Source: Clostridia bacterium (GTDB taxonomy: Bacteria; Bacillota; Clostridia; Oscillospirales; SIG627). Taken from it: 37,362 nucleotides of DNA. Made by a program: the position numbers and the translations under genes. The stretch covers positions 1-37,362 of the forward strand of contig JAFSID010000049.1 in NCBI GenBank assembly GCA_017439965.1, read 5' to 3'. Positions 1 to 37,362 of the stretch are shown piece by piece. The stretch's first letter is position 1; every line of letters starts with the position of its first letter. The notes under the pieces are model-generated. The model was not told where the DNA came from, made no database searches, and was given only the letters and a program-made list of their open reading frames with translations.

Positions 1-138
1 CCGAAGCCCGTCAGCGTACGAGTGTACGGTAGTGGCGAGGTTTGTTCAGAGCCAAAAACATATGATTTATTCGAGAAAACTCATTTTTGAGTTTTTACCT
101 TATTGTTTTTGGCGGTCTGGACTTTTTTTACATCTCCT
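1..138 (-). repeat. Mosaic intergenic element, copy 1 (cut by window edge)
   Basis: Reads on the minus strand from AGGAGATGT (138 to 130) towards the left edge of the window, where it is cut. It matches 13072-13258 nearly base for base after reverse complementation, except that about 48 nt of the inner part of that copy is missing here. Internal pairings are visible: GCCAAAAACA near 51-60 with TGTTTTTGGC near 103-112, AAAACTCA/TGAGTTTT inside that loop, and CGTAC/GTACG near 15-28. It sits directly downstream of the DUF4886 gene. No open frame of note. Confidence 0.8.
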
Positions 139-149
139 TTTATTTTTCG

Positions 150-848
150 TTATAAATTGTCTATAATACTCTTTATCCTTGAAATATCTTCATCCGACAC
201 GTCCTCACCGAAGTCGGAAAAGGGATTGTCCGAGGCGCTCTTACCCGTAAGGCATTTGCTCCACAAAAGACCGAGAGCACATTCACCGAGGCGGTTGGCA
301 TGAAAGGTATCGAGATGCACCTTGAAGCCGTTTTCAACGAGCACGCTGAAAAGCTTGCCCGAAGGAATTACAAGGTCAGCGCCAATCGACTCTGCCGCCG
401 TTTCATAAGCCTTGTGAATATCGGCGTACATTTCGCCGTGAGTCTTATAGCCCATCAGCTTTATAAGCCTGTCGCTCTCGTTTTCATACGCCCAGGTCTC
501 GTGGATTATCTGCTTTGCCTTTGGACAAAGAGCCTTGACGTAATCCGAAAGCTCGGTAAGATAGGGCTGATAGGTCTCGTATTTCGGGGAAAAGTGACTT
601 GCCTGCTGGAAGGAAATAAAATCCCACGACCTGTTAAGCAGAGCCTCGTCAAGAGAGACGTAAAAGTCCGTGTTCACGTCGTTTACCTGAAGCATATACG
701 CCCTCTCACCCGAGTGCATATTGCGGAAATGCTTTTCAAGAGGACAACCTCCGATATACAGATTCACAACGGTTATCTCAGGGCAAATCGAGTGAAGATA
801 GTGCGAGGAATTACGCGAAAAGCTGTTACCTATACAAAGTACGTTCAT
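150..848 (-). CDS. DUF4886 SGNH-like hydrolase
   Basis: A 232-residue protein of the DUF4886 type, a branch of the SGNH/GDSL hydrolase fold. The N-terminal block GNSFS (residues 7-11, candidate nucleophile Ser9) and the C-terminal DTFH block (Asp180, His183) fit an SGNH catalytic triad. There is no signal peptide, so it should act in the cytosol, perhaps removing acyl groups from a small glycoside or lipid-derived substrate; the substrate is not visible from sequence. The start overlaps the stop of the ceramidase-like gene by 4 nt (ATGA), so the two are translationally coupled and very probably work in one pathway. The family call is fairly sure; the enzymatic activity is inference. Confidence 0.8.
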   Translation of the reverse strand: MNVLCIGNSFSRNSSHYLHSICPEITVVNLYIGGCPLEKHFRNMHSGERAYMLQVNDVNTDFYVSLDEALLNRSWDFISFQQASHFSPKYETYQPYLTELSDYVKALCPKAKQIIHETWAYENESDRLIKLMGYKTHGEMYADIHKAYETAAESIGADLVIPSGKLFSVLVENGFKVHLDTFHANRLGECALGLLWSKCLTGKSASDNPFSDFGEDVSDEDISRIKSIIDNL

Positions 849-2209
849 CGGATTTCCGCAAGAATCTTCTTGCCCTCCTCAATAATTTTTTCGGCAACTC
901 CTGCCTTGAAGTTGGAGCTTCTTGCCTCATAGCCTCCCTCGTCGTAGGAGTCTATCATGGGGAAATATCCTTCACTTCCGTTGGTAAGACAGGTAGGACA
1001 AATCATTTTCCAGCCCTCAGAGGACTTGATGCCTCTGCCGATGCCGGTAAAGGGCTCGCCCGGAATACCGAAGAATACTACGTCACCTATCGCAAGCGCC
1101 GAGAAAAGCATGGGGAAGAATTCGGGACCGTGCTCGAGTCTTACCATACGACCCGCCTCCGCAACTACGGTGGTAAGCATCATAGCCTTGTAGGGTATCT
1201 CATCGTCTCTGCCTGCGTTATGTAAATCGTTATACTTATGTGCAAGAGGCATATCCTCGGGCTTCGGCATATTTGAGGGGATATTCACGGTCTTCTGCAT
1301 ATAGCGGAGGCTGTCAGCCTCGATATACTCAACCTTGTCCCAAATCTGCATAACCGCGCCCGTTACGACTCTGCCTATGTGACGCGCGTGACCGTAGCCT
1401 CTCGAACAGCCGTCAAAGTCGTTGAAGAGGTCATTGAAATCACCCGCCCTCGGATGAACGTTAACGTGATTTACGTCACCCTGAGCGCCGTTGAAGAAGA
1501 TGCACTTTGTATTCTCAATAGCACGCTCGGTAAAGCGACGGGTAAACGCGGGCCAGTCTCCCGAAAGCTTACAGCCGCCGACAACGTCGGGATGGTTTGC
1601 AAAGTTCACGAGCGCAATGCTCTCACCACCCTCTCGGTCAAAGCGGACGAGGTTTACCCTCTCGTCAACGTCGCCGATGGGATGAAGTATTTCGGGATTG
1701 TTTACACCGGGATTGGTCTTTGCGCTGCCGTCCTTCATTCTGAAGCGGCGGACAAAGGCTACGTTTTCAGCCTTTCCGACGCCTATGCCCATACGGGCAG
1801 GCTTACGGTCAGCCATAGCGTCAGCGGATACCTCAACAATTCTGTCAGAGAGAAATTCAAGATACTCCGTAACCATTTGAAGCTTGTTGGCATCCGCCTT
1901 TATTGCATCGGTGATTTTAGTAAAGGGACCCGTGTGAGTGTGGGTCGAATGAATATATACAGCCTCGGCGTCAACGCCCGTTTTTGCCGAAACCCTCTCT
2001 CTTACCTTAGTAGTATAATCCGTCTCCGTATAGCAAAGGTCAAGGGTAACCATTATTGCGGTCTTATCACCTACGCTTATAGCAACGGCGCAAGCCTCAA
2101 GCTCGTCAAGAACTCCGTCGGCAAGTCTCTCGATAAAATAGCCGCTGATATCAATACCAAGCTTAGGCGTGATAAGTGTTTTAGCATAGCCTACCTTTAA
2201 ATTACTCAT
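845..2209 (-). CDS. Neutral/alkaline ceramidase-like protein
   Basis: 454 residues related to the N-terminal domain of neutral/alkaline (non-lysosomal) ceramidases. Visible family marks are the metal-binding HSTHTHTGP stretch (residues 87-95), NFANHPDVVGG in the middle, and FFNGAQGDVN, which corresponds to the ceramidase active-site loop. Secreted ceramidases are longer and carry a signal peptide; this one has neither a leader nor the C-terminal Ig-like domain. It is therefore probably a cytosolic amidase/hydrolase acting on an unknown, possibly sugar-derived substrate rather than host ceramide. The start has a GGAGA ribosome binding site. First gene of a two-gene operon with the DUF4886 protein, divergent from a ROK regulator that is the obvious candidate controller. 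Confidence 0.8.
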   Translation of the reverse strand: MSNLKVGYAKTLITPKLGIDISGYFIERLADGVLDELEACAVAISVGDKTAIMVTLDLCYTETDYTTKVRERVSAKTGVDAEAVYIHSTHTHTGPFTKITDAIKADANKLQMVTEYLEFLSDRIVEVSADAMADRKPARMGIGVGKAENVAFVRRFRMKDGSAKTNPGVNNPEILHPIGDVDERVNLVRFDREGGESIALVNFANHPDVVGGCKLSGDWPAFTRRFTERAIENTKCIFFNGAQGDVNHVNVHPRAGDFNDLFNDFDGCSRGYGHARHIGRVVTGAVMQIWDKVEYIEADSLRYMQKTVNIPSNMPKPEDMPLAHKYNDLHNAGRDDEIPYKAMMLTTVVAEAGRMVRLEHGPEFFPMLFSALAIGDVVFFGIPGEPFTGIGRGIKSSEGWKMICPTCLTNGSEGYFPMIDSYDEGGYEARSSNFKAGVAEKIIEEGKKILAEIR

Positions 2210-2243
2210 AATTTATCATCTCCGTAAAAGATTATTTTTCTAA

Positions 2244-2273
2244 ATTCTAACACGCAAGCAACTCATATGTCAA
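2244..2273 (-). promoter_or_regulatory. SigA-like promoter of ceramidase-like operon
   Basis: Minus strand TTGACA (2273-2268), 18-bp spacer, TAGAAT (2249-2244), 34 nt upstream of the 845-2209 start codon. Two direct copies of AATAATTAAT just upstream (about 2288-2311) could be regulator sites, but this is only suggestive. Confidence 0.7.
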
Positions 2274-2323
2274 TAGAAAGCAAAAAAAATAATTAATCCA
2301 CAAAATAATTAATTTGTCCAGTG

Positions 2324-2352
2324 TTGATTTTTTCAAAGGCTTGTGATATAAT
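2324..2352 (+). promoter_or_regulatory. Possible distal promoter towards the ROK gene
   Basis: TTGATT (2324-2329), 17-bp spacer, TATAAT (2347-2352). It would give a 170-nt leader ahead of the ROK start. The 2360-2420 stretch between the two candidate promoters holds two GTGCCA words. Confidence 0.45.
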
Positions 2353-2473
2353 AATACAAACAATTGGAGTAATGTGCCAATTTTTGAAAAATCTTTACCC
2401 CTGAAATCATTGTGCAAAGTGCCACAAAACACCTTTATTTATTGTCAAAAATCACGATTTTAGCTCAAGGTTA

Positions 2474-2502
2474 TTGACATATTTAAATAAAGAGAGTAAA
2501 AT
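2474..2502 (+). promoter_or_regulatory. SigA-like promoter of ROK-aminotransferase operon
   Basis: TTGACA (2474-2479), 17-bp spacer, TAAAAT (2497-2502), about 20 nt upstream of the ROK start codon, so the leader would be short. This is the better of the two plus-strand candidates in the 313-bp divergent region, which otherwise holds only AT-rich sequence. Confidence 0.7.
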
Positions 2503-2522
2503 TTTTCAGTGGGTGAATAAAT

Positions 2523-3644
2523 ATGGAGAAACAAGTGAATCACGGACAGCAATTAATCAAAGAAAACAACGAGAAGTTACTTTTCAAGCTGGTGAGAGAG
2601 CACACCACCCTTTCCCGCGCAGACCTTAAAAGACTGACGGGACTTTCACCGACGACGGTATCGTCACTTGCCGACGACCTTATTGCCAAGGGTCTCTTTA
2701 TCGAGACGGGCATCAAGGAGGTCAAGTCCTCGGGACGTAAGGCGACACTTATGGAGATAAAGCCCGACGGCGGATACTTCATCTGTGCCGACGTAGGCAA
2801 GAAGATAACAACGGTTGAATGTCTTGACCTTAACTTCAAGGTAACAAGACATTTCGAGACCGAGACCACCAACCTTCTGACGCTCGCAGAAAAGATTAAG
2901 AACACGATTCTGTCCTTTGCTTCAAAGCCCGATACAAACGTTATCGGAGTTGTCATAGGTGTTTCGGCAATAGTCAAGCATTCAAGAATAATCTCCTCGT
3001 CCTCTCTTCTTAATACAGAGGGCGCGGATGAGTTTGTAGAGATACTTTCAACCGCTCTTGAGGGCGTTCCCTTCTACTTACAGAGCGACTCCAATATGAA
3101 GGCGTATGCCGAGACCATTCAGGACAAAAACCTGAAGGACATTATCTCCATCGACATCGACGACGGAGTCGGCGCAGGCATACTTTTAAAGGGACGCATC
3201 TTCTCGGGACACGACGGTGCGGCAGGAGAGTTCGGTCATATGTCCATCGACATAAACGGACCCGTTTGTACCTGCGGTAACAAAGGCTGTCTTGAGCCTA
3301 TGATTTCAATTCCCGCAATCGTTAAGCGCGCGCATGAGCTTGACCCGTCAATCGAGAACTTTTCGCAAATCGTTTGCAACACCGACAAATTCCACGGACT
3401 CATTTGCGAGATTGCGGAATACCTCTCCTACGGAATTATCAACCTTGCAAATCTTTTCAACCCTCAGGAGATAGTTATCATCGGTCCCATTACCCGACTC
3501 GGTGACACCTTCCTCGAGCACGTAAGAGAGTTCACGTATCCGAGACTCACGCTCAATCAGGCAAAGATAAGCTATTCAACGGTACCCGGTAACCCCGTAA
3601 CCGTCGGATGCGCAAAATACGCCTTTGACCATATTTTAATTTAG
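2523..3644 (+). CDS. ROK-family transcriptional regulator
   Basis: 373 residues: an N-terminal winged helix-turn-helix (about residues 16-62, with the SRADLKRLTGLSPTTVSSLA recognition segment) followed by an ROK sugar-kinase-like domain. ROK marks include the zinc motif (His239, Cys249, Cys251, Cys256, i.e. CTCGNKGC), EFGH at 236-239 and a D-S-N segment around Asp189 matching the catalytic Asp of ROK kinases. The architecture is that of NagC/XylR-type repressors, which bind a sugar or sugar phosphate as inducer. It leads an operon with a DegT-type aminotransferase (29-nt gap) and is divergent from the ceramidase-like operon. Local control of both is inferred. The start has only a weak ribosome binding site (GTGGGTG). 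Confidence 0.9.
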   Translation: MEKQVNHGQQLIKENNEKLLFKLVREHTTLSRADLKRLTGLSPTTVSSLADDLIAKGLFIETGIKEVKSSGRKATLMEIKPDGGYFICADVGKKITTVECLDLNFKVTRHFETETTNLLTLAEKIKNTILSFASKPDTNVIGVVIGVSAIVKHSRIISSSSLLNTEGADEFVEILSTALEGVPFYLQSDSNMKAYAETIQDKNLKDIISIDIDDGVGAGILLKGRIFSGHDGAAGEFGHMSIDINGPVCTCGNKGCLEPMISIPAIVKRAHELDPSIENFSQIVCNTDKFHGLICEIAEYLSYGIINLANLFNPQEIVIIGPITRLGDTFLEHVREFTYPRLTLNQAKISYSTVPGNPVTVGCAKYAFDHILI

Positions 3645-3673
3645 TATTTTTTAATTTAGGAGGATTATATATT

Positions 3674-4945
3674 ATGGCAGAAAAAGAAATTGTAATGAAC
3701 GGTGCCGGCATCGAAGAGATCGGCTTCCCGATGTGGCCCCAGTTCGATCCCAAGTCTCTTGAGGAGATCGTTGAGCCCTTAAAGAACGGTAAGGTTTCTT
3801 ACTGGACGGGTAAGAAGGGTATGGAATTTGAGGATAAGTTCGCTGAGTGGTCGGGCGCTAAGATGGCTATCTCCTGCACCAACGGTACCGCAGCGCTTCA
3901 CATCGCTCTCGCCAGCCTCGGCGTAGGCCCCGGCGATGAGGTTATCGTTCCCTCTTACTCCTTTATCGCATCCAGCTTCTCTGCAGTTCAGGCAGGTGCT
4001 ATTCCCGTATTCGCAGACGTTACCGAGGATCACACCATTGACCCCGATTGCATTGAAAAGCTCATCACCAAGCGTACTAAGGCTATCGTTGTAGTTCACC
4101 TTTACGGCGTTGTTTGTGATATGGACAGAGTTCTCGAAATCGCAAAGAAGCACAACCTCAAGGTTGTTGAGGACTGCGCTCAGTGTATCGGCGGTCGTTT
4201 CAAGGGCAAGATGGTTGGTACAGTCGGAGATGCAGGCTGCTACTCCTTCTGTCAGTCCAAGCACTTCACCACAGGCGGTGAGGGCGGTATGGTCATCACC
4301 ATGGACGAGGATCTCGGCTGGGAGTGTCGCTCCTTCCGTGACCACGGCTACGACGTTCGTACCCGTATGAATATGCTTGCTCTCGAGGAGAAGCTCCCCT
4401 ACATTCACCGTCGCGTAGGCTTCAATTACAGAATGACCGAAATTCAGTCTATCATCGGTATCAACGAGCTTGCTCGCTTTGACACCTATAACCTCCCCCG
4501 CCGTATCAAGTACGCTAAGATGTACGACGAGGCGTTTGCAGGCGTTAAGGGAATTGCTAAGCTCCCCTACAACGATGCTGACAGACAGAACTCTTACTGG
4601 TGGTATCCCATCACTCTCGACCTCGATGCTCTTGATTGCAAAGCTCAGGACGTTCTCAAGGAGCTTGCAGGTATGAAGATTCCCTGCTACGGCATCCAGT
4701 GGCCCGAGGCATACGAGGAGAAGGCTTATCAGGAGCACGGCGGCTTCGGCTCATGCAACTTCCCCTTCGAGTCCGAGGAATACACCGACCCCAAGTCTGT
4801 TGACTATAAGAGCGTTGTTTGTCCCAGAGCTAAGAGCCTCCGTGACAGAACCGTTTGTCTCTTCCTCCATCCCTCTTGGGAGGAAACTCACATCGAGCGT
4901 TGCATTAACGGACTGAAGACTGTTCTCGCAAACCACACCAAATAA
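3674..4945 (+). CDS. DegT/DnrJ/EryC1/StrS PLP-dependent aminotransferase
   Basis: 423 residues of the DegT/DnrJ/EryC1/StrS family, fold-type I PLP enzymes that aminate keto-sugars or keto-cyclitols. The Schiff-base lysine is Lys196 in SFCQSKHFTTGGEGG, and Asp167 in VVEDCAQ should contact the pyridine nitrogen. The N-terminal SCTNGTAALHIAL is the phosphate-binding loop. A full AGGAGG ribosome binding site lies at 3658-3663. Codon choice is strikingly biased (CTC, ATC, AAC, TTC, AAG, GCT) compared with the neighbours, as in highly expressed genes. The exact substrate cannot be read; pairing with an ROK regulator suggests an amino-sugar or aminocyclitol. A terminator lies 160 nt downstream. Confidence 0.88.
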   Translation: MAEKEIVMNGAGIEEIGFPMWPQFDPKSLEEIVEPLKNGKVSYWTGKKGMEFEDKFAEWSGAKMAISCTNGTAALHIALASLGVGPGDEVIVPSYSFIASSFSAVQAGAIPVFADVTEDHTIDPDCIEKLITKRTKAIVVVHLYGVVCDMDRVLEIAKKHNLKVVEDCAQCIGGRFKGKMVGTVGDAGCYSFCQSKHFTTGGEGGMVITMDEDLGWECRSFRDHGYDVRTRMNMLALEEKLPYIHRRVGFNYRMTEIQSIIGINELARFDTYNLPRRIKYAKMYDEAFAGVKGIAKLPYNDADRQNSYWWYPITLDLDALDCKAQDVLKELAGMKIPCYGIQWPEAYEEKAYQEHGGFGSCNFPFESEEYTDPKSVDYKSVVCPRAKSLRDRTVCLFLHPSWEETHIERCINGLKTVLANHTK

Positions 4946-4955
4946 TTTTTGCGGC

Positions 4956-5062
4956 AGATAATCTTCGTACTACTTCGTTGTCATCGGGATTCGACGAGCT
5001 CGAAATACCATCGTATTCCTTCGCTCGCCTCGCCCTTGACGCCTTGTATTACTCGATTCTCT
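4956..5062. repeat. Dispersed intergenic repeat, member A
   Basis: Starts AGATAAT-CTTCG-TACTACTTCGTTGTCATCGGGAT and continues with CTCGAAATACC and CGTATTCCTTCGCTCG. The left portion matches 29886-29926 (AGATAAGCGTCGC..TACTGCGTTATCATCGGGAT), and a further remnant GTCGCATACTACTGCGTT lies at about 5180-5197. No coding frame; it separates the aminotransferase stop from its terminator. Confidence 0.6.
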
Positions 5063-5102
5063 TTGCAAAAACAGTGCGGTTATTTAATAATAAAACAAAT
5101 AT

Positions 5103-5130
5103 GGGAGACCACATCAGGTCTCCCTCTTTT
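5103..5130 (+). terminator. Terminator of ROK-aminotransferase operon
   Basis: GGGAGACC (5103-5110), 6-nt loop ACATCA, GGTCTCCC (5117-5124), then TCTTTT. A second, weaker inverted pair GTTGCCTTGT (5131-5140) / ACAAGACAAC (about 5164-5173) follows. Confidence 0.75.
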
Positions 5131-5207
5131 GTTGCCTTGTCTCAGACGAATTTATTTAGCAAAACAAGACAACATATAAGTCGCATACTACTGCGTTAAA
5201 AACAAGA

Positions 5208-5372
5208 TAGGTCCATATATAAACCTAATCCAAAAAAAACAGTTTAGGGCTATATATAGACCTAATCTAAAAAACAGTTTAGGGTTATATATAGACCTAA
5301 CCTAAAAAATAATTTAGGGTTATATATAGACCTAATCCATAAAAAACAGTTCAGGTTCATATATAGCCCTAA
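5208..5372. repeat. Five-copy 22-bp quasi-palindrome array
   Basis: Five related 21-23-bp units start at about 5208, 5243, 5279, 5313 and 5350, so the period is 34-37 bp. The commonest form is TTAGGGTTATATATAGACCTAA: outer arms TTAGG/CCTAA and a TATATATA-rich centre. Linkers are short, A-rich and similar to each other (TCTAAAAAACAGT-like). The array lies between two convergent genes and contains no reading frame. Function unknown; see findings. Confidence 0.85.
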
Positions 5373-5394
5373 TCTATTATTATAATTAATTTTT

Positions 5395-5605
5395 GAAAAC
5401 CGCTTGCGGTTTTCTTCCTTAATGTTTCACAAAGTGAAATACATCACTTGACCGTAGGTCAAACATCATTCACCCTTTGACCGCAGGTCAAGCATCATTC
5501 ATCATTTGCGAAGCAAACATCATTTCCTTTGCGTTTCACAAAGTGAAACATTTCACGCACGCAAGTGCATTTCAGCTCGTATGAGCGAATTTCACTGCCG
5601 AAGGC
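5395..5605. repeat. Array of nine short hairpins
   Basis: Nine small perfect or near-perfect inverted repeats follow one another: 5395-5414, 5425-5439, 5448-5462, 5477-5491, 5505-5517, 5533-5549, 5557-5568, 5575-5586 and 5597-5605. Stems are 3-8 bp. Five or six loops are triloops, several of the form C-GNA-G (CGTAG, CGCAG, CGAAG twice). Spacers are variants of CATCATT or ATTTCA. The array abuts the stop codon of the epimerase gene on the opposite strand and could be its 3' untranslated region. Confidence 0.85.
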
Positions 5606-5606
5606 T

Positions 5607-6272
5607 TCATTCCAATATCTTATTTAATTTATCAATGTTTTCATCAATCGTTGCTTCCTTCGAGAAAACGCTTGATGTACCTGCAACGAAAATGCTTGCG
5701 CCCGCCTCACGCATAAGCTTTGCGTTTTCAAAGCTTACGTTTCCGTCAACCTCGATTTCGATATTCTCATAGCCCTCTTTATCGAGATATTCCCTTAATC
5801 GCTTTATTTTCTTCAGCGTAGACCCTACGAGCCTTTGCCCTGCAAAGCCCGGATTGACGGTCATAACCAGTACCGCGTCGATATCGTCGAGCAGGTTTTC
5901 AATAACGTTTATAGGCGTGCCCGGATTCAACGCGACCATAGACTTTGCGCCCCTGCCTTTAATTGCGGTCAACGCCTTATGAATATGCGGTGTAGACTCG
6001 TAATGCACGGAAACGTAATCGTTTTCACCAAATTCAAACCAATCCAGCTTATTTTCAGGTCTTTCTATCATAAGGTGAATATCCAAAGGAATATTCGTTT
6101 TACGCTTAAGAGCCTTTACAAAATCTGTGCCAAGCGTATAATTCGGCACAAAGCCTCCGTCCATTATATCAATATGGAGCAAATCAATATTATTCGCTTC
6201 AAACGTCCTTATGCTTTTTTCAAATTCAAAAAAATCCGCGCACATTACAGAGGGTGAAATCTTTTTCTTCAT
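5607..6272 (-). CDS. D-allulose-6-phosphate 3-epimerase-like (RPE family)
   Basis: 221 residues of the ribulose-phosphate 3-epimerase TIM-barrel family. Metal and acid-base residues are His33 and Asp35 (LLHIDIMDGG), His66 (LDIHLM) and Asp176 (IEVDGN). The phosphate loop MTVNPGFAGQ is present. The segment EGYENIEIEVDGNVS and the ISPSVMCADFFEFEKSI start resemble E. coli AlsE (allulose-6-phosphate epimerase) more than housekeeping Rpe; this is a judgement from memory of those sequences. The start codon overlaps the stop of the upstream dehydrogenase (TAATG), so the two are coupled. Likely role: interconverting ketose phosphates made by that dehydrogenase. A housekeeping Rpe is the alternative. 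Confidence 0.82.
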   Translation of the reverse strand: MKKKISPSVMCADFFEFEKSIRTFEANNIDLLHIDIMDGGFVPNYTLGTDFVKALKRKTNIPLDIHLMIERPENKLDWFEFGENDYVSVHYESTPHIHKALTAIKGRGAKSMVALNPGTPINVIENLLDDIDAVLVMTVNPGFAGQRLVGSTLKKIKRLREYLDKEGYENIEIEVDGNVSFENAKLMREAGASIFVAGTSSVFSKEATIDENIDKLNKILE

Positions 6273-7282
6273 TACCGCTCATCTCCGTTCATATTCAACA
6301 TAACCTTATTATAAAATTCACTGCGGCTTTTCATCATTTCAAAGGCTTCGTTGCACCTTGAAAGCGGAAGCCTATGAGTTATGAGAGGCTTGACGTCTAT
6401 CAGCCCGTCAGCCATAGCCTTAAGACTTTCCCTCCAATCGTTTTCCGTATCGTTAAAGGAGGAGTTCCAGGTTCCCGATATTTTAAGCTCCTTTCTCAAA
6501 ATATGCCAATAGGTATTCTGAGTCATAGAAACATCGCCCGACGGATTTCCCATCAGCACCATACTGCCGTGCGGCTTTATTGCCTCAAGGCATTTTGCAA
6601 GTGCGTCACCGTATCCAGTTCCCTCCAGCGCGCAGTCAATCAAGACATTCCCCTTATACTCCTTAAAGCCGAGAGTATTTGCAAATTCTATTTTTCTTGC
6701 ATCAACGTCTATGTAATAAACATCCTTTGCACCAAGCATTTTAGCCCACATACCCGCAATAAGTCCAATCGGACCTGCACCCGATACAAATAAATTGTCG
6801 CCTTTTTGTATGCCCAGCTTCAACGCAGCGTGTCTTGCCACCGATACGGGCTCGCACATCGCCCCCTCGTCATAGCTTAAATTCTGTGGCATAATAAGTA
6901 TATTCCATCTTTTTACAACTATATATTCTGCCATACCTCCATCACGTCTTGAGCCGTAATAGTCGTAGCTTTCACAGGTGGCATAGCTCCCCTCCTCACA
7001 GCTCTTACACTTGAAGCAAGGTAAAAGAGGAAAAACCGCTACCTTCTCCCCCGTAATTTTATCCTCGGGGTCATAGACTACCTTACCCGAAAACTCGTGA
7101 CCGATAACGGTCGGAAAATGATACGTACCCTTCGTATATACTCTTGAAATATCACTTCCGCATATACCACAGCTTTTAATCTCGATAATTACCTCGTCGC
7201 TCTTGCACTCCGCAAGGCATATATCCTCATATCTTAAATCGTTTACGCCGTGAAGATTTGCGACCTTGAAAGCTTCCTTCAT
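6272..7282 (-). CDS. Zinc MDR polyol-phosphate dehydrogenase, GatD-like
   Basis: A 336-residue medium-chain zinc dehydrogenase. Catalytic zinc ligands are Cys41 (CGICGSD), His62 and Glu63 (GHEF); structural zinc cysteines are 89, 92, 95 and 103. The Rossmann motif is SGAGPIG near 147. The run PLLPCFKC..YDYYGSRRDGG..EYIVVKR closely resembles E. coli GatD, galactitol-1-phosphate 5-dehydrogenase, which makes tagatose 6-phosphate. That fits a partner 3-epimerase acting on ketose phosphates. An in-frame ATG exists at 7348, but 7282 has the better ribosome binding site (AAAGGG) and leaves room for a promoter. Probably repressed by the divergent DeoR protein. No PTS genes are adjacent, so substrate entry is unexplained. 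Confidence 0.85.
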   Translation of the reverse strand: MKEAFKVANLHGVNDLRYEDICLAECKSDEVIIEIKSCGICGSDISRVYTKGTYHFPTVIGHEFSGKVVYDPEDKITGEKVAVFPLLPCFKCKSCEEGSYATCESYDYYGSRRDGGMAEYIVVKRWNILIMPQNLSYDEGAMCEPVSVARHAALKLGIQKGDNLFVSGAGPIGLIAGMWAKMLGAKDVYYIDVDARKIEFANTLGFKEYKGNVLIDCALEGTGYGDALAKCLEAIKPHGSMVLMGNPSGDVSMTQNTYWHILRKELKISGTWNSSFNDTENDWRESLKAMADGLIDVKPLITHRLPLSRCNEAFEMMKSRSEFYNKVMLNMNGDER

Positions 7283-7319
7283 ATTAAAACCCTTTACAAA
7301 CCTTTTATTTTGTGATATC

Positions 7320-7348
7320 ATTGTAATATAAACGAAAGCAAAAGACAA
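7320..7348 (-). promoter_or_regulatory. SigA-like promoter of dehydrogenase-epimerase operon
   Basis: Minus strand TTGTCT (7348-7343), 17-bp spacer, TACAAT (7325-7320), 38 nt upstream of the start at 7282. ACGAAA words on the plus strand at about 7331, 7402 and 7412 are possible DeoR-type operator repeats. The position of this promoter argues against translation from the upstream ATG at 7348. Confidence 0.65.
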
Positions 7349-7430
7349 TCATCGGCGGTTTATTTGACCAAAAATCAATCAGCACAATCACAAACGAGCA
7401 AATACGAAAATATACGAAAGGTCAGGCGGT

Positions 7431-8132
7431 ATGTTTAATTTAGAACGGCAAGAGGAAATATTAAAGCTTTTAGAGAAAAGCAACAGCATAAGCGTGAATA
7501 AGCTGTCCAAGCTGTTGTACGTTAGTCCGCCTACGATTCGCAGGGATCTGACGGTCCTTGAGCAACAGGGAAAGGTACGCAGAACTCACGGAGGCGTTGT
7601 CTTGAGGCAAACCGCCGAAAAGGAAATACCCTTGATGCTCCGCGAGGACCAGAACAGCAAGGCTAAGCAAATCATTGCGAAAAAAGCGTCGGAATACGTA
7701 AACGACGGTGACGTAATTTTTCTTGATGCCTCCTCAACGGTAGCGCACATTATCCCCTACTTAAAAAGGTTTAACGATATTATCGTAGTCACGAACAGCC
7801 CAAAAACCTCGATGAGCTTAGGAGAAGAAAATATAAAAAATTATTGTACGGGAGGCTTATTGCTTTCACGCTCTATCGCATACGTCGGCAACGAAGCCGA
7901 AAAATTCATTTCCAGCATAAACGCCGACGTGTTCTTTTTCTCAAGCAGAGGCTACGTAGAGGACGGGCATATTACCGATTCGTCAATAGAAGAAGCAACC
8001 GTAAGGAAGGCTATGATTAAAAACTCGGACAAGGTGTTTTACTTGTGTGACAGCAGTAAAAAGAACAAAAAATATATGTATAATATTTGCAGTACGGCAG
8101 ACGTGACGGGAATTATTGATGAATTGCCATAA
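7431..8132 (+). CDS. DeoR/GlpR-family transcriptional regulator
   Basis: 233 residues. An N-terminal DeoR winged helix (residues 3-57, signature SVNKLSKLLYVSPPTIRRDL, then GKVRRTHGG) is followed by the DeoRC sensor domain, which resembles phosphopentose isomerases and binds sugar phosphates. FLDASSTVAHI and VVTNSPKTS correspond to the phosphate-binding loops of the family. It is divergent from the GatD-like/AlsE-like pair and is their likely repressor, induced by a ketose or polyol phosphate. The ribosome binding site is AGGCGG. The transcript ends in a long hairpin at 8149-8193. Confidence 0.9.
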   Translation: MFNLERQEEILKLLEKSNSISVNKLSKLLYVSPPTIRRDLTVLEQQGKVRRTHGGVVLRQTAEKEIPLMLREDQNSKAKQIIAKKASEYVNDGDVIFLDASSTVAHIIPYLKRFNDIIVVTNSPKTSMSLGEENIKNYCTGGLLLSRSIAYVGNEAEKFISSINADVFFFSSRGYVEDGHITDSSIEEATVRKAMIKNSDKVFYLCDSSKKNKKYMYNICSTADVTGIIDELP

Positions 8133-8148
8133 GAAAAAGAGAAGCAAA

Positions 8149-8193
8149 AAAGGTGCTGTAAAAAACTCTATTCGAGTTTTTTACAGCACCTTT
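8149..8193 (+). terminator. Strong hairpin terminator, possibly bidirectional
   Basis: A 20-bp perfect stem, AAAGGTGCTGTAAAAAACTC (8149-8168) with its complement at 8174-8193, and a 5-nt loop. It terminates the DeoR gene and may also serve the convergent EamA operon. Its core GCTGTAAAAAACT is shared with the hairpin at 13301-13335, and both lie just outside the AGGAGAT-bounded element. Confidence 0.8.
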
Positions 8194-8198
8194 CTCAT

Positions 8199-8254
8199 AG
8201 GAGATATGCTTATGCTTTCTTGTTTTTGGCGGTCTGGGCTTTTTTACATCTCCT
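8199..8254 (-). repeat. Mosaic intergenic element, copy 3 (internally deleted)
   Basis: A 56-bp version bounded by AGGAGAT (8199-8205) and ACATCTCCT (8246-8254). Read on the minus strand, its first 47 nt match the start of the 220-bp copy at 13072-13291. It then jumps straight to the TATCTCCT end, as if the middle 160 nt had been deleted. The shared hairpin follows at 8149-8193. It lies between the convergent DeoR and EamA genes. Confidence 0.75.
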
Positions 8255-8259
8255 ATTAA

Positions 8260-9111
8260 TCACGCTATATTTATAAGCACCATTGAGGCAATTCCCAAGA
8301 TAAAGCCTACAACCTGACTTTTCGTGAATTTCTCGCGGAACAGTGCGACAGAGAAGATAAAGGTCAAAACGAGGTCACCTGCCGAGGAAATCGGATAGTA
8401 AATTGAAGTGGGTATTCTTGAAAGGCAGAGGAAGGAGAAATAATTTCCGATGCCGTTGAAGATACCGCTTGCGCCCGACCATACCACGCCGTAGCGCAAT
8501 GCCGTTTTAGCCTTCTTGCCCTCACGGAATATTGCCGCAACGAGAAGAAGCGCGACCGCGATAATAAGTGAATAAATCATAAACGAGCCGTCACGGGCAC
8601 CGCCAAAGCGTATCTGTTGCATTTTTATAAACAAGAGGCAAGAGCCGTTTGAAACGAAAAGCAAAATTACGAGTATCACCCATTTAAGTGTGAATTTTTC
8701 ACCGCTTCCGCGCTTTGCGTAGGTGAAAATAAAGGAAAGAGCAAGAAGCACAAGACCTAATATCTGAATACCTCCGAGGCTTTCTCCCCAGAAAATAAGA
8801 CTCCAGCCAATCGGAATTATCTTAGAGTAAGCAAGAACGAGATTGGTAAGCCCGAGTGAGCCACAGCCGATGGCAAGCACGCAGGTAACGCTCGCCATAG
8901 CAAAGCAAACGCCCATTCCGATGCAATAGGGCAAAAGCTCGGGAGAAAAGCTCTTATTTGCAGTAGTCAACAAAAAGTAAAGAAGCGAGAAAAAGGCAAT
9001 CATCGTGCTGACGTAAAACTCACAGCCCGAGCATTTAGCGTTTACCTTTTTCTTAAAAACACTTTGAACGGTAGTAGCAAAAACCGATATAATCACAAAT
9101 AATGCGGTCAT
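8260..9111 (-). CDS. EamA/DMT-family transporter
   Basis: 283 residues that are almost entirely hydrophobic, with about ten membrane segments arranged as two five-helix halves (about residues 1-135 and 140-283). This is the pattern of drug/metabolite transporter (EamA) proteins. Conserved-looking pieces include QSVFKKKVN near the start, SLGLTNLVLAYSKIIPIGWS in the first half and SRIPTSIYYPISSAGDLVLTF in the second half. Substrate unknown. The ribosome binding site AGGAGA lies inside the last codons of the upstream metalloprotease-like gene, and the gap is 4 nt, so the two are coupled. It may export or import a product of that partner, but this is speculation. Confidence 0.85.
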   Translation of the reverse strand: MTALFVIISVFATTVQSVFKKKVNAKCSGCEFYVSTMIAFFSLLYFLLTTANKSFSPELLPYCIGMGVCFAMASVTCVLAIGCGSLGLTNLVLAYSKIIPIGWSLIFWGESLGGIQILGLVLLALSFIFTYAKRGSGEKFTLKWVILVILLFVSNGSCLLFIKMQQIRFGGARDGSFMIYSLIIAVALLLVAAIFREGKKAKTALRYGVVWSGASGIFNGIGNYFSFLCLSRIPTSIYYPISSAGDLVLTFIFSVALFREKFTKSQVVGFILGIASMVLINIA

Positions 9112-9115
9112 ATAA

Positions 9116-9871
9116 TCATCTCCTGTGCTCAGCCCTTATGGCGTCGTCTATGTCCTTTTGAGTATAATTACTCGTCACCCTCAAAAAATATCCGCTTCTC
9201 ATATCAACCTCGTCGGTCCATCCGACGAGATAAGCGGTGAGCGGGTCTATCCTTTCACAGCCTGCGGTCATCATAACACTGTCACCGATATGAAGCTTGG
9301 CACTCTCCTTGAGAGGCTCGGGGTAGTAATAATCCTTTGCGCCAAACTGATGCAAGACCTCGTGTACGATGCTCGTATGTCGGAAGAGCGCCTGACTCTT
9401 ACCGATGAAGCAGCATTCACCGAAATCGGCGTAGCCCTCTGTCGCAACCGAGGCAAAGCCGCGAAGCTTTTTATTAAAGGCAAGAATTATGCAGGAGTCG
9501 TCAAGACCGTGCTTTTTCTCATAAAATTCCTGAAACTCGTCAACGCTTTTAAAGGAATACTTTCCGAGAGCCGAGTTTATTATATCTCTCCAGTTGCCGA
9601 AGCCTACCTTATCGTTAGTGGTAACCGAGTCAAAGGCGTATTTTATCTTAAGACTTGCTCCATATTCTCTCGCCTGCCTTTCAAGACAGGAGATTGCCAT
9701 ATTGCAAACACTCTTAAAGCCCTGAAGTGAGACCTCATCCCACCTGCTCTCAGGGTCGTTGACCGTAAAGAAATAAAAGGCAACGTTACCGACAAGCGCC
9801 TTGCACGCACCGCGGTTTTTATAGTTTAACATAAAATGCTTCGGAAACATAACAAGCGGATTTATGCCCAT
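9116..9871 (-). CDS. Predicted HExxHxxGxxD metalloprotease, family unknown
   Basis: 251 residues, no family recognised with confidence. The notable feature is HEVLHQFGAKD (His170, Glu171, His174, Gly177, Asp180), the extended zinc-binding HExxHxxGxxD signature known from metzincin-type peptidases such as snapalysin. No signal peptide, propeptide or membrane segment is evident, so it is probably cytosolic or needs another export route. The region before the motif is mixed alpha/beta, and DDSCIILAFNKKLRGFA may be the edge strand of the protease fold. It is the first gene of an operon with an EamA transporter and is divergent from a PocR-AraC regulator. The ribosome binding site is GAGGTGA. Function is inferred from the motif only. 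Confidence 0.6.
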   Translation of the reverse strand: MGINPLVMFPKHFMLNYKNRGACKALVGNVAFYFFTVNDPESRWDEVSLQGFKSVCNMAISCLERQAREYGASLKIKYAFDSVTTNDKVGFGNWRDIINSALGKYSFKSVDEFQEFYEKKHGLDDSCIILAFNKKLRGFASVATEGYADFGECCFIGKSQALFRHTSIVHEVLHQFGAKDYYYPEPLKESAKLHIGDSVMMTAGCERIDPLTAYLVGWTDEVDMRSGYFLRVTSNYTQKDIDDAIRAEHRR

Positions 9872-9899
9872 ACGATCACCTCACAAAATCATCGAGGAT

Positions 9900-9928
9900 A
9901 TCATATCACAACCAATGACTTTTTTCAA
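9900..9928 (-). promoter_or_regulatory. SigA-like promoter of metalloprotease-EamA operon
   Basis: Minus strand TTGAAA (9928-9923), 17-bp spacer, TATGAT (9905-9900), 29 nt from the start codon. The 222-bp divergent region separates it from the AraC-type gene. Confidence 0.7.
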
Positions 9929-10032
9929 GAAAAAAATACTTTTTGTAACACAAAAAAATATGCATAATTCAACCGATTTATGTATAATCGTCCCAAAACA
10001 TCCTATTTTCTTCCCGAAATGGACAAAATCTG

Positions 10033-10061
10033 TTGATTTTTCGATATTACGGATATATAAT
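10033..10061 (+). promoter_or_regulatory. SigA-like promoter of PocR-AraC regulator
   Basis: TTGATT (10033-10038), 17-bp spacer, TATAAT (10056-10061), 33 nt ahead of the ATG at 10094. Confidence 0.7.
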
Positions 10062-10093
10062 TCAAATGAATATTGTCTGTCGGAGGTGATTAA

Positions 10094-10894
10094 ATGCACA
10101 TATATTACCGAATGGATAAGCTGAATATAATCATCAAGAGCCTTGCCGAGCTTCTCGGAGCCAACATTCTCGTGCTCAATTCAAATGCAGAGTATCTTGC
10201 CTACTATTCAACCAACGACAAATACTGCTCAAGCCTCAAGGTGTTTCCAGAATTTATAAAAAAGTGTGCCGACTGCGACAGACGGATACTTGAGAGGTGT
10301 ATGGAATCCTCAAGCGTGGAAATGCATTACTGTCACGCAGGACTCTGCGACGTTGCGATACCGATAACCAAGGACAGCGTACTCGTTGCCTACGTCATTC
10401 TCGGAGGCATACGCACTTCAACCTCGCCCGACACTCCTAAATATAAGCTCTGTGACAATTCCGAGGAGCTTTATTCAAGCATCACGACCTTCACCGAGGC
10501 ACAGCTTAAAAATCTCACCGAGCTTCTTCCGTATATCGTTTTCAACAGTGCGATAGTCATTGAAAACGACTCTATTCTCGATGAAATAGTCGAATATATC
10601 CGCTCTAATCCGAGCGCCGATTTATCGGTCAAGGCGCTTTGCCGACGCTTCTTTATTTCAAAGAACGTGCTTTACAAGGCATTTGACAAGGAATATGGCT
10701 GTACCGTCAAGAGCTTTACCGAAAGGACCAGAATCGAAGCGGCGGCAAAGCTTCTGCTCGATACAAGCTCCCGTATAATGCAGATAGCCGAGCAAACGGG
10801 CTTTAATAACTACACGGTCTTCTGCAAGACCTTCAAGGAGCAATTCCGAATGACTCCGTCAGAATACAGAAATCTGAATAAGGGCAAAAAATAG
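10094..10894 (+). CDS. AraC-family regulator with PocR sensory domain
   Basis: 266 residues. The N-terminal 165 or so look like a PocR ligand-binding domain, including its cysteine pattern (FIKKCADCDRR, then MHYCHAGLCDVAIPI) and the LVAYVILGG strand. PocR domains are known to bind small organic ligands such as 1,3-propanediol or sugar-derived compounds. Residues 165-262 are an AraC double helix-turn-helix (LSVKALCRRFFISKNVLYKAF; IMQIAEQTGFNNYTVFCKTF). The start at 10094 is chosen for its GGAGGTGA site; an ATG 18 nt later lacks one. It is divergent from the metalloprotease-transporter operon, which it probably activates. Confidence 0.88.
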   Translation: MHIYYRMDKLNIIIKSLAELLGANILVLNSNAEYLAYYSTNDKYCSSLKVFPEFIKKCADCDRRILERCMESSSVEMHYCHAGLCDVAIPITKDSVLVAYVILGGIRTSTSPDTPKYKLCDNSEELYSSITTFTEAQLKNLTELLPYIVFNSAIVIENDSILDEIVEYIRSNPSADLSVKALCRRFFISKNVLYKAFDKEYGCTVKSFTERTRIEAAAKLLLDTSSRIMQIAEQTGFNNYTVFCKTFKEQFRMTPSEYRNLNKGKK

Positions 10895-10923
10895 CGTTGT
10901 GTTTTTAGCACAACGCTATTTTC
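10890..10923. terminator. Terminator between convergent genes
   Basis: AATAGCGTTGTG (10890-10901), 7-nt loop, CACAACGCTATT (10909-10920) then TTC. The left arm overlaps the stop of the AraC-type gene and is preceded by an A-run, so it can serve both that gene and the convergent vWA gene. Confidence 0.8.
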
Positions 10924-10928
10924 GGCTC

Positions 10929-11543
10929 TTACAAATCCGAGCGCCAATCCTCGTCAAGACCGCCGCATCTGACCGATCCGACAGCCTTGCTCATTGCAGA
11001 GTAGCAAGCCTTAAAGCCCTTGGCAGACTGACGGTAGCCTGCCGAGTGCTCTCTCTTTATACCGATGCTCTCGGCGGTATCGCCTGCATCAATGTTTGCC
11101 GCAAGGAAAATAAACTCCCAGCCAAGCTCACGGTGAGCCTCAATCATTCTCTTGACCTCGGCGCGAGTAAACTCACGGCTGGCATTCTCCATACCGTCGG
11201 TGGTTATGACGAATATGGTATGCTCGGGCACGTCCTCCTCGCGTATATATCTGTGGACGGTATCAATATGGCGTATCGCACCGCCCACCGCGTCAAGAAG
11301 CGCGGTATTACCGCCGACGCTGTAATCCCTCTCGGTCAAGGGCTTGACCTCCTCAAGCCTTACTCGGTCGTGCAAGATTTCACTCTTGCCGTCAAACAAA
11401 ACCGTTGAAACGTAGCAGACGCCCTCAAGTCTCTTCTGCTTTTCCACCGTTGCGTTGAAGCCCCCTACCGTGTCCGACTCATAGCCCGACATTGAACCGC
11501 TTCTGTCAAGAATAAATACTACCTCTGTAATTCCGTTTTTCAT
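10929..11543 (-). CDS. von Willebrand factor A domain protein
   Basis: A 204-residue stand-alone vWA domain. The metal-ion-dependent adhesion site is intact: DRSGSMSG (Asp13, Ser15, Ser17), Thr80 in GGNTALLDA and Asp116 in TTDGMEN. No signal peptide, sortase motif or membrane helix, so a cytosolic adaptor role is likely. Small intracellular vWA proteins often work with AAA+ ATPases or stress proteins, but no such partner is adjacent. The start at 11543 is chosen because GGAGG stands 8 nt before it; an ATG five codons upstream would overlap that site. An intrinsic-terminator-like hairpin lies immediately upstream of the ribosome binding site. Confidence 0.85.
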   Translation of the reverse strand: MKNGITEVVFILDRSGSMSGYESDTVGGFNATVEKQKRLEGVCYVSTVLFDGKSEILHDRVRLEEVKPLTERDYSVGGNTALLDAVGGAIRHIDTVHRYIREEDVPEHTIFVITTDGMENASREFTRAEVKRMIEAHRELGWEFIFLAANIDAGDTAESIGIKREHSAGYRQSAKGFKACYSAMSKAVGSVRCGGLDEDWRSDL

Positions 11544-11564
11544 TTTTATATCCTCCAAAAAAAT

Positions 11565-11601
11565 AATATGACCGTTTGGTTTTTTACCTCACGGTCATAT
11601 T
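11565..11601 (-). terminator. Hairpin with T-run in front of vWA gene
   Basis: On the minus strand AATATGACCGT (11601-11591), 15-nt loop, ACGGTCATATT (11575-11565), then ATTTTTTT running into the GGAGG of the vWA gene. By position it ends transcription from the MFS gene, but being directly adjacent to the ribosome binding site it could also attenuate the vWA gene. Confidence 0.6.
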
Positions 11602-11624
11602 TTAGCATTATTTATTCTCTTCGG

Positions 11625-11649
11625 GGTCTCTTTGAAAGAGACCTTTTTT
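11625..11649 (+). terminator. Plus-strand-oriented terminator hairpin
   Basis: GGTCTCTTT (11625-11633), G, AAAGAGACC (11635-11643), followed by a T-run to 11649. It is oriented to stop plus-strand transcription, although no plus-strand gene lies close upstream except the AraC-type gene at 10094-10894. A further inverted pair AACACGCA/TGCGTGTT lies at about 11652-11681. Confidence 0.5.
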
Positions 11650-11739
11650 ATAACACGCAGAAAGTGTGCAATTGCGTGTTCAAAAAAAGTCTACCTCTTA
11701 AAAAGGCGAGCATTATAATCAGTTGCGAAGGCGACTTTT

Positions 11740-12942
11740 TTAATTTGGCTTTTCGGCTGAAGCGGATTTTTTCTTATAAAGATAAATCAAGCCGAGCGTT
11801 AAAACTATCGGGAATACGGTTGCCGTAAGCAATCCTGTCTTGAGGTTACCGCCTGCCATTTCCGCAACCTTACCCACCATAGCGGGACTTACGGTTGCGC
11901 CCAGGTCACCTGCAAGGGCTAAAAAGGCGAACATAGCCGTACCGCCGAGAGGACATTTTCGGGAGGAAATGCATATTGTACCCGGCCACATAATACCGAC
12001 CGCCAAGCCACAAAGGGCACACGCTATAAGTCCGAGCACGGGCAAGGGTGATAAGGATGCCACAAGGTAACAGCCTGCCGCCGACGCACCGCAAATAAGC
12101 ATAACCCTCGTCAAGTCAGCGCCCTCTCCCATTTTTCCGTATGACATACGGGCAATACCCATAAAGGTGGCGAACATACAAGCGCCTGCTAAATCACCGA
12201 CGGTCTTGGAAACGCCGAGAGCCGACTCGGTAAAGGCGGATGCCCACTGGGACATAGTTGCCTCGGAGGCACCTGCACATATCATAAGCACTATCATCAA
12301 GAGGAAAATCGGCGTGCTGAGAAGCTGACGGATGCTCATGCTCTTGCCGTCCTCGACGAGTCTTTCGATGGGGCAGGTTATGAAGTTGAAGGTGTTATAC
12401 AACGGCACGAGTGCCCAGATAAACGTAAGTATCTTCCAGTTTTCAACTCCGAATATAGAAAAGAATATGGTTGAGCCTAAAATTACGCCTACCGCTCCCC
12501 AGCAATAAAACGAGTGGAGAAGGCTCATCGCTCCCGCCTTGTTTTCAAAGGGGCAGGCCTCGACTATCGGGCTTACCAAAACCTCTATAAGACCGCTTCC
12601 GATTGCGTAAAGCACGACGGCAATCAGAATACCCGTAAAGGGATTCGGGGTCACCTCGGGCAGAATTGCCATTAAGACGAGTCCTACCGACGAGAGTAGC
12701 TGAGATGCAACCACACATCTGCGATAGCCTATTTTGTCGGCGTACTTCGTTGCCGCAGTATCAACTAAAAGCTGGGTGAAATAAAAAACGAAGGGAATGA
12801 GCGCTATCTTCTCAAGCGATATTCCGTAGCTTGCCTTGAAGGTCAGAAAGAGCAACGGTGAAAAGTTTCCCGATATGGCTTGCGTTACGAAGCCGAGATA
12901 ACATGCTATCAGCGTTTTTTTGTAGTTCTTCTGCTTTGTCAT
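11740..12942 (-). CDS. Major facilitator superfamily transporter
   Basis: 400 residues with about twelve hydrophobic segments in two six-helix halves separated by a polar loop near residue 190-205 (CPIERLVEDGKSMSIRQ). The loop between helices 2 and 3 reads KYADKIGYRR, the MFS motif-A position (G-x3-D-x2-G-x-R-x type). The overall look is that of the FucP/sugar-MFS or general MFS_1 group; substrate unknown. The ribosome binding site is AAGGAG. It has its own promoter (12981-13009) and lies downstream of a mosaic repeat element rather than in an operon. Confidence 0.85.
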   Translation of the reverse strand: MTKQKNYKKTLIACYLGFVTQAISGNFSPLLFLTFKASYGISLEKIALIPFVFYFTQLLVDTAATKYADKIGYRRCVVASQLLSSVGLVLMAILPEVTPNPFTGILIAVVLYAIGSGLIEVLVSPIVEACPFENKAGAMSLLHSFYCWGAVGVILGSTIFFSIFGVENWKILTFIWALVPLYNTFNFITCPIERLVEDGKSMSIRQLLSTPIFLLMIVLMICAGASEATMSQWASAFTESALGVSKTVGDLAGACMFATFMGIARMSYGKMGEGADLTRVMLICGASAAGCYLVASLSPLPVLGLIACALCGLAVGIMWPGTICISSRKCPLGGTAMFAFLALAGDLGATVSPAMVGKVAEMAGGNLKTGLLTATVFPIVLTLGLIYLYKKKSASAEKPN

Positions 12943-12980
12943 AATTACTCCTTAAACGTCAAACAGTATCTGCTTGCCGT

Positions 12981-13009
12981 ATTATACCACTCAACCGAGA
13001 AAAACTCAA
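12981..13009 (-). promoter_or_regulatory. SigA-like promoter of MFS gene
   Basis: Minus strand TTGAGT (13009-13004), 17-bp spacer, TATAAT (12986-12981), 39 nt from the start codon. Confidence 0.7.
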
Positions 13010-13071
13010 TACAAATTACGATTGTTTTTATAACAAATTCGAACACCTTAACAGCCACATCAAATACAAAA

Positions 13072-13291
13072 AGGAGATGTAAAAAAAGTCCAGACCGCCA
13101 AAAACAAGAAAGCATAAGCAAATGAGACTGTATATCAAAACAAATACAGAAATATTAAGGTAAAAACTCAAAAATGAGTTTTCTCGAATAAATTATATGT
13201 TTTTGGCTCTGAACAAACCTCGCCACTACCGTACACTCGTACGCTGACGGGCTTCGGTTTGTCCATTCTGGAGCATTTTTTCCTATCTCCT
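13072..13291 (+). repeat. Mosaic intergenic element, copy 2 (full, 220 bp)
   Basis: The longest copy in the window. It runs from AGGAGATGT (13072-13080) to ATCTCCT (13285-13291), so the ends form a 7-bp inverted repeat. Inside are several pairings: GCCAAAAACA with TGTTTTTGGC, CTGTAT with ATACAG, AAAACTCA with TGAGTTTT (across AAA), and GTAC/GTAC in the CGTACACTCGTACG block. No reading frame. A hairpin shared with copy 3 follows at once (13293-13340). It accounts for most of the 400-bp gene-free stretch between the MFS and LOG genes. Confidence 0.8.
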
Positions 13292-13292
13292 G

Positions 13293-13340
13293 AAAAGCGG
13301 CTGTAAAAAAACTCTAACCAAGTTTTTTTACAGCCCCTTT
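13293..13340 (-). terminator. Terminator of LOG-family gene
   Basis: GGCTGTAAAAAAACT (13299-13313), 7-nt loop, AGTTTTTTTACAGCC (13321-13335), with weakly paired extensions. It lies 3 nt beyond the stop of the LOG gene on the minus strand, ending in GCTTTT. It is related to the hairpin at 8149-8193. Confidence 0.75.
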
Positions 13341-13343
13341 TGA

Positions 13344-13922
13344 TTATTTCTTGAGACGGTCGATTCCGTAACCCGGACCCTTATCGTTTTCGATAGCATC
13401 CAGCATTTCGTCGGCATCGGTAAAGAGAGAGTAAAGCACACGGCATTCCTCGTTGATGAATTTGGTTGCCATTGAGTGCTCCATCATCTTCTGGAAGTTG
13501 TCATAGTAGCCGTCGATGTCAAAGACGGCAATGGGCTTTGTGTGACGCTCAAGCTGTTTTGCGGTAAGAATTTCAAAGAACTCCTCAAAGGTGCCGATGC
13601 CACCGGGTACGGTGATAAATGCATCGGAAAGCTCCTCCATCTTCTCCTTGCGGTCGCGCATATCACGGGTATAAATTACCTCGTCGCATTCGGGATAAAC
13701 TATCTCAACGTTCTTTTCAAGAAAGAAGGTGGGAATAACTCCCGTAACGTTTCCTCCTGCCTCGTGTACTCCGCGGGCAATAGCGCCCATAAGTCCCGAA
13801 CCGCCTGCACCGAATACAAGGTTGTGACCTCTCTCTGCCATTCTGCGACCGAGAGCCTCGACCGCCTTTACGTATTTTTCGTCAATCTTAGTGCTTGCCG
13901 CACCGTAAACACAAATATTCAT
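13344..13922 (-). CDS. LOG-family nucleotide 5'-monophosphate phosphoribohydrolase
   Basis: 192 residues of the LOG / TIGR00730 Rossmann-fold family. Visible motifs are the N-terminal VYGAAST, the glycine loop GAGGSGLMGAIARG, the RD..RK pair in YTRDMRDRKEKM and the diagnostic PGGIGTFEEFFE. Characterised members hydrolyse nucleoside 5'-monophosphates (in plants cytokinin riboside monophosphate) to the base and ribose 5-phosphate. In bacteria the physiological substrate is usually unclear. The start at 13922 is preferred because GGAGG precedes it by 7 nt; an ATG six codons upstream overlaps that site. Monocistronic, with its own promoter and terminator. Confidence 0.9.
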   Translation of the reverse strand: MNICVYGAASTKIDEKYVKAVEALGRRMAERGHNLVFGAGGSGLMGAIARGVHEAGGNVTGVIPTFFLEKNVEIVYPECDEVIYTRDMRDRKEKMEELSDAFITVPGGIGTFEEFFEILTAKQLERHTKPIAVFDIDGYYDNFQKMMEHSMATKFINEECRVLYSLFTDADEMLDAIENDKGPGYGIDRLKK

Positions 13923-13979
13923 AAAATACCTCCGATTCAATATAATTAAAGTATATGCAAATTTCCTTAATTTGATTAT

Positions 13980-14008
13980 ATTTTAGCATAATCCCCTCTG
14001 TATGTCAA
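13980..14008 (-). promoter_or_regulatory. SigA-like promoter of LOG gene
   Basis: Minus strand TTGACA (14008-14003), 17-bp spacer, TAAAAT (13985-13980), 58 nt from the start codon. Confidence 0.75.
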
Positions 14009-14040
14009 TTGCGATTATGTTAAAATCCTTTTGAATAGGC

Positions 14041-14079
14041 TTAAAAATCCCCTCTGCATCAATATGGTGCAGAGGGGAT
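14041..14079 (-). terminator. Terminator of OPT-PqqD operon
   Basis: ATCCCCTCTGCA (14047-14058) pairs with TGCAGAGGGGAT (14068-14079) across a 9-nt loop; on the minus strand the stem is followed by a T-run. It lies 3 nt beyond the PqqD-like stop. Confidence 0.8.
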
Positions 14080-14082
14080 AGT

Positions 14083-14430
14083 TTATTTGAGAATTATAAA
14101 TTTATTCGCTTCAAGCGTTTTGAAATACTGTGCAAGCCTTTCGTAAAGTGGCTGAGCTTCTTCCCCGAAATGCTCTTCAACAAGCTTACCGATTTCGATA
14201 ATATTCCTTTGCCCGTCGATGAGAGGGAAGATGAAGCTTCCGTATTTCTCAAGGTGAATATAGGAGATTTTCGGCTTTTTCAAAAGTAATTGAGTAGCCC
14301 TTTTCATAAGACCCTTGTTTTCAATCTCAAGCGTAACGCTGCCGTCCTCATCGGACGACCACTTGACGTCGGGAAAAATACAAGGCGTTTTCTCAAGAAA
14401 ATTTTGTGATAACGCTTCGCGTTTTTTCAT
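14083..14430 (-). CDS. PqqD-like small protein
   Basis: 115 residues resembling PqqD-family proteins, whose fold is the RiPP recognition element that holds a peptide substrate. The core is SYIHLEKYGSFIFPLIDGQRNIIEIGKLVEEHFGE, followed by a C-terminal helix, LYERLAQYFKTLEANKFI. No PQQ, radical-SAM or precursor-peptide gene lies nearby. It starts 1 nt after the stop of the OPT transporter, which ends in coding sequence holding an AGAAAGAGA stretch for ribosome binding, so it is coupled to peptide uptake. A longer frame upstream overlaps the transporter and has no better start. It may recognise or chaperone peptides, or regulate the transporter; this is inference. Confidence 0.72.
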   Translation of the reverse strand: MKKREALSQNFLEKTPCIFPDVKWSSDEDGSVTLEIENKGLMKRATQLLLKKPKISYIHLEKYGSFIFPLIDGQRNIIEIGKLVEEHFGEEAQPLYERLAQYFKTLEANKFIILK

Positions 14431-14431
14431 T

Positions 14432-16336
14432 TTATTTTCTCTTTCTCCATACGGTGAACTTGAGAAGGGTAAGAATGATGACGGCGAGAAGAACGATTGC
14501 ACCGATATTCGATACGGTTGCGGAAATGCCGAGGCGTGCTGAAAGGTTTATTGCCTTGTCAATTCCGAATACCGCGAAGAGTGCGAGAAGAATACCTACG
14601 ATTCCTTCACCTGCAATCATACCTGAGCAGAAGAGAATGCCGTCGTTTACAATCTCGTTCTTTTCTTCCTCGGGCTTCTTCATCTTGTCGAACGCGAGAC
14701 GGATGAGACCGCCTATCATAATACAAGCGTTAAGCTGTACGGGGAGATAGATACCGATTGCAAAGGGAAGCACTGGAATGCCGATAAACTCAACCACAAA
14801 CGCAATGGCAACGCCGATAAATACGAGTCCCCAGGGAAGATTACCGCCCATAACGCCTTCAACGACGAGCTTCATAAGGCTTGCCTGAGGAGCGCCGAGC
14901 TCTGCCGAGCCAAAGCCCCATGCGGAGTCGAGGAGGTAGAGGGTAGCGCCGATTGCGAGAGCCGATGCAACTACGCCGAGAATTTCGCCTGCCTGCTGCT
15001 TCTTAGGAGTAGCACCGAGAATGTAGCCTGTCTTAAGGTCTTGCGAGGTATCACCTGCAATTGCGGATACGATACAGATTATCGAGCCGATTGCGATTGC
15101 GCTCGCCATACTCTTAGCGCCCGTCATACCCGTTACCTTGAGAACGAGGGTGGCAATGAGAAGGGTTGCGATAGCCATACCCGAAACGGGGTTGTTACTG
15201 CTTCCTACAAGACCTACCATACGGGAGGAAACCGTTGCAAAGAAGAAGCCGAATACAACGATTATTGCCGCACCGAGAAGGGATACGGGAATCTGAGGAA
15301 TGAGCCAGATCGCAAGGGTAAGAACAACGACACCGCCGATGATTATCTTCATGTTGATGTCCTGAGCCGTACGCTCACCCGATGCTGAGCCTGAGCCCTT
15401 CATACTCTTGAGAGCGCCCGTAAAGGTCTTAACGATAAGAGGAAGGGACTTAACAAGGCTTATGATACCGCCTGCCGCAAGAGCACCTGCGCCGATGTAA
15501 CGGATGTAAAGGTCCCAGATTCCTCCTGCTCCGTCGGTTGCGAATATTTCGGAAACCGTTGCAGTACCGGGAGCGATTATTGCCTCGCCTCCGAAAAGCA
15601 CGATGATGGGGATAAGCACCATCCAGCTGAGAACACCGCCTGCAAACATATAGGAGGAGATTCTCGCACCGCAGATGTAACCAACGCTCATAACCGCGGG
15701 GTAAATCTGTGTGCCTATCGTACCTGCAAAGCCCTTGATGGTGTAGGAAACCTCACCTGCAACAGCCTTGAGACCGTCGATGATAAACTTGAAGATTGCC
15801 GCAAAGCCCATACCTGCGAAAACGGTTACGGCGGAAGCACCGCCCTTTTCTCCTGCAAGGAGAACCTCGGCGCAAGCCTTACCCTCGGGATAGGGGAGAG
15901 TGCCGTGCTCCTTAACGATGAGTGCGTTGCGGAGAGGCACCATAAAGAATACGCCGAGGAGACCGCCGATGAGAGCGATAAGGGTTATTTCGAGTATGTC
16001 AGGCTTTTCCATCTTACCCTCTGCCGCCCACAAAAAGAGTGCGGGAAGAGTGAAGATTGCGCCTGCGGCGAGTGACTCACCAGCAGAGCCTATCGTCTGA
16101 ACTACGTTGCTTTCGAGAATTGAATTTCGGCGCATTACTATGCGAATAACACCCATAGCGATTACCGCCGCGGGAATAGATGCGGAAACCGTCATACCGA
16201 CACGAAGTCCGAGATATGCGTTTGCCGCTCCGAATATCACTGCAAGAACGATACCGATGATAATAGAGGTTACCGTCAGCTCGGGAGTTACCTTTTCCGC
16301 AGGGATATAGGGCTTAAAGTCCTTTTTTGAATCCAT
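14432..16336 (-). CDS. OPT-family oligopeptide transporter
   Basis: 634 residues, polytopic with roughly 14-16 hydrophobic segments, matching the bacterial oligopeptide transporter (OPT) superfamily. Family pieces include the N-terminal TSIIIGIVLAVIFGAANAYL, TLPYPEGKACAEVL, SSNNPVSGMAIATLL, AIAGDTSQDLKTGYILGATP and PVLPFAIGIYLP. OPT carriers use the proton gradient to import peptides or metal-chelate compounds. The partner PqqD-like gene downstream and the PepD dipeptidase upstream on the same strand suggest peptide import followed by intracellular hydrolysis. It has its own promoter (16381-16409) in the 75-nt gap after pepD. Confidence 0.92.
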   Translation of the reverse strand: MDSKKDFKPYIPAEKVTPELTVTSIIIGIVLAVIFGAANAYLGLRVGMTVSASIPAAVIAMGVIRIVMRRNSILESNVVQTIGSAGESLAAGAIFTLPALFLWAAEGKMEKPDILEITLIALIGGLLGVFFMVPLRNALIVKEHGTLPYPEGKACAEVLLAGEKGGASAVTVFAGMGFAAIFKFIIDGLKAVAGEVSYTIKGFAGTIGTQIYPAVMSVGYICGARISSYMFAGGVLSWMVLIPIIVLFGGEAIIAPGTATVSEIFATDGAGGIWDLYIRYIGAGALAAGGIISLVKSLPLIVKTFTGALKSMKGSGSASGERTAQDINMKIIIGGVVVLTLAIWLIPQIPVSLLGAAIIVVFGFFFATVSSRMVGLVGSSNNPVSGMAIATLLIATLVLKVTGMTGAKSMASAIAIGSIICIVSAIAGDTSQDLKTGYILGATPKKQQAGEILGVVASALAIGATLYLLDSAWGFGSAELGAPQASLMKLVVEGVMGGNLPWGLVFIGVAIAFVVEFIGIPVLPFAIGIYLPVQLNACIMIGGLIRLAFDKMKKPEEEKNEIVNDGILFCSGMIAGEGIVGILLALFAVFGIDKAINLSARLGISATVSNIGAIVLLAVIILTLLKFTVWRKRK

Positions 16337-16380
16337 TGCTTTTTTGTTCCTTTCAGAATAATTTAAAATGCATCTTGAGT

Positions 16381-16409
16381 ATTATATCATATAAGGTCGG
16401 ATTTTGCAA
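16381..16409 (-). promoter_or_regulatory. SigA-like promoter of OPT-PqqD operon
   Basis: Minus strand TTGCAA (16409-16404), 17-bp spacer, TATAAT (16386-16381), 45 nt ahead of the OPT start. The -35 box almost touches the pepD stop, and no terminator hairpin separates the two genes, so some read-through from pepD is likely. Confidence 0.7.
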
Positions 16410-16411
16410 GA

Positions 16412-17854
16412 CTAATCTTTCATTTGCTCAAGAGTCCTTGTGAGGATTTTCCAAAGCACTTCGACCGAGGATATTTTGAGCCTTTCCTCAACCGTATGTA
16501 TTCCCCGAAGCTCAGGTCCGACGGATATGCAATCGAGCCCGTCTATGCCCGAGGCAAACACTCCGCATTCAAGCCCTGCGTGAATCGCTTCCACTTTTAC
16601 GGGCGCTCCGCTTATCTCCTCTGCGCACTTACACCATATATCACGCGTTTTTGACTCGGCAAGATATTCCCAAGGCGGATAAATACCCGAAACCGATATT
16701 TCGGCGTCAAGAGGGTTTGCAAGGGTGTAAAGTCTTTCCTCAAGCCACTTCATCGCACTTATCTTGCTTGAGCGGAGTGAGAATATAAGCGTCACCTTGT
16801 CCTCATCTGTTTTCATTATTCCGAGGTTTTGCGAGCTTTCGACAAGTCCCTCAATATCCGCGCTCATCGTGACAACACCCTGCGTAGCTGTGGCAAGAAA
16901 CGTGATAAGCTCTGCCGCCTTGCCGGCGATAAGCGAAGCATTTTCATTTTTATTAACACTCACTGAGTAGGTAAATTCAGGCTCGGCGGAAATGATTTCG
17001 GCTTTGACCGTCCCGAGATACTCAAGCAGCTCTTTTTTGACTGTTTCCGCATTGTGTAGGAAAATTTCCGCTGTGGCTGACCTTACTATTGCGTTGGTTT
17101 TATCTCCACCCGAAAGGGATACAAGTCCGTAATTGACGCTTGCTCCGAGGTGATTCAGTACACGACCCATAAGAATGGAGGCGTTAACTCTGTTTTTGTT
17201 TATCTCAACTCCCGAATGACCGCCCTTCATACCGTCAAGGGTAATCTTTAAGCATTCACCGCTCTTGTGAACCCTTTTGATAGGAACATCGATTTTAATA
17301 TCTGCACCTCCTGCGCAGGATACCGTTACGACGTCCAGCTCCTCTGAGTCGAGGTTTATCATATGCTTTCCGTGAAGAAGGCTCATATCAAGCCTTAACG
17401 CTCCGAGCATACCAATCTCCTCGTCGGTCGTGAATACCGCTTCAAGAGGAGGATGAGGAAGGTCGGTAGAGTCAAGAAGCGCCAGTATTATTGCAGAGCC
17501 GATGCCGTTGTCACCGCCGAGGGTGGTGTTTTTCGCACCGAGCATATCTCCGTCAATAAAAAGGTCGAGACCGTCCTTTTCGAAATCGTGGTCGCTGTCC
17601 TCGGTTTTCTGACAGACCATATCGAGATGCCCCTGCAAAATTACGGGAGTACTGTTTTCGTACCCCCTTGCTCCGTTTTTGAATATGACCACGTTGCAGG
17701 CGTCATCCTTAATGCATTTTAATCCGCGCGCCCTTGCAAATTCGACGCACCACTCGGATATTTTCTCCATATCTCCCGAGCCGTGAGGAATGGCACACAT
17801 TTCCTCAAATATTTCAAAAACCCTTGCGGGTCTCAGTCCTTCAAGCTTTTTCAT
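16412..17854 (-). CDS. pepD: Aminoacyl-histidine dipeptidase (M20, PepD/carnosinase)
   Basis: 480 residues of peptidase family M20C. Metal-binding and catalytic blocks are visible: LQGHLDMVCQK (His-x-Asp), TLGGDNGIGSA (bridging Asp), TTDEEIGMLGA (catalytic Glu and metal Glu), NLDSEELD, and the C-terminal HAGLECGVFA. The central lid/dimerisation domain carries GMKGGHSGVEI. The family cleaves Xaa-His and other dipeptides in the cytosol with two zinc ions. The start at 17854 has a GGAGG site 5 nt upstream; a longer frame reaching 17947 would read through the promoter. The neighbouring OPT transporter makes a peptide-scavenging function likely. Confidence 0.92.
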   Translation of the reverse strand: MKKLEGLRPARVFEIFEEMCAIPHGSGDMEKISEWCVEFARARGLKCIKDDACNVVIFKNGARGYENSTPVILQGHLDMVCQKTEDSDHDFEKDGLDLFIDGDMLGAKNTTLGGDNGIGSAIILALLDSTDLPHPPLEAVFTTDEEIGMLGALRLDMSLLHGKHMINLDSEELDVVTVSCAGGADIKIDVPIKRVHKSGECLKITLDGMKGGHSGVEINKNRVNASILMGRVLNHLGASVNYGLVSLSGGDKTNAIVRSATAEIFLHNAETVKKELLEYLGTVKAEIISAEPEFTYSVSVNKNENASLIAGKAAELITFLATATQGVVTMSADIEGLVESSQNLGIMKTDEDKVTLIFSLRSSKISAMKWLEERLYTLANPLDAEISVSGIYPPWEYLAESKTRDIWCKCAEEISGAPVKVEAIHAGLECGVFASGIDGLDCISVGPELRGIHTVEERLKISSVEVLWKILTRTLEQMKD

Positions 17855-17882
17855 TTTATCCTCCGAAAACCGTTGTGTGAAA

Positions 17883-17911
17883 AGTATAACATAAAATATG
17901 CGTTTTATCAA
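17883..17911 (-). promoter_or_regulatory. SigA-like promoter of pepD
   Basis: Minus strand TTGATA (17911-17906), 17-bp spacer, TATACT (17888-17883), 29 nt from the chosen pepD start. Confidence 0.7.
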
Positions 17912-17918
17912 TAAATAC

Positions 17919-17947
17919 TTGAAAAATTCTCGTATATATGCTATCAT
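17919..17947 (+). promoter_or_regulatory. SigA-like promoter of trmO
   Basis: TTGAAA (17919-17924), 17-bp spacer, TATCAT (17942-17947), 29 nt from the trmO start. It is back to back with the pepD promoter, with 7 bp between the -35 boxes. Confidence 0.65.
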
Positions 17948-17975
17948 TTATTAGTTTTTTGTGAGGTGAGGTCAT

Positions 17976-18662
17976 ATGGATAACGAAAGAATAATATCAC
18001 CGATTGCGTATATCAGAACTGATTTTCCCGATAAGTTCGGTGTGCCGAGACAAAGCGGAAGGGTAGACTCACTTGCGGGTGAGATAGTATTCCTTCCCGA
18101 ATACAGTGCTCCCGAGGCTTTTCGCGGAATTGAGGAATTTTCTCATCTGTGGCTGATATTCGACTTTTCTCTTGCGCACCGAGAGGGCTTTTCGCCAACC
18201 GTCAGACCTCCAAGGCTTGGAGGCAATACGAGGGTCGGAGTCTTTGCCAGCCGTTCACCCTTTCGCCCTAATTCAATAGGTCTTTCCTCGGTCAAGCTTG
18301 ACGGCGTTGAATTTCGTGACGGTGTTGCCGTATTGCGTGTCAAGGGCGCAGACCTCGTTGACAATACTCCCATATACGACGTCAAGCCGTATATCCCTTA
18401 TTCCGATTCTCACCCCGACGCCCTCGGCTCGTATTCGGATATTCACGCCGATTACTCACTTGACGTCGTATTTCCCGACGACCTGCTTGATATTATTCCC
18501 GAGAGCAAAAGACGAGCGCTTACCGACACCCTTTCCGATGACCCCCGTCCGTCCTATCAGGAGGATGCGGAGAGGGAATACGTTATGAGCTTTGCAGGCT
18601 TTGATATAGGCTTTCGGGTAAAAAATAAGACTCTTACCGTCACTTCGGTAAAAAAACTATGA
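17976..18662 (+). CDS. trmO: tRNA m6t6A37 methyltransferase TrmO (TsaA-like)
   Basis: 228 residues of the TrmO/UPF0066 (VirR/TsaA-like) family. Diagnostic stretches are IAYIRTDFPDKFGVPRQSG at the N terminus, EEFSHLWLIFDF, TRVGVFASRSPFRPNSIGLS and DLVDNTPIYDVKPYIPYSD. Characterised E. coli TrmO uses S-adenosylmethionine to N6-methylate t6A at position 37 of certain tRNAs, through an unusual beta-barrel fold. The C-terminal extension (about residues 150-228) matches the longer bacterial form. The ribosome binding site is GAGGTGAGG. It is unrelated in function to its neighbours and stands alone between a promoter shared back to back with pepD and the ABC transporter gene. Confidence 0.92.
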   Translation: MDNERIISPIAYIRTDFPDKFGVPRQSGRVDSLAGEIVFLPEYSAPEAFRGIEEFSHLWLIFDFSLAHREGFSPTVRPPRLGGNTRVGVFASRSPFRPNSIGLSSVKLDGVEFRDGVAVLRVKGADLVDNTPIYDVKPYIPYSDSHPDALGSYSDIHADYSLDVVFPDDLLDIIPESKRRALTDTLSDDPRPSYQEDAEREYVMSFAGFDIGFRVKNKTLTVTSVKKL

Positions 18663-18737
18663 AAGTTTATATAATTTGCTATTATTGTTAATAATTGGAT
18701 GATAAAATATTTTCACTAAACTATAAGGAGTGTTTGT

Positions 18738-21443
18738 ATGCTTTCAATACAGAACGTATCCAAGAGATACACAACGGGTACGCTTGTACAGACCGCACTT
18801 GACGGAGTATCACTCAATCTCCGTGACAGCGAATTTGTAGCCGTGCTTGGTCCGAGTGGCTCGGGTAAGACCACTCTCTTGAACGTTATAGGCGGTCTTG
18901 ACAGATATGATTCGGGTGACCTTGTTATAAACGGAATATCCACTAAAAAATACCGTGACAGAGATTGGGATTCCTACCGCAACCACGCAATCGGCTTTGT
19001 GTTCCAAAGCTATAACCTTATCCCTCATCAGACGGTGCTTGCCAACGTCGAGCTTGCCCTTACCATTTCGGGTATATCAAAGGCAGAGAGACGTCGCCGT
19101 GCTACCGCCGCGCTTGAGGAGGTGGGACTCGGAGACCAGCTTCACAAGAAGCCCGCGCAGATGTCGGGCGGACAGATGCAGAGAGTCGCAATTGCAAGGG
19201 CGCTCGTCAACGACCCTGAGATACTGCTTGCCGACGAGCCTACGGGAGCGCTTGACACCGAAACGGGCGTTCAGGTTATGGAGCTTTTGAAAAGGGTTGC
19301 CGAGAAAAGACTCGTCGTTATGGTTACCCACAATCCCGAGCTTGCAGAAAGCTACGCTACCCGTATTGTTAAGCTCCGCGACGGAAAAATAACCGACGAC
19401 TCCAACCCCTTTGAGATTCCCGAGAATATTCCTGCCCGTCACGAAAATATGGGCAAATCCTCAATGTCCTTTATGACCGCCCTCGCGCTCAGCTTCAATA
19501 ACCTCCGCACCAAGAAGGCAAGAACTCTTCTCACCGCCTTTGCAGGCTCTATCGGTATTATCGGAATTGCCTTGATTCTTTCGCTTTCAACGGGCGTTAA
19601 CGATTACATTTCAAGCGTACAGAAGGATACTATGACCTCCTATCCCATTCAGGTCGACGCACAGACTCTTGACCTTATGGGAGTTATGCAGAATACCAAT
19701 CTGTATAATATCTCCTCCGAGCTGACTCACGATACGGGTGCCGTATATTCAAATCCCGCAGGCTTTCATATGGCTTCAGGCTTTACAACAAGCTTTACCG
19801 AAAACAATCTCACGGGCTTTAAGGAATATCTTGATAACCCCGATAGTGAGATACACGAATATATAGGTGAAAACGGTATCGTTTATTCCTATTCCACAAG
19901 CTTTGACGTCTATTCTCACGACCCGAGCGGTGAGCTTCTCAATACCGACGGCTCGACTCTCAATCCTCAATACTCGGCAATGAATTCTATGATGCCCGAG
20001 AGTGCGTCAATGATGATGGGTAATATATCCAACTTTCAGAGAATGATACCCGGCAAGAGCTCTCTTATCAGCCCCGCAATAACCGATGCCTACGAGCTTT
20101 TGCACGGTGAATGGCCCAACGCTTATGACGAAGCGGTGCTCGTTCTTAATAAGAATTACGAGGTTGACGCAAACGTTCTTTATCAGCTCGGCTTCCTTCC
20201 TGCAGAGGAGTACAGAACGACTATGCAGAAAATCACCGCAGGTGAGGATATTGAGCTTGTTCCCGTGAAATTTTCATACGAAGAGGTGCTTGAGAAGGAG
20301 TTTATGCTCGTTCCCGCCTGCGATGTGTATAAGGAGAATGAAAACGGCACGTTTTCAAAAATCGAGGAGACCTCCGCTGACTTTACCGAGGTGCTTGACA
20401 ATAGCTTGAGGCTTCGTATCGTCGGCGTTATAAAGCCGTATGAGGATACCGACTCGTTTTATCTTACCTCCGCAATTGCTTACACCGAGGCACTTGAGGA
20501 TTACGTTATAGAGCATACCGATAACAGCGCTGTCGTACAGACTCAGCTTTTGAATCCCGAGATAAACGTTTTGAATAACCTCATCTTTTCTCCCTCCGAC
20601 GACCAGACCAAGCTTGAGGATGCAAAAATTTATTTCGAAACCTGCGGAGTCAGTGAAAAGGCAAAAATTTTCAAGGAGATGTCGGCGGCATTTATGTCCT
20701 CCGACCCCGAAGCCGCTTCTATGTACGCTCAGATGGGCGAGGTAGAGTCAGCCGCGGCATTTGATAATTATCTTCTTACCGCTGAGCCATCCGCACTCCT
20801 CTATCTCTACGATACCTATATTTCCTCGGGCACCTATGAGGATAACCTCAACGCGTTTGGAGTCGTCTCAAAGGATGCGCCCTCTTCAATCAGCATTTAT
20901 GCGGACAGCTTTGAGGATAAGGATATGATTGGTGAGTGTATTGAAGCGTATAACAAAACGGTTTCCGAAAACGATGAGATAGCCTATACCGATTACGTCG
21001 GACTTCTGATGTCCTCGGTTACGACCATCATCGACGTTATATCCTACGTGCTTATTGCCTTCGTTTCGGTATCCCTCGTCGTTTCCTCGATAATGATAGG
21101 AATCATCACCTACATTTCCGTGCTTGAGCGTACCAAGGAGATTGGTATTCTCCGTGCAATCGGCGCCTCCAAGAAGAACGTTTCTCAGGTATTCAACGCA
21201 GAGACCTTCATTGTCGGACTCTGCTCGGGCGTTATCGGAATAGGCTTTACTCTGCTTCTTATCCTTCCCATCAACGCTATTATCCACGCCCTCTCGGGCA
21301 TTTCCACAATTAACGCAATTCTTCCCTGGAAGGGAGCAATATTCCTCGTCGTGCTTTCGATGATACTCACCGTTATAAGCGGTCTGATTCCCTCTCGCAA
21401 GGCGGCAAAGAAGGATCCCGTTGCAGCCCTTCGCTCTGAATAA
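18738..21443 (+). CDS. MacB-like ABC transporter, fused ATPase and permease
   Basis: 901 residues combining an ABC ATPase (about 1-230) with an FtsX/MacB-type permease. ATPase motifs: Walker A GPSGSGKTT (38-46), signature MSGGQ (142-146), Walker B ILLADEP (162-168) and H-loop VMVTHNP. The first membrane helix lies at about 255-280, followed by a large extracytoplasmic domain of about 480 residues. Three further helices lie near the C terminus, with the FtsX motif ERTKEIGILRAIGASKKNV between helices 2 and 3. This class moves peptides, lipids or drugs outward mechanically. The ribosome binding site is AAGGAG. No clear promoter was seen in the 75-nt gap upstream, so co-transcription with trmO is possible. 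Confidence 0.9.
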   Translation: MLSIQNVSKRYTTGTLVQTALDGVSLNLRDSEFVAVLGPSGSGKTTLLNVIGGLDRYDSGDLVINGISTKKYRDRDWDSYRNHAIGFVFQSYNLIPHQTVLANVELALTISGISKAERRRRATAALEEVGLGDQLHKKPAQMSGGQMQRVAIARALVNDPEILLADEPTGALDTETGVQVMELLKRVAEKRLVVMVTHNPELAESYATRIVKLRDGKITDDSNPFEIPENIPARHENMGKSSMSFMTALALSFNNLRTKKARTLLTAFAGSIGIIGIALILSLSTGVNDYISSVQKDTMTSYPIQVDAQTLDLMGVMQNTNLYNISSELTHDTGAVYSNPAGFHMASGFTTSFTENNLTGFKEYLDNPDSEIHEYIGENGIVYSYSTSFDVYSHDPSGELLNTDGSTLNPQYSAMNSMMPESASMMMGNISNFQRMIPGKSSLISPAITDAYELLHGEWPNAYDEAVLVLNKNYEVDANVLYQLGFLPAEEYRTTMQKITAGEDIELVPVKFSYEEVLEKEFMLVPACDVYKENENGTFSKIEETSADFTEVLDNSLRLRIVGVIKPYEDTDSFYLTSAIAYTEALEDYVIEHTDNSAVVQTQLLNPEINVLNNLIFSPSDDQTKLEDAKIYFETCGVSEKAKIFKEMSAAFMSSDPEAASMYAQMGEVESAAAFDNYLLTAEPSALLYLYDTYISSGTYEDNLNAFGVVSKDAPSSISIYADSFEDKDMIGECIEAYNKTVSENDEIAYTDYVGLLMSSVTTIIDVISYVLIAFVSVSLVVSSIMIGIITYISVLERTKEIGILRAIGASKKNVSQVFNAETFIVGLCSGVIGIGFTLLLILPINAIIHALSGISTINAILPWKGAIFLVVLSMILTVISGLIPSRKAAKKDPVAALRSE

Positions 21444-21449
21444 AAAATC

Positions 21450-21477
21450 AGGAGACGGTTAAACCGTCTCCTTTTTT
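21450..21477 (+). terminator. Terminator of ABC transporter gene
   Basis: GGAGACGGT (21451-21459), TTA-type loop, ACCGTCTCC (21463-21471), then TTTTTT. The right half lies inside the last codons of the convergent MBL-fold gene, so the two genes share sequence at their 3' ends. Confidence 0.85.
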
Positions 21478-22328
21478 ACCTTTAGTCTGTTATCATCAAT
21501 TACAAGTGTTATAAGCCCCTCGTTTTCAAGATATGTGAGATAGGAACGAAGGGTTGCCATGCAGAGTGCGTTTTGCTCAAAGGTCATAGTGAGCGAAAGG
21601 GCATCGAAAATTTCAGCAAGAAGCTCTTCAACGCTTACAAGCTCTGTACAAAGAGATAATATCATATCGCAGTTTTTGAGAATTGCTTGTCTGTTGACCT
21701 CGATAAGCTCCGTGAGACCGTCGGGTGCTTCTGCGTGTGACAGCACGAAGCGTTCGCCCTTAAGCGTCTCAAGTCTGTCAAGAGTCTCAAGCTGAGCCTT
21801 GATGTCCCACATAAAGCCGAGTGAATATTTTTCAAGCGTTTCGGGGCTTGACAGAGCGTCACCGAGATAAACCGTGCCGTCGGGCATCTTGTAGCCCACC
21901 ATATCAAACGAGTGACCAGGTAGGTCTATTATTTCGATTCCGTCAAGGGACAGCTCCTCGGCGTCTGACGGTGTTGCAAGCATAAATTTGTGCCTTAACG
22001 CTTCGGGCGGAAAGCCTCCGTAAACGTAGGTAGGCTCAAGAATCGGGAATTGTGTAAAGGCACGCTCGATTCCTCGGGCAAGCACACGGCATCCCGTCCT
22101 CTCCTGAAGAAAGGCGCATCCGCCGATATGGTCGGCGTGCGAATGTGTGACGAGCACCGCCTTTAAATCAAGACCCATTGCGTCAAGCGTTTTGAGTATC
22201 TTCTTTGCGGCGTCCTTGTTGTTACCCGAGTCGATAAGATAGGCGTCCTTGCCAACGGTATAAAGACCGATTTTCGAGGGCATTGAAAAGTAGTGACAGC
22301 TGTCGGTAAGTGTTATAAGCTCGTACAT
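21459..22328 (-). CDS. MBL-fold metallo-hydrolase
   Basis: 289 residues of the metallo-beta-lactamase fold. The zinc site THSHADH spans residues 61-67; the downstream LPGHSFDMVGY and VLSHAEAP supply further ligand histidines. The general layout is like glyoxalase-II-type hydrolases, and the C-terminal 80 residues (from about LIEVNRQAILKNCDMIL) form a helical extension that looks like a small winged-helix. The substrate cannot be called. The start overlaps the stop of the upstream hypothetical gene by one base (TAATG), making it the third gene of the ftsK operon. Confidence 0.85.
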   Translation of the reverse strand: MYELITLTDSCHYFSMPSKIGLYTVGKDAYLIDSGNNKDAAKKILKTLDAMGLDLKAVLVTHSHADHIGGCAFLQERTGCRVLARGIERAFTQFPILEPTYVYGGFPPEALRHKFMLATPSDAEELSLDGIEIIDLPGHSFDMVGYKMPDGTVYLGDALSSPETLEKYSLGFMWDIKAQLETLDRLETLKGERFVLSHAEAPDGLTELIEVNRQAILKNCDMILSLCTELVSVEELLAEIFDALSLTMTFEQNALCMATLRSYLTYLENEGLITLVIDDNRLKVKKETV

Positions 22329-23155
22329 TATTCCTCCTCCGTTTCAAAGGGAGTAAGTGCCTCTGAAAGCGCGTTGACGTCGAGGGTCTCAAACGCTTTT
22401 GCAATATCGAAATATCCAACCTGCCTTGCAAGAGAGTCACGGGAGAGGCCGTCGGAGTATTCTATTCTGCTCGTCATAAAGTCCTGAGCCGAGGGAATGA
22501 ACAGCACCGAGTATTCATCACCGCAAACGAGCGCGAAGGACTGAAAACGGCTGTCAAGAAGCTTTGCAAACTGAACGATGCGTGAATCGGTGCTTTCGGG
22601 AATATATAATTCCTCAACGTATTCATCCGTCAGGGCGGGGAAGTAGCCCTTGAATACGCTACCCTCAAAGTCAAACGCAGAGCCTACCGCCGCCATACCC
22701 GAGGCGGATTCGTTGGCGCCGTTCAGTATTCTTACAAAGCCCGTGTCGATTCCGTTTACCGAGTAGCATACCGTCCAGTGATGAAGGGTGTCGGGATAGA
22801 GCAGATTGAGAGTAGAGGTGTATCTCGGCTTGTCAATCTTGGAGGACTCGGGACACAGTGTCTGAGGAAGTCTTTCTCTGTATACCTTGAGATATGCGAG
22901 AAGATTTTTCTTCTTTAAGGAATAGTTCATATAAAACGCGGCGGTATACACCATAACGAAGAAGATGACCGCACCGAAAAGACCTATGGCAAAATAGCCG
23001 AGTATCGCCATTGATACCGAGGCGATAAAGCTTATTGCCGTCATACGCTTGCCCGTCTTTTTGTCCGCCTTTTTTATTTCTTCCAAAAGAGCCAAAAGCT
23101 CTCGTAATTGAGAGCTTTCGTAAAGGTTATTGAATTTGTCGTTGAAGTTTTCCAT
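22328..23155 (-). CDS. Hypothetical two-TM membrane protein
   Basis: 275 residues; no family recognised with confidence. A charged N-terminal helix (residues 1-38, rich in Glu and Lys) precedes two adjacent membrane helices at about 40-60 and 62-80. A cytoplasmic mixed domain of about 190 residues follows, and the C terminus is acidic (TEEE). The arrangement (helix, hairpin of two TMs, globular tail) recalls DUF3137-type proteins, but that is a weak impression. It starts 2 nt after the ftsK stop and overlaps the MBL-fold gene, so it belongs to the ftsK operon. A membrane-associated role near the division or sporulation septum is possible but not shown. Confidence 0.6.
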   Translation of the reverse strand: MENFNDKFNNLYESSQLRELLALLEEIKKADKKTGKRMTAISFIASVSMAILGYFAIGLFGAVIFFVMVYTAAFYMNYSLKKKNLLAYLKVYRERLPQTLCPESSKIDKPRYTSTLNLLYPDTLHHWTVCYSVNGIDTGFVRILNGANESASGMAAVGSAFDFEGSVFKGYFPALTDEYVEELYIPESTDSRIVQFAKLLDSRFQSFALVCGDEYSVLFIPSAQDFMTSRIEYSDGLSRDSLARQVGYFDIAKAFETLDVNALSEALTPFETEEE

Positions 23156-23157
23156 AA

Positions 23158-25773
23158 TTATTCTTCACTGCTTGTCAGCATTTCAATGTATTTTTCACGG
23201 GATATGAGCACTACACGGGGCTTTGAGCCTGCAAATTCGCTGACGATTCCCATTTCGTACATCATATCAATTATTCTTGCCGCTCTTGCATAGCCGAGCT
23301 TTAAGCGTCGCTGAAGCATTGAGGTCGAGATGCTTCCGCTGTCAAGAGCAATTTCAATCGCGGGCTTGAGCATTGGGTCGGAGGAAAGTGAAAGCTCACC
23401 GTCGTCTCCGTCTTCATCGTCACCGCCAAGCTTAGCCTTGCCCTTGTCGTTACAGCGCTCAGCTTCACGCTCGATACCTTCGATAACCTCGTCACTGTAG
23501 GTGCTTGTGGAGTTACCCTTGAGGAAGTCGATTATTTCCTCAATCTCCTTGTCACTTACGAATGAGCCTTGCACACGGGTGGGAGTCATTGCGCCGATAG
23601 GTGCGTAAAGCATATCTCCTCGGCCGACCAGCTTTTCAGCGCCTGCCATATCGAGAATGGTCTTTGAGTCAACCTGAGATGCAACGGTGAATGCAATTCT
23701 TGAGGGCACGTTTGCCTTGATAAGACCCGTGATGACGTCAACGGACGGTCTCTGAGTACCTATGATAAGGTGCATTCCCGCCGCTCTTGCCTTCTGCGCG
23801 ATACGGCATATGGAGGACTCGACGTTGTCTCTTGCCATCATCATAAGGTCGGCAAGCTCGTCTATAACGATTACTATTCTCGGGAGCATTTCACGCTCGG
23901 TCTCTACCTTCGCAACCTCGTTGTAGGCGATTATATCACGAACGCCTACCTCCTCGATGAGTGCGAAGCGCCGTTCCATTTCTCCTACCGCCCAGGCAAG
24001 CGCGCCTGCGGCTTTCTTGGGGTCGCTCACGACGGGAACAAGCAGATGAGGAATGCCGTTATAAACGCCCAGCTCAATCTTCTTGGGGTCAATGAGAATG
24101 AATTTTACTTCCTCGGGAGTTGCCTTGTAAAGCATACTTACAAGGAAGCTGTTGATACATACCGATTTACCCGAGCCCGTAGTACCCGCTATAAGCAGGT
24201 GAGGCATTTTTGCAATGTCACAGTAAACGGGATTGCCTGCAACGTCAACGCCGAGACAGGAGGTAAGACGGCTCTTTGAATCCTGGAACGCCTTTGATTC
24301 AATAAGCTCGCGTATCGTAACCGTAGACTTGTTTCGGTTGGGGACTTCGATACCTACCGCCTCTTTACCAGGGATGGGCGCTTCAATTCTGACACCCTTT
24401 GAGGCAAGGCTGAGCGCGATATCCTCCGAGAGATTTCGGATAGCGCGTACTCTTACGCCGACCTCGGGCTGAAGCTCGTAGCGTGTAACGGTGGGACCCT
24501 TTGCGATATTGACGATTTTAGCGTTAACCTTAAAGCTTGCAAGAGTTTCAACAAGCTTCTTGGCTGTGGTTTCGTATTCCTGAGTGAGTGCGGAGGAAAC
24601 ACCTTCGCCCTGCTTGAGAATTTCAACGGGCGGGAACTGATACTCCTCTGTGTATTCCTCGTCGAGATAACCGTCGCTTGTATCAAGCTCGGTCTTTTCC
24701 TGCTCAAGCATTTCGTTCTCCTCTTCGCTGTCACCTGCCTTGACGATTTCCGCCTCGGCGCTCATACCTCCGTCGGCATACTCGTCACCCGTGACGGTAA
24801 CCTCGGTTTTCTCCGTATCCTCGACTCCGAGAATTTTCTTGAGCGTTTCTCTCATCTCAAGTCTCTCGGGGTCCTCGGGCTCAGTATACTCGGGAGTATC
24901 GTCAACGGGATCGTCGATTGAAACCTGCTCGGGCTTTTCGTCCTCAAGCGGAGGATTCTTTTCACCGATCTCCTCGTCAAATTCAGGCTTCTGTCGTTTC
25001 TTGGAGGAAAGCTTTTCCTCCTCCTTTTTCTCTTGCTTTCTTCGTTCCTTTTCCTCGCGTTCCTTCTCGTTGAAGTACTCGCGACGCTCCTTCTTTCGCT
25101 CGCGTCTCGTCTCGTTGCCGTCCTTTATAAGCTCAAAAAGACCTCTTGCCATATCGGCGGGTGTTTTTGATACGAGGAAGGGGGAGATGATGAGAAGAGC
25201 TATAACGCAGACGATTATTGTAAACGGCTTGCCAATGGTGGGCGTGAGAATGCTTGAGAAGAAGCCACCGATAAGACTGTGTGCGGTGAGTCTGCCCTCG
25301 TCGTTAAACGCCTCCCGGTAGTGCTTCATGGTAAATACTTCCTTGAAGCTGAATTCGGCGTTGCCGTCACTTATGATGCTTGCAAGCAGACAAGCGAATA
25401 TGCAAAGAAACGCAAACGATAACCACCAGTTGACCCCGGGATATCTCTTCTGAGCCTCATTGCGATAGGATATCGCTCTTGCGACAAGCAGAAAGGGAAT
25501 GAGATACGCGCCGTAGGAAAACAGACTTCCGAATACGTTCTTAAAGCTCTTTCCGAGCCATCCCGATGAAGCGGGAAGGAACATACAAATCAAAAAGAAT
25601 ACGGCAAAAATTCCGATTATCCACGGTATGATTTGTAAATTCATTTCACTTGGCGGTGTATACGCCGTTTTCTGAGCCTTCTTCAAGGGCTTTATCGTGG
25701 TATCGTCCTTGACTCTCAATTGCTTTATCGGTTTTTTTACCTTGTTTTTTTCTGTCTTTTTATCTTTTGGCAT
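23158..25773 (-). CDS. ftsK: FtsK/SpoIIIE DNA translocase
   Basis: 871 residues. Four membrane helices lie between about residues 48 and 205, followed by a long, highly charged linker (about 210-390, with runs of Lys/Arg/Glu and then acidic stretches). The motor domain begins with the alpha segment GPTVTRYELQPEVGVRVRAI; Walker A is AGTTGSGKSVCINS and Walker B IVIVIDELADLMM. The C-terminal gamma domain (about 800-870) is a winged helix, TSMLQRRLKLGYARAARIIDMM, that reads polar DNA sequences. It pumps chromosomal DNA across the division septum or into the forespore; a spore former may use it as SpoIIIE. The promoter is a perfect consensus. Confidence 0.95.
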   Translation of the reverse strand: MPKDKKTEKNKVKKPIKQLRVKDDTTIKPLKKAQKTAYTPPSEMNLQIIPWIIGIFAVFFLICMFLPASSGWLGKSFKNVFGSLFSYGAYLIPFLLVARAISYRNEAQKRYPGVNWWLSFAFLCIFACLLASIISDGNAEFSFKEVFTMKHYREAFNDEGRLTAHSLIGGFFSSILTPTIGKPFTIIVCVIALLIISPFLVSKTPADMARGLFELIKDGNETRRERKKERREYFNEKEREEKERRKQEKKEEEKLSSKKRQKPEFDEEIGEKNPPLEDEKPEQVSIDDPVDDTPEYTEPEDPERLEMRETLKKILGVEDTEKTEVTVTGDEYADGGMSAEAEIVKAGDSEEENEMLEQEKTELDTSDGYLDEEYTEEYQFPPVEILKQGEGVSSALTQEYETTAKKLVETLASFKVNAKIVNIAKGPTVTRYELQPEVGVRVRAIRNLSEDIALSLASKGVRIEAPIPGKEAVGIEVPNRNKSTVTIRELIESKAFQDSKSRLTSCLGVDVAGNPVYCDIAKMPHLLIAGTTGSGKSVCINSFLVSMLYKATPEEVKFILIDPKKIELGVYNGIPHLLVPVVSDPKKAAGALAWAVGEMERRFALIEEVGVRDIIAYNEVAKVETEREMLPRIVIVIDELADLMMMARDNVESSICRIAQKARAAGMHLIIGTQRPSVDVITGLIKANVPSRIAFTVASQVDSKTILDMAGAEKLVGRGDMLYAPIGAMTPTRVQGSFVSDKEIEEIIDFLKGNSTSTYSDEVIEGIEREAERCNDKGKAKLGGDDEDGDDGELSLSSDPMLKPAIEIALDSGSISTSMLQRRLKLGYARAARIIDMMYEMGIVSEFAGSKPRVVLISREKYIEMLTSSEE

Positions 25774-25809
25774 TTAAATGACCTTGTCCTTTATATATAA
25801 TTAATTAAT

Positions 25810-25838
25810 ATTATACTAAATAATAATGCTTCTGTCAA
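25810..25838 (-). promoter_or_regulatory. Consensus SigA promoter of ftsK operon
   Basis: Minus strand TTGACA (25838-25833), 17-bp spacer, TATAAT (25815-25810): identical to the SigA consensus in both boxes and spacing. The start codon is 37 nt downstream. Confidence 0.85.
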
Positions 25839-25883
25839 CCTTGATTAAGATATTTTTACATATTTATATAATTAATCAAAGGA

Positions 25884-25912
25884 TTGACAAAATAGAGAAT
25901 TTGTTTTATGAT
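25884..25912 (+). promoter_or_regulatory. SigA-like promoter of PfkB kinase
   Basis: TTGACA (25884-25889), 17-bp spacer, TATGAT (25907-25912), 63 nt ahead of the kinase start. Confidence 0.75.
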
Positions 25913-25975
25913 TTATGAAAAGGAAACGCGAATATATGCTGTAAAAACGATACTTGCTCTTGTTGAGGATTTAAA

Positions 25976-26827
25976 ATGAAGGTACTGTCATTCGGTGAAA
26001 TACTCTGGGATATTTATCCCGATGAAAAATATATAGGAGGCGCGCCCTTGAATCTTGCGGGGCATCTTGCCCGTCACGGTGCTGCGGTGGATATGCTTTC
26101 TGCGGTCGGCTGTGATGCTCTTGGAAACGAAGCTCTTGAAATACTTGAGAAATGGGGAGTTGGCACTCACCTTGTGAAAAGCCTTCCCGATAAGGAAACG
26201 GGTAGCTGTGTCGTGACTCTTGACGAAAGCTTAACTCCGTCGTATGATCTTAAAACCGACGTTGCGTGGGATTATATTCCTCACTGTGATGCAAAGGGCT
26301 TCGACGTTTTGTATTTCGGTACTCTTGCTTTGAGGGGAGAGTGTAACCGCTATTCACTTAATAAAACGCTTGAGGGCGGAAATTTTCGCGAGATTTTTTG
26401 TGATATTAATCTTCGCCCTCCGTTTTTTGACCGAAACAGCATTGAAGTGGTGCTGAATAACGCAACTATTCTCAAAATCAGCGAGGAGGAGCTTGACGCG
26501 ATGCTTGATGCCGTCGGAATTAAAAATACGGGTCTTGAGTCGGTCTGCCTTGAGCTTGAGTCACGCTATCCTCAGATAAAGGTGGTTATCATAACCCTTG
26601 GCTCAAAGGGTGCCGTTGCTCATTCCACTCTTGAAAAAAGGCTTTATTCCGTAGAAGCAATGCCGTGTAAGGTCGTTTCAACGGTAGGCGCGGGCGATAG
26701 CTTTTCTGCGGCTTTCCTTTGGAGCTATATGAACGGAGCGGGACTTGATGAGTGCCTTTCACACGCCTCCGAAATTGCCTCCCTTACCGTTTCTCAATAC
26801 GATGCCGTGCCTGAATACACGGTTTGA
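25976..26827 (+). CDS. PfkB-family carbohydrate kinase, fructokinase-like
   Basis: 283 residues of the ribokinase/PfkB family. The first signature is GGAPLNLAGHLARHG (about 21-35), and the second contains the catalytic base VSTVGAGDSFSAAFL near the C terminus. The opening VLSFGEILWDIYP and the DINLRPPFFD segment are typical of fructokinases, which phosphorylate fructose on the 6-OH with ATP. The C terminus is short, ending soon after the GAGD helix, slightly below the usual 300-320 residues. The ribosome binding site is GAGGA. Monocistronic, with its own promoter; the next gene also has its own. Confidence 0.87.
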   Translation: MKVLSFGEILWDIYPDEKYIGGAPLNLAGHLARHGAAVDMLSAVGCDALGNEALEILEKWGVGTHLVKSLPDKETGSCVVTLDESLTPSYDLKTDVAWDYIPHCDAKGFDVLYFGTLALRGECNRYSLNKTLEGGNFREIFCDINLRPPFFDRNSIEVVLNNATILKISEEELDAMLDAVGIKNTGLESVCLELESRYPQIKVVIITLGSKGAVAHSTLEKRLYSVEAMPCKVVSTVGAGDSFSAAFLWSYMNGAGLDECLSHASEIASLTVSQYDAVPEYTV

Positions 26828-26842
26828 AAATGGCGTTTTTTA

Positions 26843-26871
26843 TTGACAAACCCCTCATCATTATGTACAAT
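26843..26871 (+). promoter_or_regulatory. SigA-like promoter of hydrolase-ung pair
   Basis: TTGACA (26843-26848), 17-bp spacer, TACAAT (26866-26871), 51 nt ahead of the hydrolase start. Confidence 0.75.
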
Positions 26872-26922
26872 TTATACGTCGTCATTTAATTGATGTATTT
26901 ATACTGAGAAAGGATTTTAAAA

Positions 26923-27672
26923 ATGAAATTTGAATGGAATGGCTTTGAGGCTGAGGAATTTGAGTTTGAAGGAAGACAGGCGATAATCGTATTTCCCGAG
27001 GAAAAGGACGAGAGAGGCAACTGGGCTCTTAAGACTGAATACTGGAACGCTTTTCCCGACGTTGAAATAAATCTTGTAAAGAGAGGCTTTCATCTCTGCT
27101 ACGTTAAAAACGAGTCGCGCATTGCACCTAAGAGTGACTGCGACGTTAAGGCAAGATTTGTAAAATATATAAGCGAGACCTACGGTCTGCGTGATAAGTG
27201 CGTACCCGTCGGAATGAGTTGCGGAGGTGCACACGCGGTACGTTTTGCAGGCTTTTATCCCGAGCTTATTGCCTGTATGTTTATTGATGCTCCCGTTTTG
27301 AATTTTGCATCCTGGCCGGGTATTGACCCCCAAAAGAATAAGGGAATATGGGATTCGGAATTTTTAAAGACTTATCCCGATATGAAAAGATATAAGCTTT
27401 GCGGATTTACCGAGCATCCCATCTGTATGGCAGATACCCTCGTTAAAAACAAGATACGCATAATTATGGTTTACGGTCAGGAGGATATGACGGTGAACTG
27501 GAATGAAAACGGAAGACTTCTCGAAGAGGCTTACGAGGGCACTGACCTTCTTACCGTTATCGGAGTATACGGCAGAGGTCATCATCCTCACGGACTCGTG
27601 ACAGGCAACGGCGTCAAGGATAACTCCGCAATATATAACTATATCATAGAAAATTGCAATAAGGTGGATTAA
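26923..27672 (+). CDS. Alpha/beta-hydrolase fold protein
   Basis: 249 residues. The nucleophile elbow is GMSCGG (consensus G-x-S-x-G), inside VPVGMSCGGAHAVRFAGFYP. A later acid is likely in MVYGQEDMTV, and the catalytic histidine in GRGHHPHG, giving the Ser-Asp-His order of the alpha/beta-hydrolase fold. There is no leader peptide, so it is cytosolic. It resembles dienelactone-hydrolase or esterase-type small hydrolases acting on sugar or xenobiotic esters; the substrate is unknown. The ribosome binding site is AAAGGA. Its stop is followed after 1 nt by the GTG start of ung, so the two share a transcript. Confidence 0.75.
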   Translation: MKFEWNGFEAEEFEFEGRQAIIVFPEEKDERGNWALKTEYWNAFPDVEINLVKRGFHLCYVKNESRIAPKSDCDVKARFVKYISETYGLRDKCVPVGMSCGGAHAVRFAGFYPELIACMFIDAPVLNFASWPGIDPQKNKGIWDSEFLKTYPDMKRYKLCGFTEHPICMADTLVKNKIRIIMVYGQEDMTVNWNENGRLLEEAYEGTDLLTVIGVYGRGHHPHGLVTGNGVKDNSAIYNYIIENCNKVD

Positions 27673-27673
27673 C

Positions 27674-28339
27674 GTGGTAAGCTTTGGTAACGATTGGGAT
27701 TCCATTCTCGCGGACGAGTTTGAAAAGCCCTATTACAAAAGGCTGCGGGCTTTTTTGAAGCAGGAATATTCAACTCGCGTTATCTATCCTCATATGAACG
27801 ATATTTTCAATTCCTTAAAATGCTCCTCGTTTGAAAAAACGAGAGTGGTTATCATAGGTCAGGACCCGTATCACGGAGCAGGTCAGGCTCACGGAATGTG
27901 CTTTTCGGTAAAGCGCGGAGTCGAGCCTCCTCCGTCGCTCAAGAATATTTTCAAGGAGCTTGAGACCGACGTGGGCTTCAAGCCCGTCAACCACGGTGAG
28001 CTTACCTCCTGGGCTGAACAGGGCGTGCTTTTGCTTAACACCGTTCTGACAGTGAGAGAGGGAAGCCCCAATTCCCACAAGGGTATGGGCTGGGAGGAGT
28101 TTACCGACAGAGTGATATCCGAGCTTAACCGAAAGACAACTCCCGTCGTGTTTTTACTGTGGGGAGCAAACGCCCGTGCGAAAGCTAAAATAATTGATAA
28201 TCCTCTCCACCGAAAGCTTGAAACGGTGCATCCGAGTCCCTTGTCGGCGTATAACGGCTTTTTCGGGTGTCATCACTTTTCGCGCTGTAACGAGATACTC
28301 GTCGCAAGCGGTCAGGAGCCTATAAACTGGCAGCTTTGA
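27674..28339 (+). CDS. ung: Uracil-DNA glycosylase, family 1
   Basis: 221 residues, the normal size for family-1 UDG. The water-activating loop GQDPYHG (62-68, catalytic Asp64), the uracil-recognition LLNTVLT (Asn122) and the DNA-intercalation loop HPSPLSAYNGFFG (His186) are all intact. It removes uracil from DNA as the first step of base-excision repair. Translation starts at a GTG preceded by AAGGTGG. It sits 1 nt behind an alpha/beta-hydrolase gene, an incidental pairing as far as function goes. A perfect 7-bp inverted repeat TCAACCG/CGGTTGA (28342-28356) lies just after the stop but has no T-run. Confidence 0.96.
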   Translation: MVSFGNDWDSILADEFEKPYYKRLRAFLKQEYSTRVIYPHMNDIFNSLKCSSFEKTRVVIIGQDPYHGAGQAHGMCFSVKRGVEPPPSLKNIFKELETDVGFKPVNHGELTSWAEQGVLLLNTVLTVREGSPNSHKGMGWEEFTDRVISELNRKTTPVVFLLWGANARAKAKIIDNPLHRKLETVHPSPLSAYNGFFGCHHFSRCNEILVASGQEPINWQL

Positions 28340-28443
28340 CGTCAACCGTCGGTTGAAGCACTCTGCTTTGAAAATTACCCGCAAGCCTTTATAGTTCAGT
28401 AAATTTGGCTATAATATTATAAAAAGGCTGAATGGAGACTTAT

Positions 28444-29877
28444 ATGAAATTTTTACCCGATAAATTCCGTGAATTCAGAAAAAACTACAACCTCTCTCAA
28501 AAGGAGGTTGCAGCTCTTCTCGGAATAAGTGACCGCGCCATATCCAAATGGGAAAACGGCTTGTCTGTCCCGTCCTCCGAGCATCTTGTGTTGCTTGCTA
28601 AAATTTTCAATATTAAGGTCGGAGACCTTTTTGACACGAGTGACGAGGGGTACGTCCGTGAAAGCTATACCCGAATGGAGTCGGTCAAGGAGCTTTACCG
28701 CATAGGCAGAGGTCCTTCAAGCTCTCATACGATAGGTCCCGAGAAGGCTTGCCGTATAATGCGCGAGAGATTTCCGACGGCGGATCTGTTCCGTATCACT
28801 CTTTACGGCTCACTTGCCAAAACGGGCAGAGGACACGGCACCGACGAGGTTATAAAAAAGACTCTTGCCCCCATTCCGTGTGAGGTCAAGTTCAATCTGA
28901 ACGATACGGTTATTCCTCATCCCAACACTATGGATATCGTAGCCCTCAAAAACGGACGGGAGCTTTCCCGTGCCCGTGTAAAGAGCGTTGGAGGCGGAAA
29001 GATCCTTTTTGACGGAGAGCGTGCCGAGGAGGTATTTTCTCCGTACGCCGAAACGAAGTTCCACGATATAGCCGTTTATTGCCAGGAAAAAGGCATTCGT
29101 CTCTGGCAATACGTTGAGGAAAACGAGCAGGATGATTTCTGGGACTATATGCAGGAAATCTGGGACACGATGAAGACCTCAATCAAGCGCGGACTCAATG
29201 ACGAGGGTATTCTTCCGGGTGGTCTCGGAGTGCATAAGAAGGCAAAATCCCTTTACAATAATCAGCACCTTGACGAAAGCAACCAGACCCGTGAAAACCG
29301 TCTCGTTTGCTCCTATGCGTTTGCAATAAGTGAGCAGAATGCATCGGGCGAGACGATAGTCACCGCTCCAACCTGCGGTGCGGCAGGAGTTTTACCCGCC
29401 GTTCTTTACTATCAGCAGATTAAAAACGATTTCTCCGACAGAAAGGTGCTTCACGCCCTTGCAACTGCGGGCGTTATCGGTAATCTTATAAAAACCAACG
29501 CCTCCATTTCGGGAGCCGAATGCGGATGTCAGGCGGAGATAGGTACCGCCTGTGCAATGGCTTCCGCCGCCCTCGGAGAGCTTTTTGATTTGCATATCGA
29601 CAAAATCGAATACGCCGCTGAAATCGCAATCGAGCATCACTTGGGACTTACCTGCGACCCAATCTGCGGACTCGTGCAGATACCCTGCATCGAGCGTAAC
29701 GCCGTTGCCGCAATGCGTGCCATAAACGCCGTAAACCTCGCCTCGTTCCTTTGGGATACCCGTAAAATATCCTTCGACCGAGTCGTTGAGACGATGCGTG
29801 AGACGGGACACGATTTATCACCGTCGTACAGAGAGACGGCGGAGGGTGGTTTGGCTAAAATAACCGACTTCAGATAA
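28444..29877 (+). CDS. sdaA: L-serine dehydratase with N-terminal XRE HTH
   Basis: 477 residues: an XRE/Cro-type helix-turn-helix (about 6-63; LSQKEVAALLGISDRAISKWENG) joined in frame to a single-chain iron-sulfur L-serine dehydratase. The beta part starts at IGRGPSSSHTIGP (substrate loop, 91-96). The alpha part has TAPTCGAAGVLPA and the [4Fe-4S] cysteines Cys362, Cys404 and Cys415 (GCQAEIG, TCDPICG, IPCIERN). It deaminates L-serine to pyruvate and ammonia. A GGAG site precedes 28444 by 6 nt; an ATG at 28432 overlaps it. No stop or ribosome binding site separates the two domains. A TATAAT at 28410-28415 may be its -10 box. Normal dehydratases lack the HTH. Confidence 0.9.
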   Translation: MKFLPDKFREFRKNYNLSQKEVAALLGISDRAISKWENGLSVPSSEHLVLLAKIFNIKVGDLFDTSDEGYVRESYTRMESVKELYRIGRGPSSSHTIGPEKACRIMRERFPTADLFRITLYGSLAKTGRGHGTDEVIKKTLAPIPCEVKFNLNDTVIPHPNTMDIVALKNGRELSRARVKSVGGGKILFDGERAEEVFSPYAETKFHDIAVYCQEKGIRLWQYVEENEQDDFWDYMQEIWDTMKTSIKRGLNDEGILPGGLGVHKKAKSLYNNQHLDESNQTRENRLVCSYAFAISEQNASGETIVTAPTCGAAGVLPAVLYYQQIKNDFSDRKVLHALATAGVIGNLIKTNASISGAECGCQAEIGTACAMASAALGELFDLHIDKIEYAAEIAIEHHLGLTCDPICGLVQIPCIERNAVAAMRAINAVNLASFLWDTRKISFDRVVETMRETGHDLSPSYRETAEGGLAKITDFR

Positions 29878-29887
29878 CCGACTTCAG
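29860..29887 (+). repeat. 14-bp tandem duplication across the sdaA stop
   Basis: ATAACCGACTTCAG occurs twice head to tail (29860-29873, 29874-29887) and a third ATAA follows. The first copy encodes the last residues (I-T-D-F-R); the second contains the stop codon in its first bases. It looks like a recent slippage duplication. Confidence 0.85.
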
Positions 29888-29959
29888 ATAAGCGTCGCAA
29901 TACTGCGTTATCATCGGGATAGAAAAGCCTCGATGCCTTGTCTTGCTTGCTTATTATCT
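29886..29959. repeat. Dispersed intergenic repeat, member B
   Basis: AGATAAGCG followed by TCGCAATACTGCGTTATCATCGGGAT, CTCGATGCCTTGTCTTGC and ending GCTTATTATCT. The ends pair imperfectly (AGATAAGC with GCTTAT..TATCT). It shares its left part with 4956-4995 and with the remnant at about 5180-5197. No reading frame. Confidence 0.6.
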
Positions 29960-29985
29960 TAATAACAATACCTTGATAAAACAAA

Positions 29986-30012
29986 AACGCTTCCGAAAAA
30001 ATCGGAAGCGTT
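29986..30012. terminator. Bidirectional terminator between sdaA and HAD gene
   Basis: AACGCTTCCGA (29986-29996), loop AAAAA, TCGGAAGCGTT (30002-30012). T-rich tracts flank it on both strands, as expected for convergent genes. Confidence 0.85.
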
Positions 30013-30018
30013 ATTTCT

Positions 30019-30729
30019 TTAAAGCAAATGCTTTACCTTTTCGGGAAAGTCTCTGTAATCGTCAATGGTGATATAGCCGAAGTCGGAAAGGTAGACCGAC
30101 TCGTCGTTTCCGCCCGGACCGTAATCGTCGCCTATGTAAACGACCTCCTCGGGAAGATATCCCTTATCCTCACACCATTTTTTGAGCGCCCAAGCCTTAT
30201 TGAAGGGAGCGGGAGCCATATCGAACGAGGAAGAACCGCCGATAAATACGTTGTAATCGGGGAAGGTCTCAACGACCTCCTTGTAAATAGCGCGTCTCTT
30301 TGCACGGTCGGGGTCAAACGCAAGCTTGTCCTCCTGAATTGCCTTCGTGCCGAGAATGGGGAAGGTAACACAGCCCGACGAGTGATACTCAACGTTGTCT
30401 CCGCGAAATTCCGTAAAGCCGTATTTTTGGCGGAGAGCGGTAACGCGAGCCTCAACGCTGTCTCTGTCACAGTCTCTTATCTCGTCGAAAATTATGTCGA
30501 TATCCTTCGTTTCGGGATTGTATTCCGCGTACTGCATTCCGTAGTTTCCGAGAATGTCAATAGGGAAGCCCTCCATCTGATTGAATATTCTGCGACACAT
30601 TCCCGCACCTGCCATAAGAAGCTTATACTTCTTTGAAAGAGCCTCAAGTGTTGCACGGCATTCGGGAGTCATAGGGGTCTTATGCTGGGTAAGTGTACCG
30701 TCAAGGTCCATTGCAATAACCTTTATCAT
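30019..30729 (-). CDS. HAD-superfamily phosphatase (Cof/PMM-like)
   Basis: 236 residues of the haloacid dehalogenase superfamily, subclass IIB. The catalytic loop is MDLDGTLT (nucleophile Asp8, acid Asp10), motif III lysine is in APFNKAWALKKW, and motif IV is GDDYGPGGNDESVY. The middle is a cap domain as in phosphomannomutase or sugar-phosphatase relatives. It probably dephosphorylates a sugar or polyol phosphate. The start at 30729 has a GGAGG site 7 nt upstream; it overlaps the stop of the dehydrogenase by 4 nt (ATGA), so the pair is coupled. A natural reading is that it removes the phosphate from the dehydrogenase product; this is inference. Confidence 0.85.
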   Translation of the reverse strand: MIKVIAMDLDGTLTQHKTPMTPECRATLEALSKKYKLLMAGAGMCRRIFNQMEGFPIDILGNYGMQYAEYNPETKDIDIIFDEIRDCDRDSVEARVTALRQKYGFTEFRGDNVEYHSSGCVTFPILGTKAIQEDKLAFDPDRAKRRAIYKEVVETFPDYNVFIGGSSSFDMAPAPFNKAWALKKWCEDKGYLPEEVVYIGDDYGPGGNDESVYLSDFGYITIDDYRDFPEKVKHLL

Positions 30730-31982
30730 AATATTTCCTCCAATCCAAACATATCGTACCACATCCAAAGAACAGTGTATCTGTCCTTTAAGTCCTTAGC
30801 GTATCGAATTGCATCACGAAGCTTGTCCTTTGAATAGGTTGAGTAAAATTCATTCATATCAAGACCGATTCGTCCGATAATGGTCTTTATCTCCTCGGCA
30901 CTCGGAACACGGCTGAAGATTTCCTTTATTTCCTTTTCGTGCTCAAGGTATGCGGGTATTCTGTCCGTCTCATAAGTGCCAAGCTTATTCTGGAGCGCAA
31001 TGCATCCGTCTGCAACGCTCTTGTAAACTCGGCGTATTTCCTCCTCGCGTCCCTCTTCAACGAATTTCACCTTGGGAAATTCCTTCTTTAAAAGCTTTTC
31101 GCGGATTAGAGAGGTAACGTAGGTTGAATAAACCACGTCGATTCCGTGAGGCAGATATTTTTCGCCGTCAATAATACCCGTTATCTCAAAGAAGTGAGAA
31201 AGGTGATGCTCGCTTCCCGATGCGGGACGGGAATTACCTGCAAAGCTCATTGCAATTCCCACAAGCACAAGCGCCTCCATAAGTGTCCTGACACTCTCCG
31301 CATCCCTTTCAAGAAGCTTTTCCGCAAGCGGTAAAACCCTTTCTACCGTATCCATCGTGAGCTTGTATATTTCGGGACAGAGATACTCTCCGTTTACAAC
31401 GTGACCGATGTCCCAGTCGCAGAGCGCGGAATACTTGCCGATTATATCACCGTAGCCTGCCTTTATCATTTCAAGAGGCGCGGTAGTGAGAAAATCTGTG
31501 TCGGCAATTATTGCCTCGGGCACCTTTGCGGAATAGGTTACCTTCATACCGCCCGTTATCATTGCCGCGCCCGTTGAAGCGTAGCCGTCCATCGAAGGTG
31601 CGGTGGCAACTATATAATAAGGAATTTTAGAATTAAACGAAACGTATTTACACAGGTCCTGAATAACTCCCGAGCCGATACCGATTATAAGGTCGGTGTC
31701 ACCGAGTGAGTCTGTCACGCGGTTGATAGCCTCCTCGTTGGGAATAAGCACCGTCTTGCCCGAGAAGATTACAGAGCGTGAAATCTTAGCGTATTTCTCA
31801 ACGCTCTCACCTGCAACGCCGTAGGTGTTTTCGTCAGCCACAAGCATAATGCTCTTGTAATCACGGCAAAGCTCTTCAAGGTGAGAAACCGCGCCCTTTT
31901 CAACCCAAACGCATCCGATATCGCAAGCGTGATGACGTCCGCAGGAGCAATCCACACCGCGAAGTAATTCGTTAATATCCAT
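30726..31982 (-). CDS. sn-glycerol-1-phosphate dehydrogenase-like (AraM/EgsA)
   Basis: 418 residues of the iron-containing/dehydroquinate-synthase-like dehydrogenase fold, in the bacterial AraM (EgsA) group. NAD(P) binding: IIGIGSGVIQDLCKYVS. Dihydroxyacetone-phosphate region: ATAPSMDGYASTGAAM. Metal ligands are expected at the Asp in KAGYGDIIGK and the histidines in SGSEHHLSHFFE and LPHGIDV. B. subtilis AraM reduces dihydroxyacetone phosphate to sn-glycerol 1-phosphate, the stereoisomer otherwise typical of archaeal lipids. Coupled to an HAD phosphatase and divergent from a DeoR regulator with a GH20 gene, which suggests a carbohydrate or glycolipid pathway. The ribosome binding site is AGAGGT. 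Confidence 0.85.
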   Translation of the reverse strand: MDINELLRGVDCSCGRHHACDIGCVWVEKGAVSHLEELCRDYKSIMLVADENTYGVAGESVEKYAKISRSVIFSGKTVLIPNEEAINRVTDSLGDTDLIIGIGSGVIQDLCKYVSFNSKIPYYIVATAPSMDGYASTGAAMITGGMKVTYSAKVPEAIIADTDFLTTAPLEMIKAGYGDIIGKYSALCDWDIGHVVNGEYLCPEIYKLTMDTVERVLPLAEKLLERDAESVRTLMEALVLVGIAMSFAGNSRPASGSEHHLSHFFEITGIIDGEKYLPHGIDVVYSTYVTSLIREKLLKKEFPKVKFVEEGREEEIRRVYKSVADGCIALQNKLGTYETDRIPAYLEHEKEIKEIFSRVPSAEEIKTIIGRIGLDMNEFYSTYSKDKLRDAIRYAKDLKDRYTVLWMWYDMFGLEEIL

Positions 31983-32015
31983 ACATTTTACCTCTTTACA
32001 AATTTCTTTATATGT

Positions 32016-32044
32016 ATTATAATAAATGTGTCAATAATAATCAA
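32016..32044 (-). promoter_or_regulatory. SigA-like promoter of AraM-HAD operon
   Basis: Minus strand TTGATT (32044-32039), 17-bp spacer, TATAAT (32021-32016), 34 nt ahead of the start codon. A TTGACA inside the spacer is too close to the -10 box to act with it. Confidence 0.7.
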
Positions 32045-32050
32045 CTATTT

Positions 32051-32079
32051 TTGAAAAAATGAGCAAATTTCTGCACAAT
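32051..32079 (+). promoter_or_regulatory. Probable promoter of DeoR-GH20 operon
   Basis: TTGAAA (32051-32056), 17-bp spacer, CACAAT (32074-32079), 47 nt ahead of the DeoR start. It lies back to back with the minus-strand promoter. The -10 box is imperfect, as expected for a weak or regulated promoter. Confidence 0.55.
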
Positions 32080-32116
32080 CTTTAAAAAGAGTGCTTATTT
32101 TATCAGAAATGAGCAA
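32057..32116 (+). promoter_or_regulatory. Candidate DeoR operator: two AAATGAGCAA copies
   Basis: The 10-mer AAATGAGCAA occurs at 32057-32066, between the candidate -35 and -10 boxes, and again at 32107-32116, touching the ribosome binding site AAGGGG. Spacing is 50 bp, close to five helical turns, which would suit a looping oligomeric repressor. Direct repeats are common for DeoR-family operators; no experiment supports this one. Confidence 0.4.
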
Positions 32117-32125
32117 GGGGCGTAT

Positions 32126-32833
32126 ATGCTTAAAAGCGAGAGACAAAGTGAAATATACAATCTTTTGTCCGAGCGCGGATTTATGAGTGTTGAGGAGATA
32201 AGCAAGCTTTTGTATACCAGTCCGTCAAGTGTCAGACGTGACCTTGACGAGATGGAAAAGCGCCGTCTCGTCCGCAGAAGCTGGGGAGGGGCGGAGGTCA
32301 TACTCTCCAAGACCAACGTCAGCGCGTTCTCTTCCCGTGCGCATAACAGAGCGCAGGAGAAGGAGAGGATTGCCAAAAAGGCGGTAAAGCTTATCAACGA
32401 GGGAGACGTCGTTTTTCTCGACCAATCCTCAACGGCGTTCTTTTTAGCGCGTGAGCTTATGGATTTCAAGAGCCTGACGGTCGTTACGAATAATCTTGAA
32501 ATACTCACCCTTCTTTCGTCAACCGATATAACCCTTCATTCCTCGGGCGGTATCGTAAGCCGAAAGAATCCCAACTGCCTTATCGGTAATTCGGCACAGA
32601 AAACCTTTGAGGGCATCTTTGCCGATATATGCTTTTTCTCAACCAAGGCACTGTCCGAGGACGGAGTCATAAGCGATTGCACCGAGGAGGAGATTTACGT
32701 GAGAAATTCAATGCTCGGAAACAGTGCGAAAAAAATTTTCCTGTGCGACTCCTCAAAGTTTAACAAGCGCTCGTCCTTTATACAGTGCACGCTTGACAGT
32801 ATAGATATGATAATTTCCGAAACGGATGAATAA
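32126..32833 (+). CDS. DeoR/GlpR-family transcriptional regulator
   Basis: 235 residues. DeoR winged helix at 3-57 (SVEEISKLLYTSPSSVRRDLDEM, then RLVRRSWGG), followed by a DeoRC sensor domain (VFLDQSSTAFFLARELM; LTVVTNNLEILTLLSS; FLCDSSKFNKRS). It is a paralogue-like relative of the regulator at 7431-8132, with the same length and layout but clearly different sequence. It heads a two-gene operon with the GH20 gene (12-nt gap) and is divergent from AraM-HAD, so it probably controls both in response to a sugar phosphate. Start chosen at 32126 with an AAGGGG site. Confidence 0.9.
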   Translation: MLKSERQSEIYNLLSERGFMSVEEISKLLYTSPSSVRRDLDEMEKRRLVRRSWGGAEVILSKTNVSAFSSRAHNRAQEKERIAKKAVKLINEGDVVFLDQSSTAFFLARELMDFKSLTVVTNNLEILTLLSSTDITLHSSGGIVSRKNPNCLIGNSAQKTFEGIFADICFFSTKALSEDGVISDCTEEEIYVRNSMLGNSAKKIFLCDSSKFNKRSSFIQCTLDSIDMIISETDE

Positions 32834-32845
32834 AGGAGAAATAAT

Positions 32846-34537
32846 ATGCTGAAGCTTATTCCCGAGGTTAAATACCTTGAACAAAAAAGAGGCTTTTTGC
32901 CCGTAAAGGCTATTTCGGGTCACACGGTTGGACTTGACCCGAGGCTTGAGCGCGTGATAGACACCTTGCCCGCCGATGAAAAAGGCGTATGGCTTGAAAT
33001 TGATGTCAAGGGCGAGACGGGTGAAAAATACGAGCTTGAAATTACCCTTGATAAAATTACGCTTACCGCAGACAGTCCGAGAGGCGCTTTTTACGGCTTG
33101 CAGACTCTCAAGCAGATTTTCGCACACCGAAACGTACCCTGCCTTTATATTTCGGATTTTCCCGACCTTGAATTCCGTGGCTACTACCACGACGTAACGA
33201 GAGGAAAGATACCGAAGGTTGAGACTCTCAAGAGACTCATTGACGTGCTTGCGATGACCAAGCATAACGTTTTTCAGATTTACGTTGAGCACGTTTTTGA
33301 TTTTCCGCAGTATGAGGGAATCAAGGAGAAAACGGGCTATTATACCGCTGACGAGATAATTGCGATAAGAGATTATTGCGAGGATAACTTCATTGATTTT
33401 CAGCCCTCGCTTTCCTGCTTCGGACATCTTTTTGCTCTTCTTGAGCATGACCGCTACAAGTATTTAAGATGTCATAGCGAGGATATATCCTACGATACCA
33501 CCTGGCAGGTAAGAGGCAGACACCACACAATAGATCCGAGAAAGCCTGAAAGCTTCGAGCTTATAAAATCGCTTTTCGACGCTTATTTGCCTCTCTTCAA
33601 GAGCGAATGGGTAAACATTTGCTGCGACGAGACCTTCGACCTCAAAGCACTTGAGGAAGAGGGATGCGATTACGTTGAGCTTTACGTCGATTTTGTTACC
33701 AAGATTGTAAACCACGTAAAGAGCTACGGAAAAAGAGTTATGATGTGGGGAGACATTGCACGCGAGCATCCCGAGGCACTTGATAAGCTTCCCCGTGACG
33801 TAATGTTTATAAAGTGGAATTACAATCAGGGCGCAGAGGAATATCTGTTTGAGAGATTCAACGGAAGACTTCATATAGTAGGACCGAGCGTTTGTTCGCA
33901 ATGCAGAATGTGTGAGGCAATTCATTTTTCCGTGCCGATTATCAAGAGGATAATAGGCTTTGGTATGAAGTACGGATGCCGCGGTATGCTTAACACGAAC
34001 TGGGGAGACTGGGGCAACTTTGCAAGCATTGATATGTCCCTTTACGGAGTTGTATTCGGAGGCGCGGTAGCCTGGGACGTTGAAACCGACGACACTGACG
34101 AGATACATTCGGCGGTCAATAAGCATATCTATAAGTATCCAACCGGCTTTGAGCTTCACCGCCGTATCAATGAGATGCACCGCCCACTTCTTTGGAGTGA
34201 TTTTGCAAGGGCTTGCTTTGACAAGATGCATAACCGCAATATTGAGCCTCTCATTACCGAGTATGACGTTTATAACGCTCAACGTGAATATAAAACGATT
34301 ATGGGAGAAATTCCTCCAAACAACCACAATTCATCTGTCGAAATGCGTCTTTGCACAGAGGCAATTATGATAATGTATGAATATATGGGACTTCTTCAGG
34401 GGTATCCCATCAAGCGTATCACAAGCACTCGAGAGTGGTTGGACCTTTTCTGTGAGAAGTGGCAGGAGAAAAACAAGAAGGACGAGCTTTATAAAATCCG
34501 CGAGCTTTTTGAGTGGCTTATTGATAATATAAACTGA
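32846..34537 (+). CDS. GH20 beta-N-acetylhexosaminidase-like
   Basis: 563 residues. The N-terminal GH20b-like domain (about 1-100, with ADSPRGAFYGLQTLKQIF) leads into a TIM barrel. The catalytic pair is Asp261-Glu262 in WVNICCDETFDL. FRGYYHDVTRGKIPKVETLKRLIDVLA is the usual barrel entry. The C-terminal helices (about 440-563) extend past the barrel. No signal peptide, so it cleaves GlcNAc/GalNAc-type residues from imported oligosaccharides or glycolipid fragments in the cytosol. The ribosome binding site is AGGAGA. Co-transcribed with the DeoR regulator; a strong terminator follows at 34582-34620. The exact linkage is unknown. Confidence 0.85.
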   Translation: MLKLIPEVKYLEQKRGFLPVKAISGHTVGLDPRLERVIDTLPADEKGVWLEIDVKGETGEKYELEITLDKITLTADSPRGAFYGLQTLKQIFAHRNVPCLYISDFPDLEFRGYYHDVTRGKIPKVETLKRLIDVLAMTKHNVFQIYVEHVFDFPQYEGIKEKTGYYTADEIIAIRDYCEDNFIDFQPSLSCFGHLFALLEHDRYKYLRCHSEDISYDTTWQVRGRHHTIDPRKPESFELIKSLFDAYLPLFKSEWVNICCDETFDLKALEEEGCDYVELYVDFVTKIVNHVKSYGKRVMMWGDIAREHPEALDKLPRDVMFIKWNYNQGAEEYLFERFNGRLHIVGPSVCSQCRMCEAIHFSVPIIKRIIGFGMKYGCRGMLNTNWGDWGNFASIDMSLYGVVFGGAVAWDVETDDTDEIHSAVNKHIYKYPTGFELHRRINEMHRPLLWSDFARACFDKMHNRNIEPLITEYDVYNAQREYKTIMGEIPPNNHNSSVEMRLCTEAIMIMYEYMGLLQGYPIKRITSTREWLDLFCEKWQEKNKKDELYKIRELFEWLIDNIN

Positions 34538-34581
34538 CGGCTACGTTATCCAATCTGTCTTAATTTTACAAAAAAACAAGA

Positions 34582-34620
34582 GCCTTTTACGGTAGAATAA
34601 AACCGTAAAAGGCTTTTTTG
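34582..34620 (+). terminator. Terminator of DeoR-GH20 operon
   Basis: AGCCTTTTACGGT (34582-34594), 8-nt loop, ACCGTAAAAGGCT (34603-34615) and a T-run to 34620. Confidence 0.9.
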
Positions 34621-34643
34621 CGTGTTTTTTATCAAAAATCAGT

Positions 34644-34745
34644 TTCGACAATCGTTTTAATACTTTCGTGGAATATAATCGAAATCTTGGCGCGATTACT
34701 GTTGAAAAAGACGAAATTGGAAAAAACTGGAAAAAATTTATCAAA
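34644..34745 (+). promoter_or_regulatory. spo0A upstream region with 0A-box-like sites
   Basis: TTCGACAAT (34644-34652) matches the reverse of the Spo0A box TTTGTCRAA at 8 of 9 positions. TTTATCAAA (34737-34745) matches the forward box at 8 of 9. A TATAAT at 34674-34679 has no good -35 partner and could be an activated -10 box. Autoregulation of spo0A is known in Bacillus; here it is inferred from these sites only. Confidence 0.4.
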
Positions 34746-34822
34746 CCTACTTGATTAATATGGAAAAATATGGTAATATCTATTCACCGCAAAAAAGAAA
34801 TAAAAATATGGGGGAAAGAAAA

Positions 34823-35593
34823 ATGAACAGAAGAATAAAGGTCTACATAGTTGACTCAAACAACGATTACAGATACGTTTGTGCGGATAATTTAAGAAAG
34901 CTTGGAATTGACGTGGTAGGAGAGAGCGGTGACGGCTCGGAGGCACTCGGTGCAATAAAGCGCTTCAGACCCGACGTCGTTATAACTGATTTGTGGTATC
35001 CCGGGCTTGATGCAGCCAGTCTTATCAAGGAGGCTCACAGAATAGCCGCAGATTACCGTCCGTCTTTTCTTATAGTGACGGGCATCAATAACCGCAAGCT
35101 TATCGAGGAAATGCTTGTGCTTGGTGCAGACGGCTGTGTTATTAAGCCCTTTGAATACGAGAGCCTCGTATTCCGCATTAACCGACTCGTCGATAAAGGG
35201 GAGGTTGACAAGGTTTATTCAACCGACGGTGATTTTGATATCGAGGCTCAGGTCACTCAGGTCATTCATCAGGTCGGCATTCCTGCGCATATCAAGGGCT
35301 ATCAGTATTTGCGCTCGGCAATAATTATGGTCGTTAAGAATAATCGGATAATCAACGAGGTAACGAAAACTCTCTATCCGACGGTTGCCTCGGAATTTAA
35401 TACGACGCCCTCACGCGTTGAGCGTGCCATCCGTCACGCAATCGAGGTGGCTTGGGATAGGGGAGACGTCGATATGCTCAACTCCTTCTTTGGCTACACG
35501 GTACAGAATTCAAAGGGTAAGCCTACCAATTCCGAGTTTATTGCAATGATTGCCGATAATCTTCGTTTAAAGCTGAAAAGTCGTGTAGGTTGA
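34823..35593 (+). CDS. spo0A: Sporulation master regulator Spo0A
   Basis: 256 residues. Receiver domain at 3-120: phosphoacceptor Asp56 (VVITDLWYP), Thr86 (IVTG) and Lys108 (CVIKPF). The C-terminal effector domain (about 140-250) carries the near-invariant Spo0A sequence [36 protein letters not shown] and [19 protein letters not shown], which binds 0A boxes. The acidic pocket reads IVDSNND: Asp11 is present, but the second usual acid is Ser12, and the DxxMP motif reads DLWYP. An upstream in-frame TTG (34751) would add 24 residues unlike the family; 34823 has a GGGGGAAAG ribosome binding site. It marks the organism as a spore former. Confidence 0.96.
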
Positions 35594-35603
35594 CGATATT
35601 ATT

Positions 35604-35637
35604 GAAGAAAGCTGTTTTCGGGCTTTCTTCTTTTTTT
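35604..35637 (+). terminator. Terminator of spo0A
   Basis: GAAGAAAGC (35604-35612), 9-nt loop, GCTTTCTTC (35622-35630), then seven T. Confidence 0.9.
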
Positions 35638-35710
35638 GTAAAGCTTCTTTTTTTCTTTGCTTTTTCGGATTTTGCAAGCATTACTTGACAGCCGTGCAAG
35701 TATATTGTGC

Positions 35711-35739
35711 TTGATTTTTTTGAGTGCTAATGGTAATAT
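35711..35739 (+). promoter_or_regulatory. Possible promoter of secreted CBM9/LRR gene
   Basis: TTGATT (35711-35716), 17-bp spacer, TAATAT (35734-35739), 48 nt ahead of the ATG. A near-palindrome CAAGCAAAATGCGTTTTGCAAG (two mismatches in the arms) follows at about 35744-35766 and could be an operator. Confidence 0.45.
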
Positions 35740-35787
35740 GTTGTCAAGCAAAATGCGTTTTGCAAGATTATTGCCCGGAGGTATATT

Positions 35788-37362
35788 ATGAGACTTGGTT
35801 GTATGACGTTTATCCTTGTATTGCTTGCCGTTTTAATTTCCGTCACTTCATTTTCCGCACCTAATTCATGGTCTGTTATTGAAAATGACACGGTGCTTAA
35901 AGCGACACCGACTCTTGACGGAGAGCTTGACGAGGCTTATTTTAATTCACTCAAGGTCAAGCTTGGACCGCCTGTTTACGAGGGCTCACCGTCGAACGTT
36001 AAGGCTGACGTTTATGCATTGTACGATGACAGCTACGTTTACGTTTTCTTCGAGGTGTATAATGAAAAGAATATATTAAGTGCCGCCGATTCATATATAA
36101 CCGTTAATTCTCATCCCTCGGATAACGATAGCGTTGAGGTCAGGATAGGTGATAAGAGGATGGGACGGCTTCCCGATTATATCGGAGATAACAAGGATCA
36201 CCATCTTATCATTGCCGATGCCTACGGAAAGCGCTGTACCGCTTACCAGAATACACTCGGGAACTATACCGCACGTCTCAAATCCGTTTCAAAAATAATC
36301 TCTGATAACGCCTATAACGTTGAGATGAGAATACCCTTGATGAGCTCGTTTGAGATGGGAGATACCGTACAGTTCAATTTTCAGGTGAACGATTTGCAAA
36401 ACGTACTTGAGATGTCCGCAGGTCACATCGGACTCGGCGCAACCTATATGTCGCTCACCGATTTCAAGATTGGCGGAGATTCGGGCTTCGGTACGGTTGA
36501 GGAAACGGTTGACCGAGTAAGCTTTACCCCTCCGAAGTCAACCTCCTTCTATATAGGCGACGCGGGAATCAATCCCGACGGAATGAGCTTTATAGTTTAT
36601 TACAAGGACGGAAGCGTTTACGATGCTACCAACGAAATAGGCTTCGATAAGCTCGTTTTTGATGCCTCGGGCTATACCTTGGTCAAGGCAATGTGGAACG
36701 GTCTTGAAATTCCGTTTGCGGTAACCGTTGATATCGACGGCAAGCAGGAAAAGGATTATCTTTGGGAGGTCAGCCGGAGCGGAGCACTTTTGGTATATAC
36801 CTTCGGCAAGAGCTCGGCTGACGATAAGCTTTGCGAAATGCCCGATTTCTCAAAGGAGTCTCCTGCTCCGTGGAGTAAATATTCCGATATAATTAAGTCC
36901 GTAACGATTCATTCCGTTGCAGAGCTTACGACGGTTGGAGCGTATGCCTTTGAGTCTCTTGTCAATCTTGAAAGGGTGTTCGTCGGAAAAGGCACCGAGA
37001 TTTATTCAATCGGAGAAAAAGCATTTGCAAAATGCGCAAGTCTTAAGAGTATGAATCTCACCGATGCAACCGTGCACATTGCAGATGACGCCTTTGAAAA
37101 GGTTAAGAGACTTGTAATTGATGCGCCCGAGGATAGCTTTGCTTATGAATATGCAATTGAACACGGCTTGTCGGATGTGATTTCCGAGCCCGAGCCTCAA
37201 CCTGAACCCGAGCCCGAACCCGAGCCTGAGCCTCAACCCGAGCCTGAGCCCGAGTCTCAACCCGAGCCTGAGCCCGAGTCTCAACCCGAGCCTGAGCCTG
37301 AGCCTCAACCCGAGCCTGAGCCCGAGCCTCAACCCGAGCCTGAGCCCGAGCCTCAACCCGAG
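35788..37362 (+). CDS. Secreted CBM9-like/Ig-like/BspA-LRR protein, incomplete
   Basis: 525 residues are visible and the frame is open at the right edge, so the C terminus is missing. The start has a GGAGG site 7 nt upstream. A signal peptide spans about 1-24 (hydrophobic [16 protein letters not shown] cleavage region). Residues 42-225 resemble a family-9 carbohydrate-binding module ([40 protein letters not shown]). About 250-345 look like an Ig-like region. Residues 346-440 are BspA-type LRR_5 sequence ([40 protein letters not shown]). From 467 a Pro-Glu/Gln repeat begins, probably a wall-spanning stalk. Likely surface binding of glycans or host proteins. Confidence 0.82.
37201..37362 (+). 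repeat. 24-bp coding tandem repeat (PEPEPEPQ)
   Basis: One 36-bp unit (37201-37236) and then 24-bp units at 37237, 37261, 37285, 37309 and 37333, with a sixth cut at the edge. Each encodes PEPEPEPQ or PEPEPESQ. Codons alternate between CCC/CCT and always GAG, so units are nearly identical in DNA, a sign of recent expansion. Confidence 0.9.

Follow-up and report, generated by a model that had tools for sequence, protein, structure and literature searches.

A hairpin array beside an epimerase gene in a Clostridia bacterium, best explained as a non-autonomous copy of a dispersed modular repeat with relatives at PF05635 genes

In the window, by which we mean the whole stretch of 37,362 nucleotides that was analysed, an array of small hairpins lies between a forward-strand gene (3674–4945) and a converging reverse-strand gene, which the original prediction named an epimerase. 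A stem search confirmed the array at positions 5395–5605, identifying eight hairpins with stems of at least 4 bp, to which the sequence adds a ninth with a 3-bp stem, in agreement with the nine hairpins predicted. These hairpins make up the right-hand portion of a larger repeat, which starts with 35-nt palindromic repeats at about 5205–5376. The features of the locus are the following.

5103–5124, forward strand: terminator-like hairpin of the upstream forward-strand gene (3674–4945), outside the array
5205–5376, forward strand: about five 35-nt palindromic repeats of the TTTAGGGTTATATATAGACCTAATCTAAAAAACAG type, direct repeats with a spacing of 35–37, leader of the window copy
5395–5414, forward strand: head hairpin GAAAACCG-CTTG-CGGTTTTC, the constant first hairpin, in 32 copies from this genome and the sister species
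5424–5439, forward strand: hairpin 2, GTTTCAC-AAA-GTGAAA (5425–5439 in the stem search)
5448–5462, forward strand: hairpin 3, TTGACC-GTA-GGTCAA (stem search)
5477–5491, forward strand: hairpin 4, TTGACC-GCA-GGTCAA, stem shared with hairpin 3 (stem search)
5505–5517, forward strand: hairpin 5, TTTGC-GAA-GCAAA, flanked by CATCATT spacers (stem search)
5533–5549, forward strand: hairpin 6, GTTTCAC-AAA-GTGAAAC, stem shared with hairpin 2 (stem search)
5557–5568, forward strand: hairpin 7, GCAC-GCAA-GTGC, a unit recurring in other copies in this genome (stem search)
5575–5586, forward strand: hairpin 8, GCTC-GTAT-GAGC, a unit recurring in other copies in this genome (stem search)
5597–5605, forward strand: hairpin 9, GCC-GAA-GGC, adjoining the epimerase stop codon, read from the sequence and the last unit in other copies in this genome too
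5607–6272, reverse strand: converging epimerase gene, 3' end adjoining the array (open reading frame list)

Clusters of six or more hairpins appeared in none of 50 composition-matched shuffles of the window, and the array folds with z-scores of −6.2 as RNA and −5.9 as DNA, no shuffle being equally good. The original prediction had described different stems, mostly 3-nt loops and four C-GNA-G loops. The four loops are indeed present in the nine hairpins (GTA, GCA, GAA and GAA), the others being two AAA triloops and three loops of other lengths (CTTG, GCAA and GTAT). Likewise, the stems differ only in part, because TTGACC (at 5448 and 5477) and GTTTCAC (hairpins 2 and 6) are each used twice, leaving seven stem sequences. 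The minimum-energy RNA fold of the array consists of long-range pairing between the repeated stems, not of nine local hairpins.

The prediction that this is neither an ordinary terminator nor a CRISPR array was borne out. The stems differ and the would-be spacers are the repeated part, contrary to a CRISPR array; inside the array there is one weak site for an intrinsic terminator, on the reverse strand, and the clear terminator-like site is that at 5103–5124. A known structured RNA family was rejected, as no Rfam match was obtained at gathering score in the window. The site also does not represent a 23S rRNA intervening sequence (IVS), lying between protein genes, with relatives behind tRNA genes.

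The window array belongs to a dispersed family in its own genome, a 2.44-Mb draft of 106 contigs that is 90.6% complete and contains about 21 arrays of this build. Most have a leader, of 35-nt palindromic repeats or of another kind, followed by the head hairpin, a second hairpin GTTTCNC..GNGAAAC (GTTTCCC..GGGAAAC and GTTTTCC..GGAAAAC in other copies) and a variable number of further hairpins, with CATCATT, ATTTCAC or ATATCGA as spacers. The arrays mostly adjoin gene 3' ends: of 20 cases that could be scored, 18 have an antisense gene facing the array, its stop codon usually close by, and several arrays are located past the abutting gene's own terminator. Genes on the opposite flank show no preference for either orientation. 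Leaders homologous to the repeats at 5205–5376 are present at many other arrays, and the 35-nt pattern gave 72 and 59 matches in this genome with both strands counted, corresponding to a smaller number of units, since a near-palindrome is matched on both strands. The original prediction had overlooked that the array belongs to a repeat family and is accompanied by 35-nt repeats, as well as the context of PF05635 and tRNA genes in which relatives of the family are found.

Several further repeats were seen alongside this family. The 35-nt palindromes centre on TATATA and fall into two families, TTTAGGGTTATATATAGACCTAA and TTTGGACCATATATAGTCCA; some of their many copies in this genome occur without hairpin arrays, and they were also found at L305 (1135–1870), L307 and L309. 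A hairpin GGTTGAAAACCGC..GCGGTTTTCTTCC, near to the window head hairpin, lies between short-oligomer repeats in other genomes (L032 1490–1580, L033, L036, L039 and L308). The intergenic stretch 4940–5067, 3' of the forward-strand gene, matches L025 2698–2825 in inverted orientation, with 67% identity across 128 bp; the latter sits near another array, and the two may represent a further repeat.

The structure of the hairpins is conserved while their sequence changes. At the ninth pair of the head hairpin, the 32 copies carry C-G (19), the wobble T.G (8), A-T (3) or T-A (2), which supports the structural part of the original prediction. In the sister species G003, with flanks mostly about 90% identical, the family occupies orthologous places, at which internal modules have been replaced, lost or duplicated relative to the window's genome. 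The further claim of selection rather than simple copying is not supported, as the array is a copied dispersed repeat that also changes by module swapping. Orthologous epimerase genes in two sister species (G004 and G005) lack the array, indicating that it is not tied to the epimerase gene.

Among 295 genomes of the order, 63 contain hairpins flanked by CATCAT, compared to one match for the reversed control pattern; elsewhere in the phylum such hairpins are rare. Named hosts among the matches listed are uncultured Clostridia, Oscillospiraceae and similar, mostly from herbivore guts. The loop rule is real and polar, with GNA but never TNC on the CATCA strand and a C-G closing pair in nearly all hairpins. 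Arrays retrieved through the protein only, as described below, have GNA in 24 of 49 triloops, TNC in none and a closing C in all 49. Tetraloops tend to GNNA with the third base free, a pattern closer to the known stable DNA loops than to the RNA GNRA rule.

Some CATCAT arrays are paired around single small genes in a cassette-like manner (L078 31–1047, L079 6631–7688, L141 1551–2847 and L248 328–1089), the enclosed genes including an ADP-ribosylglycohydrolase and a DUF2695 protein. Array-flanked genes do not constitute one functional class, their Pfam content being mixed or none. An origin from plasmids or phages was likewise rejected, with no match in the plasmid or phage collection and only three viral contigs carrying the common hairpin unit. 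We found no description of such hairpin arrays in the open-access literature.

Related arrays are linked to a protein gene. Arrays of the same plan form the 5' region of genes for PF05635, the 23S-rRNA IVP/S23 family of four-helix bundles. At 117 loci baited by one hairpin unit, 35 PF05635 domains were found in 787 kb, where about one was expected, and the array was on the 5' side of the gene in 30 of the 35. Over the 295 genomes, arrays and PF05635 co-occur with an odds ratio of 8.0 (p = 8e-11, genomes treated without kinship correction), and Y1_Tnp showed no association with arrays across the order (p = 0.11). All three PF05635 genes in the window's genome have an array, located elsewhere than the window family and with other spacer classes. 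Nearly all PF05635 loci retrieved by profile have the same layout, comprising a tRNA 3' end, a terminator, a two-sided array in which the GNA strand switches midway, a likely promoter and the gene. A tRNA gene on the same strand, of many isotypes, precedes the PF05635 gene in 26 of 32 cases, the reversed orientation occurring in none; a tRNA 3' end is found no more than 120 bp away from 60 of 140 CATCA arrays, mostly at 46–47 bp, and no array has a tRNA 5' end nearby. The similarity between PF05635 loci starts behind the tRNA and ends approximately at the PF05635 stop codon, and the whole unit recurs behind many different tRNAs and in hosts of different families. Among the several spacer classes of these arrays, the class follows the PF05635 clade (11 changes versus a shuffled mean of 28.8). 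Closely similar proteins with matching spacer class occur in different host families, and at the tRNA-Gln locus the window's genome (L348) and G003 (L347) differ in spacer class as well as in the clade of PF05635.

The window array has polar c(GNA)g hairpins, a class spacer and a gene 3' end in common with the PF05635-linked class, and no adjacent PF05635 gene; none was found in the 181 kb around the arrays of its own family and those of the sister species. The two types of array share their plan and single units (e.g. TTGACCGTAGGTCAA in L034, with its reverse complement in L031), and most of their sequence differs. About half of the order-wide CATCAT arrays have no PF05635 gene within the retrieved stretch. 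In an unselected sample of PF05635 genes, 22 of 33 are flanked by inverted short-oligomer runs (e.g. AGTTGACAGTTGACAGT versus ACTGTCAACTGTCAACT), instead of or besides arrays, compared to 33 of 498 control open reading frames; L325, L331, L335, L342 and L346 are loci with such flanks.

Among known systems, the family resembles REP, REPIN and BIME sequences, being dispersed in many copies as intergenic palindromes, often 3' of genes, with relatives tied to a protein gene. It differs in consisting of arrays of different small hairpins and in the protein to which its relatives are linked, PF05635 instead of RAYT (Y1 HUH). REP membership was rejected, as no PF01797 (Y1_Tnp/RAYT) match was found in the window's draft genome and the hairpin bases lack the GTAG/CGTC tag, GTAG occurring only inside a loop and the flanks being the three spacers listed above. 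The BOX element of Streptococcus pneumoniae is intergenic and combines a constant end module with a variable number of inner stem-loop modules. In this general description it matches the window family, which is unrelated to it in sequence and places many stems under one loop and spacer rule. Integron attC sites are folded single-strand sites beside small variable genes, a likeness to the present arrays, which differ in being composed of perfect small hairpins. With the 23S rRNA IVS and its S23/IVP protein, the PF05635 modules share the protein family, palindromic surroundings and horizontal spread, but they are found outside rRNA, behind tRNA genes, and carry an array of small hairpins 5' of the gene. 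Avd, the accessory protein of diversity-generating retroelements (DGRs), is a four-helix-bundle protein, as is PF05635. The target hairpin or cruciform of this system is the nearest tested precedent, with a stem that is free to vary and a required purine-rich GRNA loop (PMC3240598). The present arrays differ in having many hairpins, mostly with GNA triloops.

The best explanation of the window array is a dispersed and modular repeat made of hairpins, of which it is a single non-autonomous copy and whose relatives are linked to PF05635 genes, an account to which we give about even chances. It is supported by the dispersed modular copies, the covarying stems, the module swaps, the epimerase orthologues without an array and the polar loop rule, and, for the relatives, by the PF05635 counts and co-occurrence, the tRNA placement, the unit boundaries and the spacer class following the clade, with the DGR target hairpin as a precedent. 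Counted against it are the lack of PF05635 in 181 kb, the different overall sequence of the two array types, the inverted flanks at PF05635 genes and the CATCAT arrays without such a gene. Neither a transposase nor a nick site, a target duplication or a clean empty site was seen at the arrays. As to its kind, the element is best read as a dispersed cis element of single-strand hairpins, similar to REP and BOX. The hairpins may function on the GNA strand, in single-stranded or cruciform form, where a PF05635 protein would read them through loop and spacer; they could be targets or ends in the spread of the element, or a site of regulation. The place of the window copy in such a scheme, suggested by the shared plan, the shared single units and an equal polarity with respect to the gene 3' end, would be that of a copy carried beside the epimerase gene, with no role in that gene. 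A broader proposal, which we advance tentatively and consider somewhat more apt to fail than to hold, is that the PF05635 loci are new compact mobile modules inserting behind tRNA genes. Each would consist of a terminator, a two-sided c(GNA)g array with a class-specific spacer, a promoter and the PF05635 gene, whose protein would spread or control the module by reading loop and spacer of single-stranded hairpins; solo arrays such as that in the window would be non-autonomous descendants.

The strongest alternative, possible but rather unlikely in our estimate, dispenses with a protein reader: the arrays would be passenger DNA upstream of PF05635 islands and at gene 3' ends, disseminated through homologous recombination or by some unknown recombinase, with template-switch repair of quasi-palindromes keeping the hairpins perfect. 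The modules swapped and duplicated in tandem at orthologous places are consistent with this, as are the neighbouring 35-nt repeats, which are likewise palindromic and variable, and recognition of the hairpins by a protein is itself a proposal. However, template-switch repair by itself leaves the polar GNA rule and the closing C unexplained, as it does the match between spacer class and PF05635 clade beyond simple linkage.

A function of the transcribed array as RNA, in protecting mRNA 3' ends, as an RNase III processing site or as a PF05635 leader, appears improbable. The strong RNA fold is in its favor, as is the array that directly precedes the PF05635 start at L350 in the window's genome, and the 23S IVS elements associated with the same protein family are stem-loops processed by RNase III (PMC4990558). 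The head and second hairpins show about 19 G.T or T.G wobbles versus one C.A on the GNA strand, a one-strand bias that is only suggestive, because the copies are related and a set of 13 C.A calls in hairpin 2 was excluded by inspection as a spurious outer extension beyond the stem; across the order the asymmetry is not significant (8 versus 4). The GNA strand, however, is antisense to the abutting gene and switches midway in two-sided arrays, several arrays lie beyond that gene's terminator, the tetraloops are GNNA and not strictly GNRA, and an Rfam match is absent. The specific suggestion that the array acts as the 3' end of the epimerase transcript is weakened, since its loops read UNC in that transcript, the wobble bias is on the opposite strand and orthologous genes lack the array. 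Least probable is a BIME-like chromosomal site between converging genes that absorbs supercoiling or binds gyrase or a nucleoid protein, for although most arrays of this genome face a converging gene at its 3' end, as REPs tend to (PMC3733652) and as the proposed location between convergent genes would have it, CATCAT arrays across the order are not enriched there (17 of 78, odds ratio 1.0).

The window array represents a novel form of dispersed palindromic repeat, and the protein with which its relatives are associated was not expected. Such arrays would explain some of the intergenic palindromes of gut Clostridia that lack annotation and that, in the analysed genomes, are often located where contigs end. 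For PF05635, a widespread orphan family, they provide a candidate DNA partner that co-varies with the protein and is characterized by its loops, its spacer class and its constant position behind tRNA genes, making the function of the family approachable by direct binding and mobility assays.
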